A DNA stretch of 64,000 bases from Ignavibacterium sp. (GTDB taxonomy: Bacteria; Bacteroidota; Ignavibacteria; Ignavibacteriales; Ignavibacteriaceae). Each line of letters starts with the position of its first letter. The first letter of the stretch is position 1. The notes under the pieces were generated by a model. That model had not been told where the DNA came from, did no database searches, and worked only from the letters and a program-made list of their open reading frames with translations. Shown here piece after piece: positions 1 to 64,000 of this stretch. Both the position numbers and the translations under genes were made by a program. The DNA is taken from NCBI GenBank assembly GCA_032027145.1, contig JAVSMP010000001.1:62001-126000 (forward strand), in the 5' to 3' direction.

Positions 1-21
1 AACAACTAATATTTTAGGCAT
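1..21 (-). CDS. response regulator, N-terminal start only (partial)
   Basis: Only the first seven codons are inside the window; they read MPKILVV, the usual opening of a CheY-like receiver domain, with the rest beyond the left edge. The ATG is at 21-19 and is preceded by CGGAGA at good ribosome-site distance. It lies 19 bases downstream of the histidine kinase stop on the same strand, so it is most simply the cognate response regulator. The identity rests on seven residues plus context, so it is an inference. Confidence 0.65.
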
Positions 22-40
22 TTTTATCTCCGATATTTAA

Positions 41-1594
41 TTAAGAACCTGAATGAAACAATAATTTAAAACTGCTTCCTTCGCCTGATTTACTTTCAAG
101 AATAATCTTGCCTTTATGTGCATCCATAATTTGTTTAACAAGAGTAAGTCCTAGTCCTGTACCTTTTGTAGTATGGATAAGTCCTGAAGAAACACGATAA
201 AACTTATCAAACACTTTTTGCTGATCTTTTTCTGATATCCCAATGCCTTTATCAGAAATCTTTATAAATACAAAATCATTTTCACTGCCAATAGTAATTT
301 TAATAAATTTATTTTCTGTGCTGTATTTAACTGAATTATCAATAAGATTAACTACGGCTTCTGAAACTGCTTCACGATCTACCTTCACTTTCGGAATATC
401 AATACCTGGTTCATATTCAAAATCAAATCCTTTATTATAAAGATGATAACTGTAATTCTGATAAATCTGAATAACAATTTCATTCAGATCTTCATCAGCA
501 AAGCTAAACTTGCGTTTACCTGCTTCCATTTTAGAGAAGTTAAGAATTGAATTAACAATTCTTCCTAAACGATTAGATTCACGGCTGATTATTGAATAAT
601 ATTCTTTTTTCTTTTCTTCAGTTTTAACACGATCCATCTCAAGTGTTTCTGCAAACATGCTTATTAAAGAAAGCGGGGTTCTAAGTTCGTGAGAAACATT
701 TGAAACAAAATCTGCTTTTGCTTTAGACAGTTCAAGTTCTTTATTAACTGCACTGTAAACGAACCATACAGCAGCGATCAAAACAATAAATAATATTCCG
801 ATCAGTATTAAATTTTCTGTTGCTCTTTCTTCTACAAGATCTTGTATTGACTTTCCAACAAGTGATATTCCCAGATTATAATCCGGGAAAATCCACAATG
901 GTTTCTGAGCTTGAACAGGTTTCTTATCAAAATCTTTTGTGGAATTATATTGATAACCTGTTACAGGATTGATAACAGAAATAATGAATTCATTTTTAGC
1001 AACTTCCTGTAAACGCGGAGAAAGTATTTCGGAAATAAAATCCTGTGGATTTATAACTGCACCGTAAATTCTGTTTGGATATTTATCTGTTCCTGCAAAA
1101 ACCAATAATGCCTCATCAGCAGAATTGTCTAAGTCAATTGGTTCAATTTTTCTGTAGCCCTGATTGCGGTAATCATACAATTTGTGTATTTGGTCTTTGT
1201 TCCGAAGCAGCTCACGGGTATAAGATAAATTTAATGAGATGGGATTTGAGATATTCAGATTATTTCTAAAAAAGAATTTTAAATTATCATCCTCCAGACT
1301 ATCAGCAATAAAAATATAACTGAACTTACGATTTTCACTTACAATTGAATTAAGAATATCATTTCCGGAACCCTGCTTATTACCTGATTCAATCCCGGAT
1401 ATGATTTCATTTACAGTTGCTCTAACAACATCTTCTGAATACTGATTAACGGAAAAGAGTATTGCCTGAAGCTGATTGTTGTAAATTTCTTCAAGCACTT
1501 TTTCATCTTTGCTCAGCTTAATAAGTTCATTGTATAATAAAAAAGCTATAGGCAAAATAATAATCAGGATGAGTATCAAGCCTATTTTTTTCAT
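41..1594 (-). CDS. membrane sensor histidine kinase
   Basis: This is a 517-residue two-component sensor kinase of the inner membrane. A first membrane helix spans about residues 4-21, an extracytoplasmic sensor region follows to about 260, and a second helix covers about 262-282. The HisKA domain contains SHELRTPLS with the phospho-acceptor at His302. The ATPase domain shows the N box (NLIDNSVKYS), a G1 box (DKGIGI), an F box (FDKFYR) and a G2 box (GTGLGL). The sensor region resembles no domain I can name, so the stimulus is unknown. It starts at an ATG 7 bases after the stop of the acyl-activating enzyme gene and is followed by a response regulator start, so the three genes are probably one transcript. 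Kinase function is certain from motifs; the regulon is unknown. Confidence 0.95.
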   Translation of the reverse strand: MKKIGLILILIIILPIAFLLYNELIKLSKDEKVLEEIYNNQLQAILFSVNQYSEDVVRATVNEIISGIESGNKQGSGNDILNSIVSENRKFSYIFIADSLEDDNLKFFFRNNLNISNPISLNLSYTRELLRNKDQIHKLYDYRNQGYRKIEPIDLDNSADEALLVFAGTDKYPNRIYGAVINPQDFISEILSPRLQEVAKNEFIISVINPVTGYQYNSTKDFDKKPVQAQKPLWIFPDYNLGISLVGKSIQDLVEERATENLILIGILFIVLIAAVWFVYSAVNKELELSKAKADFVSNVSHELRTPLSLISMFAETLEMDRVKTEEKKKEYYSIISRESNRLGRIVNSILNFSKMEAGKRKFSFADEDLNEIVIQIYQNYSYHLYNKGFDFEYEPGIDIPKVKVDREAVSEAVVNLIDNSVKYSTENKFIKITIGSENDFVFIKISDKGIGISEKDQQKVFDKFYRVSSGLIHTTKGTGLGLTLVKQIMDAHKGKIILESKSGEGSSFKLLFHSGS

Positions 1595-1601
1595 TTATAA
1601 T

Positions 1602-4055
1602 TTATCTTTTCGTCAACTGTTCAGATACTTTTGCTTTTACAAAATCTTTTAACGAATCATAAGTATGATTCTCGGGTTTAACCGGCTTTAAGAACCTAAC
1701 ATTTATTTTCTTCCAGGGTCTCGGAAAATGTGTACCGCGGGGCAAAGCGTCATAAGCGCCTTTTATTACTACTGGAACAACAGGCACATTTAATTCCCGG
1801 CTAAGAATCGCAAATGTTTTTTTAAAATCGCCTATATCGCCGCTTATTGTTCTTGTCCCTTCGGGAAAGATAATAATATTTTTTCCGCGTTTTAAAACCT
1901 CCGCAAGTTTTTGCAGTGAAGTTTTAAGATCATTAAGGTCCATAACAATCACATTATGTTTATCAGCAATAAACTTCAGAAGTTTATTCTTTACGTGTTT
2001 TTCTTTTGCATAAAAATATGTCTGTTTTAATAATTTATTTTTAAGAAAAACAGCCACAAACAGTCCGTCAAAAAAGCTTTGATGATTTGGCGCAAGAATA
2101 AAAGGACCTTCAGGGATATTCTCTAATCCTTCACCTTTTAATCTGAAATATAATTTAAGAAATACTTTTGCACTGTATTTCATCATATTGTGAGTGAACC
2201 AGCTTTTAGGCAGATCAAGATTAAAACGTTCTCTGAATATTTTACCCCAATCAATTGCCTCAACGCTAAGCTTTGTTTTTTTATCTTTTACATTTTCAGC
2301 AAGTTTAACAACATTAGAAAACCCGACCAGTTCAGGCTCTGTGTATTTTATCCCGAAGTTAGATTCAAGATAGACACCAAGATTTACTTTATCCAGCGAG
2401 TCCAATCCGAGGTCTATCTCTAAATGATCAGAAGGATGAATTGTTGTTTCTTTCTGCTGCTGTAAAAATTCTTTAATTAAAACATATTCCTGAAATGCCG
2501 GTTCTATAAGATTTTCTGTTTTTTCTTCAGAAACTTGTTCAAGCTGCGGTAATAAAAATCTTTTTAACTTCAGCAATCTGGTGCGTGGTAATGGTTCTTT
2601 AATCAAACTGAATTTCATTACTTTTTTATATGGTGTAACTGACTGATTATATTTATCAATAACCTCCCACTTAATCATCTCTTCAATATTTTCAATTCCC
2701 AGCTGTTTTGCTTTTTGATAATCTGGATAAATAACTGCGTGAAGTAAATCAGATTTTTCAAATACACCAATTTCAGTAATAACTTCACTCATATTTAATA
2801 TTTTATCTTCAATCTCTTCAGGATTAACATTTTTTCCATTGGATAAAATTATTATTTCCTTCTTCCTTCCGGTAATAAATATTCTATTATCATCATCAAG
2901 ATATCCAAGGTCTCCGGTATATAACCATCCATTTTTTAATATTGCAGATGTTTCTTCAGGGCGGTTATAATAGCCTTGCATAACATTTCTGCCGCGGGTT
3001 ACAATTTCACCATCAAGAATTTTCACTTCATTGGTTTTTAGTGGCTGTCCGGCAGAACCGGGTAAAACTTTTCCAGGTCTTGTAAAGGTTATCATAGGCG
3101 CACATTCTGTCATACCAAATCCCTCAAGAATTTCAAATCCAAGTGTCAGATAATCCCTTGCAACATCTTTATCTAATGCAGCGCCGCCGCTTACAAGATA
3201 TTTAATCCTGCCGCCGAACTTCCGTTGCACTGAACCGAATATTTTTCTTGAAAATGTTAATGAGTTTTTCTTCTGTGCAACTTTAAACAAAAATTTTGCA
3301 ATTCCGCTCTTATCAATTTTATCTCTTATTCCCTTTCGGATAAGATTGTACAAACGAGGTACGCCGATAATAATTGTAATTTCCTGTTGAAGTGTTGCCA
3401 TAATATCTTCAGAAGCCATAGAGGGAGAAAAAATAATTGTACCTCCAACACCCAGAGGAATTATCATCGTGCCCATCAAAGGGAAGATATGGTGCAGCGG
3501 TAAAAGCACCAATAATCTGTCATCGTTTCTGTAAATACTAACATCATCAGTAACAGCTTCTATATTTGCGCGGAGATTATCATAAGAAAGCATTACTCCT
3601 TTAGGTGAACCGGTTGTACCTGAGGTGTAAATAATTACTGCAGTATCGTTGGGATCAGGCTCAGGTAAATTTGAAAAGGATATTACCTCATTTATTCTGA
3701 TATCATCAAGATTTATTTTCTGAATTTCATAATTCAACTCTTTGACAGCATTTTCCAGTACTTCTTTTGTTCCATCAGAATAATAAACAACTTCAGGTTT
3801 GCAGTCATTAAGTATAAAAGCAACATCATCTGATGACGACATAAAATCAATTGGTACTGCAACAGCATTTTTCATCCAGGCAGAATAAAACGCATAAACC
3901 CATTCAAATCTGTTTTCAGAAAATATAGCTGCTTTAGTCAGGTTATTATTTGGGAGAAGAGCCGAATAAAAATTTATATTCTTAATTAATTTATTGTAAT
4001 CAACTTTTTGATCCCTATAGATCATTGCTGTTTTGTTATGGTCTTTTAAAAACAA
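1602..4055 (-). CDS. fused acyl-CoA/ACP synthetase, acyl carrier domain and PlsC-type acyltransferase
   Basis: An 817-residue three-domain lipid enzyme. Residues about 1-500 are an AMP-forming acyl-activating domain: P-loop YTSGTTGSPKGV (143-154), FGMTE (313-317), YTGDLG (379-384) and the C-terminal hinge GRKKEIII. Residues about 520-590 look like an acyl carrier domain, with DLGLDSL placing the phosphopantetheine site at Ser553. Residues about 625-817 are a PlsC-type acyltransferase with NHQSFFD (His658/Asp663) and FPEGTR (730-735). Combined, it could activate a fatty acid, hold it on its own carrier arm and transfer it to a lysophospholipid. E. coli Aas joins the same two activities in the opposite order. 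The start is TTG at 4055 with AAAGGT seven bases upstream; the first in-frame ATG is ten codons later and would cut into the domain start. Substrate is inferred. Confidence 0.9.
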   Translation of the reverse strand: MFLKDHNKTAMIYRDQKVDYNKLIKNINFYSALLPNNNLTKAAIFSENRFEWVYAFYSAWMKNAVAVPIDFMSSSDDVAFILNDCKPEVVYYSDGTKEVLENAVKELNYEIQKINLDDIRINEVISFSNLPEPDPNDTAVIIYTSGTTGSPKGVMLSYDNLRANIEAVTDDVSIYRNDDRLLVLLPLHHIFPLMGTMIIPLGVGGTIIFSPSMASEDIMATLQQEITIIIGVPRLYNLIRKGIRDKIDKSGIAKFLFKVAQKKNSLTFSRKIFGSVQRKFGGRIKYLVSGGAALDKDVARDYLTLGFEILEGFGMTECAPMITFTRPGKVLPGSAGQPLKTNEVKILDGEIVTRGRNVMQGYYNRPEETSAILKNGWLYTGDLGYLDDDNRIFITGRKKEIIILSNGKNVNPEEIEDKILNMSEVITEIGVFEKSDLLHAVIYPDYQKAKQLGIENIEEMIKWEVIDKYNQSVTPYKKVMKFSLIKEPLPRTRLLKLKRFLLPQLEQVSEEKTENLIEPAFQEYVLIKEFLQQQKETTIHPSDHLEIDLGLDSLDKVNLGVYLESNFGIKYTEPELVGFSNVVKLAENVKDKKTKLSVEAIDWGKIFRERFNLDLPKSWFTHNMMKYSAKVFLKLYFRLKGEGLENIPEGPFILAPNHQSFFDGLFVAVFLKNKLLKQTYFYAKEKHVKNKLLKFIADKHNVIVMDLNDLKTSLQKLAEVLKRGKNIIIFPEGTRTISGDIGDFKKTFAILSRELNVPVVPVVIKGAYDALPRGTHFPRPWKKINVRFLKPVKPENHTYDSLKDFVKAKVSEQLTKR

Positions 4056-4200
4056 GTTTTACCTTTTAGTAATGAATCTTTAGTTCTAAAATATTAAATA
4101 ATCTCTAAATATCTGTTACTAAATTGTAAGGATATTTTACTTTAAAATTGAATTCATCAGAATTTTTTAGTATGTATAATCAACAACTTTTGAGGAAGTT

Positions 4201-4434
4201 ATGATCCAAACAAGAGAACAACTTATCGCTCAAAAAAAGATTCAATTAAAAGTCATTGATTTGGCTTTAGGAATATTAGTCGGATTACTTTACGGGTATG
4301 CAATTGATAACCTTATTGTCGGGCTTATAATCGGGATCGGAGTTGGATTTTTTAAATGGATAAATAGTATTCTTTTCTGGGGTCTTTTCTTTCTTACTAT
4401 CGTTTACTGGTTTATAATCATTTTTATTAAATGA
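4201..4434 (+). CDS. small two-helix membrane protein, unknown function
   Basis: A 77-residue protein that I do not recognise. After a short charged N-terminus (MIQTREQLIAQKKIQLKV) there are hydrophobic stretches at about residues 20-48 (glycine-rich, LALGILVGLLYGYAI) and 53-76, so it is probably an inner-membrane hairpin. It is supported as a real gene by GAGGA at 4191-4195, five bases before the ATG, and by a hairpin with a T tract 40 bases after the stop. It is transcribed away from the acyltransferase fusion gene, and the 145 bases between them must hold both promoters. Function unknown. Confidence 0.7.
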   Translation: MIQTREQLIAQKKIQLKVIDLALGILVGLLYGYAIDNLIVGLIIGIGVGFFKWINSILFWGLFFLTIVYWFIIIFIK

Positions 4435-4476
4435 TAAAACACTGGAATAAACAATAACAACTTTTTATAAACATTA

Positions 4477-4500
4477 AACTCCTAACGGAGTTCTTTTTCT
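4477..4500 (+). terminator. intrinsic terminator after the 77-residue membrane protein
   Basis: AACTCC (4477-4482), loop TAAC, GGAGTT (4487-4492) forms a perfect 6-base-pair stem followed by CTTTTTCT. It lies 43 bases after the stop codon at 4434, in the right orientation for that gene. Confidence 0.6.
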
Positions 4501-4742
4501 GTTATAAATAATTTCAATAAACTCAAAGAACTCTACTGCTGCCTGTTCTTTTGTTTCAACTTTTTTGCAAAACTAAAACACTGAATCTTCAGTATTTGGA
4601 ACAGAGTTTTTCCTTATTTGAAAATATTTACGGATAATTATACTCTTATTTACCGATATCTTGTTCTTGTTGTTATTTGAGAAAACTAAACTATTTTTTT
4701 TATTCTCATAATAACCAATTCTTTTTTAGCCTTTAGGAAAAT

Positions 4743-4807
4743 GGCACACGGATCGAACAGATTAAACTGATGTTAACAGATTAATCTATCTTCCGTTTAT
4801 TCATTGT
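4743..4807. repeat. degenerate copy of a MITE-like palindromic repeat
   Basis: The stretch begins GGCACACGGATCGAACAGAT, continues with AAACTGAT and ends TCCGTTTATTCATTGT. Its end resembles the end of the better-preserved element at 39655-39722 (TCCGTTTGATCAGTGT; 13 of 16 identical), and both contain repeated CGGAT / CAGATT / CTGAT words. It carries no coding capacity and appears to be an old, decayed copy. Confidence 0.5.
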
Positions 4808-4912
4808 AAGAAATATTATGTCCAATCGTTAATTCTAAATAGTTTTGTTATTAATCAAGATATTTTGTTTATTTACTCTTAATTTTGAATTGAAATTAAT
4901 ATAGAATTTGAT

Positions 4913-6256
4913 ATGCGTATAATTATTGCAGGAATGGGAGATGTCGGCTATCAGCTTGCTAAGCAGCTCTCAATCGAGTCTCACGATATTATTGCTATTG
5001 ATTTAGATCAAGACAGATTATCCTATTCTGATCAGATGGCTGATATTCTTACAATCAACGGATCTTCTACTTCAGTATCTGTTCTTAAACAAGCTGGTAT
5101 TGATAAAGCTGATCTTTTGGTTGCTGTAACAGCATCAGAAGAGGTTAATATAACATCGGCAATAATTGGCAAAAAGCTTGGCGTAAAAAGAACCATCGCT
5201 CGAATTTTTAATGATGAATATCTTGAACCGGAAAGCGGAGTTAATTTTAATGAACTCGGTGTTGATTTTATGATCTACCCCGAAGGTCTTGCTGCAATCG
5301 AAACTGTTAATCTTATTAATCGTACAGCAGCAACTGATGTGCTTGAGTTTGAAGACGGCAAGCTTTCAGTTATGGGTATAAGACTTGATAAAAATGCACC
5401 AATAATACACAAAAAAATGTTTGAGGTTTCTCAGCAATTCCAAAATGTTGATTTCCGCGTAGTTGCAATTCATAGAAATTTTAGAACTATTGTGCCAAGA
5501 GGCAATGATCAATTTTTAGCTAACGATCAGGTATTTGTAATTTCAAAACCTCAGGGTCACGATGCAATCTTACGCCTTGCCGGTAAAGAAAATATTCAGT
5601 TTAATAATATAATGATTCTTGGCGGTGGCAAGATAGGAAGACGGGTCGCAAGTATGCTAAGTGATAAAATGACTGTTAAATTAATTGACAATGATGCTGA
5701 TAAAACTTTTGAACTGGCTGATCAACTTCCTAATACTTTGGTTATTAAAGGCGATGGAAGGGATATAGATCTGCTGGCACAAGAAGGTATTATTGATGTA
5801 GATGCTTTTGTAGCTTTAACAGAAGACGCTGAAACAAATATAATTTCCTGCCTGATGGCAAAACATCTTGGAGTTAAAAAAGCAATTGCGCTGGTTGATA
5901 AAGTTGATTATATCCCACTTACCCAAACTATTGGACTCGATTCTCTCATTAACAAAAAATTAACCTCTGCAAACAATATTGTCCGTTTTATTAAAAAAGG
6001 CGGGTTGGTATCTTATTCTACTTTAGAAGGAATTGATGCAGTTTTATTAGAGTATATTGCACAGCCCGGTTCACATATAACACAATCTACTCTTGCAAAA
6101 CTTGAACTGCCTAAAGGCACAATCATCGGCGGCTTTATTAGAAATGATGAAGGGCATATAGGTGTTGGGGATTCAAAAATAAATGCCGGCGATAAGGTTG
6201 TTGTATTCTCTTTACCCGATGCTGTAGAAAAATTAGAAAAGTTTTTTCTAGGATAA
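4913..6256 (+). CDS. trkA: Trk potassium uptake regulatory subunit TrkA
   Basis: A 447-residue cytoplasmic NAD-binding gating subunit of the Trk/Ktr potassium uptake system. It has the usual duplicated arrangement: an RCK N-terminal Rossmann fold starting with GMGDVGYQLAKQL and IAIDLDQDRL, an RCK_C domain, then a second Rossmann fold (ILGGGKIGRRVA, KLIDNDADK) and a second RCK_C domain at the C-terminus. The length matches full-length two-repeat TrkA. It is directly followed, 8 bases later, by the membrane subunit gene trkH, so the two are co-transcribed. ATG start; no strong ribosome site, as is common in this lineage. Confidence 0.95.
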   Translation: MRIIIAGMGDVGYQLAKQLSIESHDIIAIDLDQDRLSYSDQMADILTINGSSTSVSVLKQAGIDKADLLVAVTASEEVNITSAIIGKKLGVKRTIARIFNDEYLEPESGVNFNELGVDFMIYPEGLAAIETVNLINRTAATDVLEFEDGKLSVMGIRLDKNAPIIHKKMFEVSQQFQNVDFRVVAIHRNFRTIVPRGNDQFLANDQVFVISKPQGHDAILRLAGKENIQFNNIMILGGGKIGRRVASMLSDKMTVKLIDNDADKTFELADQLPNTLVIKGDGRDIDLLAQEGIIDVDAFVALTEDAETNIISCLMAKHLGVKKAIALVDKVDYIPLTQTIGLDSLINKKLTSANNIVRFIKKGGLVSYSTLEGIDAVLLEYIAQPGSHITQSTLAKLELPKGTIIGGFIRNDEGHIGVGDSKINAGDKVVVFSLPDAVEKLEKFFLG

Positions 6257-6264
6257 CTGCTGCT

Positions 6265-7713
6265 TTGAACATTAAACGCGTATTAAATATTCTCGGGTTT
6301 CTTGTTTTAATAACAGGCATCTTTATGATGTTTGGGATTCCTTTCTCAATATACTATGGTGACAATGATATTGCTGTTCTGCTTTTTACGGGGATTGGGA
6401 TAAGTATAATCGGATTCGGATTTTGGTTTAAAACAAGAAATGCAGATAAGTCTGATATTGGTAAAAGAGAAGGTTATTTAATAGTAACATTAGGCTGGGT
6501 ACTGATGTCTTTATTCGGTGCATTGCCATTTGTTATACATGGATCAATTCCTAATTACAGCGATGCCTTTTTTGAAACTATGTCGGGCTTTACAACAACT
6601 GGTGCTACGATTTTGTCAGACATAGAATCTCTGCCGCATGGTCTTTTATTCTGGAGATCTCTTACTCATTGGATAGGTGGAATGGGAATAATCGTTCTTT
6701 CTCTTGCAATATTGCCTTTACTTGGCATTGGCGGAATGCAGTTGTATGCCGCTGAGGTCCCCGGTATAACTAAGGATAAATTTCATCCGCGGGTTAAGGA
6801 AACAGCAAAGCGATTGTGGGTTATCTACATGGCTTTAACATTTTTGGAAACTATTCTGTTAATGATAGCCGGTATGAACTTTTTTGATGCGCTCAATCAT
6901 TCTTTTGCAACATTAGCTACAGGCGGATTCTCAACTAAGAACAACAGTACCGCTTATTTTACTTCTCCTTATATTCAGTACATACTGATTTTGTTTATGT
7001 TTTTAGCAGGAATGAATTTTACTTTGCATTATCAGATAATACATAAGAATTTTTCATTCTTAAAAAAAAATGACGAGTTCAAAGCATATTTGTTTTTTAC
7101 CATCGGAGTTTCTGTTTTCATTACTCTTATTCATATTCCGTATGTAGATTTTAAACCCGAAGAAGCTTTCAGACAATCACTTTTTCATGTTGTATCACTG
7201 GTTACCACAACCGGATTCGTTTCCAGTAACTATGAAAACTGGGCAGTATTTTCTAAAATGATCTTTCTGATACTTCTATTCATCGGCGGTTCTGCTGGAT
7301 CTACCGGCGGCGGTATTAAAGTAGTTAGGCATTTACTTTTATTAAAAAATGGCTTTATGGAATTGAAAAGATTATTACACCCGAGAGCTGTAATTCCAAC
7401 AAGATTAAATGGAAAAGCCGTAACTCCGGAAATTATTTCAAATGTGCAGGCATTTTTTATACTATATATGTTAGTTTTTGTACTTGGCGCAATAATGCTA
7501 TCATTGATGGGTGTGGATTTTATTTCTTCAATAGGCGGAGCAGCTACTTGTCTTGGAAATATTGGACCTGGTTTAGGCACCGTTGGTCCTGCTTCAAACT
7601 TTGGACATCTGCCTGAGCTTGCTAAATGGCTGTTAAGTTTGCTTATGTTGTTTGGAAGATTAGAGTTATTTACTGTGTTGATTATCCTTACTCCATATTT
7701 CTGGAAGAAGTAA
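6265..7713 (+). CDS. trkH: Trk-type potassium uptake membrane protein TrkH
   Basis: A 482-residue integral membrane potassium channel-like transporter. It shows the four pore-loop repeats of the TrkH/KtrB superfamily with their filter glycines: SGFTTTGATI, LATGGFST, TTTGFVSSN and CLGNIGPGLGTVGP, embedded among about ten hydrophobic helices. It works with the TrkA subunit encoded just upstream. The start is a TTG at 6265, eight bases after the trkA stop; the next in-frame ATG would remove about 20 residues of the first helix, so TTG is preferred. The end is followed by a long intergenic hairpin at 7917-7949. Confidence 0.95.
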   Translation: MNIKRVLNILGFLVLITGIFMMFGIPFSIYYGDNDIAVLLFTGIGISIIGFGFWFKTRNADKSDIGKREGYLIVTLGWVLMSLFGALPFVIHGSIPNYSDAFFETMSGFTTTGATILSDIESLPHGLLFWRSLTHWIGGMGIIVLSLAILPLLGIGGMQLYAAEVPGITKDKFHPRVKETAKRLWVIYMALTFLETILLMIAGMNFFDALNHSFATLATGGFSTKNNSTAYFTSPYIQYILILFMFLAGMNFTLHYQIIHKNFSFLKKNDEFKAYLFFTIGVSVFITLIHIPYVDFKPEEAFRQSLFHVVSLVTTTGFVSSNYENWAVFSKMIFLILLFIGGSAGSTGGGIKVVRHLLLLKNGFMELKRLLHPRAVIPTRLNGKAVTPEIISNVQAFFILYMLVFVLGAIMLSLMGVDFISSIGGAATCLGNIGPGLGTVGPASNFGHLPELAKWLLSLLMLFGRLELFTVLIILTPYFWKK

Positions 7714-8027
7714 AAAGAAGTTGTTTCAATAATTTATAACTAATTAAATAAGTTAGATTAGTTAACATTTTGTACCTTAATTTATCTTTAGAGTTTATTA
7801 CTGTGGTTTAATAAAGATAAATTCATTATAAATAATGCAAGATGAATTCTTCTTTTCTGTCTGGTTTATTTTAGTGCTAAATGAAAAAGATATTATTTAT
7901 TTGAGATGAAATTACATCAAACCCAATTCTACAGAAGAACTGGGTTTGAAGAATATTATAATCATGCTTTTTGGATAATCTGCTGGCAGCTGAAAGTCTG
8001 GTCTTTACAATATTATGATAATTTTTA
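7714..8027. other. 314-base intergenic region between convergent genes
   Basis: Very AT-rich DNA between trkH and a minus-strand small ORF. Apart from the hairpin at 7917-7949 I see no coding or RNA feature. Confidence 0.5.
7917..7949. terminator. long hairpin between convergent genes, no T tract
   Basis: TCAAACCCAATTCT pairs with AGAACTGGGTTTGA across a 5-base loop: 14 positions with a single A-C mismatch. It lies between trkH (plus) and the 44-residue ORF (minus), so it may end transcripts from both sides, but neither side has a run of T. A similar AACCC...GGGTT hairpin lies at 27631-27657, again between convergent genes. Confidence 0.5.
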
Positions 8028-8162
8028 TCAACTGATAAATACCCAATAAACAATAGCTACAACTGCTGCCAAAGCACTTAAGCCCAAGAGTCCAATCAAT
8101 CCATAAAAAGCAATATCTGTAACAAGACTTTTTTGTTTTTCATTTTTTAATTCGGGTTGCAT
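8028..8162 (-). CDS. 44-residue single-helix membrane protein
   Basis: An ORF of 44 codons starting MQPELKNEKQKSLVTDIAFY and ending in WVFIS. The N-terminus is charged and soluble, and residues about 17-43 form one hydrophobic glycine/alanine-rich helix, so it would be a single-pass inner-membrane peptide. Support for reality comes from GAAAGGA (8171-8177 on the complement) with an 8-base gap to the ATG, and a perfect 14-base palindrome 56 bases upstream of the start. No similarity that I recognise. It lies among potassium transport genes, but no functional link can be shown. Confidence 0.6.
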   Translation of the reverse strand: MQPELKNEKQKSLVTDIAFYGLIGLLGLSALAAVVAIVYWVFIS

Positions 8163-8217
8163 TGAATAATTCCTTTCAAATCAATTTATTTCATTAAATG
8201 CTTAATTAATTAAATAA

Positions 8218-8231
8218 GTAACTGCAGTTAC
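8218..8231. promoter_or_regulatory. 14-base perfect palindrome upstream of the 44-residue ORF
   Basis: GTAACTGCAGTTAC is a perfect palindrome 55 bases upstream of the start of the small ORF at 8028-8162. The position fits an operator in that gene's promoter region, but no regulator is known and the palindrome may be chance. Confidence 0.35.
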
Positions 8232-8315
8232 GTAATATGAAAGAAACTATAAATGTATCACTCCAATCTCTGTAAGCGGATTGCGTGCGGAGTCTGATTT
8301 TTATATAATCTTAAG

Positions 8316-8336
8316 TTGCTGAAGCAAATTCAGCAA
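8316..8336. terminator. hairpin downstream of the 118-residue ORF
   Basis: TTGCTGAA, loop GCAAA, TTCAGCAA forms a perfect 8-base-pair stem. It is 40 bases past the stop of the minus-strand ORF at 8377-8733. There is no T tract on the minus strand, so termination is uncertain. Confidence 0.35.
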
Positions 8337-8376
8337 TATAATTTCGTAACTTCAGTAAGTGTTTGAAAAGGATGGA

Positions 8377-8733
8377 CTATGTGCTTGTAGAAAAGATAAC
8401 AGTAAGAAAAGTTTTGAAACGAAATGTAGTAGAAAACCCACCGTTGCAAATTTTTTTTGAGTCGGTTATATCTCTTTCAGAAATCAGATCATGCTTATCA
8501 TAAATATAATGGAAAGAGGCAAAATTACGTTCCGTATTTTGTTTAACCGGATTTGGATTACTGCGTGCAGCACTTAATTCGCCGTTGTAATAATAAATCT
8601 GAAAACTGGTTTCTGAAAATTTTGTAACAGGATAATCGTTCCGGTTTGAAATTTGAGTGATTTGAAGACCAAACAACAAGATCACTAAAAGAACATTTAC
8701 ACCTTTTTCTTTATATAATCTGTTAACAAACAA
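8377..8733 (-). CDS. hypothetical protein with N-terminal hydrophobic segment
   Basis: A 118-codon frame that begins 17 bases after the stop of the antiporter gene on the same strand. Residues about 12-28 (GVNVLLVILLFGLQITQIS) could be a signal or anchor, and the rest is polar and tyrosine-rich with no domain I recognise. The start is doubtful: the first codon is TTG without a good ribosome site, and the AAAGGTG at the right distance for an ATG leads to a different frame that stops at once. It may therefore be a decayed gene or a short secreted protein. Low confidence that it is translated as given. Confidence 0.35.
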   Translation of the reverse strand: MFVNRLYKEKGVNVLLVILLFGLQITQISNRNDYPVTKFSETSFQIYYYNGELSAARSNPNPVKQNTERNFASFHYIYDKHDLISERDITDSKKICNGGFSTTFRFKTFLTVIFSTST

Positions 8734-8750
8734 GATATTTTTAAAAATTA

Positions 8751-10199
8751 TTAAGTAATTATTGTTTTTATATCAGTAAGAATTTTTTTATTTGCAAGTA
8801 TAAGTAAAATATCACCAGCTTCAACGGTTGTAGAACCTTTAGGAACAACATATTGTTCATTCCTGTTTATCAGAACTATTAAACTATCTTTCGGCAAACC
8901 AAGCTCCACAACAGTCTTACCGGCAGCGCCCGAATTATCAGAAATATAAAAATCGTAAAGGTCGTTATCATCGCCGTGCATTGATTCAAATTCAATCGGT
9001 GATCTTATCTTTTTAATATATGGCGCATCCAGTTTTAGCCATCTTGCAACGTATGTTAAACTCCAGCCCTGTAATAATGCTGATGTAAAAACGATAAAGA
9101 ATACAATACTAAATATCAACCGCGCATATTTAACTTCGGCTAATAAAGGGAATGTTGCCAGAATAATAGGAACTGCTCCCCGAAGACCGACCCACGAAAT
9201 AAAGACCTTTTCTTTAAAGCTGACCTTTGTAAAAATTAAAGATATAAATACAGCTACAGGTCGTGCAATAAACATAAGAACAACCGATAACACAAGTCCG
9301 ATTCCAATTATCGGAATTATTTCTGATGGAAAAACCAGTAAACCAAGTGTAAGAAACATGCTTATCTGCCCAAGCCAGGCAAGACCATCAAAAAATCTTA
9401 ATAAACTTTTCTTTTGAACGAAATCTCTGTTGCCCACAGCAATACCTGTAAGATATACTGCTAAAAATCCACTGCCGCCAATAAGATTTGTTGCAGCATA
9501 TATCATACAAGCTAAACCAACTAATAAAACCGGATAAACACCTTCATTCTCTAATTTAATTTTATTCATTATTAAGACAACAATTCTTCCCATTGTTAAA
9601 CCAATCAGAAACCCAAAACCAAATTGAAATACAATCAGCTTTGCAAAACTCAGCCAATCAGAAAGGGGATTTGTAATTGTTTCAATCAAACTGATTGTTA
9701 AAAATATTGCCATCGGATCATTACTGCCTGATTCAAACTCAAGAAGCGGCTTTAAGTTATCTTTAAGACTTACATTTTTTGAGCGCAATACATTAAATAC
9801 TGCCGCTGCATCTGTTGAAGAAATTATTGCTCCTAAAAGCAAACCATAGATCATATCTATTTTCAGAATGTATGAAGCAATTACTCCAAATACCAAAGCT
9901 GAAATTATCACACCAAAAGATGCAAGACTGAGTGCTTGAAATCTTATCGGTCTTACTTCCTGTAAACTTGTACTTAAACCACCCGAAAAAAGTATAAACA
10001 CCAGCGCAATAATTGCGATATTCTGTGCAATTAATGCCTCATTAAAATATATTCCGCCTATTCCTTCAGAACCGGCAAGCATACCAAGAGCAATAAATAA
10101 AATTAGTGTCGGCAAGCCAAGGTTATCAAATATCTTTGCAAATACTATACTTAAAAGTATAAGTATTGCACTGCCGAGCAGGAAATAATCAAGAATCAT
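8751..10199 (-). CDS. NhaP-type K+(Na+)/H+ antiporter with C-terminal RCK_C domain
   Basis: A 482-residue CPA1-family cation/proton antiporter. About twelve hydrophobic helices cover residues 1-390, with the family motifs GMLAGSEGIGG, LLGAIISSTDAAAVFNVLR (ion-binding aspartate region), FESGSNDPMAIFLT and WVGLRGAVPIILATFP. The last 90 residues are soluble and match a TrkA C-terminal (RCK_C) ligand-binding domain ending in EAGDILLILANKK. This is the layout of potassium/proton antiporters of the NhaP2/CvrA type, which excrete K+ and may be gated by a nucleotide. It sits near trkA-trkH, the K+ import system, which supports a potassium role. ATG start at 10199; the upstream 269 bases are shared with the divergent ppk gene. 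Confidence 0.9.
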   Translation of the reverse strand: MILDYFLLGSAILILLSIVFAKIFDNLGLPTLILFIALGMLAGSEGIGGIYFNEALIAQNIAIIALVFILFSGGLSTSLQEVRPIRFQALSLASFGVIISALVFGVIASYILKIDMIYGLLLGAIISSTDAAAVFNVLRSKNVSLKDNLKPLLEFESGSNDPMAIFLTISLIETITNPLSDWLSFAKLIVFQFGFGFLIGLTMGRIVVLIMNKIKLENEGVYPVLLVGLACMIYAATNLIGGSGFLAVYLTGIAVGNRDFVQKKSLLRFFDGLAWLGQISMFLTLGLLVFPSEIIPIIGIGLVLSVVLMFIARPVAVFISLIFTKVSFKEKVFISWVGLRGAVPIILATFPLLAEVKYARLIFSIVFFIVFTSALLQGWSLTYVARWLKLDAPYIKKIRSPIEFESMHGDDNDLYDFYISDNSGAAGKTVVELGLPKDSLIVLINRNEQYVVPKGSTTVEAGDILLILANKKILTDIKTIIT

Positions 10200-10439
10200 A
10201 TTTTCATTACTACAGGATTTGATTTTTAAAAAATGATTGGCAATTTAAAAAACTTAGAGCAACATTTCTAATATATTGTTTTCATTTAACTTATTACTTC
10301 GTAAAATTATTGCTAAAAATTGCAGCTCAAGTAATACTTTTAATATGCTTATTGGGAAAAAATACCGATCACTTACTATATAATGTTGTTTTAAGTCAAT
10401 TCTAAGAGCTTTTTATCGGCAAATCTTTTGCAAATAGGT

Positions 10440-10447
10440 TATATTTG
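10440..10447 (+). promoter_or_regulatory. predicted -7 promoter box for ppk
   Basis: TATATTTG matches the Bacteroidota sigma-factor -7 consensus TAnnTTTG and lies 21 bases upstream of the ppk ATG. I cannot identify a convincing -33 element at the usual spacing. Confidence 0.45.
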
Positions 10448-10468
10448 CATCCCAATGTAATTGATTAA

Positions 10469-12586
10469 ATGAATACTAAAGAATTATTAAAAAAGTACAG
10501 TAAACCTGAAAATTTTATCAACCGTGATTTAAGCTGGGTTGAGTTTAATAAACGTGTTCTGGATGAAGCACTTAATCCCGAGCTGCCTTTGCTTGATAAG
10601 ATAAAATTTATCTCAATATTCTGTTCTAACCTGGATGAATTTTATATGATCAGAGTGTCAGGAATAAAGGAGCAGATCGCAGCAAATATCTCTGAGCCCG
10701 CAATTGACGGACTTACACCTATAGAACAGCTTAATAAGGTAGAGATAGCATTAAAGCCATTACTTAAGAAGCTTGATGATCTATGGACAATTGAAATAAT
10801 ACCTGCATTAAAAGAACAAGGTATCAGCCTTATTTCACTTAACGAGCTAAGCAATACTGATAAAGAGAAACTAACTAATTATTTTAAAAAAGAAATATTT
10901 CCTGTTTTAACTCCATTAGCATTTGATCCCGGAAGACCTTTCCCTTACATCTCAAACTTAAGTTTAAACCTTGCAATACTTATTAAAAAACCAAATGGAG
11001 AACAGCATTTTGCAAGAGTAAAGATGCCAAGTATTTTACCGAGACTGCTGCAGGTTGATAGTATATTGGATTCAAACAAATCATCAAATGTTGATGGAAA
11101 TTTCTTTGCAACTTATATATGGCTCGGTGATATTATCAAAGAAAATTTGAATTTACTTTTCCCCGGAATGGAAATAGTTGAAGCTCATAGATTCAGAATT
11201 ACAAGAAATACAGATATTGAGCTTCAGGAAGATGAAGCTGACGACTTATTAAGTGTAATGGAAGAAAACATAAAACAAAGAAGATTCGGCAGTGTAGTCA
11301 GATTAGAAGTAGGGCATCCAATGCCTGATTTTATGCTTGATACATTAATTGAAAATCTGGAAATAAATAAAGAGGATGTTCATACATCAGATGGACCGCT
11401 TGGATTGAGTGATGTAATGAGTTTGTACAATCTGCCAGTGCATCTGCTAAAAGAAAAACCATTTTATCCTGTTACTCCAAAAGTATTTGAAGAAGATGAA
11501 GATTATTTTTCAATAATCAGACAAAAAGATGTTCTTCTTCATCATCCATACCATTCATTTACACCTGTTATTGATTTTATTAAAAATGCCGCAAAGGATC
11601 CGGATGTATTAGCAATAAAGCAGACACTATACAGGGTTGGCTCTGATTCTCCAATAATCAAATGTTTAATCGAAGCAGCAGAAATGGGAAAACAAGTTGC
11701 CGTGCTTGTAGAACTTAAAGCAAGATTTGATGAACAAAATAATATTTTTTGGGCAAGAGAACTTGAAAAAGTTGGAATACATGTTGTTTATGGTTTGGTT
11801 GGATTAAAGATACATGCCAAGATGACTCTTGTTGTCAGAAAAGAATATGATGGTGTTAAAAGATATGTGCATATTTCAACCGGAAATTACAACGCAATTA
11901 CTGCAAAGCTTTATACTGATTTGGGATTTTTTACTTCAGATGAAGATATATGCAGTGATGTTTCTGATATCTTTAATTTTCTTACTGGATACTCCAAACA
12001 AAAAGAATATAAAAAACTGCTGGTATCGCCAGTAAATATGCGTGAAAAAGTTTTAGAGCTGATTAATAAAGAAATTGAAAATGCCGCAGCAGGCGCAGAG
12101 GCAAAAATTTATATGAAGCTTAATTCACTTGTTGATCCGGTAATTATATCAGCATTATATGAAGCATCATCTGCCGGGGTTGATATTAAGCTTGTCATCC
12201 GAGGTGTGTGCAGTTTAATACCCGGTGTTAAAGGACTTAGTGAAAATATTGAAGTCAGAAGCATTGTAGGCAGATTTCTTGAACATAGCAGAGTTTTTTA
12301 TTTCTATAATGATGGAAACGAAAAAGTATTTATCAGCAGTGCGGATATGATGCAAAGAAATCTTGATAGAAGAGTTGAAGTTGCAGTTCCGGTTGAAAAC
12401 CAAAAATTAAAAGAAGAAATAATAGGTACATTAATAAAAGTTACTTTGAAAGATAATGTTAAAGCTCGCTTTTTGCAGCCTGATGGCAGTTATAAATTCT
12501 CTGAACTTAAAGAAACAACAAAAAAGGTTAACAGTCAGGAATGGCTCATGAAACATAATTTGAAAACAACCGGTGTCAGAAATTAA
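10469..12586 (+). CDS. ppk1: polyphosphate kinase
   Basis: A 705-residue polyphosphate kinase 1, which reversibly transfers the gamma phosphate of ATP to polyphosphate chains. The N-terminal domain opens with the hallmark NRDLSWVEFNKRVLDEA. The two phospholipase-D-like catalytic halves each carry their histidine: His449 in LKIHAKMTL (the autophosphorylated residue of PPK1 by family alignment) and His606 in FLEHSRVFYF. Other family signatures include HHPYHSF and HISTGNYN. Length agrees with PPK1. It is transcribed divergently from the NhaP-type antiporter, with a -7 box at 10440-10447, and is followed 86 bases later by mrp. Confidence 0.97.
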   Translation: MNTKELLKKYSKPENFINRDLSWVEFNKRVLDEALNPELPLLDKIKFISIFCSNLDEFYMIRVSGIKEQIAANISEPAIDGLTPIEQLNKVEIALKPLLKKLDDLWTIEIIPALKEQGISLISLNELSNTDKEKLTNYFKKEIFPVLTPLAFDPGRPFPYISNLSLNLAILIKKPNGEQHFARVKMPSILPRLLQVDSILDSNKSSNVDGNFFATYIWLGDIIKENLNLLFPGMEIVEAHRFRITRNTDIELQEDEADDLLSVMEENIKQRRFGSVVRLEVGHPMPDFMLDTLIENLEINKEDVHTSDGPLGLSDVMSLYNLPVHLLKEKPFYPVTPKVFEEDEDYFSIIRQKDVLLHHPYHSFTPVIDFIKNAAKDPDVLAIKQTLYRVGSDSPIIKCLIEAAEMGKQVAVLVELKARFDEQNNIFWARELEKVGIHVVYGLVGLKIHAKMTLVVRKEYDGVKRYVHISTGNYNAITAKLYTDLGFFTSDEDICSDVSDIFNFLTGYSKQKEYKKLLVSPVNMREKVLELINKEIENAAAGAEAKIYMKLNSLVDPVIISALYEASSAGVDIKLVIRGVCSLIPGVKGLSENIEVRSIVGRFLEHSRVFYFYNDGNEKVFISSADMMQRNLDRRVEVAVPVENQKLKEEIIGTLIKVTLKDNVKARFLQPDGSYKFSELKETTKKVNSQEWLMKHNLKTTGVRN

Positions 12587-12672
12587 GAATCTTATAAAGT
12601 TATTTTTTTTACAGCACATAAATATTTTTATAACAATATATCTAATACAATTCATATTCCTAAGGTAAGATA

Positions 12673-13779
12673 ATGTCCGAAATAACAAAAAGCAGTTTGA
12701 TAAACTCAATAAAAAATGTAAAGCATCCTGAGTTAAATGTTAATCTGATAACAATGAATTCCATAAAAAAGTTCGATCAGAAAGATGGAGAAATCTTTTT
12801 AGAACTTTCTGTTACAGCAAACAATCCCGATGATATTAAAACAGCTATCACCGATCAGATAAAAAATGATTTCAAAGAAGTAAAAAAAGTTAATCTAAGC
12901 ATCAAAGCAAGAAGCTCTTCTCATATAACTACTCATAAAGACCCGCGCAAGGATGCAATATTGCCGGGCGTTAAAAACACTATTGCAGTCGCAAGCGGAA
13001 AGGGTGGAGTCGGCAAAAGCACAGTTGCTGTTAATCTTGCAGTGGCATTAGCTCAGGATGGTGCAATGGTTGGTTTAATAGATGCAGATATTTATGGTCC
13101 AAGTATCCCACTGATGCTTGGCGCAAATGACAGACCAAAAGTTTATCAGGCAGAAAATTCCGTTAAGATTGTACCGCTTGAAAATTATGGAATTAAATTT
13201 ATGTCAATAGGTTTACTTGTTGATGAAAAAGATCCTATAATATGGCGAGGTCCTATGGCAAGCGGAGCAATTAAACAATTTATGACCGATGTGGATTGGG
13301 GTGAACTTGATTATCTATTGTTCGATCTGCCTCCGGGCACAGGTGATATTCAGCTTACACTTGTCCAGACAATTCCTTTAACAGGTGCTGTTATTGTTAC
13401 AACACCTCAGGAAGTTTCGTTGATCGATGCACGAAAAGCTCTGAAAATGTTTGAACGAGTAAATGTACCAGTACTTGGAGTAGTAGAAAACATGAGCTAC
13501 TTTATCGCACCTGATACAGGCAAAAAATATGATATATTCGGATTTGGCGGAGGCGAAAAAATCTGTAAAGAATTAAATACAAATTTACTTGGTGGAATCC
13601 CTATTGATCCGCGTATCAGACAAGGCGGAGATAATGGTAAACCGATGGTGTTCGCTATTCCTGATGCAGAGGAAACTAAAATATTAATGGATATATCAAG
13701 AAAACTTACTGAACAGGTAAACATCCGTAATACCGGTTTAGATGATAAAATAGAAATAGACCTTGGTGATAATAATTAA
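12673..13779 (+). CDS. mrp: Mrp/ApbC-family Fe-S cluster carrier ATPase
   Basis: A 368-residue Mrp/NBP35-type P-loop protein that carries [4Fe-4S] clusters to apoproteins. The N-terminal ~80 residues are a MIP18/DUF59-like domain. The deviant Walker A is SGKGGVGKST, followed by IDADIYGPSIP and LLFDLPPGTGD. The usual C-terminal CPxC, expected right after the ENMSYF motif, is absent: the sequence reads ENMSYFIAPDTGKKYDIFG, without cysteine. Cluster binding must therefore use other residues, or the protein works differently. An AAGG ribosome site precedes the ATG. A NifU-type protein lies 1.6 kb downstream on the same strand, consistent with Fe-S assembly. Confidence 0.9.
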   Translation: MSEITKSSLINSIKNVKHPELNVNLITMNSIKKFDQKDGEIFLELSVTANNPDDIKTAITDQIKNDFKEVKKVNLSIKARSSSHITTHKDPRKDAILPGVKNTIAVASGKGGVGKSTVAVNLAVALAQDGAMVGLIDADIYGPSIPLMLGANDRPKVYQAENSVKIVPLENYGIKFMSIGLLVDEKDPIIWRGPMASGAIKQFMTDVDWGELDYLLFDLPPGTGDIQLTLVQTIPLTGAVIVTTPQEVSLIDARKALKMFERVNVPVLGVVENMSYFIAPDTGKKYDIFGFGGGEKICKELNTNLLGGIPIDPRIRQGGDNGKPMVFAIPDAEETKILMDISRKLTEQVNIRNTGLDDKIEIDLGDNN

Positions 13780-14021
13780 ATTCAGGCTTCTGAAAGACTA
13801 TTCTAATAATTAAAAGATTGGGGAGTATTATTCTATAAGTGAAAAAGTGACTAATTCAAAATTTCTTAATCTTGATTCTGAGATTAGTTATAAGTGTCTA
13901 TTGCAGCAAATATTCAGAGATGTCAAATAATTTTCAATAAAGAGCATCCTTACATGGATAAGTAGGAATTAAACTTTATTGGTTTTATTTTAGATTAACT
14001 AAAAACAATTGAGGTGATAAA

Positions 14022-15290
14022 ATGAAAAACATAATCTTTTTATTTTTCTTATTCTCGCTCTCATTGGCTGCTCAATCCTTACCTGTTGCCGGAAAAACTT
14101 ACTTATTAAAATATGACCCTGCGGAAAAAAATATTTTCACAAAGGATTCTAAAATTATACTTGTTTACGCATTTGATTACTGGGGCACAAAAGGAACTTC
14201 ATCAGAAGGACCTGAGTCCTTATTTCAAAATGTTATTAAACCCGATAAAGGAAGAAAAAAAGAAATCAATATGTTACCATTAAACGGTATCTTTACCGCT
14301 GAGATTAATATTCCGGACTCAGCAGAATTGCTTTCATACTATCTTACCGACGGTAATAATTCTGATTTTAATGATAAAAAAACTTATACAAGTTATGTTT
14401 ATAATAACTCCGGTAAACCCGTCAAAGGGGCAAGATTCAGAAATATCGATTTCCTGATAATGGCTGGCGCTGATAATAAAACCTGCATTGATGAAATAGA
14501 AAATGAGCTTAAAGACTATCCGGATTTTCATATTGCACGCTATGTGTTTTGGGATAAAAAATTTAATGGCGAAAAAGATTTTGAAAAGCTGCTTCTGTTG
14601 TACAATGATTTCGAAAAAGAGTTCAATCAATTGAAAGAAAGATTTCCTGATGATTATGAGCTTTTAAACGCACAAGGTAAAGGCTATGTTGCCTTTCAAT
14701 CAGCTTTGAGTGGTGTTTTAATGCCTTATTATGAATCAGCTTCTAAAAAAATTATTGAAATCGCTGAACAGATTCCAGATGGTAAGCGAGCTTCGATTAT
14801 TCAGAGAATGTATGACATGAATCAAAGACAAAAAAAATCAGCTGAGTTCAATAAAGAAATTATTGGAAAGCCTTCAATTGATTTTCAATTTGTGACAACA
14901 AAGGGTGAAAAAAGAATGCTTTCAGATTTTAAAGGTAAAGTTGTTCTTTTGGACTTTTGGGGAACATGGTGCGGACCCTGTGTTGGTGAAATTCCAAATC
15001 TCGTAAAAGCTTATCAAATGTTCAGAGAAAAGGGATTTGAAATAATTAGTATTAGCAGCGATCTGATGTTTAACTCCAAAAATGAGGATGAGTTTAAAAA
15101 GTTTACTGAAGAAAATAATATGAGTTGGACTCAGGCTTTAGATGACAAAGACCAGACTATTCACAAACTATATAATATTGTACACTGGCCGACTTTATAT
15201 CTTATTGATAAAAACGGAACAATAATCAGGGATGAAAATGTTTTAAGAGGTGCTCAGCTTGAAGAAACACTTGCAGAAGTTTTAAACTAA
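14022..15290 (+). CDS. secreted TlpA-type thioredoxin-fold protein
   Basis: A 422-residue exported protein. A signal peptide covers residues 1 to about 18 (IIFLFFLFSLSLAAQS). Residues about 19-280 form an unrecognised domain with a charged helical portion. The last ~140 residues are a TlpA/ResA-like thioredoxin fold with the redox-active motif FWGTWCGPCVGEIPN and the cis-proline loop HWPTLYLIDKNG. By family it would reduce disulfides or mature c-type cytochromes in the periplasm; its partner is not in view. The start is set by GAGGTGAT six bases upstream of the ATG, preceded by 242 bases without other features. Confidence 0.85.
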   Translation: MKNIIFLFFLFSLSLAAQSLPVAGKTYLLKYDPAEKNIFTKDSKIILVYAFDYWGTKGTSSEGPESLFQNVIKPDKGRKKEINMLPLNGIFTAEINIPDSAELLSYYLTDGNNSDFNDKKTYTSYVYNNSGKPVKGARFRNIDFLIMAGADNKTCIDEIENELKDYPDFHIARYVFWDKKFNGEKDFEKLLLLYNDFEKEFNQLKERFPDDYELLNAQGKGYVAFQSALSGVLMPYYESASKKIIEIAEQIPDGKRASIIQRMYDMNQRQKKSAEFNKEIIGKPSIDFQFVTTKGEKRMLSDFKGKVVLLDFWGTWCGPCVGEIPNLVKAYQMFREKGFEIISISSDLMFNSKNEDEFKKFTEENNMSWTQALDDKDQTIHKLYNIVHWPTLYLIDKNGTIIRDENVLRGAQLEETLAEVLN

Positions 15291-15384
15291 AGCAATTTCT
15301 TTTTCAACCGGTTAATCAGCCTGTTGAAATATTTTTGGAAATTATAATAATTCTAAGTTAAGCCAATTGCACCAGTTCAAAAAT

Positions 15385-15618
15385 ATGACTCATATAAGAA
15401 GCGAAATACAAAAAGTACTTAACAACATCAGACCATTTTTGCAAGCTGATAATGGCGATATAGAACTTGTTGATATTACTGAAGATGGAATAGTTAAAGT
15501 ACGACTGCTTGGAGCTTGTGAAACCTGCCCGCTTTCTGTTATGACATTACGCGCAGGCATTGAAAGAGCAATTTTGAACGAAGTTCCTTCTGTAAAAAGA
15601 ATTGAAGCAACTGATTGA
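15385..15618 (+). CDS. NifU C-terminal-domain Fe-S scaffold/carrier
   Basis: A 77-residue protein equal to a stand-alone NifU C-terminal domain. It has [16 protein letters not shown] and the cluster-binding GACETCPLS, with two cysteines in CxxC arrangement, followed by the MTLRAGIE helix. Such proteins hold [4Fe-4S] clusters for transfer to apoproteins. The frame extends upstream to a TTG at 15367, but the ATG at 15385 gives the usual family N-terminus and is chosen here. It is followed four bases later by the permease gene. It probably cooperates with the Mrp-type carrier upstream, which is inference from position. Confidence 0.9.
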
Positions 15619-15622
15619 TTAA

Positions 15623-16675
15623 ATGACTGAAATTTTAAGTAAAAAAATATTCAACTACCTTTTTGTGTTTATCGGCATAGTTGCGGTTATCTTTTTACTG
15701 TATGTACTAAGCAATGTTGTAATTCTGTTCGTTCTTTCAGTACTTCTTGGTTTTATTTTTGCACCATTTGTTCGCTTACTTGAAGGGAAAGGTTTATCCC
15801 GAACAGTTTCAACCTTAAGTGTTTTCCTTTCCTTTGCATTTTTAGTTTACCTTGCTCTTTCATCAGTCATACCAAAGCTTGTATATCAAATGGATCAGCT
15901 AATTATTGCATTAAAAGATTTTTCACTTAATGAAGAGCTGAATATAATTGAGCAAAAACTATTAAGTATTTTCCCTTTCTTTGATAAGGGTAATTTGGTT
16001 AAGAAGGCTGAAGATATTATATCAACTTCATTTAATGACCTGATAAATCATCTTACTTTTTATCTGGGCAGTATTGTCTCTATTGCTTCTTTTTTTGTAA
16101 TCGTACCATTTATATCCTTCTTCTTATTAAAAGATACTGATGCAATACAGAAAGGACTGATATACAAGGTTCCTAATAAATATTTTGAAGTATCTTATTG
16201 GATACTTAAAAGAGTAACTCTTCAGCTTGGAAGATTTGTAAGAGCCTGGATTTTTGATGCAACATTTGTTGGAGTATTTATTGGCTTTGGTTTTTATTTT
16301 ATCGGTTTGCCAAATGCTATGCCGCTTGGAGTAATTGCAGGTATAGGACATCTTGTTCCTTATTTTGGTCCAATTATCGGGGGAATACCTGCAATTATTT
16401 TATCTATAATGATTACCGGAAATCTGTCAATGATTCCATTAATCTTATTAGTAATTGCATTAACTTATACTATTGATAACGGTTTTGTACAGCCTTATAT
16501 TTTTTCAAAAAGTGTTGATATACATCCGATACTTATAATACTTTTAATCATTGCGGGAAGCGAATTGTTCGGAATAATTGGGATGCTGCTTGCTGTACCA
16601 ACTGCAACAATAATCAAAACTGCATTAAAAGAAATTTATTTTGCTTATAAAAATTATAGTATCGCAAAACTATAA
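15623..16675 (+). CDS. AI-2E family transporter (PerM/YdiK type)
   Basis: A 350-residue integral membrane protein with about eight hydrophobic helices: two pairs at the N-terminus, an amphipathic central region (residues about 85-140) and a C-terminal block. The C-terminal block includes the family signature GHLVPYFGPIIGGIPA and IDNGFVQPYIFSKSVDIHPI. The family contains the autoinducer-2 exporter TqsA and a few Na+/H+ antiporters; the substrate here cannot be told from sequence. It starts four bases after the NifU-type gene and ends six bases from the convergent moxR stop. Confidence 0.9.
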   Translation: MTEILSKKIFNYLFVFIGIVAVIFLLYVLSNVVILFVLSVLLGFIFAPFVRLLEGKGLSRTVSTLSVFLSFAFLVYLALSSVIPKLVYQMDQLIIALKDFSLNEELNIIEQKLLSIFPFFDKGNLVKKAEDIISTSFNDLINHLTFYLGSIVSIASFFVIVPFISFFLLKDTDAIQKGLIYKVPNKYFEVSYWILKRVTLQLGRFVRAWIFDATFVGVFIGFGFYFIGLPNAMPLGVIAGIGHLVPYFGPIIGGIPAIILSIMITGNLSMIPLILLVIALTYTIDNGFVQPYIFSKSVDIHPILIILLIIAGSELFGIIGMLLAVPTATIIKTALKEIYFAYKNYSIAKL

Positions 16676-16681
16676 ATCAGG

Positions 16682-17683
16682 CTAAATTTTTTCTTCAATA
16701 ATTTTCTTTATCACATCAACTGAAGATATTCCATCAGCTTCTGCACTAAAGTTTGTAATTATTCTGTGGCGTAAAACAGGCAGCATTACAGATTTTACAT
16801 CATCAATATTTGGCGTGAATCTGCCTTCCATAATTGCTTTAGTTTTTGCTGCTAAAACAAGATATTGAGATGCTCTCGGACCAGCGCCCCAGGTAACCCA
16901 GTCTTTAACATATTTAGGAGCATTGCTGTTTACAGGTCTTGTCATATTAGAGATCTTAACGGCAAACTCAATTACATTTGGTGCTACTGGTACTTTCAGA
17001 ACAAGTTTCTGATAATCTAAAATTTCCTGAGCTGTAACGACTTTATTTAGTTCTGCCTTATACTGGCTTGTTGTAGTCTGAACAACTTTAACTTCTTCAT
17101 CAGCAGTCGGATAATCTAACCATAGATTGAACATAAACCTGTCCAGTTGAGCTTCGGGCAGTGGATATGTTCCTTCCTGCTCTATTGGATTTTGTGTTGC
17201 TAAAACAAAAAATGGTTCAGGAAGCTGATAAGTTTTTCCTGCAGCAGTTACTTTATGCTCCTGCATTGCTTCAAGAAGTGCAGCCTGTGTTTTTGGCGGG
17301 GTTCGGTTAATTTCATCAGCAAGGATAATATTAGCAAACACTGGTCCTGATATAAATCTGAAACTTCTTTGCTTTGTTATATTGTCTTCATCCAGGATTT
17401 CTGTTCCGGTAATATCGCTTGGCATCAAATCGGGAGTAAATTGTATTCTGCTGAATTTTAAGTCCAAAACTTCTGCAAGTGTTTTAATCAATAATGTTTT
17501 TGCTAAACCCGGAACGCCAACCAGTAAACAATGCCCGCGTGAGAGCAGTGCTATAATCAGATGATCAATAATGGAACTTTGCCCAACTATAACTTTAGAA
17601 ATTTCAGTTTTAATCTCATCAATTTTTTTATTTAACTGTTCTACTAACAGAACATCTTCTTTACCGGAGTTTGGATTACTCAA
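16682..17683 (-). CDS. MoxR-family AAA+ ATPase
   Basis: A 333-residue AAA+ protein of the MoxR family, cytoplasmic chaperone-like ATPases that act on extracytoplasmic or metal-binding client complexes. Walker A is GVPGLAKT, Walker B is ILADEINRTPPKTQAALLEAMQE, sensor 1 is FVLATQNPIEQEGTYPLPEAQLDRF, and the C-terminal lid carries GAGPRASQ. The start is TTG at 17683 with AAAAGG eight bases upstream; no internal ATG is available near the N-terminus. MoxR genes are usually followed by DUF58 and von Willebrand factor A genes, but here the next gene downstream is convergent and none is present. It is the last gene of a run with three periplasmic PPIase-type genes, 19 bases after the last. Confidence 0.92.
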   Translation of the reverse strand: MSNPNSGKEDVLLVEQLNKKIDEIKTEISKVIVGQSSIIDHLIIALLSRGHCLLVGVPGLAKTLLIKTLAEVLDLKFSRIQFTPDLMPSDITGTEILDEDNITKQRSFRFISGPVFANIILADEINRTPPKTQAALLEAMQEHKVTAAGKTYQLPEPFFVLATQNPIEQEGTYPLPEAQLDRFMFNLWLDYPTADEEVKVVQTTTSQYKAELNKVVTAQEILDYQKLVLKVPVAPNVIEFAVKISNMTRPVNSNAPKYVKDWVTWGAGPRASQYLVLAAKTKAIMEGRFTPNIDDVKSVMLPVLRHRIITNFSAEADGISSVDVIKKIIEEKI

Positions 17684-17702
17684 TTTTAGCCTTTTGTTTT
17701 AC

Positions 17703-18974
17703 TTAAATTCTTATTTCCCAAAAAATTTTCTTTTTAATTTCCGCTATCCATTTATTGTATTCATTCTGTTTTTTAAAATCATCAGCTAATTTTTTAATTT
17801 CAGAATAGTCTGTATCAAGACCTGCTTTATGCTGCGGTACCCGGGATTTAAGCCATACAATATGATAACCATAAGTACCCGGTGCGTATTCAAGTCTTCT
17901 TGGATAACCAATTTCTCCCTGTTTTAATTTTCCGACAGCATCAAGTAAAGCTTTATCCAGCTGATTCATATAGAATGTTCCAAGTTCGCCGCCAAAGGGA
18001 GCAGTTTCTTTATCTTCGCTATACTTCTTGGCATAATCCTGAAAAGTTCCGAATCCTTTTTGTATGCTGTCTCTAATTTCGCTGAGAAAATCTATAGTTT
18101 TCAAATCAGCATCTTCATCGGCTTTTATCTTTATTAATATGTGTCTGGTATGAACAGATTCACCTCGCTTTTCCAGCATCTGGATTATGTGAAAACCAAC
18201 CGGTGATTCAACAACTCCAGAAATTTCATCAACATCTAATTTAAATGCTGCCTCTTCAAACTCAGGATAGAACACACCCTTTTTAACAAATCCAAGATCG
18301 CCGCCTTGTGCAGCACTGCCGGGATCATCAGAATATTTCTTAGCAAGCTCCGAAAAGTCTTTTCCTGCTTTGATCGAGTCGAGTAAAGCTGATGCCTTAT
18401 CATAGAATTTCTTTTTTAGTTTTGCACTTGCTTTAGGATTCTGAAAAATGTGATAGATCGTTACCTTTTCCGGTATCATACCAATGCTGTCTTTATAGGT
18501 ATTAAAAAAATCTTCAACTTCTCTTCTGGTTGCCTGAACTTTTCCGAAATTCTTTTCCTGCAAACGCTGAGACATAAGACTTTTCCTGACTTCATCTCTA
18601 AGCTCACGTTTAATCCGGTCTATGCTCATACCATAAATTTTTTCTATATTAGAAACAGAACCATATTGTTGTATAAACATATTTATCTGATAATCAATTC
18701 TCTGGTTTACTTCGTCTTCTGAAACAGTTACTGAATCAAGATCAGCCTGAGCATATATTAATTTTTCCTCGATCATTGAATTTAATATCTGATTACGCAA
18801 ACCGGGTGTGTTTGGATCCAACTGACGTTGTGATGCAAAAACACTAATCTGAAAATCAAGCTCACTTTTCAGAATTATCTCATTATCTACCACAGCTACA
18901 ATTTTATCCAGTATTTCCTGAGCAGATACAGTTACAGTGAACAAGGTAAGAATTGCTAATAATTTTATTTTCAT
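17703..18974 (-). CDS. SurA-like periplasmic peptidyl-prolyl isomerase/chaperone
   Basis: A 423-residue secreted protein with a signal peptide (MKIKLLAILTLFTVTVSA). A SurA N-terminal chaperone domain follows (EILDKIVAVVDNEIILKSELD ... LRNQILNSMIEEKLIYAQAD). Then come two parvulin-type rotamase domains, seen as YHIFQNPKA ... GGDLGFVKKGVFYPEFEEAAF ... GFHIIQM and HTRHILIKI ... GGELGTFYM ... YGYHIVWL. The architecture and length match SurA, which escorts outer-membrane proteins. It overlaps the preceding gene by four bases (ATGA) and is third in an operon of three such genes. Function confident at family level. Confidence 0.93.
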   Translation of the reverse strand: MKIKLLAILTLFTVTVSAQEILDKIVAVVDNEIILKSELDFQISVFASQRQLDPNTPGLRNQILNSMIEEKLIYAQADLDSVTVSEDEVNQRIDYQINMFIQQYGSVSNIEKIYGMSIDRIKRELRDEVRKSLMSQRLQEKNFGKVQATRREVEDFFNTYKDSIGMIPEKVTIYHIFQNPKASAKLKKKFYDKASALLDSIKAGKDFSELAKKYSDDPGSAAQGGDLGFVKKGVFYPEFEEAAFKLDVDEISGVVESPVGFHIIQMLEKRGESVHTRHILIKIKADEDADLKTIDFLSEIRDSIQKGFGTFQDYAKKYSEDKETAPFGGELGTFYMNQLDKALLDAVGKLKQGEIGYPRRLEYAPGTYGYHIVWLKSRVPQHKAGLDTDYSEIKKLADDFKKQNEYNKWIAEIKKKIFWEIRI

Positions 18975-19804
18975 TTTTTTATCTCAATATCATTCTTGGA
19001 GTAAAGTTCTTTTATGTGATTTTCAATTGCTACTGTCTTCAATTCCGTTTTATATCTTTTTGTTACATCTGCTTTAATAGACTCAAATGGTAATTCTGAT
19101 CCTTTTGCATATTCTGCAATAAACTGTACTAATGAGTAAGACCCGGGTTTTTCTGTAATCACTACGCTGATCTCCTGCGGAAAAAAATCCTTCATTATTT
19201 TCGCAATCTGAACAGGATAAAGATTAGATTCTTTTACTACTGCTAAATTTATTTTATTGATAACAGATAAATCGTTTTCGAACATATTCAAAGCGCTCTG
19301 CCAGCCTGACTCAACTGCAATATTTCTAAACTTAATTGCTTTGTCTTCGTTATTAAAATAGATCTTATTAAGCTGAAAATAATCTTCATCAGCTCTGAAG
19401 TATAATTTGTTTTTTTCATAATATTCAGCAAGGTCATCATCTGAAATATCAAAATCTTCATCATCAATTATTTTATTAATATAAATCGAACCAGCTAATT
19501 TTCTTTTGGAATCATTTACTATCCTTAAGAAATTTTCTTCATTTGTTATCCCATCACTAACAGCCTTCTGATAAAGTAACTCATCGTACACCCATAATTT
19601 AACAGCATTTTCTTTTTCCTCAGCTGTAATTCCTGAAGTATCAACCAGAGAAGCAAAAACTTCTCTGGTTAAATAGGAATCATTAACTCGAGCTATATAT
19701 TCTGTTTTCTGTTTTTTCTCTGTACAACTTACAACTATCAGAACAACAGAAAATAAAATAATACTACTTATTGTATTGTGTAAAAGCTTTACGCAATTGA
19801 TCAT
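18971..19804 (-). CDS. SurA/PpiC-related lipoprotein, no obvious rotamase domain
   Basis: A 277-residue protein with a lipoprotein signal ending IVVSC (lipidated Cys about residue 27), so it is anchored in the periplasm. The body starts IARVNDSYLTREVFASLV and has a helical SurA-N-like chaperone region, then a short acidic region (DDEDFDISDDDLAEYYEKNK). The C-terminal part resembles the parvulin surroundings but lacks the clear GGDLG ... F ... GFH pattern of its neighbours. It is likely a chaperone without isomerase activity. Its start lies inside the last 41 bases of the upstream gene, and its end overlaps the SurA gene by four bases, so the three genes are translationally coupled. Confidence 0.8.
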   Translation of the reverse strand: MINCVKLLHNTISSIILFSVVLIVVSCTEKKQKTEYIARVNDSYLTREVFASLVDTSGITAEEKENAVKLWVYDELLYQKAVSDGITNEENFLRIVNDSKRKLAGSIYINKIIDDEDFDISDDDLAEYYEKNKLYFRADEDYFQLNKIYFNNEDKAIKFRNIAVESGWQSALNMFENDLSVINKINLAVVKESNLYPVQIAKIMKDFFPQEISVVITEKPGSYSLVQFIAEYAKGSELPFESIKADVTKRYKTELKTVAIENHIKELYSKNDIEIKK

Positions 19805-21737
19805 AATTTATTACCGGAGAATATCTTTTCTTTAACGAGTCAATATATTCATTTTCAAGTCGTTTGCTTTCATATTCCTGAAATGCACCTGACACTTCTG
19901 CTTTGGCTTCTTCAAAAGTTTTTAATCTTGCAGGGTCTTTCTCATCCAATCTGATTATTGAAAAACCACCCTGGTTTGGTACAGGCTCTGAATAATCTCC
20001 AGGTTTAGATAAGCCGTCAGCAATTTTTGATAATTCTGAATTAATAGTTTGAAGTTCATACTTGCCATGTTTTTCTTTCATATTAGGGCGTTCAGTTTTT
20101 GATGCAAGTGAATCAAAATCTTCACCGGATTTTAACAGGTTGTAATAATGTCTAATTACAGAATCTTTTCTGGCAAATATTTCAGTAAATGCCAATCTGT
20201 TATCCCACTTATACTTCTCCATATTCTTTTGATAGAAATCCAAAAGTTTGACACTATCGATTTTTACTTTATTCCAGACTTCTTCTTCCTGAAGTTTGAA
20301 AATAAAAATTCCATTTTGATAATCTTTCATCAGATCGGCAAATTGGGCATCAGTTTTATCTAACGTTTTTGATTTTTCTTCAAGCACTTGTTGGTCAGAA
20401 TATTTACTTATTGCTTTGTTCATAAAATCAGCGTTCAGTTTTTTACCGGTAAATTCAGTATCTGTTTTTAATCTGGAATAAAAATCACTCACACTTACGG
20501 CATCATTTGTAAAGGAATAAAGAGTTTTGTTACCAAGAGTCTCCTTACCTCTCAGTTCACCGCCGATAATAGTTGAATCATTTTGATCTAACACCTGATG
20601 AAAGACGCTCTCATCAATTTTGAAATTAAATTCTTTTTTAAAGTTTTCGACTAAATCTGTATAAAGATCATTATAGCGGGATCTTTTGAGCATATTCTTT
20701 AAGTTTTCTTTGTCTTCTTCAAAAGTTGGATAAGATTGTTTTTCAGTAAGTTTGATAACATGTAAACCAAAACTTGTTTTTACAACATCCGAAACCTGTC
20801 CAACGCCGAGGTTAAATGCTGCTTCATCAAACTCAGGCACCATCATCCTGCGCTCAAAAAATCCAAGATCACCGCCTTTATCTTTTGTGCCGGTATCATC
20901 TGAAAATCTTTTTGCAACTTCACTAAAATCTTTTCCTGCTTTAAGTTCTGCAAGTACGCTGTCCATTGTGGCGTATGTAGCGGCGGTATCAGTAGTTCCA
21001 TCCGGGTTTGAATAACTGATCAAGATATGACTAACTCTGATTTTAGGAATTCGTTGTTTAACATCAGTAACTTTAATAATATGAAAACCGAAACGGGTTT
21101 GAACTACCTGCGGGTAAACACTATCTTTTGGTGTGTTGTATGCAGCATCTTCAAATTCAAACGGCAATTGTCCGGCAGTGAAGTAAAAAATATCACCATT
21201 TTTAGATTTGGAAAAATTATCCTGGGAATACTTCTGAACCATTGATTCAAATGACTGACCAGCCTTTATGCTGTCAAGTATTGCCTGTGTTTTATTTCTT
21301 GCAGCAAGTTCACCTGATGAATCAGGTCTAATCATTAAATGACTTGCTCTTATTTCAGTTTTTCTTCTTTCATACAAGTCTTTTACATTTGGTTCTACAA
21401 GATACTTTTCAAGGATATATGATGAACCAACTTGTTTTTTATAATTTTGTAATTCTTCGTTTAGTTCAGAATCATTCTGATAACCGCGCAGCTTAGCATC
21501 GTCAAGCTTCATCTTAAAGTTAGTATAAAGCTCAGCAAAGTTTTTATAATTATTAAAACTATCTTTAGCGGCGGCTTCTAAATTTCCAACATTTTTTACA
21601 TAAGCCTTTTCAAACTCGTCCATTCTTATCTTAGTATCATCGTACTCAGCAATCACAATTTTTGAGTGTTCAGTTGAACAAGCTGTAATCAGAAATGTTA
21701 ATAAGGCAGCGAAATAAATGGAAACCCTTAAAGACAT
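19764..21737 (-). CDS. peptidyl-prolyl isomerase lipoprotein with two parvulin domains
   Basis: A 657-residue lipoprotein: signal MSLRVSIYFAALLTFLITAC places the lipidated cysteine at residue 20. It has a SurA-type N-terminal region and two clear rotamase domains. The first shows ASHLMIRPDSSGE, NGDIFYFTAGQLPFEFEDAAYN and FGFHIIKV; the second shows VSHILISYSNPDG, GGDLGFFERRMMVPEFDEAAF and FGLHVIKL. A longer C-terminal part includes a third, weaker parvulin-like stretch (about 530-630, AFTEIFARKDSV ... GGFSIIRLDEKDP). It is the first gene of the chaperone operon, preceded by AAAGGAGAT as a strong ribosome site. Role: folding of outer-membrane or secreted proteins, inferred from family. Confidence 0.9.
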   Translation of the reverse strand: MSLRVSIYFAALLTFLITACSTEHSKIVIAEYDDTKIRMDEFEKAYVKNVGNLEAAAKDSFNNYKNFAELYTNFKMKLDDAKLRGYQNDSELNEELQNYKKQVGSSYILEKYLVEPNVKDLYERRKTEIRASHLMIRPDSSGELAARNKTQAILDSIKAGQSFESMVQKYSQDNFSKSKNGDIFYFTAGQLPFEFEDAAYNTPKDSVYPQVVQTRFGFHIIKVTDVKQRIPKIRVSHILISYSNPDGTTDTAATYATMDSVLAELKAGKDFSEVAKRFSDDTGTKDKGGDLGFFERRMMVPEFDEAAFNLGVGQVSDVVKTSFGLHVIKLTEKQSYPTFEEDKENLKNMLKRSRYNDLYTDLVENFKKEFNFKIDESVFHQVLDQNDSTIIGGELRGKETLGNKTLYSFTNDAVSVSDFYSRLKTDTEFTGKKLNADFMNKAISKYSDQQVLEEKSKTLDKTDAQFADLMKDYQNGIFIFKLQEEEVWNKVKIDSVKLLDFYQKNMEKYKWDNRLAFTEIFARKDSVIRHYYNLLKSGEDFDSLASKTERPNMKEKHGKYELQTINSELSKIADGLSKPGDYSEPVPNQGGFSIIRLDEKDPARLKTFEEAKAEVSGAFQEYESKRLENEYIDSLKKRYSPVINYDQLRKAFTQYNK

Positions 21738-21812
21738 TTTTATCTCCTTTATAGTTTTACAAATTTAACTTAGAATTTTATCATTTGAAGGTTTGAAAAT
21801 CAAGGTAATTTT

Positions 21813-21847
21813 AAGCTGGTCAATGCAGATTGTACAAAGACCAGCTT
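21813..21847. terminator. hairpin downstream of the subtilase gene
   Basis: AAGCTGGTC (21813-21821) pairs perfectly with GACCAGCTT (21839-21847) across a 17-base loop. It lies just past the stop of the minus-strand subtilase gene and before the PPIase operon, so it probably separates the two transcripts. There is no clear T tract. Confidence 0.5.
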
Positions 21848-21855
21848 TTCAATTA

Positions 21856-23844
21856 CTATTTTAGCAAACTCATTTTTATAACTTGTTGACTTTTTCTGCT
21901 TAACATTTTTACAAAATATGTCCCGCTTGATAAATCCGAACCATCAATTACTAAATTGTAAGATCCGGATGTAATATTCTCATTTAATAATGTTTTAACT
22001 TCATTACCAAGTATATCATACAAAGCAATTTTAACAGTTCCCTCTTCAGGAATTATAAAATGCAAATTAGTAACCGGGTTAAATGGATTTGGATAGTTTT
22101 GAAATAGTTTATATTCATTAAGATCAGTTATTAAAACACCAGCTTCAGCTGAATACTCATAACTGCCATCAAGATCAATCTGTTTTAGTCTGTATAAATA
22201 TTCAGAAGAATTTAAGTTATTATCATAAAAATTGTAAGTAATCCTGTTTGTTGATGAACCGCTTCCGCTAACAAATCCGATTGTTTGATAATCTCCCGAA
22301 ATTTCTTTTCTTTCAATTTCAAAACCGTAATTATTTGTTTCACTGGCTGTAATCCACTGTAATTCAACACTTCCATTTACATATTCAGCTTTGAAAGAGA
22401 TTAGTTCAACCGGAACAACAATCGAGTTAACTGCATTAAGAGCATTAATAATTCCCCAGCCATATTGGTTATCAGGATTTGCACTGCGCGAAGCAGTTGA
22501 TTTTAATATGTACAAAACTTCCATTGGTGTAAGTAAGGGATTTTTCTGGAGTATTAAAGCACATACTCCTGCTACCAATGGACAGCTATAAGAAGTTCCT
22601 GAACCAAAATTATATTCATTTCCATAAATTGACGCAACATAATCATTGCTTCCCATAGCCATCAGATCTGGTTTAATTCTTCCATCGTAGGTAGGACCAA
22701 CACTGCTAAATGATGAAATACCGCCTGAACTGTTAACAGAACCAATTGTAACAACACTATCACCGTCAGCCGGGGCATTTAATGTATTATGCGAAGAATT
22801 ATAACCGTTATTGCCTGCAGAATTAACAACGGTAATTCCCAAGCCAACAGCATAATCGGCAGCAATAGTTATTCTTGCAGTATTGCCGTCCATATCCATC
22901 CAGGTATAACTTGAATACGGAGGATCAAATTCCAGATAGCCCAAAGAGGTTGAAGTTACATCAACACCAAGACTATCAGCCCATTCCATTGCTGCAATCC
23001 AGTTGTCTTCTTCCTGAGGGGTTTCTCCGGGATCAACCTCAGTCCTTGCTAACAAGTAAGTTGCACCGTAAGCAGGACCAATCAATTCTCCCTGCTTAAA
23101 TCCGCCTATAAGAGAAAGAGTGGCAGTTCCATGAAAATGTCCGGTAAGATTTGGACTGTTAGTACCAAAATCATAAGTATGTGCAATATTCATACTTGAG
23201 AAAACTTCGTGAGTAAGATTTGAAAAGCCGGCATCCATTACACAAATCATAATACCTGCACCGTTATAACCTGAATCATGAACTGCTGGCACATTAATTT
23301 GATTAAGCTGGGTATAGGAATTTCCATAGTTTAAAGAATGAATACCTTCAGGCTGTGAAACTTTGCTTGTAATATTGTTTGATTTTTCAAATTCAACATC
23401 ATCTTTTTTGCTTGTATAAACTCCAACTACATCCAGCAGCTTTACGAATGGATATTGAATAATACGATTCATTACATCAATAGTTGCATAACCGCTTACA
23501 GAATTAAACCATTTCGATTTTTGTTTTACAATAAAACCATCCTGTATTAATTGATTAATGTAATCTTGATTTACGGGAAGATCACTATATTTTATCAAAT
23601 TCGAGTTATCTAAAACTTTCGCTCTTCTATCCAGTGATCTCTGAGTTACAACAGTTTCAGGTTTGTTAAAATATTTCTGAAGGTCATTACCTTTATCACT
23701 AAAATCAACCCATATTAGATAATTTTCCATCTGACCATCAGATTGCACTTTTGCTTGTAATCTTGAAGAAATTTTTAAATTCAAATCTTGAGCAAAAACA
23801 TTTAATACTCCCAACAAAATAAAAGCAACTATAAAACTTCTCAT
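21856..23844 (-). CDS. secreted subtilisin-like (S8) peptidase with T9SS sorting domain
   Basis: A 662-residue exported serine protease. A signal peptide covers residues 1-18, a propeptide-like region about 19-165, then the S8 catalytic domain: Asp204 in MICVMDAGF, His238 in GHFHGT, the oxyanion Asn345 in SAGNNG and Ser418 in GTSYSCP. A fibronectin-like segment follows (VELQWITASETNNYGFEIER). The last 85 residues are a type IX secretion C-terminal sorting domain with NYPNPFNP, IALYDILGNEV and SSGTYFVKM. The protein should be moved across the outer membrane by T9SS and attached or released. It follows metG by 18 bases, with AAAGGA as ribosome site. Confidence 0.95.
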   Translation of the reverse strand: MRSFIVAFILLGVLNVFAQDLNLKISSRLQAKVQSDGQMENYLIWVDFSDKGNDLQKYFNKPETVVTQRSLDRRAKVLDNSNLIKYSDLPVNQDYINQLIQDGFIVKQKSKWFNSVSGYATIDVMNRIIQYPFVKLLDVVGVYTSKKDDVEFEKSNNITSKVSQPEGIHSLNYGNSYTQLNQINVPAVHDSGYNGAGIMICVMDAGFSNLTHEVFSSMNIAHTYDFGTNSPNLTGHFHGTATLSLIGGFKQGELIGPAYGATYLLARTEVDPGETPQEEDNWIAAMEWADSLGVDVTSTSLGYLEFDPPYSSYTWMDMDGNTARITIAADYAVGLGITVVNSAGNNGYNSSHNTLNAPADGDSVVTIGSVNSSGGISSFSSVGPTYDGRIKPDLMAMGSNDYVASIYGNEYNFGSGTSYSCPLVAGVCALILQKNPLLTPMEVLYILKSTASRSANPDNQYGWGIINALNAVNSIVVPVELISFKAEYVNGSVELQWITASETNNYGFEIERKEISGDYQTIGFVSGSGSSTNRITYNFYDNNLNSSEYLYRLKQIDLDGSYEYSAEAGVLITDLNEYKLFQNYPNPFNPVTNLHFIIPEEGTVKIALYDILGNEVKTLLNENITSGSYNLVIDGSDLSSGTYFVKMLSRKSQQVIKMSLLK

Positions 23845-23862
23845 CTAATTTCCTTTAATAGT

Positions 23863-25905
23863 TTATTTAACTCTTGTACCATTTTTTACTGATTCAGATA
23901 CATTTAAAACCTGTAAAGTTCCATCTGCAGCTTCAACTGCCAAAACCATACCTCTGGATTCCAACCCCATTAACTTTGCCGGCTGTAAATTTGCAACAAT
24001 AATTACTTTTTTGCCAATCAATTTTTCGGGTTGATAATGTTTGGCAATACCTGCCACTACTTGTCTCTCTTCGTTTTCTAACTTTACTTTTAGTTTCAAT
24101 AACTTATCGCTTTTAGGAACATTCTCAACTTCAATTACTTCGGCAACTCTTAATTGCGTCTTCATAAAATCATCATAAGAAACAAGATTAACTTTTTCTG
24201 TTTCAGATTCTGATTTGGGAATTTTATTTACCAGAGCCTCAATTTTTTCATCTTCAATTTTAGGAAAAAGAATTTCCACCTGATTTAACTGATGACCAGC
24301 TGCTAACTGAGGTTTACCGCTTTCTTTCCAATCAACCGGTTTTGAATTTAACATCACAAAAAGTTTTTCTGTAGAAAATGGAAGAACAGGATAAAAGAGT
24401 TCTGCCAGGGTATAAATCGCTTGTAAACAAATATTAAGAGCTGTTCCACATCTTTCTTTATCTGATTTTACTGTTTTCCATGGTTCAGAATCATTAAAAT
24501 ACTTGTTGCCATCGCGGGCAAGATTCATAATCTCATTTACGCCATCCCGGATCTTATACTTTTCAAAAAGATCAGCAACACGCTCCGGATATTCCGAAAT
24601 TTCTTTAAGCATATCCTGATCAATCTTTTCAAGTTTTGCAATTGCAGGAACTCTTCCATCAAAATGTTTAAATACAAATGTAAAAGTCCGGTTGATAAAA
24701 TTACCGAGTATATCAGCAAGCTCGCTGTTATTTCTCATCTGGAATTCTTTCCAGTAAAAATCTGTATCGCGGGTTTCAGGTAAATTCGCCGCAAGTGCAT
24801 ATCTCAATAAATCAGCCTGAAAGAGATTTAAAAATTCATCAACATCTATTCCCCAATTTCTGCTTTTTGAAAATTTCTTACCTTCAAAATTCAAGAATTC
24901 GTTTGCCGGAACATTTTGAGGCAGACAGTACTGTTCTTTTCCGTCTTCATTCCAAGCCATAAGTATCGCAGGAAAAATAAGCGTATGAAATACTACATTA
25001 TCTTTTCCAATAAATGCGATGTATTTTGTATTTGTATCCAGCCAATATTTTTTCCAGAGATCGGGATCATTTTTTATTTGCGAAAATTCTTTAGTAGAAG
25101 AGATATATCCCAGAACTGCCTCGAACCAAACGTAAATAACCTTACCTTCAGCACCATCAACAGGAACCTTAACTCCCCAGTCAAGATCGCGGGTAATTGC
25201 TCTTTCCTTCAATCCATCTTTAAACCACCCGCGGCAATATTGAAGAACATTTTCTTTCCAGCCGTATTTTGTATTCATCTGATCTATATATTTTTCCAAT
25301 GCAGGTTGATATTTACCAAGTGGAAAGAAGTAATGTGATGTTTCTTTTAATGTAGGAGTTGCACCGGTTATCTTACTTTTTGGATTTAACAATTCTGACG
25401 GATCGTAAAGTGAGCCGCAATTCTCACACTCATCACTTCTTGCTTCGATGTAGCCGCATTTAGGGCAAGTGCCTTCAACATAACGATCAGGCAAAAACAT
25501 ATTTGCTTTTTCATCAAAGAACTGAAGCGATTTTCTTTCAACAAACAATCCGCGGTTATAAAAATTTAAAAAGAATTCCTTTGCTGTCTCGTGATGAATT
25601 GGCAGGCTCGTCCGTGAATAATTGTCAAAACTCATCCCAAACTGTTCAAAAGCTTTCTTATTAGCTTCATGGTAACGGTCTATAATTATCTTAGGTGAAA
25701 CTTTTTCTTTATCTGCACTAATTGTAATCGGAACACCATGTTCATCAGAGCCGCAAATATAAATTATATCGTCGCCGTTTAATCTTTTATATCTTACATA
25801 AATATCTGCCGGAAGATATGCGCCGCTCAAATGCCCAAGATGAATCTTTCCGTTTGCATAAGGCAGAGCAGATGTTACAATTATCTTTTCTTTAGCCACA
25901 TTCAA
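23863..25905 (-). CDS. metG: methionyl-tRNA synthetase
   Basis: A 680-residue class I synthetase charging tRNA-Met. The HIGH-type motif is IHLGH (21-25), and the KMSKS-type loop is KKFSKSRNWG. Between them is a zinc knuckle with CPKCGYIEARSDECENCG. The C-terminal ~110 residues are an EMAPII/Trbp111-like OB-fold tRNA-binding domain (LRVAEVIEVENVPKSDKLL, RQVVAGIA, NLQPAKLMGLESRGM). Start choice is uncertain: the frame can begin with TTG (25905) or GTG (25899), and the only nearby ATG is out of frame. It shares an upstream region with the divergent serine hydrolase gene. Confidence 0.96.
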   Translation of the reverse strand: MNVAKEKIIVTSALPYANGKIHLGHLSGAYLPADIYVRYKRLNGDDIIYICGSDEHGVPITISADKEKVSPKIIIDRYHEANKKAFEQFGMSFDNYSRTSLPIHHETAKEFFLNFYNRGLFVERKSLQFFDEKANMFLPDRYVEGTCPKCGYIEARSDECENCGSLYDPSELLNPKSKITGATPTLKETSHYFFPLGKYQPALEKYIDQMNTKYGWKENVLQYCRGWFKDGLKERAITRDLDWGVKVPVDGAEGKVIYVWFEAVLGYISSTKEFSQIKNDPDLWKKYWLDTNTKYIAFIGKDNVVFHTLIFPAILMAWNEDGKEQYCLPQNVPANEFLNFEGKKFSKSRNWGIDVDEFLNLFQADLLRYALAANLPETRDTDFYWKEFQMRNNSELADILGNFINRTFTFVFKHFDGRVPAIAKLEKIDQDMLKEISEYPERVADLFEKYKIRDGVNEIMNLARDGNKYFNDSEPWKTVKSDKERCGTALNICLQAIYTLAELFYPVLPFSTEKLFVMLNSKPVDWKESGKPQLAAGHQLNQVEILFPKIEDEKIEALVNKIPKSESETEKVNLVSYDDFMKTQLRVAEVIEVENVPKSDKLLKLKVKLENEERQVVAGIAKHYQPEKLIGKKVIIVANLQPAKLMGLESRGMVLAVEAADGTLQVLNVSESVKNGTRVK

Positions 25906-26064
25906 AACCGCAAATGTTGATCGAATTGTTAATTTATAATTTTCAGGTGGAAAATATAAGAAAATTGTTGACTAAAATGGATAAAATTTAATGCTTCCTC
26001 ACATCTTTGATGGGTAACAAAACGTTGTTTATTTTTGTTTACATCATAATTCTAAAGGTTTCTT

Positions 26065-27585
26065 ATGAAAAAGTTTTTTCTGCTTATTTGTATTTCTTTT
26101 TTCTCCACCTCAATTCTCTTCTCTCAAACTACTCCAAAGTTTGTAACCGATTCACTTGATAATTATGTTTTACGTGGAATGAATAACTGGCAAATACCCG
26201 GAATCGCAGTTTTAATTGTTAAAGATGGAAAAATTGTTGTTTCAAAAGCTTATGGTGTTAAAGAGCTCGGGAAGAATGAATTGGTTGATGAGAACACTTT
26301 ATTTTTAATTGGATCGAACACAAAAGCTTTTACAGGAACTGCATTGGCATTACTTGAGCAGGAAGGGAAATTAAAACTTGATGATAAAGTAATTACATAT
26401 CTTCCTGACTTTAAAATGAAAGACCCTTGGATTACCAAAGATTTAACTCTTACAGATATTGTTACTCATAGAATGGGATATGAAACCTTTCAGGGAGATT
26501 TTATGTTCTGGGCTTCTGATTTAACAGCCGATGAAGTGATTGAAAAACTTGGCAGCACTACTCCCAAATATGATTTTAGAACTAAATATGGTTATACAAA
26601 TGCCGGATATGCAATTGCAGGAAAAGTAATAAAAAAAGTATCCGGATTATCCTGGTCTGATTTTCTTAAAGAAAAAATCTTTAGTCCATTAAAGATGAAC
26701 CGAACCGTTGCGTTGTCTGTTGATTTCAGTAAATCAGATAATGTTGCAAAACCACATACTATGTCAAATGATCAGATAACAGTTCTGCCTTTTGAATACA
26801 TTGATAATATGGCTCCTTGCGGAAGTATTGGTTCATCTGTTTCGGATTTGAGTCATTGGCTTATTGCTCAGTTAGACAGCGGCAGATTTGATGGCGAAAC
26901 AAAAATTCCTTTTGAAGTAATCAAACGAACTAGAAAACCCGAAACAATTATCGGAAGAGCAAGAAGACTTTATAACGAAGGTCATTTTAATTTGTACGGC
27001 TTGGGCTGGGCATTAACAGACTATGAAGGTACAGAGATTGTTTCACACACCGGTGCTGTAAATGGATTTTTATCTTCTGTTACATTGCTTCCTGAAGAAA
27101 ATCTTGGTATTGCTGTTTTAACAAACTCAGATGCAAACAGTCTTTTCGAAATGCTCAAATGGGAAATTATTGATTCATATCTTGGATTACCCTACAGGAA
27201 TTATGATGAGATAGGATTCAAAAGAAGTTCAGCAAGAGAAAAACAGACTTCCGGAATGATCACTCAATGGCAGGATTCTGTTAAACTGAATATAAAACCT
27301 CAAATACCTCTTTCAGATTTTGCAGGGAAATATAAACATGATGTCTATGGATTTGCCGAGCTTGAACTGAATGGAAACTCGTTGTTGTTAAAATTAGAAC
27401 ATCATTCTAAACTAACTGCAAAACTTGAATACATCGGCAGCAACAGATTCTTGTGCACATATTCAAATCCGACTTATGGAATAAAAGTTTTTCCGTTTGA
27501 AATTGAAAACGGCAAAATAAAATCTTTTACTTTGTTTGTTACAGAAGGATTGGACTTTCAGCCTTATAAATTTGTAAAACAATAA
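26065..27585 (+). CDS. exported beta-lactamase-family serine hydrolase with C-terminal DUF3471-like domain
   Basis: A 506-residue penicillin-binding-protein-like serine hydrolase with a signal peptide (FFLLICISFFSTSILFSQ). It has the SxxK motif at Ser84-Lys87 (GSNTK), the YxN motif in YGYTNAGYAIAG and a third box HTGAVNGF in place of KTG. The C-terminal ~100 residues are a small beta-rich domain (FAGKYKHDVYGFAELELNG), as in the DUF3471 extension of such enzymes. The family includes esterases, D-aminopeptidases and beta-lactamases, so the natural substrate is unknown. AAAGG upstream supports the ATG. It is convergent with the SDR gene. Confidence 0.88.
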   Translation: MKKFFLLICISFFSTSILFSQTTPKFVTDSLDNYVLRGMNNWQIPGIAVLIVKDGKIVVSKAYGVKELGKNELVDENTLFLIGSNTKAFTGTALALLEQEGKLKLDDKVITYLPDFKMKDPWITKDLTLTDIVTHRMGYETFQGDFMFWASDLTADEVIEKLGSTTPKYDFRTKYGYTNAGYAIAGKVIKKVSGLSWSDFLKEKIFSPLKMNRTVALSVDFSKSDNVAKPHTMSNDQITVLPFEYIDNMAPCGSIGSSVSDLSHWLIAQLDSGRFDGETKIPFEVIKRTRKPETIIGRARRLYNEGHFNLYGLGWALTDYEGTEIVSHTGAVNGFLSSVTLLPEENLGIAVLTNSDANSLFEMLKWEIIDSYLGLPYRNYDEIGFKRSSAREKQTSGMITQWQDSVKLNIKPQIPLSDFAGKYKHDVYGFAELELNGNSLLLKLEHHSKLTAKLEYIGSNRFLCTYSNPTYGIKVFPFEIENGKIKSFTLFVTEGLDFQPYKFVKQ

Positions 27586-27630
27586 ACATTGTTTAAACAA
27601 ATCTTTAATAATGAAAGGAAGAAATTAGTG

Positions 27631-27657
27631 AACCCGATTTCTAAAAGGAATTGGGTT
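27631..27657. terminator. hairpin between convergent genes
   Basis: AACCCGATTTC (27631-27641) pairs with GGAATTGGGTT (27647-27657) across a 5-base loop: 11 pairs including two G-T. It lies between the serine hydrolase (plus) and the SDR (minus). No T tract follows on either strand. Confidence 0.5.
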
Positions 27658-27679
27658 TGTGTAAATACAATTATAAGAT

Positions 27680-28528
27680 TTATAAAAATTTTATTCCGCA
27701 AAGTTTTTCGCTTAAATCCCAGATCTGTTTTGCTTTAGCTAAATCATACGATTCATCAGAAGATCTTTTTTCTTTCTTTTCAAAAAAGAATTTACCTGTA
27801 ACATTTTTAACTTGTTGCGAGGATGCAAGATAAATAACTGTTTCTGCACCTTGCCTGGGAGTTAATAACTGTCTTTTCGCAATGTAAAAAGCAATATGTT
27901 TTAGCCAGCGGATAAAACCCTCGTTCTTTGCAAAGTTAGTTGCAACTCCTCCGGGGTCTACGGCATTCATTACAATATTCGGATTATCATTTCTTTTTAC
28001 AAATTCATAAGTGAATAAAACATTCGCAAGTTTTGATCTTCCGTAAACTAAACTACGATTATATTCTTTTGGAGAAACTAAATCATCTATATCAATCTGC
28101 TTTTCATAATGTGCAGATGATGAAACATTAATAATTCTTGCATCATCAGAGTTTTTCAGAAGGTCAAACAATAGATTCGTTAATAAAAAATGCCCAAGAT
28201 GATTAGTTGCAAAAGTCAATTCAATTCCATCAGAACTCTTTTGATATTCACCAAATCGTGATCCTGCATTATTAATCAATACATCCAGCCGATCGTATTT
28301 TGATTTTATCTGCTCAGCAAATAATCTCACATCTTTTAATGATGAAATATCACATCTGATAAATTCTGAGTTGATTTTATAGTTTTTATTTAACAAATCA
28401 GAAAACTGTTTACCTTTATCTTCACTTCTTCCAGTCAGTATTAAATCAAATCCAAGCTTGGATAATTCTTTTGCTGCTGCTTTACCAATCCCGGATGTTG
28501 CACCAGTAATTAAACAAATTTTTTTCAT
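27680..28528 (-). CDS. short-chain dehydrogenase/reductase, retinol-dehydrogenase-like
   Basis: A 282-residue classical SDR. The cofactor motif is TGATSGIG (8-15), followed by ILTGRSEDKGK, which suggests NADP binding. The structural NNAG motif is in VLINNAG, the catalytic serine in NVSSSAH, and the YxxxK pair in YGRSKLAN. The spacing and the AVDPGGVATNF motif resemble the RDH/WWOX-like subgroup. Substrate unknown. It is a single gene between convergent and divergent neighbours, starting at ATG 28528. Confidence 0.9.
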   Translation of the reverse strand: MKKICLITGATSGIGKAAAKELSKLGFDLILTGRSEDKGKQFSDLLNKNYKINSEFIRCDISSLKDVRLFAEQIKSKYDRLDVLINNAGSRFGEYQKSSDGIELTFATNHLGHFLLTNLLFDLLKNSDDARIINVSSSAHYEKQIDIDDLVSPKEYNRSLVYGRSKLANVLFTYEFVKRNDNPNIVMNAVDPGGVATNFAKNEGFIRWLKHIAFYIAKRQLLTPRQGAETVIYLASSQQVKNVTGKFFFEKKEKRSSDESYDLAKAKQIWDLSEKLCGIKFL

Positions 28529-28943
28529 TATAAAATATTATTTATTAAACGATGGCTTAAGTTATAAATCAAATATTAAAACTTCTAATCCTTTAACAGA
28601 GCAGCTTGTAACAACAGCAAATTACATTATGCAGTAAACGAATTTAGATTCACTCAGAATAGAGAGAGTTAATAATCTCTGAATAAAATGACTTTGATTC
28701 TTTAATAACTGTAAAAAGATAACTATCTGTTTTTACAGCAATAAAACTGAGAAATTTTTACCATAATCTTTTTGCTGACTGATTGATAAGTATTTATTAG
28801 CTCTTTTACTAATGGCATCATTTTGGCTATCATAATTTCTATTACACAAATCCAGTAAGAATTATTGTTATTTAAGAACTATTAATTCGTATATTAAAAC
28901 AGAAAATACAATGTTTTGTATTAACTTTTACAAGGGAAATCCA
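28529..28943. other. 415-base divergent intergenic region
   Basis: This AT-rich gap separates the SDR (minus) from the macroglobulin gene (plus) and must contain both promoters. It holds a hairpin at 28709-28738: CTGTAAAAA pairs perfectly with TTTTTACAG, with an inner GAT/ATC extension across a 2-base bulge. I see no coding sequence or RNA gene otherwise. The frame of the downstream gene extends back to 28911, but the better start is at 28944. Confidence 0.5.
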
Positions 28944-31900
28944 ATGGCTAAAATAAATTTTATTCTTTGGTCGTTAATAATTTCACTCCTTCTAGTTCCA
29001 GTTATTATTTCGCAGACAACCAAATCTTCAGAGAAGTTTTATAATTCTTCGTGGGAAAAAGCTGATTCATTAGAAAGAAGCGGACTTACAAGATCGGCAC
29101 TTAAGGTTGTTGAAGAGATATTTGCATCTGCAAAAAAAGAAAAGCAATATCCTCAGTACATAAAAGCCGTTCTCTTTAAGCTGAAGTTTGCAAATTATGT
29201 TGAAGAGAACAGCCATATAAAGATTGTTAATGAAGTTAAGAAAGAAATTCAGGAATCATCATTCCCTTCAAATGCAATATTGAAATCAATACTTGCTGAT
29301 ATGTTTTGGGAATATTATAAAAACAATCGTTATAAATTTCTGCAAAGGACAGAAACCGTAAATTTTGGAAGCGAGGATTTTTCAACCTGGGATTTGAACA
29401 GGATCATAAGAGAGATAACAAAATATTATTTAGGTTCGATTGAAGACAAAGAAAAGCTACAAAATATTTCGTTAGAAGAATTTGAACCGATTTTAATTAA
29501 TCAAGATTCAGACAATGCTCATCTGCGTCCTACCCTGTTTGATTTATTAACACATAAGGCTTTAGCTTTTTTCATAAGTGAGGAATCTGCCTTAACTCAG
29601 CCTGTTTATAAATTTGTATTAAACAACGAAAATGATTTTGCAGTTAATACAGAATTTATAAAAAATGTTTATACTACTAAAGACTCACTGTCACTTAAGT
29701 TTTATGCAATTCAGCTTTATCAAAAATTAATTGAGTTCCATTTATCCTCCGGAAATAATGAAGCATTGCTTGATGTTGATATTGCACGGCTAAATTTTGT
29801 TAAGCAAATCAGCATATTAAAAGATAAGAATAAGTTTTATTTCAGAACATTGCAGAATTTAGCTGAAAAACAAAAGGATTTTCCTCACTCATCATTAGCT
29901 TGTTTTTATCTTGCACAATACTATAAAGAGGAAGGAAATAAATACAATCCTGATGTTTCTGATGAATTTAAATGGCATACAAAAAAAGCATTACAAATAT
30001 GCGATAGTATTGCGGTAAAATATCCCAAAACTATCGGCACATATAATTGTTTAAACTTAAAAATTGAAATATTAAGCAGATCAATTAGTCTGCAGATTGA
30101 AAAAGCAAACCTGCCCAGCGAACCTTTTAGAGTTTTAGTATCGTATAAAAATATAGAAAAGCTTTACATGAGAGTTATTGATTTGAATGATACTCTCGAA
30201 GCTGAAGTAAAATCCAAAGATGATGAACAAATGATTAAGATATATACTGCTCAGACTGCAATTAAAGAATGGTCGCTTAATTTGCCTGTTAAAGATGATT
30301 ATCAAAATCATAAAACAGAAATAGTAATTCCATCTTTACCGGTTGGCAAATATTTAATTATGGCTGCAACTGATTCAAATTTCACTTACATAAAAAACGG
30401 AATAGCATATTGTAAAACCTGGGTTACAAATCTTAGCTTTATAAGAAGAAGTTTTCCTGATAATTTTGCAGAAATAATGGTGCTCGACAGGAAAACAGGT
30501 GAACCTATATCTGATGTTAATATTGAATTGTATAATACTGAATATAATCAGAGAATAGGAACATACCAGTATGTAAAATCTGATTCCGGCGAGACTGATT
30601 CAAAAGGTAGGTTTAAGTATAAGTCACTTAACTATCATTATTATTCGAATTATAAGGTTTTATTGGTAAAAGATAACGATGAATTCGACTCTGAAGACAA
30701 TTATGATTATAGGTATTCAAGAGACAAGGAGTTACAAGAAGTCAATTCTGCATTATTCCTTGATAGAGCAATATACAGACCGGGACAGATTGTTTACTTC
30801 AAAGGTTTAATGTATAAAACTGATTATAAAAAAGACCATGATATCATTTCAGATAAAAGAACTACAGTAACACTTTATGATAATAACAAACAGAAAATTG
30901 CTGATACAACTTTAACAACAAATGAATTTGGAACTTTTAATGGACAATTAACCATTCCATTTGGAAGAATAGGCGGTAATTACTCTTTATCAAATGAGTT
31001 CACTACTAAAACATTCAAAGTTGAAGAATATAAAAGACCAAAATTTGAAGTTAAGTTTGAACCAATTAAAGGAAGCTATGCCCTGAATGAAAAAATTTCA
31101 GTAACAGGTTTTGCCAAAACTTTTTCTGGTGCAAACTTAAATGATGTTGAAGTTAAATTTCGAGTTTCTAGAATCACATCATTCCCTTTTTATAACTGGA
31201 GATACAGAAATTATTATAACTGGTATAATCGTAATTATTCATCCACTGAAATAGTTAACGGCACTATTAAAACCGATAATGAAGGAAAATTCATAGTTGA
31301 GTTCGATGCAATTCCGGATCTGGCGATTTTAAGAGAAACCAACCCGATTTTTAACTACTCAGTTTATGTTGATGTTGTAGATGCTACGGGTGAAACCCGT
31401 TCTGCTCAAACTAATATAAAAGCTGGCTATGTTGCTATAAATATTTATTCAGAAATTCCTGAAATTATAAACCAGAAATCAAATGATGAATATGCAATTA
31501 ATACTATTAATCTGAATGGACAATTTGAACCAGCAGAAGTATTTATTGAAGTTTATAAGCTTAAAACTCCTGAAAGGGTATTTAGAAATAGACTATGGAG
31601 CAAACCAGATAGCTTTATTTTATCTGAATCAGAATTTTATAAGACGTTTGAATTTGATGTTTACAATGATGAGAATGAATATTTTAATTGGGAAAAAGAC
31701 AGTTTAGTTTATCAAACAAATCTGATAACAAAAGAAAACTCGATTATCAGATTTGATGGAAAGAAAGCCTGGTATATAGGGAAGTATCTTGTAAATATTA
31801 AAACTAAGGACAAGAATGGAATTCCGGTTGAAATTACTAAATACTTTACATTGTTTAATCCAGATTCAAAAGAAATTCCTCTTAATAATACAATCTGGGT

Positions 31901-34900
31901 TCATCTGGATAGTAAAATTTATCAACCCGGTGATACTGCAAGACTGTATTTTGGTTCGGCTTTGAAAAATGTTAAAGCTCTGTTTGAAATCGAGCAGGAT
32001 GGAAAACTTTTTGATGAAAAACTGATCGAGATAAACAATGAACAAAAAATTATTGAGATAGAAATTGAAGAGAAGCACAGAGGAAATATTGCTGTAAGTA
32101 TTTCGTTAGTTATAAATAATGAAAACTTCTTAATTACTAGGCATATTATGGTTCCGTGGACTAATAAAAAATTAGATATCACGGTGGAAACATTCCGTGA
32201 TAAAATAACGCCTGGAGTGCCGGAAAAATGGTCGTTTAAAATCCTTGATTTCAAAGGAAAGAATGCAGATGCAGAATTTCTCGCTTCAATGTATGATGCA
32301 TCGTTAAATCAGTTTGCTGCTAATAACTGGTACTTTAATGTGCATCATGGGTTTAGCACAAAATTATTCTGGAACAGTTCAAACTGCTTTAGTACGAGTA
32401 ATTCATCATTCTTTGCTATCAATTTTAACGAGCCTTATAAGTTTAATTTCGGAATTTTATATCCACAACTGGATAATTTCGGTTTTTCGTTTTATGGATT
32501 CGGTTACAGGAATAAGTATATCTATCAGCCGCCTAAAAAGAAAGAGAGAAAGGAGAAAGTATCATTTATTGAAGATAGCGAGTCTGATTATCTTAAAAGT
32601 TCGGTAAGTCTGGATGAAGTAATAGTTGTTTCTGAAAGACCTTTGATAGAAAAATCTTCTACAAATACTACGAGAATAGTTTCTAGTGATGAAATTCAAC
32701 CTCTCCCAGTTAGAGGTGGGCGAGTAGATGAAGTTGGATATATTGTAGAAGGAATTTCACAAAACGAGATGGAAACTGCTGGTGAAAAATTAAAATTTGA
32801 AGGAATTGCCGCAAGAAAAAATCTTAACGAAACCGCTTTTTTCTTTCCAGAATTAAGAACAAATAAAAACGGTGAAGTAATAGTTTCGTTTACCACTCCC
32901 GAAACTTTAACCCGATGGAAGTTTATGGGCTTTTCTCATACAAAAGACCTTGAAGTAGGATTTATAACTAAAGAAACTGTTACTAAAAAGGATTTGATGA
33001 TTCAGCCAAATCCGCCAAGATTTTTAAGAGAGGGTGATGAAATATATTTTACAGCAAAAGTTAGCAACCTTTCAGATGATTCACTCTCTGGGTCTGCAAC
33101 TCTACAGCTTTTTGATGCTTTTACAATGCAGCCGGTTGATAATTTATTTGAGAATAATAAGTCCATAAAATCATTCAGTTTAGATAAGAATATGAGTGAG
33201 GCATTAAGCTGGAGATTGAAAATCCCGACTGGAATAACAGAAGCAATAGTTTATCGTGTGTTGGCTAAATCGGATAATTTTTCGGATGGTGAAGAAAATG
33301 CGCTACCAATTCTTACAAACAGAATGCTGGTTATAGAAACTTTGCCGCTTCCGGTAAATGCCAATCAGACAAAAAGTTTTGTGTTTGATAAATTAAAAAA
33401 CAATACATCAACTACTCTGCAGAATTACAACTTAACACTCGAGTTTACTTCAAATCCTGCCTGGTATGCCATTCAGGCTCTGCCGTATCTTATGGAATAT
33501 CCCTATGAATGCAGCGAACAAATATTCAGCCGTTATTATGCAAATAGTATTGCAGGTTTTATCGCAAACTCAAATCCAAAAATTAAAAAGGTATTTGATA
33601 GCTGGAAAACAACAGATAAAGATGCATTACTTTCTAATCTTGAAAAGAATCAAGAATTAAAATATGCTTTATTAGAAGAAACTCCGTGGGTATTAGAAGC
33701 ACAAAATGAATCTGTAAGAAAAAGAAACATCGGATTATTGTTTGACCTTGTTAAGATGTCTGATGAACTTAAAAGAGCTGAAGATAAACTGAAAAAGCTT
33801 CAATACTCAAACGGCGGCTGGCCCTGGTTCGAAGGTTTACCGGAAAGTAATTATATAACTCAATATATTGTTGCTGGTATCGGACATCTTGAAAGACTTG
33901 GAATAAATAATTTCAGAGTTAATAATAACTTACTAAGTATGCTTCAGAAAGCAATCAGTTACATTGATTTAAAAATGTATGAAGAATATAAAAAATTAAA
34001 AAATTCAAAAATTAGTTTATATAAAAAAAATATAGGTTATAGTCAGATCCATTATCTTTATGGCAGAAGTTATTTCAATGATATACCTGTTGATAAAAAA
34101 TATCAGGAAGCATTTGATTACTGGAAAAATCAAGCTGAAGACTACTGGCTTTCTAATAATAAATATATGCAGGGAATGATTGCTTTAGCTCTTTATCGAT
34201 TTTCGGAAACAGAAATAGCCGGTGAAATAATTAAATCAATCATTGAAAATGCCGTTATGAATGATGAAATGGGAATGTACTTTAAGGAAGAAAGAGGCTG
34301 GTATTGGTATCAGGCACCAATCGAAACTCAGGCATTATTAATTGAAGCGGTGGATGAAATTACTAATGACCAAAAATCTGTTGATTTGATGAAAACTTGG
34401 CTGCTTAAAAATAAACAAACAAATGACTGGAAAACTACCACTGCAACTGCAAATGCTTGTTATGCACTTTTACTAAGAGGAACTGAATGGCTTGCTGAAA
34501 CTCAATTGCCTGATATAAAAATCGGAGATGAAATACTGTATATCGAAAATAAGCCCGATTTACATATTGAACAAGGAACTGGATATTTTAAAACATCCTG
34601 GAAAGGTGATAATATAAAACCAGAGATGGCTGATATTACAGTAACAAATAAAAACAATATTGTTTCGTGGGGTGCACTATATTGGCAATATTTTGAGCAG
34701 CTTGATAAGATTACCTTTTCAGAAACTCCATTAAAAATTAATAAAAAATTGTTCTTGGAAATTGATACTGAAAGCGGTAAAAAAATTACTCCGATTGATG
34801 ACAACACTGAATTGAATCCCGGAGATAAAATAATAGTAAGAATAGAAATCAGAGTGGATAGAAGTATGGAATACATCCATTTAAAAGATATGAGAGCAGC

Positions 34901-35147
34901 AGGATTAGAACCTATAAATGTTTTATCTACTCATAAACATCAGGATGGTTTATGGTATTATGAAAACACTAAAGACGCTGCAACAAATTTTTTCATCTAT
35001 AACTTACCAGCCGGCACTTATGTTTTTGAATATCCATTAAGAGCAACTTATAAAGGCAATTTTTCAAATGGTATTACTTCAATTCAATGTATGTATGCTC
35101 CGGAATTTTCAAGTCATTCAGAAGGAAGCAGGATATCTATCAAATAA
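28944..35147 (+). CDS. large alpha-2-macroglobulin-like protein with thioester motif and TonB-plug-like insert
   Basis: A 2067-residue exported protein (signal MAKINFILWSLIISLLLVPV). Residues about 20-400 are helical and repeat-like. Beta-rich macroglobulin domains follow, including an MG2-like part (RAIYRPGQIVYFKGL). At residues about 1222-1273 there is a segment typical of TonB-receptor plugs: SLDEVIVVSERPLIEK, TRIVSSDEIQ and LPVRGG. Then comes the A2M core (LNETAFFFPELRTN, FTTPETLTRWKF) and the thioester site ECSEQ with Cys1523, followed by an alpha-toroid-like domain with GGWPWFEG. Such proteins trap proteases or guard the envelope. The ATG at 28944 has AGGGAA eight bases upstream; an earlier ATG at 28911 lacks such a site. 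A single long gene, ended by a hairpin. Confidence 0.92.
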   Translation: MAKINFILWSLIISLLLVPVIISQTTKSSEKFYNSSWEKADSLERSGLTRSALKVVEEIFASAKKEKQYPQYIKAVLFKLKFANYVEENSHIKIVNEVKKEIQESSFPSNAILKSILADMFWEYYKNNRYKFLQRTETVNFGSEDFSTWDLNRIIREITKYYLGSIEDKEKLQNISLEEFEPILINQDSDNAHLRPTLFDLLTHKALAFFISEESALTQPVYKFVLNNENDFAVNTEFIKNVYTTKDSLSLKFYAIQLYQKLIEFHLSSGNNEALLDVDIARLNFVKQISILKDKNKFYFRTLQNLAEKQKDFPHSSLACFYLAQYYKEEGNKYNPDVSDEFKWHTKKALQICDSIAVKYPKTIGTYNCLNLKIEILSRSISLQIEKANLPSEPFRVLVSYKNIEKLYMRVIDLNDTLEAEVKSKDDEQMIKIYTAQTAIKEWSLNLPVKDDYQNHKTEIVIPSLPVGKYLIMAATDSNFTYIKNGIAYCKTWVTNLSFIRRSFPDNFAEIMVLDRKTGEPISDVNIELYNTEYNQRIGTYQYVKSDSGETDSKGRFKYKSLNYHYYSNYKVLLVKDNDEFDSEDNYDYRYSRDKELQEVNSALFLDRAIYRPGQIVYFKGLMYKTDYKKDHDIISDKRTTVTLYDNNKQKIADTTLTTNEFGTFNGQLTIPFGRIGGNYSLSNEFTTKTFKVEEYKRPKFEVKFEPIKGSYALNEKISVTGFAKTFSGANLNDVEVKFRVSRITSFPFYNWRYRNYYNWYNRNYSSTEIVNGTIKTDNEGKFIVEFDAIPDLAILRETNPIFNYSVYVDVVDATGETRSAQTNIKAGYVAINIYSEIPEIINQKSNDEYAINTINLNGQFEPAEVFIEVYKLKTPERVFRNRLWSKPDSFILSESEFYKTFEFDVYNDENEYFNWEKDSLVYQTNLITKENSIIRFDGKKAWYIGKYLVNIKTKDKNGIPVEITKYFTLFNPDSKEIPLNNTIWVHLDSKIYQPGDTARLYFGSALKNVKALFEIEQDGKLFDEKLIEINNEQKIIEIEIEEKHRGNIAVSISLVINNENFLITRHIMVPWTNKKLDITVETFRDKITPGVPEKWSFKILDFKGKNADAEFLASMYDASLNQFAANNWYFNVHHGFSTKLFWNSSNCFSTSNSSFFAINFNEPYKFNFGILYPQLDNFGFSFYGFGYRNKYIYQPPKKKERKEKVSFIEDSESDYLKSSVSLDEVIVVSERPLIEKSSTNTTRIVSSDEIQPLPVRGGRVDEVGYIVEGISQNEMETAGEKLKFEGIAARKNLNETAFFFPELRTNKNGEVIVSFTTPETLTRWKFMGFSHTKDLEVGFITKETVTKKDLMIQPNPPRFLREGDEIYFTAKVSNLSDDSLSGSATLQLFDAFTMQPVDNLFENNKSIKSFSLDKNMSEALSWRLKIPTGITEAIVYRVLAKSDNFSDGEENALPILTNRMLVIETLPLPVNANQTKSFVFDKLKNNTSTTLQNYNLTLEFTSNPAWYAIQALPYLMEYPYECSEQIFSRYYANSIAGFIANSNPKIKKVFDSWKTTDKDALLSNLEKNQELKYALLEETPWVLEAQNESVRKRNIGLLFDLVKMSDELKRAEDKLKKLQYSNGGWPWFEGLPESNYITQYIVAGIGHLERLGINNFRVNNNLLSMLQKAISYIDLKMYEEYKKLKNSKISLYKKNIGYSQIHYLYGRSYFNDIPVDKKYQEAFDYWKNQAEDYWLSNNKYMQGMIALALYRFSETEIAGEIIKSIIENAVMNDEMGMYFKEERGWYWYQAPIETQALLIEAVDEITNDQKSVDLMKTWLLKNKQTNDWKTTTATANACYALLLRGTEWLAETQLPDIKIGDEILYIENKPDLHIEQGTGYFKTSWKGDNIKPEMADITVTNKNNIVSWGALYWQYFEQLDKITFSETPLKINKKLFLEIDTESGKKITPIDDNTELNPGDKIIVRIEIRVDRSMEYIHLKDMRAAGLEPINVLSTHKHQDGLWYYENTKDAATNFFIYNLPAGTYVFEYPLRATYKGNFSNGITSIQCMYAPEFSSHSEGSRISIK

Positions 35148-35158
35148 ATTTTATTGTA

Positions 35159-35195
35159 AATGCTGTTTGTCCGATTAATCTGAACAAGCAGCATT
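35159..35195. terminator. hairpin after the macroglobulin gene
   Basis: AATGCTGTTTGT (35159-35170) pairs with ACAAGCAGCATT (35184-35195), 12 pairs with one G-T, across a 13-base loop. It begins 12 bases after the stop codon. The tail is not T-rich. Confidence 0.5.
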
Positions 35196-35287
35196 ACATC
35201 TAATCCGGCATTCTGCATTCTAAAATCGCATCAATTTTCGTTATCTTTTCGGCAATATTTTTAATAATTAATTGCATCGGAAATTGT

Positions 35288-37096
35288 ATGATTAAAAAAT
35301 TTTTCTTTACAAGCTTATTATTGCTTTCTGTTTTGTTTTCAGCAGAGACTTATTCCTGCACAAACTTTATTGTTACCAAAGGTGCAAGCACCGATGGTTC
35401 TGTTATGATTACTTATACTGCGGATTCTTTCGGATTCTATGGCGAGCTTTTTCACTATCCCGCAGCAGTTTATCAAAACGGCAACTGGTTGGAAATATAT
35501 GAATGGGACAGCGGTAAGTTTCTCGGTAAAATCCCACAAGCTTCTGTTACTTACAATGTAATCGGAAATATGAATGAATATCAGGTTGTTATCGGTGAAA
35601 CAACATTCGGCGGCAGAGAAGAACTTTCCAAACCAAATGGTATTATTGATTACGGTAGTTTAATGTATATCGCACTTCAAAGAAGTAAAACTGCACGCGA
35701 AGCAATTAAAATTATGACTGACCTTGTAAACGAATATGGCTATTACAGCAGCGGAGAATCTTTTTCAATTGCTGATGCAAACGAAGCCTGGATACTTGAA
35801 ATGATCGGCAAGGGTGAAGGCGGTAAAGGAACTGTTTGGGTCGCAGTCAAAATACCGGATGGATATATTTCCGGTCATGCTAATCAGGCAAGGATTACAA
35901 CATTTCCTTTAAATGATCCTGAAAACTGCTTGTATTCTCCGGACGTAATTTCATTTGCAAGAGAAAAGGGATACTTTACAGGAAAGGATTCTGAGTTTGA
36001 TTTTTCTGCAGCTTATGCTCCTTTAGATTTTGGTGCAATAAGGTTTTGTGATGCAAGGGTGTGGTCTCTGTTCAGAAGATGCAATTTAGAAATGGATAAA
36101 TATATTTCTTACATCCGCGGCGAATCGTTAGAGCGAATGCCTCTATATATCAAACCAGATAAGAAACTTTCAGTTCATGATGTTATGAGTTTAATGCGCG
36201 ATCACTACGAAGGAACTGAACTTGATATGACTAAGGGAATTGCCTCCGGTCCATACCAAATGCCTTATCGCTGGAGACCTTTAACCTGGACTTATAACGG
36301 CGAAGAATATTTTAATGAACGACCTATCTCAACACCGCAAACAGGATTTTCATTTGTTTCTCAAGCACGTTCTTTTATACCGAGAGAAATTGGCGGAGTA
36401 TTATGGTTTGGTGTTGATGATACTTATTTTACAGTCTATACTCCGATGTATGCATCAATGACAAAAGTACCGTATAATTTTTCTCACGGTGTTGGATCTT
36501 ATTCAAAGTTTAGCTGGGACTCAGCATTTTGGGTTTTTAATTTTGTGGCAAACTTTTCGTATCCAAGATATTCATTGGTTTTAGATGATGTTCAAAAAGT
36601 ACAGAACGAGCTTGAAGGAAAATTTCTTGCACAACAGGAAAATGTGGAATCAACTGCTTTGTCATTATTAAAGAACTCAAGAGGCGAAGCAATTGAATAT
36701 CTGACAAACCATTCTTTAAACTCTGCCGCAATTACATTTACAAGTTGGAAAAAGCTTGGTGAAGATTTAATATTAAAATATATGGATGGGGTTGCAAAGA
36801 CAGAGTTTTTCAGACCAAAGAACATTGGTTATCCTGATGAATTTAAAAAACTGATCGCTGAAGAATCAGGCGAAACACTTAAAATGAAACAGATATTCAC
36901 AGACCATACTGCTGCTTATAATGAAAACATAAAAAAGGCTGATAAGCTTCTTAATGAGAAAAAATATTCCGATGCAAAATTACTTTATGAAAAAGCTTTG
37001 AGCATTAAACCATTTGAAGAATATCCCAAAACAAAAATTGAAAAAATAAATTCTATACTTAATACTATTGAAGAATTACATAAGAACACTTTTTAA
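35288..37096 (+). CDS. exported C69-family dipeptidase
   Basis: A 602-residue peptidase of family C69 (PepD-like), an N-terminal nucleophile hydrolase. The hydrophobic leader (residues 1-19) is followed by SCTNFIVTKGASTDGSVM, so cleavage or processing would expose Cys24 as nucleophile. The family segments EYQVVIGETTFGGREEL, GIIDYGSLMYIALQRSKTAREAI and ESFSIADANEAWILEMIGKG are all present. It degrades dipeptides in the periplasm or outside. The C-terminus (about residues 545-600) is a short charged helical stretch resembling a single TPR. Followed 15 bases later by a small ORF. Confidence 0.93.
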   Translation: MIKKFFFTSLLLLSVLFSAETYSCTNFIVTKGASTDGSVMITYTADSFGFYGELFHYPAAVYQNGNWLEIYEWDSGKFLGKIPQASVTYNVIGNMNEYQVVIGETTFGGREELSKPNGIIDYGSLMYIALQRSKTAREAIKIMTDLVNEYGYYSSGESFSIADANEAWILEMIGKGEGGKGTVWVAVKIPDGYISGHANQARITTFPLNDPENCLYSPDVISFAREKGYFTGKDSEFDFSAAYAPLDFGAIRFCDARVWSLFRRCNLEMDKYISYIRGESLERMPLYIKPDKKLSVHDVMSLMRDHYEGTELDMTKGIASGPYQMPYRWRPLTWTYNGEEYFNERPISTPQTGFSFVSQARSFIPREIGGVLWFGVDDTYFTVYTPMYASMTKVPYNFSHGVGSYSKFSWDSAFWVFNFVANFSYPRYSLVLDDVQKVQNELEGKFLAQQENVESTALSLLKNSRGEAIEYLTNHSLNSAAITFTSWKKLGEDLILKYMDGVAKTEFFRPKNIGYPDEFKKLIAEESGETLKMKQIFTDHTAAYNENIKKADKLLNEKKYSDAKLLYEKALSIKPFEEYPKTKIEKINSILNTIEELHKNTF

Positions 37097-37111
37097 TCAG
37101 AGGAGAATAAA

Positions 37112-37357
37112 ATGAGTGAAGAAAAAAAATTGACTGACAATTTCGAAAACGAAATTAAACTCTTGGATATGATCTATACCGATATGATTGAAGCTTTGCA
37201 CCAAAGACCGGATGAAAACGATATTGAGGCAATTCGTCTTTACATAGATAATATCCGTGGAGTGTTTAACCGCACTGTTTTTAGAGTAACTGAGATAAAA
37301 AACAATCTGCAAAAAGATCAAAAACTTAAACATGAAACCTGGAATCCGCCTGCTTAG
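37112..37357 (+). CDS. small acidic helical protein, unknown function
   Basis: An 81-residue protein with no signal or membrane helix, rich in Glu, Asp and Asn and probably all-helical (NEIKLLDMIYTDMIEALHQRP, EAIRLYIDNIRGVFNRTVF). I do not recognise it. Translation is supported by AGAGGAGA six bases before the ATG. It begins 15 bases after the dipeptidase stop and lies before a hairpin at 37375-37415, so it may be co-transcribed with the dipeptidase rather than with the mutase genes. Confidence 0.65.
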   Translation: MSEEKKLTDNFENEIKLLDMIYTDMIEALHQRPDENDIEAIRLYIDNIRGVFNRTVFRVTEIKNNLQKDQKLKHETWNPPA

Positions 37358-37374
37358 TTAAATCTTTTCTTTTT

Positions 37375-37415
37375 TCCTCCTCATAAAACCATTTAAACGG
37401 GAATTATGGGGAGGA
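37375..37415. terminator. hairpin between the 81-residue ORF and the mutase operon
   Basis: TCCTCCTCATAA (37375-37386) pairs with TTATGGGGAGGA (37404-37415): 12 pairs with one G-T across a 17-base loop. It is 18 bases past the stop at 37357 and 79 bases before the mutase start, fitting a terminator. The T content after it is only moderate. Confidence 0.5.
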
Positions 37416-37494
37416 TATTGATTCTATTCTGTTCTTTAAACACAAAACTTTTTAGTAATTTTACATTAACATTTTTTAGAATTTAGGAGTTATA

Positions 37495-39645
37495 ATGTCT
37501 CAAGAAGTAAAACTTGACGAGAAGCTGAACCTAAAAAAAGATTTTCCTGTTTCATCTTTTGATGAGTGGAAAAAGCAGGTTGAACAAGATCTTAAGGGCG
37601 AATCATTTGAGAAAAAACTTATCACTAAAACTTATGAAGGAATTGATCTCCAGCCAATTTATACTTCAAACGATATAAAAGATTTACCACAATTAAATTC
37701 TCTTCCGGGTTTTGATAATTATCTGCGTGGTAGTTTTGCCGCAGGTTTTAATGGAAGGGACTGGGAAATATCACAGGAATTTAATCAGGCTCTGCCTGAA
37801 GAAATTAATGATGCATTAATACATGATCTTAAACGAGGATTAAACTCTGTAAATATCCTGCTGGATAATCCAACTCAGCTTGGTTTGGATGCTGATCAAT
37901 CTAAATCCGGTGAAGTTGGCAAAGATGGATTATCAATTTCAGGTGTTAGAAAGATGCTCGTTTTGTTCAAAGATATCGATCTTACAAATCAGCCAATTAA
38001 TATTTCAGGTGGTTTTTCTGCTTTGCCAATCACTCTTCTGTTTAACGCCTATGCAAATGAAACAAGAACAAGTTTGATGAATATTAAAGGGTCAATCACT
38101 TCAGATCCTTATGATTATCTGTTAACAAAAGGTCAACTGCCGTTTTCATTCAAACAGATTTTTTATGAGATAAAATTAGCTACCGAGTTAATGATCAAAT
38201 CAAATTCTGCAATCAAAACAATCGGAGTAAGCGGAACAGCATTTAATGATTCAGGTGCAAATGCTGTTCAGGAACTAGCCTTTACTCTTGCATCAGCAGT
38301 TGATTACTTAAATGAAATGACTTCTCAAGGATTAAATGCTGATGATGTTGCAAAGAGAATTAAATTTACTTTCAATATCGGTTCGTTTTATTTTATGGAA
38401 GCTGCAAAACTCCGTGCAGCAAGAATGCTTTGGAGTAAGATTCTTGAAGCATTCGGCGTTACTGAAGACAATCGTAAAATGTTCATACATTGTAAAGCAT
38501 CTGGGTTTAATCAAACCTATTTTGATCCTTATGTAAATATGCTTCGCACAACAACCGAAGCTTTTTCTGCAATTGTTGGCGGTGCAGATTCAATTCATAC
38601 AAATCCTTATGATGAATCGTTTAATCCGTCAGACAATTTTTCAAGAAGAATTGCGCGTAACACTCAGATAGTTTTAAAAGAAGAATCACACCTCGATCAG
38701 GTTATTGATCCTGCCGGCGGTTCTTATTTTGTTGAAAAACTAACCGATGATATTGCTGAAGCTGCATGGAAATTATTCCAAACGGTAGAAGAAAAAGGCG
38801 GAATGTTAGAAGCTATTAGATCTGGTTTTGTGCAGGAAGAAATAAACAAAGTTGCTGAAGCAAGAAAAAAAGATTTTGCAAAACGGAAATCTGTTCTTGT
38901 CGGAACAAATATGTATGCAAATCCAAAAGAAAAAGCAGTAGAAATAAAAAAGATTGATTACGATGCGATTTATAAAAAACGGGTTGAATATATCCAGAAA
39001 TTCAGAATTACAGGTGAAGATAAAAAGCATAAAAGTATTTTGAATAAACTGCAAAAGATAGCTGATACAAAATCTTTTGACATGATTGAAGATGCTGTGG
39101 ATGCTTTTATTGAAGGTGCTTCAATTGGTGAAGTTTCAAAATCAATTCGTGCCTCTGCCGAAAAAGGAATTTCAGTTAAGCCTTTAAAACTATTCCGGCT
39201 TGCAGAGATGTTTGAAGATGTAAAACTATCTGCCGAAAATTATAAATTAATAAACGGCAGTAAACCTAAAATATTTTTAGCAACGATGGGTCCGTTAAAA
39301 CAATTTAAAGCACGCGCAGATTTTTCAAGAGCATTTTTTGAAGTAGGTGGATTTGAAATTGTTTATCCTAAAGGATTTAGTACAACCGATGAAGCTGTAA
39401 ATGCAGCGATTGATTCAAAAGCTCAGGCTGTAGTTATCTGCTCAACCGATGATACATATCCTGAACTCGTTCCGCCTATCGTAAAAGGAATAAAAGAAAA
39501 ATCAAAAAATGTTGCTGTGATACTTGCCGGTTATCCTAAAGATCAGGTTGAAGAACATAAAAAATCCGGAGTTGATGATTTTATTTATCTCGGCGCAGAT
39601 GCGCATTTAATTTTAAGTAGTTTATTAAAAAGAATAACACAATAG
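37495..39645 (+). CDS. mutA: methylmalonyl-CoA mutase small (beta) subunit
   Basis: A 716-residue subunit of the heterodimeric adenosylcobalamin-dependent mutase that interconverts methylmalonyl-CoA and succinyl-CoA. The barrel domain shows SLPGFDNYLRG, FIHCKASGFNQTYFDPYVNMLRTTTEAFSA and DPAGGSYFVEKL. The C-terminal cobalamin-like domain (ATMGPLKQFKARADFSRAFF ... GYPKD) lacks the DxHxxG cobalamin-ligand motif, as expected of the non-catalytic small subunit. ATTTAGGAG precedes the ATG. It is the first gene of the mut operon. Confidence 0.95.
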   Translation: MSQEVKLDEKLNLKKDFPVSSFDEWKKQVEQDLKGESFEKKLITKTYEGIDLQPIYTSNDIKDLPQLNSLPGFDNYLRGSFAAGFNGRDWEISQEFNQALPEEINDALIHDLKRGLNSVNILLDNPTQLGLDADQSKSGEVGKDGLSISGVRKMLVLFKDIDLTNQPINISGGFSALPITLLFNAYANETRTSLMNIKGSITSDPYDYLLTKGQLPFSFKQIFYEIKLATELMIKSNSAIKTIGVSGTAFNDSGANAVQELAFTLASAVDYLNEMTSQGLNADDVAKRIKFTFNIGSFYFMEAAKLRAARMLWSKILEAFGVTEDNRKMFIHCKASGFNQTYFDPYVNMLRTTTEAFSAIVGGADSIHTNPYDESFNPSDNFSRRIARNTQIVLKEESHLDQVIDPAGGSYFVEKLTDDIAEAAWKLFQTVEEKGGMLEAIRSGFVQEEINKVAEARKKDFAKRKSVLVGTNMYANPKEKAVEIKKIDYDAIYKKRVEYIQKFRITGEDKKHKSILNKLQKIADTKSFDMIEDAVDAFIEGASIGEVSKSIRASAEKGISVKPLKLFRLAEMFEDVKLSAENYKLINGSKPKIFLATMGPLKQFKARADFSRAFFEVGGFEIVYPKGFSTTDEAVNAAIDSKAQAVVICSTDDTYPELVPPIVKGIKEKSKNVAVILAGYPKDQVEEHKKSGVDDFIYLGADAHLILSSLLKRITQ

Positions 39646-39654
39646 AACGCGGAT

Positions 39655-39722
39655 GACACAGATATTACGGATCTTCACGGATTAGATCAGTCCAAATCAG
39701 TTTTATCCGTTTGATCAGTGTC
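39655..39722. repeat. MITE-like palindromic repeat between mutA and mutB
   Basis: Arms at 39655-39672 (GACACAGATATTACGGAT) and 39705-39722 are inverted copies with 14 of 18 positions complementary. The interior repeats CACGGATT, ATCAG and AAATCAG words. It fills most of the 105-base gap between the mutase subunits. A decayed copy lies at 4743-4807. From memory, similar CGGAT/CAGATT palindromes are scattered in many environmental genomes; I cannot verify this. Confidence 0.6.
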
Positions 39723-39750
39723 CCATTGCTCTAAAAATTATGAGAAAGTT

Positions 39751-41922
39751 ATGAAACCAAATTTCAAAGAAATAAAACTTGATTTAAAATCTAAATCCAT
39801 CTCTAAAAAAGATTGGGAAGAAAAATTTAAACAAGAAACCGGGAAAAAACTTATTGATTTTATCTGGGAAACAATGGAACAAATCCCTGTTAAATCACTC
39901 TATACAAATGATGATCTGAAGGAACTTGAGCACAAAGATTATCTATCAGGACTTCCACCCTTCTTCCGCGGACCTTATGCAACTATGTATGTTCAGCGTC
40001 CGTGGACGATCAGACAATATGCAGGATTCTCAACTGCTGAAGAAAGTAATGCATTCTACAGAAGAAATCTTGCACAAGGACAAATGGGGCTCTCTGTTGC
40101 ATTCGATCTTGCAACCCACCGTGGATATGATTCAGATCATCCAAGAGTTGTTGGAGATGTTGGAAAAGCTGGTGTTGCAATTGATTCAATTGCAGATATG
40201 AAAATTCTGTTCGATCATATTCCGCTTGATAAAATGTCTGTATCAATGACTATGAATGGTGCTGTTCTTCCCGTTCTTGCATTTTATATAGTTGCTGCCG
40301 AAGAGCAGGGTGTAAAACATGAACAGCTTACAGGAACAATCCAGAACGATATTCTAAAAGAATATATGGTTCGTAATACTTATATCTATCCACCTGAAAT
40401 GTCAATGAAAATTGTGGCTGATATTTTCAAATTTACTGCTAAGAACATGCCTAAATTTAACAGCATTTCAGTTTCTGGTTATCATATGCAAGAAGCCGGT
40501 GCAACTGCTGATCTTGAAATGGCATATACTCTTGCTGATGGTTTAGAATACGTTCGCACAGGAATAAAAGCAGGGATGGATATTGATGAGTTTGCTCCAC
40601 GAATTTCATTTTTCTGGGCACAAGGTATGAATTACTTTATGGAAGTTGCAAAGATGCGTGCCGCAAGACTTATCTGGGCAAAGATGATTAAACAGTTCAA
40701 TCCAAAAAATCCAAAATCAATGTCTTTAAGAACTCACTCACAAACTTCGGGCTGGAGTTTAGCTGAACAGGATCCATTTAATAATGTTATCAGAACCTGC
40801 ATTGAAGCAATGGCTGCTGCACTTGGTCATACTCAATCACTTCATACAAATTCATTGGATGAAGCAATAGCACTTCCAACAGATTTCTCAGCCAGAATAG
40901 CCCGCAATACTCAGCTTTATCTGCAGGAAGAAACTTATATCACTAAAGTTATTGACCCTTGGGCTGGTTCTTATTATGTTGAAGCATTAACCGATGCACT
41001 TTTAAAAAAGGGCTGGGAATATATTCTTGAAGTTGAATCTTACGGAGGAATGACAAAGGCTATTGAAGCAGGTATTCCTAAAATGCGAATTGAAGAAGCA
41101 TCTGCAAGAAGACAAGCCAGGATTGACTCCGGAAAAGAGACAATAGTAGGTGTTAATAAATACAGATTAGAAAAAGAAGATCCGATTGAAATTCTGGAAG
41201 TAGATAACACTGCAGTAAGATTATCACAGATAAAAAGACTGCAGGACGTAAAGAAAAACAGAAATGATGATGAAGTAAAAAATGCTTTGGATGAGCTGAC
41301 TAAGTGCGCAGAAACTGGTGAAGGAAATTTATTGAAACTCTCAATCGTTGCAGCAAGAGCAAGAGCAACACTTGGAGAAATTTCATTAGCAATTGAAAAA
41401 GTAAGTGGAAGGTATCAGGCAGTGACAAGAACAATTTCAGGAGTTTACAGCAGCGAATATTCTCAGGACGATCATTTGTTTGAGCAGGTTAGAAAAATGA
41501 CTGATGAATTTGCAAAACATGAAGGACGCCGTCCAAGAATATTAATTGCAAAAATGGGACAGGATGGACACGACCGCGGGGCAAAAGTTGTTGCAACAGC
41601 TTATGCGGATATGGGATTTGATGTTGACGTCGGACCATTATTTCAAACTCCGGAAGAAACTGCACAGCAAGCAGTGGAAAACGATGTTCACGTTGTTGGA
41701 ATGAGCTCACTTGCTGCCGGGCATAAGACACTTTTACCGCAGCTTGTTGAAGAACTTAAGAAACTTGGAAGAGAAGATATAATTGTTATTTGTGGTGGAG
41801 TTATTCCAGCACAGGATTATGATTTTCTTTATGAGCATGGTGCTTCTGCAATATTTGGTCCCGGTACAAAAATTCCGGAAACAGGAATAAAAATTATGGA
41901 GTTGATAAAGGAGAGGTTTTAG
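39751..41922 (+). CDS. mutB: methylmalonyl-CoA mutase large (alpha, catalytic) subunit
   Basis: A 723-residue catalytic subunit. It has the substrate-binding barrel ([59 protein letters not shown]) and a C-terminal cobalamin domain. The B12 ligand histidine is in [11 protein letters not shown] (DxHxxG), followed by PLFQTPEE and the GGVIP loop. A GTG 33 bases upstream (39718) could extend the frame by 11 residues. The ATG at 39751 gives the normal family N-terminus and is used here; the GTG lies in the repeat. Partners: the small subunit upstream and MeaB downstream. Confidence 0.97.
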
Positions 41923-41972
41923 AATCTTTGAATCTTCATAGTTAGTTTTTAATTGTTTTTACTTCTAAACTT

Positions 41973-41995
41973 CTGCCAATCCTACTAATTGGCAG
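41973..41995. terminator. hairpin after mutB
   Basis: CTGCCAAT (41973-41980), loop CCTACTA, ATTGGCAG (41988-41995) is a perfect 8-base-pair stem 50 bases after the mutB stop. It is followed by A-rich rather than T-rich sequence. It likely marks the end of the mutAB transcript before the AbiE promoters. Confidence 0.5.
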
Positions 41996-42027
41996 CAAAA
42001 AATAATTAATAATAGATGAATCAATTA

Positions 42028-42054
42028 TTAGGCGGATTTGTTATATTTGCCTAA
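42028..42054. promoter_or_regulatory. operator/promoter repeat 1 upstream of abiEi
   Basis: TTAGGC, 15 bases, GCCTAA: a palindrome with further matching inner positions. It includes TATATTTG at 42042-42049, which fits the -7 consensus TAnnTTTG. It is nearly the same as repeat 2 at 42104-42130. AbiEi antitoxins are known to repress their own promoter by binding paired inverted repeats. Confidence 0.65.
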
Positions 42055-42103
42055 GAAATACTTCAAACCAACCTTCAAATAATTCCTAATCTTGGTTCGA
42101 TTT

Positions 42104-42130
42104 TTAGGCAGATTTGTTATATTTGCCTTG
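42104..42130. promoter_or_regulatory. operator/promoter repeat 2 upstream of abiEi
   Basis: TTAGGC, 15 bases, GCCTTG: the direct copy of repeat 1, 76 bases downstream, differing at the last two bases and one internal base. It contains TATATTTG (42118-42125), the likely -7 box of the AbiE promoter 26 bases before the ATG at 42152. A TTGG at 42092-42095 is a possible -33 element. Confidence 0.65.
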
Positions 42131-42151
42131 TAAAAGAACCAAAAGTTTTAG

Positions 42152-42748
42152 ATGGAAGAAATAATTAAAATATTTGAAAAAAATAAAGGTTATGCTCGTA
42201 TGGTGGAGCTAAAGAAGGCTAATATTCATACAAGACGAATTGCAAATGCTGTTGAATTAGGTGTCATTGAAAAAATAAAACCTGGTCTTTATAAACTAAA
42301 GGACTATCCTTGGGATGAGCATGGTAGTTTTGCGGAAGTAAATCATGCATACATGAAAGCTGTAATCTGTCTTACTTCAGCTGCTGAATATTATGAACTG
42401 ACGACTTTTAATCCTTTGTATATTTCAGTTGCTGTTCCACATAATACTCCAAAGTTTAACCTGGATTATCCACCAATAAAAGTTTATTACTTTGCAGATA
42501 GCTATTACTCGCCAGGAATCGAAACCCTGAAAACCAAAAGTGGAATTGTAAAAATCTACAACAAAGAAAAAACAATTGGTGATCTTTTTAGATATATGAA
42601 AAAGATTGGTGAAGATATTGCAGTGGAATCTCTAAAAACATATCTGCAAAATCGGAAAGAAAGAAATATTCCAAAACTTATTGAGTATGCAGAAATTTGT
42701 GGAGTAAAAAAGAAAATTGAACCGATGGTTAAGGCAATATTATCGTGA
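42152..42748 (+). CDS. AbiEi-type antitoxin and transcriptional repressor
   Basis: A 198-residue type IV toxin-antitoxin antitoxin. Residues about 1-60 form a winged helix (GYARMVELKKANIHTRRIANAVELGVIEKIKPGLYKL), matching the AbiEi N-terminal DNA-binding domain. The rest matches the AbiEi C-terminal region (CLTSAAEYYELT ... VAVPHNTPKF ... VKIYNKEKTIGDLFRY). By family it counteracts the AbiEii nucleotidyltransferase without direct contact and represses its own operon. Two palindromic repeats lie upstream. It overlaps the toxin start by four bases. The pair interrupts the mut genes, between mutB and meaB. Confidence 0.88.
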   Translation: MEEIIKIFEKNKGYARMVELKKANIHTRRIANAVELGVIEKIKPGLYKLKDYPWDEHGSFAEVNHAYMKAVICLTSAAEYYELTTFNPLYISVAVPHNTPKFNLDYPPIKVYYFADSYYSPGIETLKTKSGIVKIYNKEKTIGDLFRYMKKIGEDIAVESLKTYLQNRKERNIPKLIEYAEICGVKKKIEPMVKAILS

Positions 42749-43647
42749 AAGAGAAAAAAGAAATAAAAAATGTTGCAGCTTCAGTTAAAGAAAGGTTGAG
42801 GAATATTTCGGTTCAATATGGAAAAGAATTTCAAAGTATAGTTAGTCAGTATGTTCAGGAAAGATTTCTCTATCGTCTATCGCAGTCAAACTATTCTAAT
42901 AATTTAATTTTAAAAGGTGCTTTATTATTTATTGCACACGATATAAGTAGAAATCCTCCGACAAGAGATATAGATTTTCTTGGTATTTCCCTATCGAGCC
43001 AAATTGAAGAATGTATTGAGATAATAAAAGATATAGCATCAATAAAAGTTGATGATGGTGTTGAATTTACTACGATAAATATTAAAAGCAAAAAAATAAA
43101 AGAAGATTCTGATATTGAGGGAGTTAGAGTTCATATCCCGTATAAGATGGATACAATTAAAGGCTACTTCTCAATTGATATCGGATTTGAAGATACAATA
43201 ACTAACGAACCTTATGAAATTGAATTTCCTGTTTTGCTGGATTTCCCCTCACCAAAAATACTGGTTTACTCACTCGAATCAGTAGTAGAAGAAAAATTTG
43301 AGGCGATAGTAAACCTTAATTTTGTTACGAGTAGAATGAAAGATTTTGATGATTTTGTTTTTATTACGAAGATGAATCCATTCAATAAAACAATACTGAA
43401 TGATGCTATAAGTAGGACTTTTGAAAATCGGGAAACTAATATTAAAGATAGTGATATAATCTTTAATGAAAATTTTAGAAAGGATATTCAGAAGCAAAAG
43501 CAATGGCAAGCTTTTCTACAAGTAAACAAGCTTGATGAAAAAATCAGTTTTCCAGAGGTACTAATCAAAATACAATCATTCATCCAACCTATATTTGAAT
43601 ACAGGACAAAGAATAATTGGAATCCGGATAAATGGAAATGGGAATAA
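42745..43647 (+). CDS. AbiEii-type nucleotidyltransferase toxin
   Basis: A 300-residue nucleotidyltransferase-fold toxin of the AbiEii/AbiGii family. The active-site region is NLILKGALLF ... NPPTRDIDFLG: the DxD aspartates (DID) are present, and the GS/GT of the textbook motif reads GA. Later family positions include VVEEKFEAIVNL ... SRMKDFDDFVFI. The start is GTG inside the antitoxin stop (GTGA, 4-base overlap), a translational-coupling arrangement. Known homologues modify tRNA or bind GTP and cause growth arrest or phage abortive infection; which applies here is unknown. It ends 16 bases before meaB. Confidence 0.85.
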   Translation: MKEKKEIKNVAASVKERLRNISVQYGKEFQSIVSQYVQERFLYRLSQSNYSNNLILKGALLFIAHDISRNPPTRDIDFLGISLSSQIEECIEIIKDIASIKVDDGVEFTTINIKSKKIKEDSDIEGVRVHIPYKMDTIKGYFSIDIGFEDTITNEPYEIEFPVLLDFPSPKILVYSLESVVEEKFEAIVNLNFVTSRMKDFDDFVFITKMNPFNKTILNDAISRTFENRETNIKDSDIIFNENFRKDIQKQKQWQAFLQVNKLDEKISFPEVLIKIQSFIQPIFEYRTKNNWNPDKWKWE

Positions 43648-43663
43648 TTATTATTTTAACTTT

Positions 43664-44806
43664 ATGAAAAAACAAACTTCAAAAACAGCTGATACTTACA
43701 AACCTGACTGGGCTCCAGAAAACGCCGGTGATGAATTTGCTGTACGCATAGTTAAAGGAAAGCAGAGTATGACTGCAAAAAAAGTAGGTTCAAGATTAAA
43801 CACAAGTTCAAGTGAAATTAAGCGAAAACAACTCTCGGTTGATGAATATGTTGATGGAGTTCTGAATTTTGATCGTAATATTCTGGCTAGAGCAATTACA
43901 TTAATAGAAAGTAACAATCCCTCTCATCACGATACAGCACAAGAAGTTTTGAAAAAATTGCTTCCACATTCAGGCAAATCTTTAAGAATAGGGATTACAG
44001 GTGTTCCCGGTGCAGGCAAAAGTACTTTGATTGAATCACTTGGGATGTACCTGATTAAACAAGGTCACAAAGTAGCTGTATTAACAATTGATCCAAGCAG
44101 CACAGTAACAAAAGGAAGTATTCTTGGTGATAAAACGAGAATGGAAAATCTTTCCAAAGAAAAAAATTGTTTTATCAGACCATCTCCTTCAAGCGGAACA
44201 CTTGGCGGTGTTACAAGAAAAAGCAGAGAAACTATAACAATTTGCGAAGCTGCCGGATATGATATAATACTTATTGAAACTGTCGGTGTAGGACAAAGTG
44301 AAGTTACAGTTCGTTCAATGGTTGATTTCTTTTTACTTGTTTTAATTGCCGGCGCTGGTGATGAGCTTCAGGGAATTAAACGCGGCATTATGGAATTGGT
44401 TGATGCGGTATTAATCAATAAAGCTGATGGCGATAATGAAAAAAGAGCTAACATATCAAAAGCTGATTACAACAATGCACTTCATTATCTGCAGCCCGCA
44501 ACAAAGGGATGGACAACTCAGGCTTACACCAGTTCTGCCCTATCGGGTAAAGGAATTCCAGAATTGTGGGAAGTGATAAAGAAATTCGAAAAGACAATCA
44601 AACATTCAGGATTTTTTAATCAGAGAAGAAAAGATCAATCAATAGAATGGGTTTTCAGAATGGTTGAAGATTCATTGCATGATGAATTTTATAATAATGA
44701 GAAAGTCCAAAACGAGATTGAACAAGTAAAGGACCAACTTTCAAAAGGCAAAACCACCCCAACTCTTGCTGCTGAAAGGCTGCTGATGGTTTATAAATCC
44801 CGTTAA
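43664..44806 (+). CDS. meaB: methylmalonyl-CoA mutase-associated GTPase MeaB
   Basis: A 380-residue GTPase of the ArgK/MeaB family that protects methylmalonyl-CoA mutase and gates delivery of its cofactor. The Walker A is GVPGAGKST, the base-recognition motif is INKADGD, and the switch region is ETVGVGQSEV; RRKDQSIEWVFRMV is a C-terminal dimerisation arm. A ~35-residue Lys/Thr-rich N-terminal extension precedes the core. The frame extends to 43595 inside the toxin gene, but the ATG at 43664 is the sensible start. MeaB normally lies next to the mutase subunits; here the AbiE pair separates it from mutB. Confidence 0.95.
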   Translation: MKKQTSKTADTYKPDWAPENAGDEFAVRIVKGKQSMTAKKVGSRLNTSSSEIKRKQLSVDEYVDGVLNFDRNILARAITLIESNNPSHHDTAQEVLKKLLPHSGKSLRIGITGVPGAGKSTLIESLGMYLIKQGHKVAVLTIDPSSTVTKGSILGDKTRMENLSKEKNCFIRPSPSSGTLGGVTRKSRETITICEAAGYDIILIETVGVGQSEVTVRSMVDFFLLVLIAGAGDELQGIKRGIMELVDAVLINKADGDNEKRANISKADYNNALHYLQPATKGWTTQAYTSSALSGKGIPELWEVIKKFEKTIKHSGFFNQRRKDQSIEWVFRMVEDSLHDEFYNNEKVQNEIEQVKDQLSKGKTTPTLAAERLLMVYKSR

Positions 44807-44959
44807 GCTAAATCATATCAGCCAATTGTTTCTGAATCATCAATAATGAACAAGAGTATAAAATTCAAAAGCTGATTAAGTAAATAGAGCCTCAATTTTT
44901 CCATACCAGTTTTGTTTTTATTATTTTGCATATAGCAAAACAAACAAATTAGGTTTGTA

Positions 44960-46318
44960 ATGGATATAGAAATTCTTTCTCGTTTACAATTCGCTTTTAC
45001 AATAGCTTTCCACTACATATATCCGCCATTAAGCATAGGAATTGCAATTATTCTTGTGATAATGGAAGGCAGGTATCTTAAAACAAAAGATAAGTTCTAC
45101 GAAAACATGACAAAGTTTTGGGTAAAAGTATTTGCCTTAACTTTTGCAATCGGCGTAGCAACCGGAATAGTAATGGAATTTGAATTTGGAACTAACTGGG
45201 CAACATATTCCCGTTTTGTAGGAGATGTTTTTGGAAGTGCACTTGCTGCCGAAGGAATATTTGCTTTCTTTCTTGAATCGGGTTTTCTTGCAGTCCTGGT
45301 TTTTGGTTGGGATAAAGTTGGACCCAAAATGCATTTCTTTTCAACACTTATGGTTTCACTTGGATCAATGTTCAGTGCTGTCTGGATTGTAGTTGCAAAT
45401 TCCTGGCAGCAAACCCCTGCAGGCTATCACATTGTTGGTGAGGGTATTAATGCTCGTGCTGAAATAACTGACTTCTGGGCAATGGTTTTCAATCCTTCTT
45501 CTGTTGATAGAGTTTTACATGTAATATCTGGCTGTTGGTTAGCAGGTGCATTTTTATTGATAAGTATAAGCGCTTATTATATCATTAAAAACCGTCATAT
45601 TAGATTTGCAAAATCATCAATTAAAACTGCTTTAGTTGTTGCTGTAATTGCATCATTATTTCAATTATTTACCGGACACTCGAGTGCGGTAGGTGTAAGC
45701 AATAATCAACCTGCAAAGTTAGCAGCAATGGAAGCTGTCTTTGACGACCAAACTAATGCACATCTTTATTTATTTGGCTGGGTTAATGAAGATAAACAGG
45801 AAGTAAATTTTGGTATTGCTTTACCGGGAATGTTAAGTTATCTGATTGGCTTTGACACAGAAACTAAAGTAACAGGATTGAATTCATTTAAAGAAGAAGA
45901 CAGACCTCCTGTTAACATTGTATTTCAAGCATATCATCTAATGGTTGCTATTGGATTTACACTTATCATATTAAGTATGCTTGGTGTTTTTTTCTGGATC
46001 CGCGGAACGATGTTCAAACAAAAATGGCTGATGTGGGCTTTTGTATTTTCAGTATTGTTGCCTCAAATTGCAAATCAGGTCGGCTGGATAACTGCCGAAG
46101 TGGGAAGACAACCTTGGATTGTTTATGGATTGTTAAGAACTTCTGAAGGTTTATCCAAAGCTGTTAATGCTGATCAGATCTGGTTTTCTCTTATACTGTT
46201 TACTTTGATATATATTGGATTGTTTATCTTATTTATATATCTGCTTAATGAAAAAATCCAGCACGGACCCGAAGATGTTGATGCAATTCCTTCAGAAATA
46301 GGACATCCAAAATCATAA
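44960..46318 (+). CDS. cydA: cytochrome bd ubiquinol oxidase subunit I
   Basis: A 452-residue membrane subunit of the high-affinity quinol oxidase. Heme and quinol motifs visible: [11 protein letters not shown] with the first heme-ligand His18, the Q-loop [10 protein letters not shown] (Lys and Glu for quinol oxidation), [10 protein letters not shown], and GRQPW in [18 protein letters not shown]. The Q loop is short, as in most non-enterobacterial forms. It is followed after 14 bases by cydB. Enables respiration at low oxygen. Confidence 0.97.
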
Positions 46319-46332
46319 AGGATTAACAAAAA

Positions 46333-47361
46333 ATGGAATTTACTTTTGATCTGAATACTATTTGGTTTTTAATAATCGGAATTCTTTTAATCGGTTATTC
46401 AATTCTTGATGGCTTTGATCTTGGTGTTGGAGCTCTTCATCTTTTTGTTAAGGATGATACTGAGAGAAGAATTATGCTCAACTCAATCGGACCTGTATGG
46501 GATGGTAATGAAGTCTGGCTTGTAACCGGCGGAGGAGCATTATTTGCAGCATTCCCTCATGTTTATGCAACTGTGTTTTCAGGTTTTTACACTGCAATAA
46601 TGATGCTTTTATTTATGCTTATATTCAGAGCAGTTGCAATTGAATTCAGAAGCAAGCGGCCAATGAGATGGTGGAGACAAATGTGGGATGTTGCATTCAG
46701 TATTGCAAGTATTTTTATTGCCTTTCTTGCTGGTGTTGCTGTAGGAAATTTAATTACAGGTATTCCACTCAATGCTGATAAAGAATTTATCGGAACATTC
46801 TGGAGTTTAATAAATCCTTATACCGTTTTAGTAGGTGTTACAACTATTGCGCTTTTTATGATGCACGGGGCAATATATGGAGTAATGAAAACTGAGAATG
46901 AATTACATAATAAACTTAGAGGCTGGGTTAACAATACAATAATTTTCTTTATCATTTGTTACATTACAACAACAATGTCAACATTAATCTATTATCCGCA
47001 TATGATTCAGCACTTTAAAGAATTTCCGGCACTTTTTGTACTGGCAATATTAAATATGCTGGCAATTGCAAATATTCCAAGAGAAATTTCTAAAGGAAAG
47101 GATTTCTTAGCTTTCCTTTCATCCTGTGCTTCAATCGCTGCCTTATTAACGTTGTTTGCATTTGGTGTATTTCCAAACTTTGTGATTGCATCAAATAACC
47201 CTGAGTTTAGTTTAAATATTTATAATGCGGCATCGTCTCAAAAAACATTGAATATTATGTTGATAATTGCATTAATAGGAATACCATTTGTCCTTGCTTA
47301 TACGATTAGCATTTATTGGATATTCCGGGGTAAAGTTAAATTAAATAATATGAGCTATTAA
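46333..47361 (+). CDS. cydB: cytochrome bd ubiquinol oxidase subunit II
   Basis: A 342-residue membrane subunit, about eight helices, starting with the characteristic IWFLIIGILLIGYSILDGFDLGVG and continuing NSIGPVWDGNEVWLVTGGGALFAAFPHVYATVFSGFY, as in CydB. AAAGGA precedes the ATG. It pairs with CydA to complete the oxidase. No CydX-like small subunit is seen immediately downstream. Confidence 0.97.
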   Translation: MEFTFDLNTIWFLIIGILLIGYSILDGFDLGVGALHLFVKDDTERRIMLNSIGPVWDGNEVWLVTGGGALFAAFPHVYATVFSGFYTAIMMLLFMLIFRAVAIEFRSKRPMRWWRQMWDVAFSIASIFIAFLAGVAVGNLITGIPLNADKEFIGTFWSLINPYTVLVGVTTIALFMMHGAIYGVMKTENELHNKLRGWVNNTIIFFIICYITTTMSTLIYYPHMIQHFKEFPALFVLAILNMLAIANIPREISKGKDFLAFLSSCASIAALLTLFAFGVFPNFVIASNNPEFSLNIYNAASSQKTLNIMLIIALIGIPFVLAYTISIYWIFRGKVKLNNMSY

Positions 47362-47436
47362 GAATTTCTTAAGCACTTAGTAAAAAGATTCAATTATATA
47401 ATCTGGCATTAAAAATAATAATTCGGAGATGAATTG

Positions 47437-48006
47437 ATGGAAATAATTTTAAGCATATTTATAGGCATTGGTTTAGCCGCTGCAGTTGGATTCAGAATTT
47501 TCATCCCATTTCTTATTGTTTCAATTGCTGCTTATACAGGAAATCTTGAACTATCAACATATTTCAGCTGGATTGGAACTTTGCCAGCATTGGTGTTATT
47601 TGCGGCTGCAACTGTTGTAGAGATTTTCAGCTACTACATTCCCTGGGTTGATAATTTTCTTGATGCAATAAGTCATCCGCTTGCAATATTTGCAGGAATT
47701 GTTTTAAGCGGTGCTGTAGTAACAGATTTTCCGCCATTGATAAAATGGTCGCTGGCATTTATTGCCGGCGGCGGAGTTGCTGGAACTATTCACGCTGCAA
47801 CAGGAATGATAAGATTAAAATCTTCTGCCCTAACCGGAGGTGCAGGAAATCCTATAGTTTCAACTGCTGAGGCTGGCGGATCAATTTCATTATCTCTAAT
47901 TGCAATTTTTATCCCAGCTGTTGCTGTAATTATTGTGGGAGTTATAACTGTTTATTTATCATTTATGATAAAGAAAAAATTCTTTTCACCGCCTAAGGAG
48001 AGTTGA
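47437..48006 (+). CDS. DUF4126 family membrane protein
   Basis: A 189-residue integral membrane protein with about five hydrophobic segments. The N-terminal GIGLAAAVGFRIFIPFL and central SYYIPWVDNFLDAISHPLAIFAG match the DUF4126 family, whose role is unknown. The ATG at 47437 has GGAG eight bases upstream; a TTG three bases earlier is less likely. Its last 14 bases overlap the end of the convergent rluE-like gene. Confidence 0.8.
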   Translation: MEIILSIFIGIGLAAAVGFRIFIPFLIVSIAAYTGNLELSTYFSWIGTLPALVLFAAATVVEIFSYYIPWVDNFLDAISHPLAIFAGIVLSGAVVTDFPPLIKWSLAFIAGGGVAGTIHAATGMIRLKSSALTGGAGNPIVSTAEAGGSISLSLIAIFIPAVAVIIVGVITVYLSFMIKKKFFSPPKES

Positions 48007-48529
48007 TAATCTCAAATTCACCGGGTTTTAGTTTATTAATTTTCCATTGACCTATTGAGATTCTTATCAGTCGTAAGGTTGGATAACCGATTGCTGCTGT
48101 TATCCTTCTTACCAGCCTGTTTCTTCCTTCTGTAATAGTTAATTCAATCCAGCTGGTTGGAATACTTTTTCTTTCTCTTATTGGTGGATTTCTTTCCCAG
48201 ATTATTGGATTATCAATAATTTTTACTTTTGCTACTTTAGCAAAACCATCATTCAGCAACACTCCCCTATTTAGTTTTTGTACATCAGTCCAATTAATTT
48301 TTCCCTCTACCTGTGCCCAATAACATTTTTCTAACTTATACTTTGGATCAGAAATCTTATGCTGAATTTTTCCGTCATCCGTTAATAAGACCAAACCTTC
48401 GCTATCATAATCCAATCTTCCTGCCGCATAAATATTTTTAATCGGAATAAAATCTGATAATGTTTTTCTTTTTTCTTTATCAGTAAACTGACAAAGAACA
48501 TTAAAAGGTTTATTGAAAAGAACTATCAT
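47993..48529 (-). CDS. pseudouridine synthase of the RsuA/RluE family
   Basis: A 178-residue enzyme that isomerises a uridine of 23S rRNA. The catalytic Asp is in AAGRLDYDSEGLVLLTDDG. Other family parts are LFNKPFNVLCQFTD at the N-terminus, YWAQVEGKI and EGRNRLVRRITAAIGYPTLRLIRISIG. There is no N-terminal S4 domain, so the short form resembles RluE (U2457 in E. coli numbering). It ends by overlapping the DUF4126 gene on the opposite strand. Confidence 0.9.
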   Translation of the reverse strand: MIVLFNKPFNVLCQFTDKEKRKTLSDFIPIKNIYAAGRLDYDSEGLVLLTDDGKIQHKISDPKYKLEKCYWAQVEGKINWTDVQKLNRGVLLNDGFAKVAKVKIIDNPIIWERNPPIRERKSIPTSWIELTITEGRNRLVRRITAAIGYPTLRLIRISIGQWKINKLKPGEFEIINSP

Positions 48530-48639
48530 TATGCAAACACATAACAGCTTATTGATTTTGTAAATTAAATTCTATTATACACTTCAATCATTTGAACCTT
48601 TCTAATCAGGGTTGTCTGTGTTTCAATCAATACTATAAC

Positions 48640-50442
48640 TTATTGTACATTCCAACTATACCCGACACTAAACTCTGTATTCGGAATCGAGACAGGAAGT
48701 TTCCCTTTAGCGGATAAAGTCCCGTTCAAAACATTTAACACAGCACGCTGAGATGCTTTTGAATCACTGAAAGTACAAATATAATTTTCTGCATCTGGAA
48801 AATTTGAAAGCAAATAAGGACTTTCAAAACTGATTATCAGAACTTTTTTATTTAGAGCAAGTAAATCCTGAAAGAAATTATATTGTATATCTGATACAGT
48901 CTTACCATTTACACCACTTCGAATATAAAAGTATGCAGGTACAATTATAAAATCACTGTCCTTCGCTATATCCAACGCCAGCTTATAATCAGAACTAACT
49001 GATTCATTGGTTAGAAGTGTGTGTGAATACACAGAAAATGATTCATGAATGATCTGTGAAAAGTGTGCATCTTTAATGTTCTTGCGATTTGTTATATCTA
49101 TTATAAACATTTTTAAGTATTTGCTTGAGTCTATCGGCAATAATTCTTTATCCGCTTTTACAATTGTAACTGAATTTTCTGCAATAGTTTTTGCAAGCTG
49201 ATAATGTTCTTCAAGTCTGATTCGTTTAGGCAAAACAGTTTTTTGTTTATAATCTTTAACATCAAGTTTTAACCAGCGTTTAAGTGTTAAGATTTTCTTC
49301 ACACTTTCATTTAATCTTTCTTTTGTAATTTTGCCGGACTTAACAGCCTCATAAATAGCAGTTATACCTTCTCTTGAATTTAAAGGCATCAATAAAATAT
49401 CATTGCCGGCATTAAAAGCCATAATACAAGCTTCAGCATTAGAGTAGTAATTTGTAACAGCTTTCATATCAAGTGCATCTGTTATGATTAAACCTTTATA
49501 ATCCAATTGCTCTTTTAACAGCTTTGTTATGATTTTATATGATAAAGAAGCAGGAATTTTCTTGTTGTTGTCGAATGCAGGAACATTCAAATGACCGCTC
49601 ATTATCGCTGGAACTTTGTTTTCAATAAGTGATATGAAAGGCTTTAACTCATTATTCATCAGAGTTTCTTTGTTACCACTAATAACAGGCAGATCAATAT
49701 GTGAGTCAGTTTTTGTATTACCGTGACCCGGAAAATGTTTTGCAATCGGAATCACTCCAGCTTCTAAGGAGCCGTTTACAAACGATAAACAAAATTCTGT
49801 AACAACATCTTTATCCTCTGAATACGAGCGAAGATTGATAACAGGATTACCGGGATTATTATTTACATCGGCTACTGGTGCTAAGTTGATATTAACCCCA
49901 AGCATCAATGCTTCGATTGCTGTTGCTTTGCCAGTTTGGTATGCAAAATCAGGATTGTATGTTGAGCCCAATGCCATATTATGCGGAAATGTATTTGAAG
50001 CTTTCATACGCATACCAATACCATTTTCAAAATCAGCTGAAACAAGCAGTGGAATTTTCGAATTCTTTTGCAGCTCGGCAATCATCGAAGCAGTTTCTTC
50101 TACATTACCGGTTGATATAACTATTCCTCCGATTCCATGTAGCTTCACCATTTCCAGAGCAAACCGAAATTCTTTCGATTGCTGATCAAGAGTTTTTCCG
50201 AAGACAGCAGGCATAAAAATCTGAGCACACTTATCATACAGTGTCATTGACTCAAGGGTTTTATTTACCCAAAGTTCATCTTCTTCGGAAAGCTCAATCA
50301 CTTTTCGCGTTCCCCTTGATGATTTATCAATCACATTTTCTTCTCCTTTATTTATACTTGATGGAGAAAATGAAACAAACAATTGAAAAATTATCAGAGT
50401 AATTATTACAAATATTAGTCTGCCGAAAAACTTATCTCTCAT
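48640..50442 (-). CDS. GH3-family beta-N-acetylhexosaminidase (NagZ-like), membrane anchored
   Basis: A 600-residue glycoside hydrolase family 3 enzyme with an N-terminal membrane/secretion segment (residues about 8-25). It shows the NagZ signature KHFPGHGNTKTDSH (235-248), whose Asp246-His248 dyad is the usual acid/base, and TDALDM with Asp322 as putative nucleophile. Like NagZ it should remove GlcNAc from peptidoglycan fragments, here outside the cytoplasm. A C-terminal half (about 400-600) resembles a second GH3 domain. It overlaps the serine hydrolase gene by 11 bases. In some Bacteroidota the two activities are fused in one protein, from memory. Confidence 0.88.
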   Translation of the reverse strand: MRDKFFGRLIFVIITLIIFQLFVSFSPSSINKGEENVIDKSSRGTRKVIELSEEDELWVNKTLESMTLYDKCAQIFMPAVFGKTLDQQSKEFRFALEMVKLHGIGGIVISTGNVEETASMIAELQKNSKIPLLVSADFENGIGMRMKASNTFPHNMALGSTYNPDFAYQTGKATAIEALMLGVNINLAPVADVNNNPGNPVINLRSYSEDKDVVTEFCLSFVNGSLEAGVIPIAKHFPGHGNTKTDSHIDLPVISGNKETLMNNELKPFISLIENKVPAIMSGHLNVPAFDNNKKIPASLSYKIITKLLKEQLDYKGLIITDALDMKAVTNYYSNAEACIMAFNAGNDILLMPLNSREGITAIYEAVKSGKITKERLNESVKKILTLKRWLKLDVKDYKQKTVLPKRIRLEEHYQLAKTIAENSVTIVKADKELLPIDSSKYLKMFIIDITNRKNIKDAHFSQIIHESFSVYSHTLLTNESVSSDYKLALDIAKDSDFIIVPAYFYIRSGVNGKTVSDIQYNFFQDLLALNKKVLIISFESPYLLSNFPDAENYICTFSDSKASQRAVLNVLNGTLSAKGKLPVSIPNTEFSVGYSWNVQ

Positions 50443-51574
50443 CTGATTGGTTTATATCTTTAATAACAGCATCGTGCAAAGCAGGACGTACTTTTGTTAA
50501 GCCAGAATTTTCCCTGGTTGGATAAACACGATTGGTCAGAAAAACTACAAACAGATTTCTAACAGGATCAGCCCACACTGATGTGCCTGTAAATCCTAAA
50601 TGCCCAAAAGAATTACTGCTAAAATAATTACCTGCTGTAGATCCTTTTTCGGATTTGGTATCCCATCCTAAAGCCCTTGTACTTCCGGTGTCATATCTTT
50701 TGGTAAACATTTCAATTGTGCTGCTTTTTAAAAACTCCCTGCCATTTACTTTTCCTTTATCCATCAGCATAGACATAACCTTTGCAATATCTCCGGCAGT
50801 TGAAAAAAGTCCGGCGTGACCAGCAACTCCGTTTAGTATATAAGAGTTTTCATCGTGCACTTCTCCTTGAATAGTCTTCATCCGCCAGTAATTATCTATT
50901 TCAGTCGGGGCACAATATTTCTTTAGTGAGTCTGGTACATTAAAATAAGTAGAATTCATTTCTAAAGGTTTAAATATTTCATCTGTGCAAAATCTATCAA
51001 GTGTTTTTCCGGTTACTTTTTCAATTACCTTTCCCAATGTAATAAATCCAAGATCGGAATAAATCGTTTTTTCACCCGGATTATATTCCAAAGCTGCCTT
51101 GTACAGTTCATTTAACACCTGGCTGTAGTTTAATCCTTTTTCATAAAATCTTATAAAAGCTGGTAAACCGGAATTATGAAGCAACAGATTTCTTATAGTA
51201 ATATTTTCTTTATTATTATTTCCAAACTCAGGAATATACTTTACGACCTTATCATCCAAACTAAATAAGCCTCTATCTATACAAAGCATTGCTGCAGTGG
51301 TTGTTGCAATCACTTTTGTTAAAGAGGCAAGATCAAATATTGTATTATTATTTACCATAGAAGAATTTTCTTCGTATGTAAATCTTCCGAATGAGTTTTC
51401 ATATATAATACTTCCATTCTGCCAAACTAAAACCACTGCACCGGGAAATGCTTTATCTTTAATGCCATTATTTACAACTGACTCTACATCTTTAAAATCA
51501 TAATTATTGTTTTGTGCACAAAGGTTAAGAACTAAAAGATTCAGAGAAAGAATAAAAATTGTTTTGAGTTTCAT
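50432..51574 (-). CDS. secreted beta-lactamase-family serine hydrolase
   Basis: A 380-residue serine hydrolase with a signal peptide (residues 1-20, ...LLVLNLCAQ). SxxK is at Ser84-Lys87 (LASLTK), the second motif is YSDLGF, and HLGFTGTS stands for the third box. AmpC-like fold by motifs, but many relatives are esterases or D-amino-acid peptidases. It begins with AAAGGAAATTCTGAT before the ATG. The next gene, NagZ-like GH3, overlaps it by 11 bases, so the two are probably translated together in peptidoglycan turnover. Confidence 0.85.
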   Translation of the reverse strand: MKLKTIFILSLNLLVLNLCAQNNNYDFKDVESVVNNGIKDKAFPGAVVLVWQNGSIIYENSFGRFTYEENSSMVNNNTIFDLASLTKVIATTTAAMLCIDRGLFSLDDKVVKYIPEFGNNNKENITIRNLLLHNSGLPAFIRFYEKGLNYSQVLNELYKAALEYNPGEKTIYSDLGFITLGKVIEKVTGKTLDRFCTDEIFKPLEMNSTYFNVPDSLKKYCAPTEIDNYWRMKTIQGEVHDENSYILNGVAGHAGLFSTAGDIAKVMSMLMDKGKVNGREFLKSSTIEMFTKRYDTGSTRALGWDTKSEKGSTAGNYFSSNSFGHLGFTGTSVWADPVRNLFVVFLTNRVYPTRENSGLTKVRPALHDAVIKDINQSDER

Positions 51575-51660
51575 ATCAGAATTTCCTTTGTATTTACATA
51601 CTTAATTTAACCTAAATTACTTTAATGAAAAAATGAGATGTATCCTTTCAATCTAATTGT

Positions 51661-51683
51661 TATATTTAAACCAAAAGTTTTAG
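51661..51683 (+). promoter_or_regulatory. predicted promoter and leader of the class V PLP enzyme gene
   Basis: TATATTTA (51661-51668) is one base off the -7 consensus TAnnTTTG, preceded by TTGT. It runs into ACCAAAAGTTTTAG (51670-51683), a 14-base block that also occurs just before the abiEi start (42138-42151), where it likewise follows a TTATATTT box. ATG is at 51691. Confidence 0.4.
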
Positions 51684-51690
51684 GATTACT

Positions 51691-53163
51691 ATGAGCGAGC
51701 TGGAAAAATATTTTTCTAAATTTCGTAAAAATATAATCGGGATTGATGAATCATTTGACACTCCATTCGGTAAAAAGAAAATTATCTATGCTGATTGGAT
51801 AGCAAGCGGCAGATTATATAAACCTATTGAAGAAAAAATCTGTGAAACATTTGGCCCGCTCGTCGGCAATACTCATTCAGAGGCAAGTGTAACCGGAACT
51901 ACAATGACTCTCGCTTATCATCAGGCACATAAAATTATAAAAGAACATGTTAATGCAGATAAAGATGATGTGATTATAACTGCCGGGTCCGGAATGACAA
52001 CAGTTGTTTGCAAATTTCAGAGATTACTTGGACTTAAAATACCTGAACAACTTGTTGACTATATAAATCTCCCTGACGAATTAAAGCCTGTTGTTTTCAT
52101 AACACACATGGAACATCATTCGAATCAGACTACATGGTTAGAAACCATTGCTGATGTAGTTGTAATCGCTCCTAAAGATGACGGACTTGTTGATATTGAC
52201 GACTTTAAGAAAAAATTAAAAAAATATAAAGACAGAAAACTTAAAATCGGAGCTTTTACAGCAGCTTCAAATGTTACAGGTATCGAGCCTGATTATTACG
52301 AGCTGGCAAAAATAATTCATCAGCATGGCGGATATTGTTTTGTTGATTTTGCCTGTGCCGCTCCTTATGTAAAAATTGATATGCACCCCGCGAACCCTGA
52401 AGCCAAGCTTGATGCCATATTTTTTTCACCGCATAAGTTTCTTGGAGGACCAGGAACTCCAGGAGTTTTGATTTTTGATTCCAAGTTATATAAAAACAAA
52501 GTACCTGATCTACCAGGCGGCGGAACAGTTGACTGGACAAATCCCTGGGGACAGCATAAGTTTGTAAATAATATTGAAGCGCGTGAAGACGGCGGAACCC
52601 CTGCTTTTCTGCAAACAATTAAAGCCGCACTTTGCATAAAATTAAAAGAAGAAATGGGCGTGGAGAACATTAGAAAACGCGAAGAAGAATTAGTTAACCT
52701 TGCTTTTACAGGTTTGAAGAGGATACCTAAAGTTCATATTCTTGCAGGCAATATTGAGCACAGGCTTGGTGCTATTTCGTTTTATGTAGAAGATATTCAT
52801 TACAATCTGATAGTAAAACTTCTTAATGATAGATTTGGTGTTCAAGTACGAGGCGGCTGCTCCTGTGCAGGGACCTATGGACATTATTTATTACACGTTG
52901 ACCCAAACAGGTCTAAACAGATAACAGATAAAATTGATCAGGGTGATCTTTCTGAAAAACCAGGATGGGTCAGAATGTCAATTCATCAAACTATGACTGA
53001 TGAGGAACTAAATACAATTATTACCGGAATAGCACAGATTATTTCAAACATCAGTGATTGGGAAAAAGAATACTATTACGATAAAACCAAGAACGAATTC
53101 TTCCATATTTCTTCAAACAGCGAAGAATTAAACAGGATTAAAAGCTGGTTCCAGTTTAATTAA
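51691..53163 (+). CDS. class V aminotransferase-fold PLP enzyme (cysteine-desulfurase-like)
   Basis: A 490-residue PLP-dependent enzyme of the class V aminotransferase fold, which contains cysteine desulfurases, isopenicillin-N epimerase and kynureninase relatives. The PLP lysine is Lys249 in FFSPHKFLGGPGTPG, the PLP-binding Asp is in GGYCFVDFACAAPYV, and MEHHSNQ is the family His motif. A cysteine-rich GGCSCAGTYGHY sits at the position of the catalytic loop; whether it holds the persulfide is unclear. Too large and divergent for typical IscS/SufS, so the substrate is unassigned. Confidence 0.8.
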   Translation: MSELEKYFSKFRKNIIGIDESFDTPFGKKKIIYADWIASGRLYKPIEEKICETFGPLVGNTHSEASVTGTTMTLAYHQAHKIIKEHVNADKDDVIITAGSGMTTVVCKFQRLLGLKIPEQLVDYINLPDELKPVVFITHMEHHSNQTTWLETIADVVVIAPKDDGLVDIDDFKKKLKKYKDRKLKIGAFTAASNVTGIEPDYYELAKIIHQHGGYCFVDFACAAPYVKIDMHPANPEAKLDAIFFSPHKFLGGPGTPGVLIFDSKLYKNKVPDLPGGGTVDWTNPWGQHKFVNNIEAREDGGTPAFLQTIKAALCIKLKEEMGVENIRKREEELVNLAFTGLKRIPKVHILAGNIEHRLGAISFYVEDIHYNLIVKLLNDRFGVQVRGGCSCAGTYGHYLLHVDPNRSKQITDKIDQGDLSEKPGWVRMSIHQTMTDEELNTIITGIAQIISNISDWEKEYYYDKTKNEFFHISSNSEELNRIKSWFQFN

Positions 53164-53280
53164 ACAGTACTTTGTCTATCAATTGACTTTGTGCAGAATA
53201 ATTCTAAAATACTAGCATAGTTATTCAATATTTGTGCTAAACAAATACATTTTCTTAATCATAAAAAGGAGGGTGTAAAT

Positions 53281-53988
53281 ATGTTAGCGATTGGTGCGTA
53301 TGAAAAATGCAAGCAGTATTTAAAACTACATTCAACTGAGTCTGAAGAAACCCGTGAAGTTTTTCCTTGTATTTCTATTTCACGGCAAAGCGGAGCCGGT
53401 TCTTATCAAGTTGTGAATAATCTTTTAGAATATTTACAGCAGAACACCAAACAGCCTGAAAATCCCTGGACCTATTTTAACAAAGAATTAATCTCTCAGG
53501 TTCTTGAGGATTTTAAATTACCGAAAAATTTCAGCGCATACTTTGTTGAAGATAAATATAATCATATCTCAGATGCTGTTAATGAACTTCTTGGTGTTAA
53601 ACCTTCTGAATGGACAATAGTTCAGAAAACAACAGAGATTATTTTAAGACTATCCAGATTCGGTAAAACAATTATTGTAGGAAGAGGCAGTGTAGTTATT
53701 AATACTAAACTGCCAAATTGTTTTCAGATTAGATTAGTAGCTTCCTTAGATAACAGAATTAAACACATACAGGAAGTATTTAATCTTTCAAAACCTAAAG
53801 CATTGGAGTATATTACAAAAGAAGAAACTAGCAGAAAGAAATATCTGAAGTCGCATTTTTTTAAAGATACTGATGATCCGTCACTTTATCATTTAATTTT
53901 AAACACAAGCAAACTCAGTTATCAAGAGGCGGCTGAGATAGTTTTTAATTTTGTTCAAAAAAGATATCCACAGTGTTTTAATAAATAA
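53281..53988 (+). CDS. cytidylate-kinase-like family protein
   Basis: A 235-residue protein related to cytidylate kinase. The P-loop reads ISRQSGAGSY, where the usual Lys of GxGK is absent, so nucleotide binding may differ. The C-terminal lid-like KEETSRKKYLKSHFFKDTDDPSLYHLILNT is typical of this family. Strong ribosome site AAGGAGGGTG before the ATG. Function beyond nucleotide-kinase fold is unknown. It ends four bases from the convergent alpha/beta hydrolase stop. Confidence 0.75.
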   Translation: MLAIGAYEKCKQYLKLHSTESEETREVFPCISISRQSGAGSYQVVNNLLEYLQQNTKQPENPWTYFNKELISQVLEDFKLPKNFSAYFVEDKYNHISDAVNELLGVKPSEWTIVQKTTEIILRLSRFGKTIIVGRGSVVINTKLPNCFQIRLVASLDNRIKHIQEVFNLSKPKALEYITKEETSRKKYLKSHFFKDTDDPSLYHLILNTSKLSYQEAAEIVFNFVQKRYPQCFNK

Positions 53989-53992
53989 AAGA

Positions 53993-54868
53993 TTATTTAT
54001 TACTTGCTATAAAATCAATTACAGTCGAGTTGAAAATTTCCGGAATCTCATATTGTAAAAAGTGTCCGCAATTTTCGAGCAATAAAAGTCTGCTGTTTCT
54101 TATTTGTGATGCCCCAAGTTTTGCGATTTCTTCGGTGGATGTTTTGTAATGTATGCGGTTAGGAATTAGTAAATCATTTTTACCGAAAAATATTAATGTT
54201 GGAATATTAATTTTATTTAATTGATTGAAAACCTGCTCAGCAAGCAATCCGGTTAATGAGTTTGCAACAATCTGACAATGATTAAAAAACTCCTCATCAT
54301 TTTTGATCGTAATTCTGTCTGCTATCATTTCCTCTGCTTCAATCGGCATCTGATAAAAATTAGTCTTGTAATTAATTCTTATCTGCTCATCAGAGGTATT
54401 ATAAGAAATTTCCGGAGAGATAATAGATTTTAACTGTTCAATTTCATTGGGTTTAAAAGTTTCAAATCCGGCAGGTGCAGCAAGTATTAGTTTCTTTATA
54501 ATATCAGGAAAGTTTATTACATAAGATAAAGCAATTTGTCCGCCCATCGAGTGACCGACTAAAGTTATATTATGCAAATCGAGTATTTTAATAAACTCAT
54601 TCAGAAACTCTCTGTAAAATTCTACCGTTCCATTGTGAATTTGCTTGCTTGATTTACCATAGCCTGGTAAATCTACAGCAATACATCTGAAAGAATTTTT
54701 TAAGACAGTAATATTCCTATCCCATGCTTTTAAGTAACTGCCAAGTCCGTGTATAAAAAGTAAAACATCGGATGAACTACCTTCATCAATGTAAGCAACA
54801 TCGTATTCATAAACTTTAACAAAATTAGTTTTGAATTTGTAATTGATTTGATCAAAAGTCTGGCTCAT
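53993..54868 (-). CDS. cytoplasmic alpha/beta hydrolase
   Basis: A 291-residue alpha/beta hydrolase without signal peptide. HGLG forms the oxyanion hole, the nucleophile is Ser in LVGHSMGGQIALS, the acid is in FFGKNDLLIP, and His is in NCGHFLQYE. It is a close paralogue of the lipoprotein hydrolase upstream (shared motifs IDEGSS, VDLPGYGKS, KLILA(A/S)PAGFE). A terminator hairpin ends two bases before its ATG, and the only purine-rich ribosome site lies in that hairpin. Last gene of the acyl cluster. Confidence 0.88.
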   Translation of the reverse strand: MSQTFDQINYKFKTNFVKVYEYDVAYIDEGSSSDVLLFIHGLGSYLKAWDRNITVLKNSFRCIAVDLPGYGKSSKQIHNGTVEFYREFLNEFIKILDLHNITLVGHSMGGQIALSYVINFPDIIKKLILAAPAGFETFKPNEIEQLKSIISPEISYNTSDEQIRINYKTNFYQMPIEAEEMIADRITIKNDEEFFNHCQIVANSLTGLLAEQVFNQLNKINIPTLIFFGKNDLLIPNRIHYKTSTEEIAKLGASQIRNSRLLLLENCGHFLQYEIPEIFNSTVIDFIASNK

Positions 54869-54870
54869 AC

Positions 54871-54900
54871 AAAAAAGAGACTTCCTTCCTGAGAAGGAAG
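54871..54900 (-). terminator. intrinsic terminator between the two hydrolase genes
   Basis: On the minus strand CTTCCTTC, loop TCAG, GAAGGAAG forms a perfect 8-base-pair stem followed by TCTCTTTTTT. It lies 11 bases past the stop of the lipoprotein hydrolase and two bases before the ATG of its paralogue, which may be read only when the terminator is bypassed. Confidence 0.75.
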
Positions 54901-54910
54901 CCGAAAAAAA

Positions 54911-55846
54911 TTATTTTAGAAAATTGATTACTGCATTATTAAACTCATCAGCTTTTTCAATCATTATCATATGTCCTGTATTGTCAAGCTCAGTAAGTTT
55001 TAAATTGTTTATTTTTCCAATTCCATTTTTAAATACATCCTCAGTATAACCGGGGTTTAAATAAGGATTTGGAATTAACCCGTCATTCTTTCCGTAAATC
55101 ACCATAGTTGAAGTTTTTACTTTATCAAGTTTATCAAAAGTTGGCTCATCAAGCATTGCATTTACACATCTAACAACTGTATAAGCAAACTCATTAAAAT
55201 CAGCAGCCTTTCTCATTCTCACTCTTTCTTCAACCATCCATTCCCAGTCATCTTTCCAGGAATAAAAATTATTAGATAGATTTCTTCTTATTCCTTCTTC
55301 AGTGGTTGATTTAACTGCTTTCATTGTCATCACACTTCTTAACCAATCTCCTTCACCTCTTTGAAACTCTTCAAATCCGGCAGGAGAAGCCAGAATTAGT
55401 TTTGATAGAGTGTTCGGATAATTAATAGAAAACATAATTCCTATTTGTCCACCCATAGAATGACCAACAAGAACAACATTCTTTAAATTTAGTTCTTCAA
55501 TTAGATTTTTAATTTGTTCCGCATAAAAAGATATTGAATAACTGTAATCACCTTTTTGCGATTTTCCATAACCGGGCAAATCAACAGCTATCACTCTAAA
55601 GTGCTTCGATAATTCTGGAATATTATAACGCCAGAAACCTGCATTACTTGCCAAACCATGAATCAAGATAAGTGTTTCTCCACTGCTGCCTTCATCAATA
55701 TATGCAATTTTTGGATTCCCTTTTGTATAATTAACAGAGTAATCATAATCAATATCAGAAAATTCCAGAGCTGGTTTATCCCAATATAAATAGCCAGAAC
55801 AGCCTGTAAATATTAATGTTATTAGAATTATTATATATTTTTTCAT
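54911..55846 (-). CDS. lipoprotein alpha/beta hydrolase
   Basis: A 311-residue alpha/beta hydrolase with a lipoprotein signal: LITLIFTGC places the lipidated cysteine at about residue 16, so it works in the periplasm or on the cell surface. HGLAS supplies the oxyanion hole, Ser in LVGHSMGGQIGIM is the nucleophile, Asp is in YGKNDGLIP and His in NTGHMIMIE. It is paralogous to the next gene downstream. AAGGAGA gives a strong ribosome site. Substrate ester unknown. Confidence 0.88.
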   Translation of the reverse strand: MKKYIIILITLIFTGCSGYLYWDKPALEFSDIDYDYSVNYTKGNPKIAYIDEGSSGETLILIHGLASNAGFWRYNIPELSKHFRVIAVDLPGYGKSQKGDYSYSISFYAEQIKNLIEELNLKNVVLVGHSMGGQIGIMFSINYPNTLSKLILASPAGFEEFQRGEGDWLRSVMTMKAVKSTTEEGIRRNLSNNFYSWKDDWEWMVEERVRMRKAADFNEFAYTVVRCVNAMLDEPTFDKLDKVKTSTMVIYGKNDGLIPNPYLNPGYTEDVFKNGIGKINNLKLTELDNTGHMIMIEKADEFNNAVINFLK

Positions 55847-55856
55847 TGCTTTCTCC

Positions 55857-57404
55857 TTAAAACATTAACCAGCTTAAAGTTGTAAATAAAACCCAGGGGT
55901 CTTTTGGTCTTGTGTTAAAATAAGTAGCAGAAGGAGCATTGAAGAAATCACCAAGCGCTAAGTAACCAGCACTTACCCCAAGAGTAAGAAACACTTTAAG
56001 ATTATACTTAAATTCAAGATTTACTTCGGTACCCATATAAGAACTGCCGCCGGCAGGTGTAACGTTTGATAATGCTGCTGCAAGCCCAATCTTACCGCTA
56101 AATTTATTTGGTATAAAATCTTTATAGAAATTAAAGAAAGCGGCTGTAACTCCAAGTCCCATATTAGATATATCGTGAACAACCGAATAATATCTATTAA
56201 CTACCTGTGCATCGGGGAAAAGTAATAATGCACGATGTGCACTATAAATTCCAACCGGTGAACCATAAACATTACCTGTGATAACGCTATTCAATGTTCC
56301 ATCGCTTATTCCATTGTCATCACCAGTAGTATATAATCCTTCTAATGAAATTTTATCATTTGCAGTCATTCCATATTTATACTGAAGACTTGCATTTGCA
56401 CTTAATCCAAAAATACTTGCAGCCTTGCTTGTTACCGTTCCAACACTGTCTATTGTTCCGATATTAGCAACTAAGAATGCATCTGCCCAAAATCTATCAG
56501 CAAGAAAATCACGGTTGTAAGCCGAGTGAATTCCTACCCAGCCAACATTTGCTTCATACTTCTGATTAATGCCAGGAAATTTTATACGTGTTGCACCGTT
56601 ATATTCTGCCAGAGCGCTTGTCAAGCCTTGTCCTAATACACTAATACCGCCGGCATTTTTTCCTTTATCCCAAACATACCATAAACTTCCGCCCAGTTCT
56701 AAGAGCGGATGAATTCTTGAATCAACATCAAACATCCATAAAGTTACATCATCATTTTTGCTTATTTCATTTTCCCACAGCTGAAAATAGCTTAATCTGC
56801 TTTTTGTAGTAGCTGAAAGATCAGCAAATATACTTGCACCAACAGCTTGTGTCCCCCAAAAAGAAAGTTTATATCCGCTTGTCTGCGCCATTTGAACAGA
56901 ACTAATATTTGGATCACTTACATTGTCAAATAATCTTTGCAATCCAATAACAGCATTCCAATCAGAATTATCTGGTCTTATTTCAACATTAGCTAACAAT
57001 GTTTGCAGATTTACCTGTCCGGCATTTATCGCACCACCGCGATTATTACCCACACCATAAGCCTGATCGCCCCAGGTATAATCAATTTTAAATAATCCCC
57101 GGAATGTTGCAAATCCATCAAGAATAGATGGTTTATATATAAACATCGGAACAAATCGCTGCTCTGCATAAATTGCAGTTTGAGGAACAGTATTAGTTGA
57201 GTTTTGACCAAACAATCTTCCTATAACCTGCCCCTGCAATAAGTCATTTGTTGGGGTAATATTTGAACCGGTCATTCTTGTAAATGAATATCCGATAAAT
57301 TGAAATTCTTTTGGTACAGGATCTTTTAATCTATTATTATCCTGCGCAAGAAAATCAGCAGTTGTTAAAAATAAAAAAATGTTAATAAGTAGAAATTTTT
57401 TCAT
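55857..57404 (-). CDS. outer-membrane beta-barrel protein
   Basis: A 515-residue secreted protein with signal peptide (residues 1-20). The rest is alternating hydrophobic/aromatic beta strands without helices, for example AIYAEQRFVPMFIYKP and GLFKIDYTWGDQAYGVG, and the last residue is Phe (TTLSWLMF), as in outer-membrane barrels. I cannot assign a named family; it could be a porin-like importer. GGAGG precedes the ATG, which is 22 bases after a terminator T run. It lies between the repeat lipoprotein and the lipoprotein hydrolase. Confidence 0.7.
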   Translation of the reverse strand: MKKFLLINIFLFLTTADFLAQDNNRLKDPVPKEFQFIGYSFTRMTGSNITPTNDLLQGQVIGRLFGQNSTNTVPQTAIYAEQRFVPMFIYKPSILDGFATFRGLFKIDYTWGDQAYGVGNNRGGAINAGQVNLQTLLANVEIRPDNSDWNAVIGLQRLFDNVSDPNISSVQMAQTSGYKLSFWGTQAVGASIFADLSATTKSRLSYFQLWENEISKNDDVTLWMFDVDSRIHPLLELGGSLWYVWDKGKNAGGISVLGQGLTSALAEYNGATRIKFPGINQKYEANVGWVGIHSAYNRDFLADRFWADAFLVANIGTIDSVGTVTSKAASIFGLSANASLQYKYGMTANDKISLEGLYTTGDDNGISDGTLNSVITGNVYGSPVGIYSAHRALLLFPDAQVVNRYYSVVHDISNMGLGVTAAFFNFYKDFIPNKFSGKIGLAAALSNVTPAGGSSYMGTEVNLEFKYNLKVFLTLGVSAGYLALGDFFNAPSATYFNTRPKDPWVLFTTLSWLMF

Positions 57405-57426
57405 TGGTTAACCTCCAATGATTGTT

Positions 57427-57454
57427 AAAAAAAGACGGCAGCAAAACTGCCGTC
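57427..57454 (-). terminator. intrinsic terminator after the repeat lipoprotein gene
   Basis: On the minus strand GACGGCAG, loop TTTTG, CTGCCGTC is a perfect 8-base-pair stem followed by seven T residues (57433-57427). It lies 10 bases past the lipoprotein stop and 22 bases before the outer-membrane protein start. Confidence 0.85.
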
Positions 57455-57464
57455 AGTGGAAAAA

Positions 57465-58394
57465 TTATTGATAAATAAATGTTTGTATCCAGGTAGCTCC
57501 TAAAGGGATACTATTATATTTCGTACTGCCAAAACCTTCTGCAGCAGTGGGAGCAGTAAAACCGGTAATAGCAGGTGTTGTTTGTAATACTTCATACTTT
57601 AAATCTCTGGTTGTTACTCTGTAAATTCCTGTTGATGTAACAGTAGTAGGAACAGTTTGATTTAATGTAATATTCCTTATAGATGTGCCAGTGTTTGCAG
57701 CTGTACTAAAGGTACCTGAATATGTTACATCTACATTGAAGCTGTCAGTTGCAACAACTGTATATGTATTATTGCTGTTAAAAGTAGCAACAATCTTTTT
57801 TGTTTTTAAAGTTAATACTAATCCAGGCGCAACATTAGCACCTTCAGAAACCCAGGTGCCTGTCAGCAATTCTGTTGTCGGAGTTGCTGGAACAAAGCCC
57901 TGGATCCAGGTCTCGCCAAGTGCAACATTCATATATTTAGTGCTTCCAAAACCTTCAGCAGGTACCGGTGGTGTAATACCGGTTATTTCAGGTGTTGTTT
58001 GTACAACTTCATATTTCATCATGCCTTTTGAGTCCACCTGATAAATTCCTTTTGAAGTAACTGAAGTTGGAACGGTTTGGTTTAGTATTATTGAACGGAT
58101 TGATGTGCCGGTATTTTCTGAAACTGAATAAGTTCCTGAATAAGTAACTTCTGCTCCTGTACTGTCTTTTGCAATAACGGTGTATGTGTTGTTTGAATTA
58201 AATGTGGCTACAATTTTAACTGACTTTAATGTTGCAGCCAATCCGGGTGCAATCCCTGCTCCTTCTGAATACCAGGTATTGACAATTTTATCTTGTTCTG
58301 CCGGCGGTTCAACAGTATCATCCTTTTTACTTTCACATCCAACATATAAAAATGTTAATGATATGAAAAGAGCCGCTAAAAATAGACGCTTCAT
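57465..58394 (-). CDS. lipoprotein with two tandem repeat domains
   Basis: A 309-residue lipoprotein (lipidated Cys20 in LYVGC). After a short linker there are two copies of a ~130-residue domain, about residues 38-167 and 175-309. Each has W-SEGA--APGL, KIVATFNSNNTYTV, VTYSGT, ENTGTSIR/ANTGTSIR, TVP-(T/S)VTS-GIY and AEGFGSTKY ending in (E/A)TWIQ. I do not recognise the domain; it is probably beta-rich and may bind ligand on the surface. AAAAGGAGA ribosome site. Sits between the acyl-CoA synthetase and the outer-membrane barrel. Confidence 0.8.
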   Translation of the reverse strand: MKRLFLAALFISLTFLYVGCESKKDDTVEPPAEQDKIVNTWYSEGAGIAPGLAATLKSVKIVATFNSNNTYTVIAKDSTGAEVTYSGTYSVSENTGTSIRSIILNQTVPTSVTSKGIYQVDSKGMMKYEVVQTTPEITGITPPVPAEGFGSTKYMNVALGETWIQGFVPATPTTELLTGTWVSEGANVAPGLVLTLKTKKIVATFNSNNTYTVVATDSFNVDVTYSGTFSTAANTGTSIRNITLNQTVPTTVTSTGIYRVTTRDLKYEVLQTTPAITGFTAPTAAEGFGSTKYNSIPLGATWIQTFIYQ

Positions 58395-58407
58395 AACTTT
58401 CTCCTTT

Positions 58408-59946
58408 TTATTTTTTGTTTGATTTGTTAGTTAATTGATTCTTGTGCATTTGTAGTAATACCTTCTTATCAATTTTTCCTGCTTCGCTTTTAGGAAGCTC
58501 GGATAAGAATTCAATATATTTTGGAATTTTATATTTTGCTAGATTTCCTAAGCAAAACTCTATAATATCATTTTCATTTAGCTTTTCATTCTCTTTGATA
58601 ACAATATATGCTTTACCAACTTCGCCCCATTTTTCATCATCTACACCGATTACTGCTGTTTCTTTAATTTTACTATTTGTATATAAAAAAGCTTCAACCT
58701 CTGCAGGATAAACATTTTCGCCGCCGCTTATGAACATATTCTTTTTACGATCAACAACATAGAAATAACCTTCTTCATCTTTTTTTATAAGATCTCCGGT
58801 ATGAAACCATCCTTCAGTTATAGCTTCGTTTGTGGCTTTTTCATTTCTCCAATATCCAGGTGTAACAACAGGAGATTTTAACCACAACTCACCTACTTCA
58901 TTAACCTTACATTCTTCCTTGCTGTCTTTCATAACCTTTGCATCAAAATAAAAATTGGGAAAACCAATAGATCCCTTTTTTCTAATCGCATCATCCTGAT
59001 GAAGTGAAAAGCAGTTTGGACCTACTTCTGTTAAACCAAATCCTTGTCTGATAAAAACCCCTTTATTATGCCAGATATTAATTAATGGTATTGGCATAGT
59101 AGCACCGCCGACAATAGCATATCTTACAGATGAAAGATCTACTTTGTTAAAGTATTTAGAATCTGCCATCATCTGCAGCATTGTTGGAACCCCAAATAGT
59201 ATTGTAGCTTTTTCCTTTTCCATCAATTGTAGGATCAGATCAGGATCAAACTGAGTTAATAAAGTATGTGAAGCTCCGTGATGTAGAAATGGAGTGAACA
59301 AAACATTCCATCCGCCTGTATGAAAAAAAGGAGCAAAACTTTGTGTATGGTCAGCAGAGTTCAAGTCTAATCTTAATCCTGTATTTATAGAATTCCAGAA
59401 CAACATCTTGTGGGTTATGATTACTCCTTTAGATAAACCAGTAGTTCCGGCAGTATAAAGTATCATAACCGGATCATTCTCATCAATCACTACAGATACA
59501 TTAAATTCAGATTTAAGATTAGTTTCCAGTAAAAACTTTGATGGTTCATTCAGGTTTTTAATAATCTTAACTTTTGATAAGGAAGACAGCTTTGGTAAAT
59601 GATCAGAAAATTCTTCATCATAAAAAAATACTTTAGGCTCAGCATCATTTATTAAAATATCAAGTTCACGTGGCATTAATCTAAAATTTAACGGAACCAA
59701 CAATGCTCCTATTTTAATACAAGCTAAAAACAGAATAACATGTTCAGATTTGTTTTTTGAATAGATTGCAATTCTATCGCCTTTATTTATTTTATAATGG
59801 TCTATAAGATATTGTGCTAAATAATTTGTGCGATTATTAAAATCAAGGTAACTCCACTGTACATCCCGTTGATGTTCTCTGAGAAACATTCTGTCCGGAG
59901 TATAAGCTGCCCATTTATTTAACCAGTCTGTTTGAAAACTATTCAT
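58408..59946 (-). CDS. AMP-forming acyl-CoA synthetase
   Basis: A 512-residue acyl-activating enzyme of the FadD/medium-chain ligase class. The ATP P-loop is YTAGTTGLSKGV, the adenylate motif is QGFGLTEVGP, and the C-terminal hinge shows HTGDLIKKDEEGYFYVVDRKKNMFISGGENVYP with the catalytic Lys region KSEAGKIDKK. It converts a carboxylate to an acyl-CoA. Its start overlaps the symporter gene end by eight bases, so the imported acid is likely its substrate; identity of the acid is unknown. Confidence 0.93.
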   Translation of the reverse strand: MNSFQTDWLNKWAAYTPDRMFLREHQRDVQWSYLDFNNRTNYLAQYLIDHYKINKGDRIAIYSKNKSEHVILFLACIKIGALLVPLNFRLMPRELDILINDAEPKVFFYDEEFSDHLPKLSSLSKVKIIKNLNEPSKFLLETNLKSEFNVSVVIDENDPVMILYTAGTTGLSKGVIITHKMLFWNSINTGLRLDLNSADHTQSFAPFFHTGGWNVLFTPFLHHGASHTLLTQFDPDLILQLMEKEKATILFGVPTMLQMMADSKYFNKVDLSSVRYAIVGGATMPIPLINIWHNKGVFIRQGFGLTEVGPNCFSLHQDDAIRKKGSIGFPNFYFDAKVMKDSKEECKVNEVGELWLKSPVVTPGYWRNEKATNEAITEGWFHTGDLIKKDEEGYFYVVDRKKNMFISGGENVYPAEVEAFLYTNSKIKETAVIGVDDEKWGEVGKAYIVIKENEKLNENDIIEFCLGNLAKYKIPKYIEFLSELPKSEAGKIDKKVLLQMHKNQLTNKSNKK

Positions 59947-61456
59947 TGACTTTCCTTCTGTTAAACAAATATATTATTGAAGCAACAATAACTGAAAGTG
60001 AAATTGCAATAGCTGCTGAAACTCCTGGATTCTGTCCAGTTGCTATACTGAACGGCACTTTAATATTTCCATAGAAAAAACTAAAGTGAACAATTATAGC
60101 AACCAGCGAAGCTGTAATAACAGCAGACTTAGGAGTATCCTTTAAAAACATTCCAAACAAGATGGGAACAAAAGCAGCAGAGAAATAAGCATATACACCG
60201 TTCTGTGCAAAAATTCCTACGCTTAAATTCGGATTAACAAGCTGGTCGTAAGATAAAATTATAGATATCAGAGCGATTGCAATAATTACTATACGATTTA
60301 TAATTATCATTGATCTGACATTTTTATTTTCATCTTTTGGCAAATACTTGCCAAACAATGGTTTTATAATATCTGCAGTAATTGAAGTTGAGACTGATTG
60401 TATTAATCCTTCAAGTGTTGAAATACCGGCAGATATCAAACCCATTACTACAATCAGACCAACATAAACAGGAAATTCCTTAACAACATAAGCTGATATA
60501 ACTCCATCAAGTTTTAACGGTGCACCATTAATTGTCAGATCAGGGAAATCAATTCTCGCGTATAAACCTGTTATCACAACAAGAAAGAATAATACCTGCA
60601 CTATAATACCAGCCGTTAAATATTTGTTTACATCTTTATCAGTTTTAAGTAAAAGTGATTTTGTTATTATATGCGGCTGACATACAATTGCAACTCCGAT
60701 TACAATCTGCGAAAATATAATTTCAAAATAATCGCGAAACAAAAAACTTGATTCATTAGTTATTTGAGTTAGTTTTGGATCTATTGCTGAGAGCTTATCT
60801 AAAAATCCATGGATGCCATCAGAAAAATGTTTGTAACCAGAGCCAAGAAGAATAAATGCAACTATAATCATTATAATTGCCTGCACTGTGTTGGTATAAA
60901 CCATTGAGTTAGCCCCGCCAAACATCATATAACCAAAAATAAATACTACTATTCCAATCAAAATTGTAAGCTCACTAACATTTAAAGTTCTTGCTAATAC
61001 CTGAGTTAATCCGACACATATAAGAACTATGAAAGTAATTAATAGAAGTGATAGAAAAGCAAAGAACAGCCCATAACCTTTGCTTTCATATCTGGTTCCC
61101 ATCCATTGAGCCATAGTTAATGCTTTAACACTACTACCGTGTTTTCTAAATCCTTTTGTCAGCACAATTAAAGAAACCATTGCTGCAGCAGGCATTACAA
61201 ATGCATAAGAAATAACACCGCTAATTCCATAGAATGCAATGAATCCGGGATTTATGATAAAAGTTGCTGCGCTTGTCATCGATGCTGCTAAAGCCAAACC
61301 AACTGCAATTGGTGAAAATGATACATTGCCGATAGCATAATCATTGATGTTTTTTATTCTGATCGCACCGCGGATAACAAAATATAAGATTACTGAACTG
61401 TATGCTATTACAAGTATCCAGCCGGCTGTTACTAATTCCTTAGAAGCAATTCCCAT
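59939..61456 (-). CDS. sodium:solute symporter (SSS family)
   Basis: A 505-residue membrane protein with about 13 helices. Family features: AAASMTSAATFIINPGF in TM1-2, GLTQVLARTLNVSELT, FGGANSMVYTNTVQAIIM and LISAGISTLEGLIQSVSTSITADI. This is the SSS fold (PutP/ActP/pantothenate type) that couples solute uptake to Na+. AGGAAG supports the ATG. It lies between a KAS III-like enzyme and the acyl-CoA synthetase, suggesting import of an acid; substrate not deducible. Confidence 0.93.
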   Translation of the reverse strand: MGIASKELVTAGWILVIAYSSVILYFVIRGAIRIKNINDYAIGNVSFSPIAVGLALAASMTSAATFIINPGFIAFYGISGVISYAFVMPAAAMVSLIVLTKGFRKHGSSVKALTMAQWMGTRYESKGYGLFFAFLSLLLITFIVLICVGLTQVLARTLNVSELTILIGIVVFIFGYMMFGGANSMVYTNTVQAIIMIIVAFILLGSGYKHFSDGIHGFLDKLSAIDPKLTQITNESSFLFRDYFEIIFSQIVIGVAIVCQPHIITKSLLLKTDKDVNKYLTAGIIVQVLFFLVVITGLYARIDFPDLTINGAPLKLDGVISAYVVKEFPVYVGLIVVMGLISAGISTLEGLIQSVSTSITADIIKPLFGKYLPKDENKNVRSMIIINRIVIIAIALISIILSYDQLVNPNLSVGIFAQNGVYAYFSAAFVPILFGMFLKDTPKSAVITASLVAIIVHFSFFYGNIKVPFSIATGQNPGVSAAIAISLSVIVASIIYLFNRRKVNE

Positions 61457-61467
61457 AAAGCTTCCTG

Positions 61468-62460
61468 TTAAAGTTTAAAGATTGATAATGCAAAAGCTAA
61501 TCCTCCACCGGAACCAATAAATAAAACCATATCTCCCTTTTGAACTAAACCCTTTTTGCACGCATCATCAAAAGCCATTGGAATGCAAGCTGAGCCTGTG
61601 TAGCCATAGTTTTGCATTATTGTATGTCCTTTTGATCTATCAACTCCAAGATTATCAAGCGTTTCCCAAATGGAGTTGATATTTAATTGTGTGAAAAAAT
61701 ACTTGTCGATGTTATCAGGATAAATATTTAATTCATCACAAGCATCTTTAATCATCTTTGTCCAGGTTAAAGGATTTATTTCTTTAGGAAATTTTTTGAC
61801 AAACTTAAGTAAGTGATCTTTTTCTTCAATAACTTTTTGAGTAATAGGCTTGTGTGTTCCGCCAGCGTAAATCCCCATCCAATCACAGTACTGTCCTTCA
61901 GTATGTAATCTGCTGATAATAAAGCCTTCACCTTTATTATTTGTAGAAGAAAGCAAAACTCCCGCAGCACCATCAGCAAATAGTGTAACGGTTTTCTTAT
62001 CCTGCAGATTCAAATACTTACTCATTGCATAAGCACCAATAACAAGAATTTTGTTGTACTTTTTATCTGCTTGAATATATTTTGAAGCGATATCAAGTGC
62101 AGTAACAAATCCTGCACAAGCAGTATTAACATCGAAGGTACCTGCATTAACTGCATTTAGACGGAACTGAACAACTGACGAAGTTGAAGGAGAGATGTAT
62201 TCTGGCGTATCAGTTGCGATTATAATCAGATCTAATTCTTCAGCAGAGGTTTTCCCATCCTCAAGAATTTTTCTTGCAGCTTCAACACAAAGATCTGCTG
62301 CTGACTGATTTTCACTACACCATCTTCTTTCCTTTATAGCAAGATTTTCAACCAGCCATGTATCAACATCTTCACCAAGTAATTCATTAAAGTATGAATT
62401 AGGAACAACTCTTTCAGGCACATACATTCCGGAAGAGATTATTTGAGCATTTCTAATCAT
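61468..62460 (-). CDS. ketoacyl-ACP synthase III-like enzyme with altered active site
   Basis: A 330-residue thiolase-fold protein similar to FabH. The nucleophile Cys115 is kept in NTACAGF, as are PSTSSVVQ and the C-terminal IGSGGGLAFAL. However the position of the catalytic His (HQAN in FabH) reads TQLN with Thr257, and that of the catalytic Asn (GNTSAAS) reads GYTGSAC with Tyr287. It therefore cannot use the standard Cys-His-Asn chemistry. It may be a transferase or thioesterase-like variant; the pattern is seen in a side family annotated as KAS III, from memory. Overlaps fabG by four bases. Confidence 0.85.
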   Translation of the reverse strand: MIRNAQIISSGMYVPERVVPNSYFNELLGEDVDTWLVENLAIKERRWCSENQSAADLCVEAARKILEDGKTSAEELDLIIIATDTPEYISPSTSSVVQFRLNAVNAGTFDVNTACAGFVTALDIASKYIQADKKYNKILVIGAYAMSKYLNLQDKKTVTLFADGAAGVLLSSTNNKGEGFIISRLHTEGQYCDWMGIYAGGTHKPITQKVIEEKDHLLKFVKKFPKEINPLTWTKMIKDACDELNIYPDNIDKYFFTQLNINSIWETLDNLGVDRSKGHTIMQNYGYTGSACIPMAFDDACKKGLVQKGDMVLFIGSGGGLAFALSIFKL

Positions 62461-63200
62461 AAGACCAAACCGCCATCAACACTAAGCACTGTTCCTGTAA
62501 TATATTTTGCTTCATCACTGACTAAGAACAAATATGCATTTGCAATATCTTCAGGATCACCAAGCTTACCCAAAGGAGTTTTCTCTTTAAGCATTTCAAT
62601 AACTTTCTCGGGAATAGTATTAACCATTTCTGTTGCAATGAATCCCGGAGCAACTGCATTTACATTAATTCCTTTTCTTCCAAGCTCACGTGCCCATACT
62701 TTTGTCATTCCAATAATACCTGATTTTGTAGCAACATAATTAGTTTGCCCGAAGTTTCCATACAATCCTACTACTGATGAAGTATTAACAATTCTACCGT
62801 ATTTATTTTCAGCCATAATCGGAGCTATTGCTTTGGTGCAGTTAAAAACTCCGGTTAGATTAACATCAATCACTTGTTTCCATTGCTCTTCGGTCATCTT
62901 AAGAAAAGATGCGTCGCGCGTAATTCCGGCATTATTTATCAGAACATCAATTCTTTTATACTTCTGAACAATTATGTCAGCAGCATCTGTAACAGAAGCC
63001 AAGCTGGTTACATTTACTTTTTGAAATTCAATCTTTTTACTGATGTCTTTTAATTCTGCGATTGTATTATCTGCTTTTTCTTCATTAACATCCCAGATAA
63101 ATACCGTTGCGTCTTCTTCAGCAAATTTTTTAACAGTAGCTTTTCCAATTCCCTGTGCGCCGCCTGTAATTACAGTAATTTTATTTTCCAATCTTTTCAT
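62457..63200 (-). CDS. FabG-like 3-oxoacyl-ACP/CoA reductase (SDR)
   Basis: A 247-residue classical SDR of the FabG type. Cofactor motif GGAQGIGK (13-20), NNAG at 89-92, catalytic Ser141/142, Tyr155 and Lys159 in YVATKSG, and the C-terminal SDEAKYITGTVLSVDGGLVL. It reduces a 3-oxoacyl thioester to 3-hydroxyacyl or the reverse. AAGGAT ribosome site. First gene after a GTTTGAAATATTTCAAAC palindrome that ends 22 bases before the start. It is not the housekeeping FabG by location, since no other fab genes are near. Confidence 0.92.
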   Translation of the reverse strand: MKRLENKITVITGGAQGIGKATVKKFAEEDATVFIWDVNEEKADNTIAELKDISKKIEFQKVNVTSLASVTDAADIIVQKYKRIDVLINNAGITRDASFLKMTEEQWKQVIDVNLTGVFNCTKAIAPIMAENKYGRIVNTSSVVGLYGNFGQTNYVATKSGIIGMTKVWARELGRKGINVNAVAPGFIATEMVNTIPEKVIEMLKEKTPLGKLGDPEDIANAYLFLVSDEAKYITGTVLSVDGGLVL

Positions 63201-63221
63201 TTATCAATCCTTGTTTTTATT

Positions 63222-63239
63222 GTTTGAAATATTTCAAAC
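63222..63239. promoter_or_regulatory. operator candidate in front of fabG
   Basis: GTTTGAAATATTTCAAAC, a perfect 18-base palindrome (TTTGA-N6-TCAAA core), lies between the regulator stop (63262) and the fabG start (63200). A matching TTTGA-N6-TCAAA site lies 12 bases before the regulator start. Likely binding site of the GbsR/MarR protein encoded beside it. Confidence 0.65.
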
Positions 63240-63261
63240 GATTAGTTGAAAAAAATTATTA

Positions 63262-63750
63262 TCAGCCTAAAAGCTTGCTTCTCTCTTTAGTCCAGGATAA
63301 AAGAAAATTGTTATAATGATCCTCCATTAATAGATAGAATCTTTCCATCTCAATCATTCTCTTCCCAATTGATTTAAGACTCTCGCTCTTTGATGACTTA
63401 ATTTCTTCTTTTAGTTGTTTTGCAATACGGGTATTATTCTTAATTAATTCCAAATTGTTTCTGAATGCATGTTCAAACACTTCCGGTTCTATCTCGTAAT
63501 AATCTTTTCTGTTGTCGTTTGGCATCCAGACTTTTCGGATCAAATGCTTGTCTCTTAATCTTCTTACTATTTGACTGATTGGTCCTTTACTTCTTCCAAG
63601 TTGCTTGGTTATTTCGTCTAATGATAATGGTTCCGGAGAAAATAAAAGAAGAGCAATGATATGCCCCATTAACTTACTTAAACCAAATGCCTTGTAAGCA
63701 TCTCCAAATCTTTGAATAAGTTCTTTTTTTATTTTTTCTTCTGTAGTCAT
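63262..63750 (-). CDS. GbsR/MarR-family transcriptional regulator
   Basis: A 162-residue winged-helix regulator. The helix-turn-helix is LSLDEITKQLGRSKGPISQIVRRLRDKHLIRKVW, followed by the wing NDNRKDYYEIEP, and a C-terminal dimerisation helix (ERFYLLMEDHYNNFLLSWTKERSKL). This is the GbsR subgroup of MarR proteins, which respond to small molecules. It lies upstream of the acyl cluster on the same strand with 61 bases to fabG. The two palindromes suggest repression of itself and the cluster. Ligand unknown, possibly an acyl-CoA. Confidence 0.88.
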   Translation of the reverse strand: MTTEEKIKKELIQRFGDAYKAFGLSKLMGHIIALLLFSPEPLSLDEITKQLGRSKGPISQIVRRLRDKHLIRKVWMPNDNRKDYYEIEPEVFEHAFRNNLELIKNNTRIAKQLKEEIKSSKSESLKSIGKRMIEMERFYLLMEDHYNNFLLSWTKERSKLLG

Positions 63751-63761
63751 CAGTTTTTACT

Positions 63762-63777
63762 TTTGATATTTTTCAAA
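63762..63777. promoter_or_regulatory. operator candidate in front of the GbsR/MarR gene
   Basis: TTTGA, six bases TATTTT, TCAAA: same half-sites and spacing as the palindrome at 63222-63239, located 12 bases upstream of the regulator ATG (63750). Consistent with autoregulation. Confidence 0.55.
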
Positions 63778-63847
63778 CGTTAAAAACTTAGCCCGAATTT
63801 CTTTTAAAGTCAAGGTCAAATGCCAGAGAAAGTCATTTTGCAGGATA

Positions 63848-64000
63848 TTAAAGAGTTGACTTTAGTTTTGTAAGTCCTGTTTTACTTACTGGTAATTCTT
63901 TACCATTTTTTAAGACTAAGCGGTATGATTCTGTATCGGTTTGTTCGAGATGTTGAAGAAAATCAAGATTAATTATATACGAACGATGAATCCTGACAAA
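63848..64000 (-). CDS. LytTR-domain response regulator, C-terminal end (partial)
   Basis: The last 50 codons of a gene that continues past the right edge. The protein reads FVRIHRSYIINLDFLQHLEQ, then YRLVLKNGKELPVSKTG and LTKLKSTL before the stop at 63850-63848. This is the C-terminal half of a LytTR DNA-binding domain, including the RIHRSYIIN strand and the ELPVSKTG loop that touches DNA. Usually such domains follow a receiver domain; that part is outside the window. Confidence 0.85.
   Translation of the reverse strand, partial: FVRIHRSYIINLDFLQHLEQTDTESYRLVLKNGKELPVSKTGLTKLKSTL

What the first reader, a model, noticed from the sequence alone, without database searches (positions are those of the whole stretch)
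28944..35147. TonB-plug-like segment inside an alpha-2-macroglobulin, where the bait region would be
Residues about 1222-1273 read like the start of a TonB-receptor plug (DEVIVVSERPLIEK, IVSSDEI, LPVRGG) and lie just before the A2M core segment LNETAFFFPELRTN, the place of the protease bait in eukaryotic A2M. A thioester ECSEQ motif follows. The segment may link the protein to TonB-dependent receptors, serve as protease bait, or both.
Basis: partly seen in the sequence, partly recalled or inferred. Interest (0 to 1): 0.6.

Follow-up and report, generated by a model that had tools for sequence, protein, structure and literature searches.

The report
TonB-receptor plug remnant in A2M bait
This bacterial alpha-2-macroglobulin (a molecular mousetrap for proteases) carries, exactly where its protease bait should be, a shortened piece of the plug that closes the cell's own TonB-dependent transporters, and alpha-2-macroglobulins across the phylum Bacteroidota often do the same, which suggests that the trap imitates or docks to the TonB transport system.

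Summary
The alpha-2-macroglobulin (A2M; 28944-35147, 2067 residues) has at its bait position a 55-residue segment homologous to the TonB box and first half of the plug of TonB-dependent receptors (TBDRs). Generic Pfam Plug misses it; a profile of the lineage's own TBDR plugs finds it (hmmsearch E 2.6e-14, best shuffle 0.4; hhalign E 5e-20, 51% identity). About 22-30 plug residues are missing between two 'VRG' motifs. PDB alignment puts the segment just before the residues that follow the bait in human A2M. Four species of the genus keep it (one only its TonB-box part); two sister-genus A2Ms keep other plug pieces. Of 91 Bacteroidota A2M baits, 20 match CarbopepD_reg_2 and 13 match Plug; 38 of 87 carry some TBDR-derived element, against 1.4 expected from other stretches of the same proteins. 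Between the two closest species the segment has 0 synonymous and 10 amino-acid changes. I conclude: an A2M whose bait derives from a TBDR plug. Whether it docks to TonB, decoys plug-cutting proteases, or is tolerated filler is not shown. Unrelated YfbK/VWA proteins carry the same mini-plug.

The parts
28944..35147 (+). A2M gene (2067 aa from the ATG at 28944); Sec signal-peptide-like N-terminus without a lipobox
   Evidence: Pfam MG2, A2M and bMG10 over cut-off, A2M_BRD just under
30753..31004 (+). MG2 domain (PF01835), residues 615-698 of P0001
   Evidence: E 2.2e-14
31899..32216 (+). A2M_BRD (PF07703, bait-region domain), residues 997-1102
   Evidence: E 4.6e-4, 21.0 bits (cut-off 22.7)
32526..32813 (+). 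variable bait linker, residues 1206-1301
   Evidence: position by alignment to human A2M
32610..32630 (+). TonB-box-like LDEVIVV, residues 1234-1240
   Evidence: compare VDEVVV of the B. theta SusC Bt1763 (PMC7782687)
32634..32717 (+). first part of the plug, ERPLIEKSSTNTTRIVSSDEIQPLPVRG
32709..32771 (+). second conserved plug part, VRGGRVDEVGYIVEGISQNEM; the stretch between the two VRG motifs of a full plug is missing
32616..32828 (+). tract with 0 synonymous and 10 amino-acid differences from the nearest relative (G064)
32832..33095 (+). A2M domain (PF00207), residues 1308-1395, following the bait
   Evidence: E 9.3e-20
33510..33521 (+). thioester motif CSEQ (YECSEQ 1532-1537)
34737..35105 (+). 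bMG10 (PF17973), residues 1943-2065
   Evidence: E 2.7e-29

Best explanation
The gene encodes an exported, thioester-bearing bacterial A2M whose bait is a reduced copy of the periplasm-facing end (TonB box plus first part of the plug) of the lineage's own TBDRs. It most likely works as an ordinary A2M: a protease in the periplasm cuts the flexible bait, the trap closes and the thioester (CSEQ) captures the protease. The added idea is that the bait imitates the part of the cell's transporters that is naturally exposed in the periplasm. The retained TonB box may let TonB bind the A2M and hold it at transport sites, where foreign proteases enter and where plugs are unfolded and can be cut. Shown: homology to plugs, bait position, an intact A2M frame in several species, and recurrence across the phylum. 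Inferred: cleavage at this segment, TonB binding, and any benefit of the mimicry.
For: Plug homology; a DNA match of 82% over 50 bases to a TBDR gene in the same genome. Bait site: one search aligns the RKNLNETAFF start to TVRKYFPETWIW, which directly follows the bait in human A2M. Ancestry: the four genus members with the gene keep the TonB box (LDEVIVV, LNEVLVV, LDEVVVV twice); sister-genus members L017 and L022 keep other plug pieces (E 2e-7, 1.7e-5). Recurrence: 20 of 91 baits with CarbopepD_reg_2 and 13 with Plug; 38 of 87 with some TBDR element against 1.4 elsewhere in the same proteins; at least 14 changes on the tree. A much diverged second A2M clade of the same family also has a TonB-box and plug-start segment in its bait (L028, L031, L033). 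Fast change: 0 synonymous and 10 amino-acid differences between the two nearest species. Literature: the TonB box VDEVVV is needed for SusC function (PMC7782687); an isolated NTE-plus-plug fragment interacts with the TonB C-terminal domain (PMC6434023). The genome has TonB_C proteins.
Against: Human A2M works with a bait replaced by Gly/Ser (PMC9352918), so bait sequence can be nearly free. The retained part differs between lineages: the sister genera lost the TonB box, and L109, L112 and L118 keep plug without it. 49 of 87 A2Ms of the clade show no TBDR element by the patterns used. No protease or TonB contact was tested. The structure prediction gave no reliable model.
Confidence: 0.5

Rival explanations
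1. Tolerated filler. Baits accept almost any flexible, soluble sequence, and TBDR N-terminal modules (many copies per genome) are simply the most available donors for recombination. The pieces then decay without a function of their own beyond being cuttable.
For: Gly/Ser baits work in human A2M (PMC9352918). Different lineages keep different plug pieces, in L017 even out of order. 25 to 62 matches to one NTE-TonB box-plug module in each of four other Bacteroidota genomes, most in frames of TBDR size.
Against: Captured domains are nearly always the TBDR N-terminal module; one TSP_3 repeat is the only clear other domain. The TonB box is often the last recognisable piece. The same module sits in YfbK/VWA proteins.
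Confidence: 0.3
2. Dedicated decoy. The bait reproduces the plug because a particular periplasmic or incoming protease cuts TBDR plugs; the A2M offers the same site and traps that protease. TonB plays no part.
For: Lineage-specific match: the window segment matches TBDRs of its own family but hardly those of distant Bacteroidota. The excess of amino-acid over synonymous change in the segment fits an arms race.
Against: No such protease is known to me; sister genera carry different plug pieces; the selection signal comes from one species pair and may reflect recombination.
Confidence: 0.15
3. Chance resemblance in a variable linker.
For: Generic Pfam Plug does not hit the window segment.
Against: E 2.6e-14 with the family plug profile against 0.4 for the best shuffle; E 5e-20 by hhalign; full plug and CarbopepD domains in homologous baits.
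Confidence: 0.02

Closest known systems
Bacterial A2M with thioester (E. coli YfhM/ECAM, Salmonella A2M; PDB 4ziq, 4rtd, 4u48)
   Same: MG domains, A2M domain, bait position before the A2M domain, thioester (ECAM: PMC4498604)
   Different: In cleaved ECAM the unseen part of the bait is 20 residues (Arg923-Leu942, PMC4498604), with no TBDR piece reported there, and the molecule is annotated as a lipoprotein; this one has about 95 variable residues with a mini-plug and no lipobox
Oar/SusC-type TBDRs of Bacteroidota (NTE PF13715/PF13620, TonB box, Plug PF07715, barrel)
   Same: TonB box and two conserved plug motifs, 51% identity over 55 aligned columns to the family's own plugs
   Different: no beta-barrel hit, no NTE in this bait, plug middle and end missing
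YfbK/VWA proteins with N-terminal CarbopepD_reg_2, TonB box and mini-plug (L047, L164, L198)
   Same: a similarly reduced TonB box plus VRGGR/IRG element on a non-transporter envelope protein
   Different: module at the N-terminus, with the NTE kept; no macroglobulin domains

Membership tests
Alpha-2-macroglobulin (bacterial) | MG2, A2M (PF00207) and bMG10 domains | tested here: met
   all three over the curated cut-off
Alpha-2-macroglobulin (bacterial) | thioester Cys-x-Glu-Gln | tested here: met
   CSEQ at 33510-33521
Alpha-2-macroglobulin (bacterial) | bait region before the A2M domain | tested here: met
   profile alignment to human A2M 6tav/7voo; position only, cleavage not testable
Alpha-2-macroglobulin (bacterial) | protease capture after bait cleavage | not testable with these tools
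   needs protein
TBDR plug (PF07715) | significant match to plug profiles | tested here: met
   met with the family-specific profile; not met with generic Pfam Plug
TBDR plug (PF07715) | complete plug domain | tested here: not met
   22-30 internal residues and the C-terminal part missing; so a remnant, not a plug domain
TBDR | 22-stranded barrel (PF00593) | tested here: not met
   no Pfam barrel hit in P0001
TBDR | TonB box that binds TonB | tested here: inconclusive
   LDEVIVV fits the motif; binding not testable here

The most novel reading that the evidence does not exclude
The bait is a TonB-docking element: TonB binds the TonB box in the bait and tethers, or even mechanically primes, the A2M, so that Bacteroidota run a protease trap coupled to the TonB energy system, with the same mini-plug adaptor also used by YfbK/VWA proteins.
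Probability: 0.2. Interest if true: 0.85.

Novelty: new variant of a known kind. Interest (0 to 1): 0.6.

Why it matters
A2M baits are generally thought of as nearly free sequence. Here, in a large part of one phylum, the bait is repeatedly built from one specific source: the TonB-facing module of the cell's own transporters. If this is functional, it links bacterial protease trapping to the TonB system and gives a direct test (TonB binding, TonB-box substitution). If it is not functional, it shows how bait sequences are recruited. It also shows TonB boxes and mini-plugs on proteins that are not transporters, which automatic annotation can misname or miss.

Tried and rejected
Generic Pfam and NCBIfam scans of the segment gave no plug hit; a lineage-specific profile was needed. 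Monophyly of full A2M plug modules against TBDRs was left open (support 67/78). The low-synonymous tract was checked for RNA structure (z -0.56) and for antisense ORFs (only short ones); neither explains it. Literature searches joining macroglobulin with TonB terms found nothing; two broader ones gave no relevant paper.

Full report
1. What is in the window. The ORF 28911-35147 encodes an A2M; the ATG at 28944 begins a signal-peptide-like sequence without a lipobox. Pfam finds MG2, A2M and bMG10 over their cut-offs and A2M_BRD just under. The thioester motif is CSEQ at 33510-33521. Neighbours are unrelated to TonB or cell-wall synthesis: a beta-lactamase-family protein and a short-chain dehydrogenase upstream; a C69 peptidase and methylmalonyl-CoA mutase genes downstream.

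2. Is the plug resemblance real? The whole protein has no Pfam Plug hit at E <= 1. In the same genome, however, the A2M's residues 1227-1270 pick out long reading frames of TBDR size; several of these are independent Pfam Plug hits. A 58-residue query finds TBDR-like frames in its own genome and family, often as two separate pieces (query 4-41 and 35-57), and hardly any in distant Bacteroidota. A profile from 12 TBDR plugs, 11 of them from the same family, aligned to three genus A2Ms gives probability 99.3 and E 5e-20, with 51% identity over 55 columns. The gap lies between LPVRG and VRGGR, so that LPVRG[...]VRGGR of the plug has become LPVRGGR; BLASTP with one TBDR shows the same gap. hmmsearch with that profile gives E 2.6e-14 for the window bait, 0.4 for the best of 1820 shuffled baits, and nothing in the remaining parts of the A2Ms. 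At the DNA level, 50 bases are 82% identical to a TBDR gene of the same genome (the gene of L006 and L173).

3. Is it the bait? A profile of 31 relatives aligns to human A2M (E 4e-9). The A2M sequence RKNLNETAFF falls on TVRKYFPETWIW, which directly follows the human bait (bait limits from established knowledge of human A2M), and E. coli YfhM aligns from shortly after its disordered bait (ECAM Arg923-Leu942, PMC4498604). Residues 1206-1301 therefore occupy the bait position. That proteases cut there is inferred.

4. Close relatives. In the genus, the three other A2Ms (L012, L013, L018) keep the TonB box; L018 has lost the plug part, and L013 keeps a longer stretch between the two motifs. In the sister genera the TonB box is gone, but L017 matches two other plug pieces, in reversed order, and L022 matches the C-terminal plug strand. 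I read this as an ancestral plug insert in the family that was reduced differently; independent captures are not excluded.

5. Across the phylum, 84 of 395 sampled genomes have an A2M match, most of them of this clade. Printing the baits shows whole NTE-TonB box-plug modules (L093, L111, L113, L117, L119, L127, L132), plug without NTE (L109, L112, L118, L149, L152), NTE with TonB box (L091, L096, L099, L122), and TonB boxes with little else (L094, L107, L135, L136, L138, L146, L150). Pfam at E <= 0.01 scores 20 of 91 baits for CarbopepD_reg_2 and 13 for Plug. With regular expressions (chosen after seeing the sequences, so descriptive), 38 of 87 baits have at least one TBDR element and 23 have two or more; random stretches of the same proteins average 1.4 and 0, and shuffles 4.0 and 0.01. 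About a dozen of these loci come from one genus, so the counts are not independent; on a quick tree with several long branches the trait needs at least 14 changes. A much diverged second A2M clade, present in the window's family, carries a prealbumin-like domain in its bait, and in L028, L031 and L033 a TonB-box and plug-start segment (EVMVIGERPFVEKSVTNTMRIVG and similar).

6. Rate of change. Between the window gene and the closest relative (84% identity), codons 1236-1306 have 10 amino-acid changes and no synonymous change; the rest of the gene has 327 and 350. The synonymous gap has a permutation p of 0.0006 for a scan of 60 same-residue codons, and N versus S differs at p 7.5e-4. Exchange of a tract between the lineages followed by amino-acid change is the simplest reading. 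It is one pair only, the other pairs lack the dip, and recombination and selection are not separated.

7. Mechanism. Shown elsewhere: the TonB box VDEVVV of a Bacteroides SusC is needed for function (PMC7782687); the isolated N-terminal region of Oar (NTE plus plug) interacts with the TonB C-terminal domain in a two-hybrid assay (PMC6434023); the human A2M bait can be replaced by Gly/Ser without loss of function (PMC9352918). Shown here: a TonB-box-like motif and plug remnant at the bait site of an otherwise normal A2M, in a genome with TonB_C proteins. Inferred: that the segment is cut, that TonB binds it, and that mimicry of the cell's own transporters is useful. I favour a bait that mimics TBDRs, with TonB docking as a possible added role; tolerated filler is a serious rival.

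8. Known or new. Literature searches of the open PMC library found no paper joining macroglobulins with TonB boxes or plugs; subscription papers and domain databases were not searchable, and some annotation systems may already label such A2Ms as plug-containing (my recollection, not tested). The same mini-plug on YfbK/VWA proteins suggests a wider use of TonB-box modules outside transporters.

Noticed in passing
L047:67-1962 (-), L164, L198: YfbK/VWA proteins with an N-terminal CarbopepD_reg_2 domain (Pfam in L047), a TonB box and, in L047 and L164, a shortened plug (RGGRGSEVL(F/Y)(F/Y)I(D/E)G); a second non-transporter family with the same element.
   Followed up: partly
window 42152-43647: An AbiEi/AbiEii toxin-antitoxin pair lies between the methylmalonyl-CoA mutase genes and meaB.
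   Followed up: no
G000:C1:437676-442205 (L002, L003, L004, L007): A second, diverged A2M of about 1732 aa in the same genome with a prealbumin-like domain in its bait; relatives L028, L031 and L033 have a TonB-box and plug-start segment there.
   Followed up: partly
L141:4151-4642 (+): Bait with a thrombospondin type 3 repeat instead of a plug, the one clear non-TBDR domain seen in a bait.
   Followed up: no
L017:4750-5238 (+): Bait holds two plug pieces in reversed order relative to a TBDR, as if permuted or left from a duplication.
   Followed up: partly
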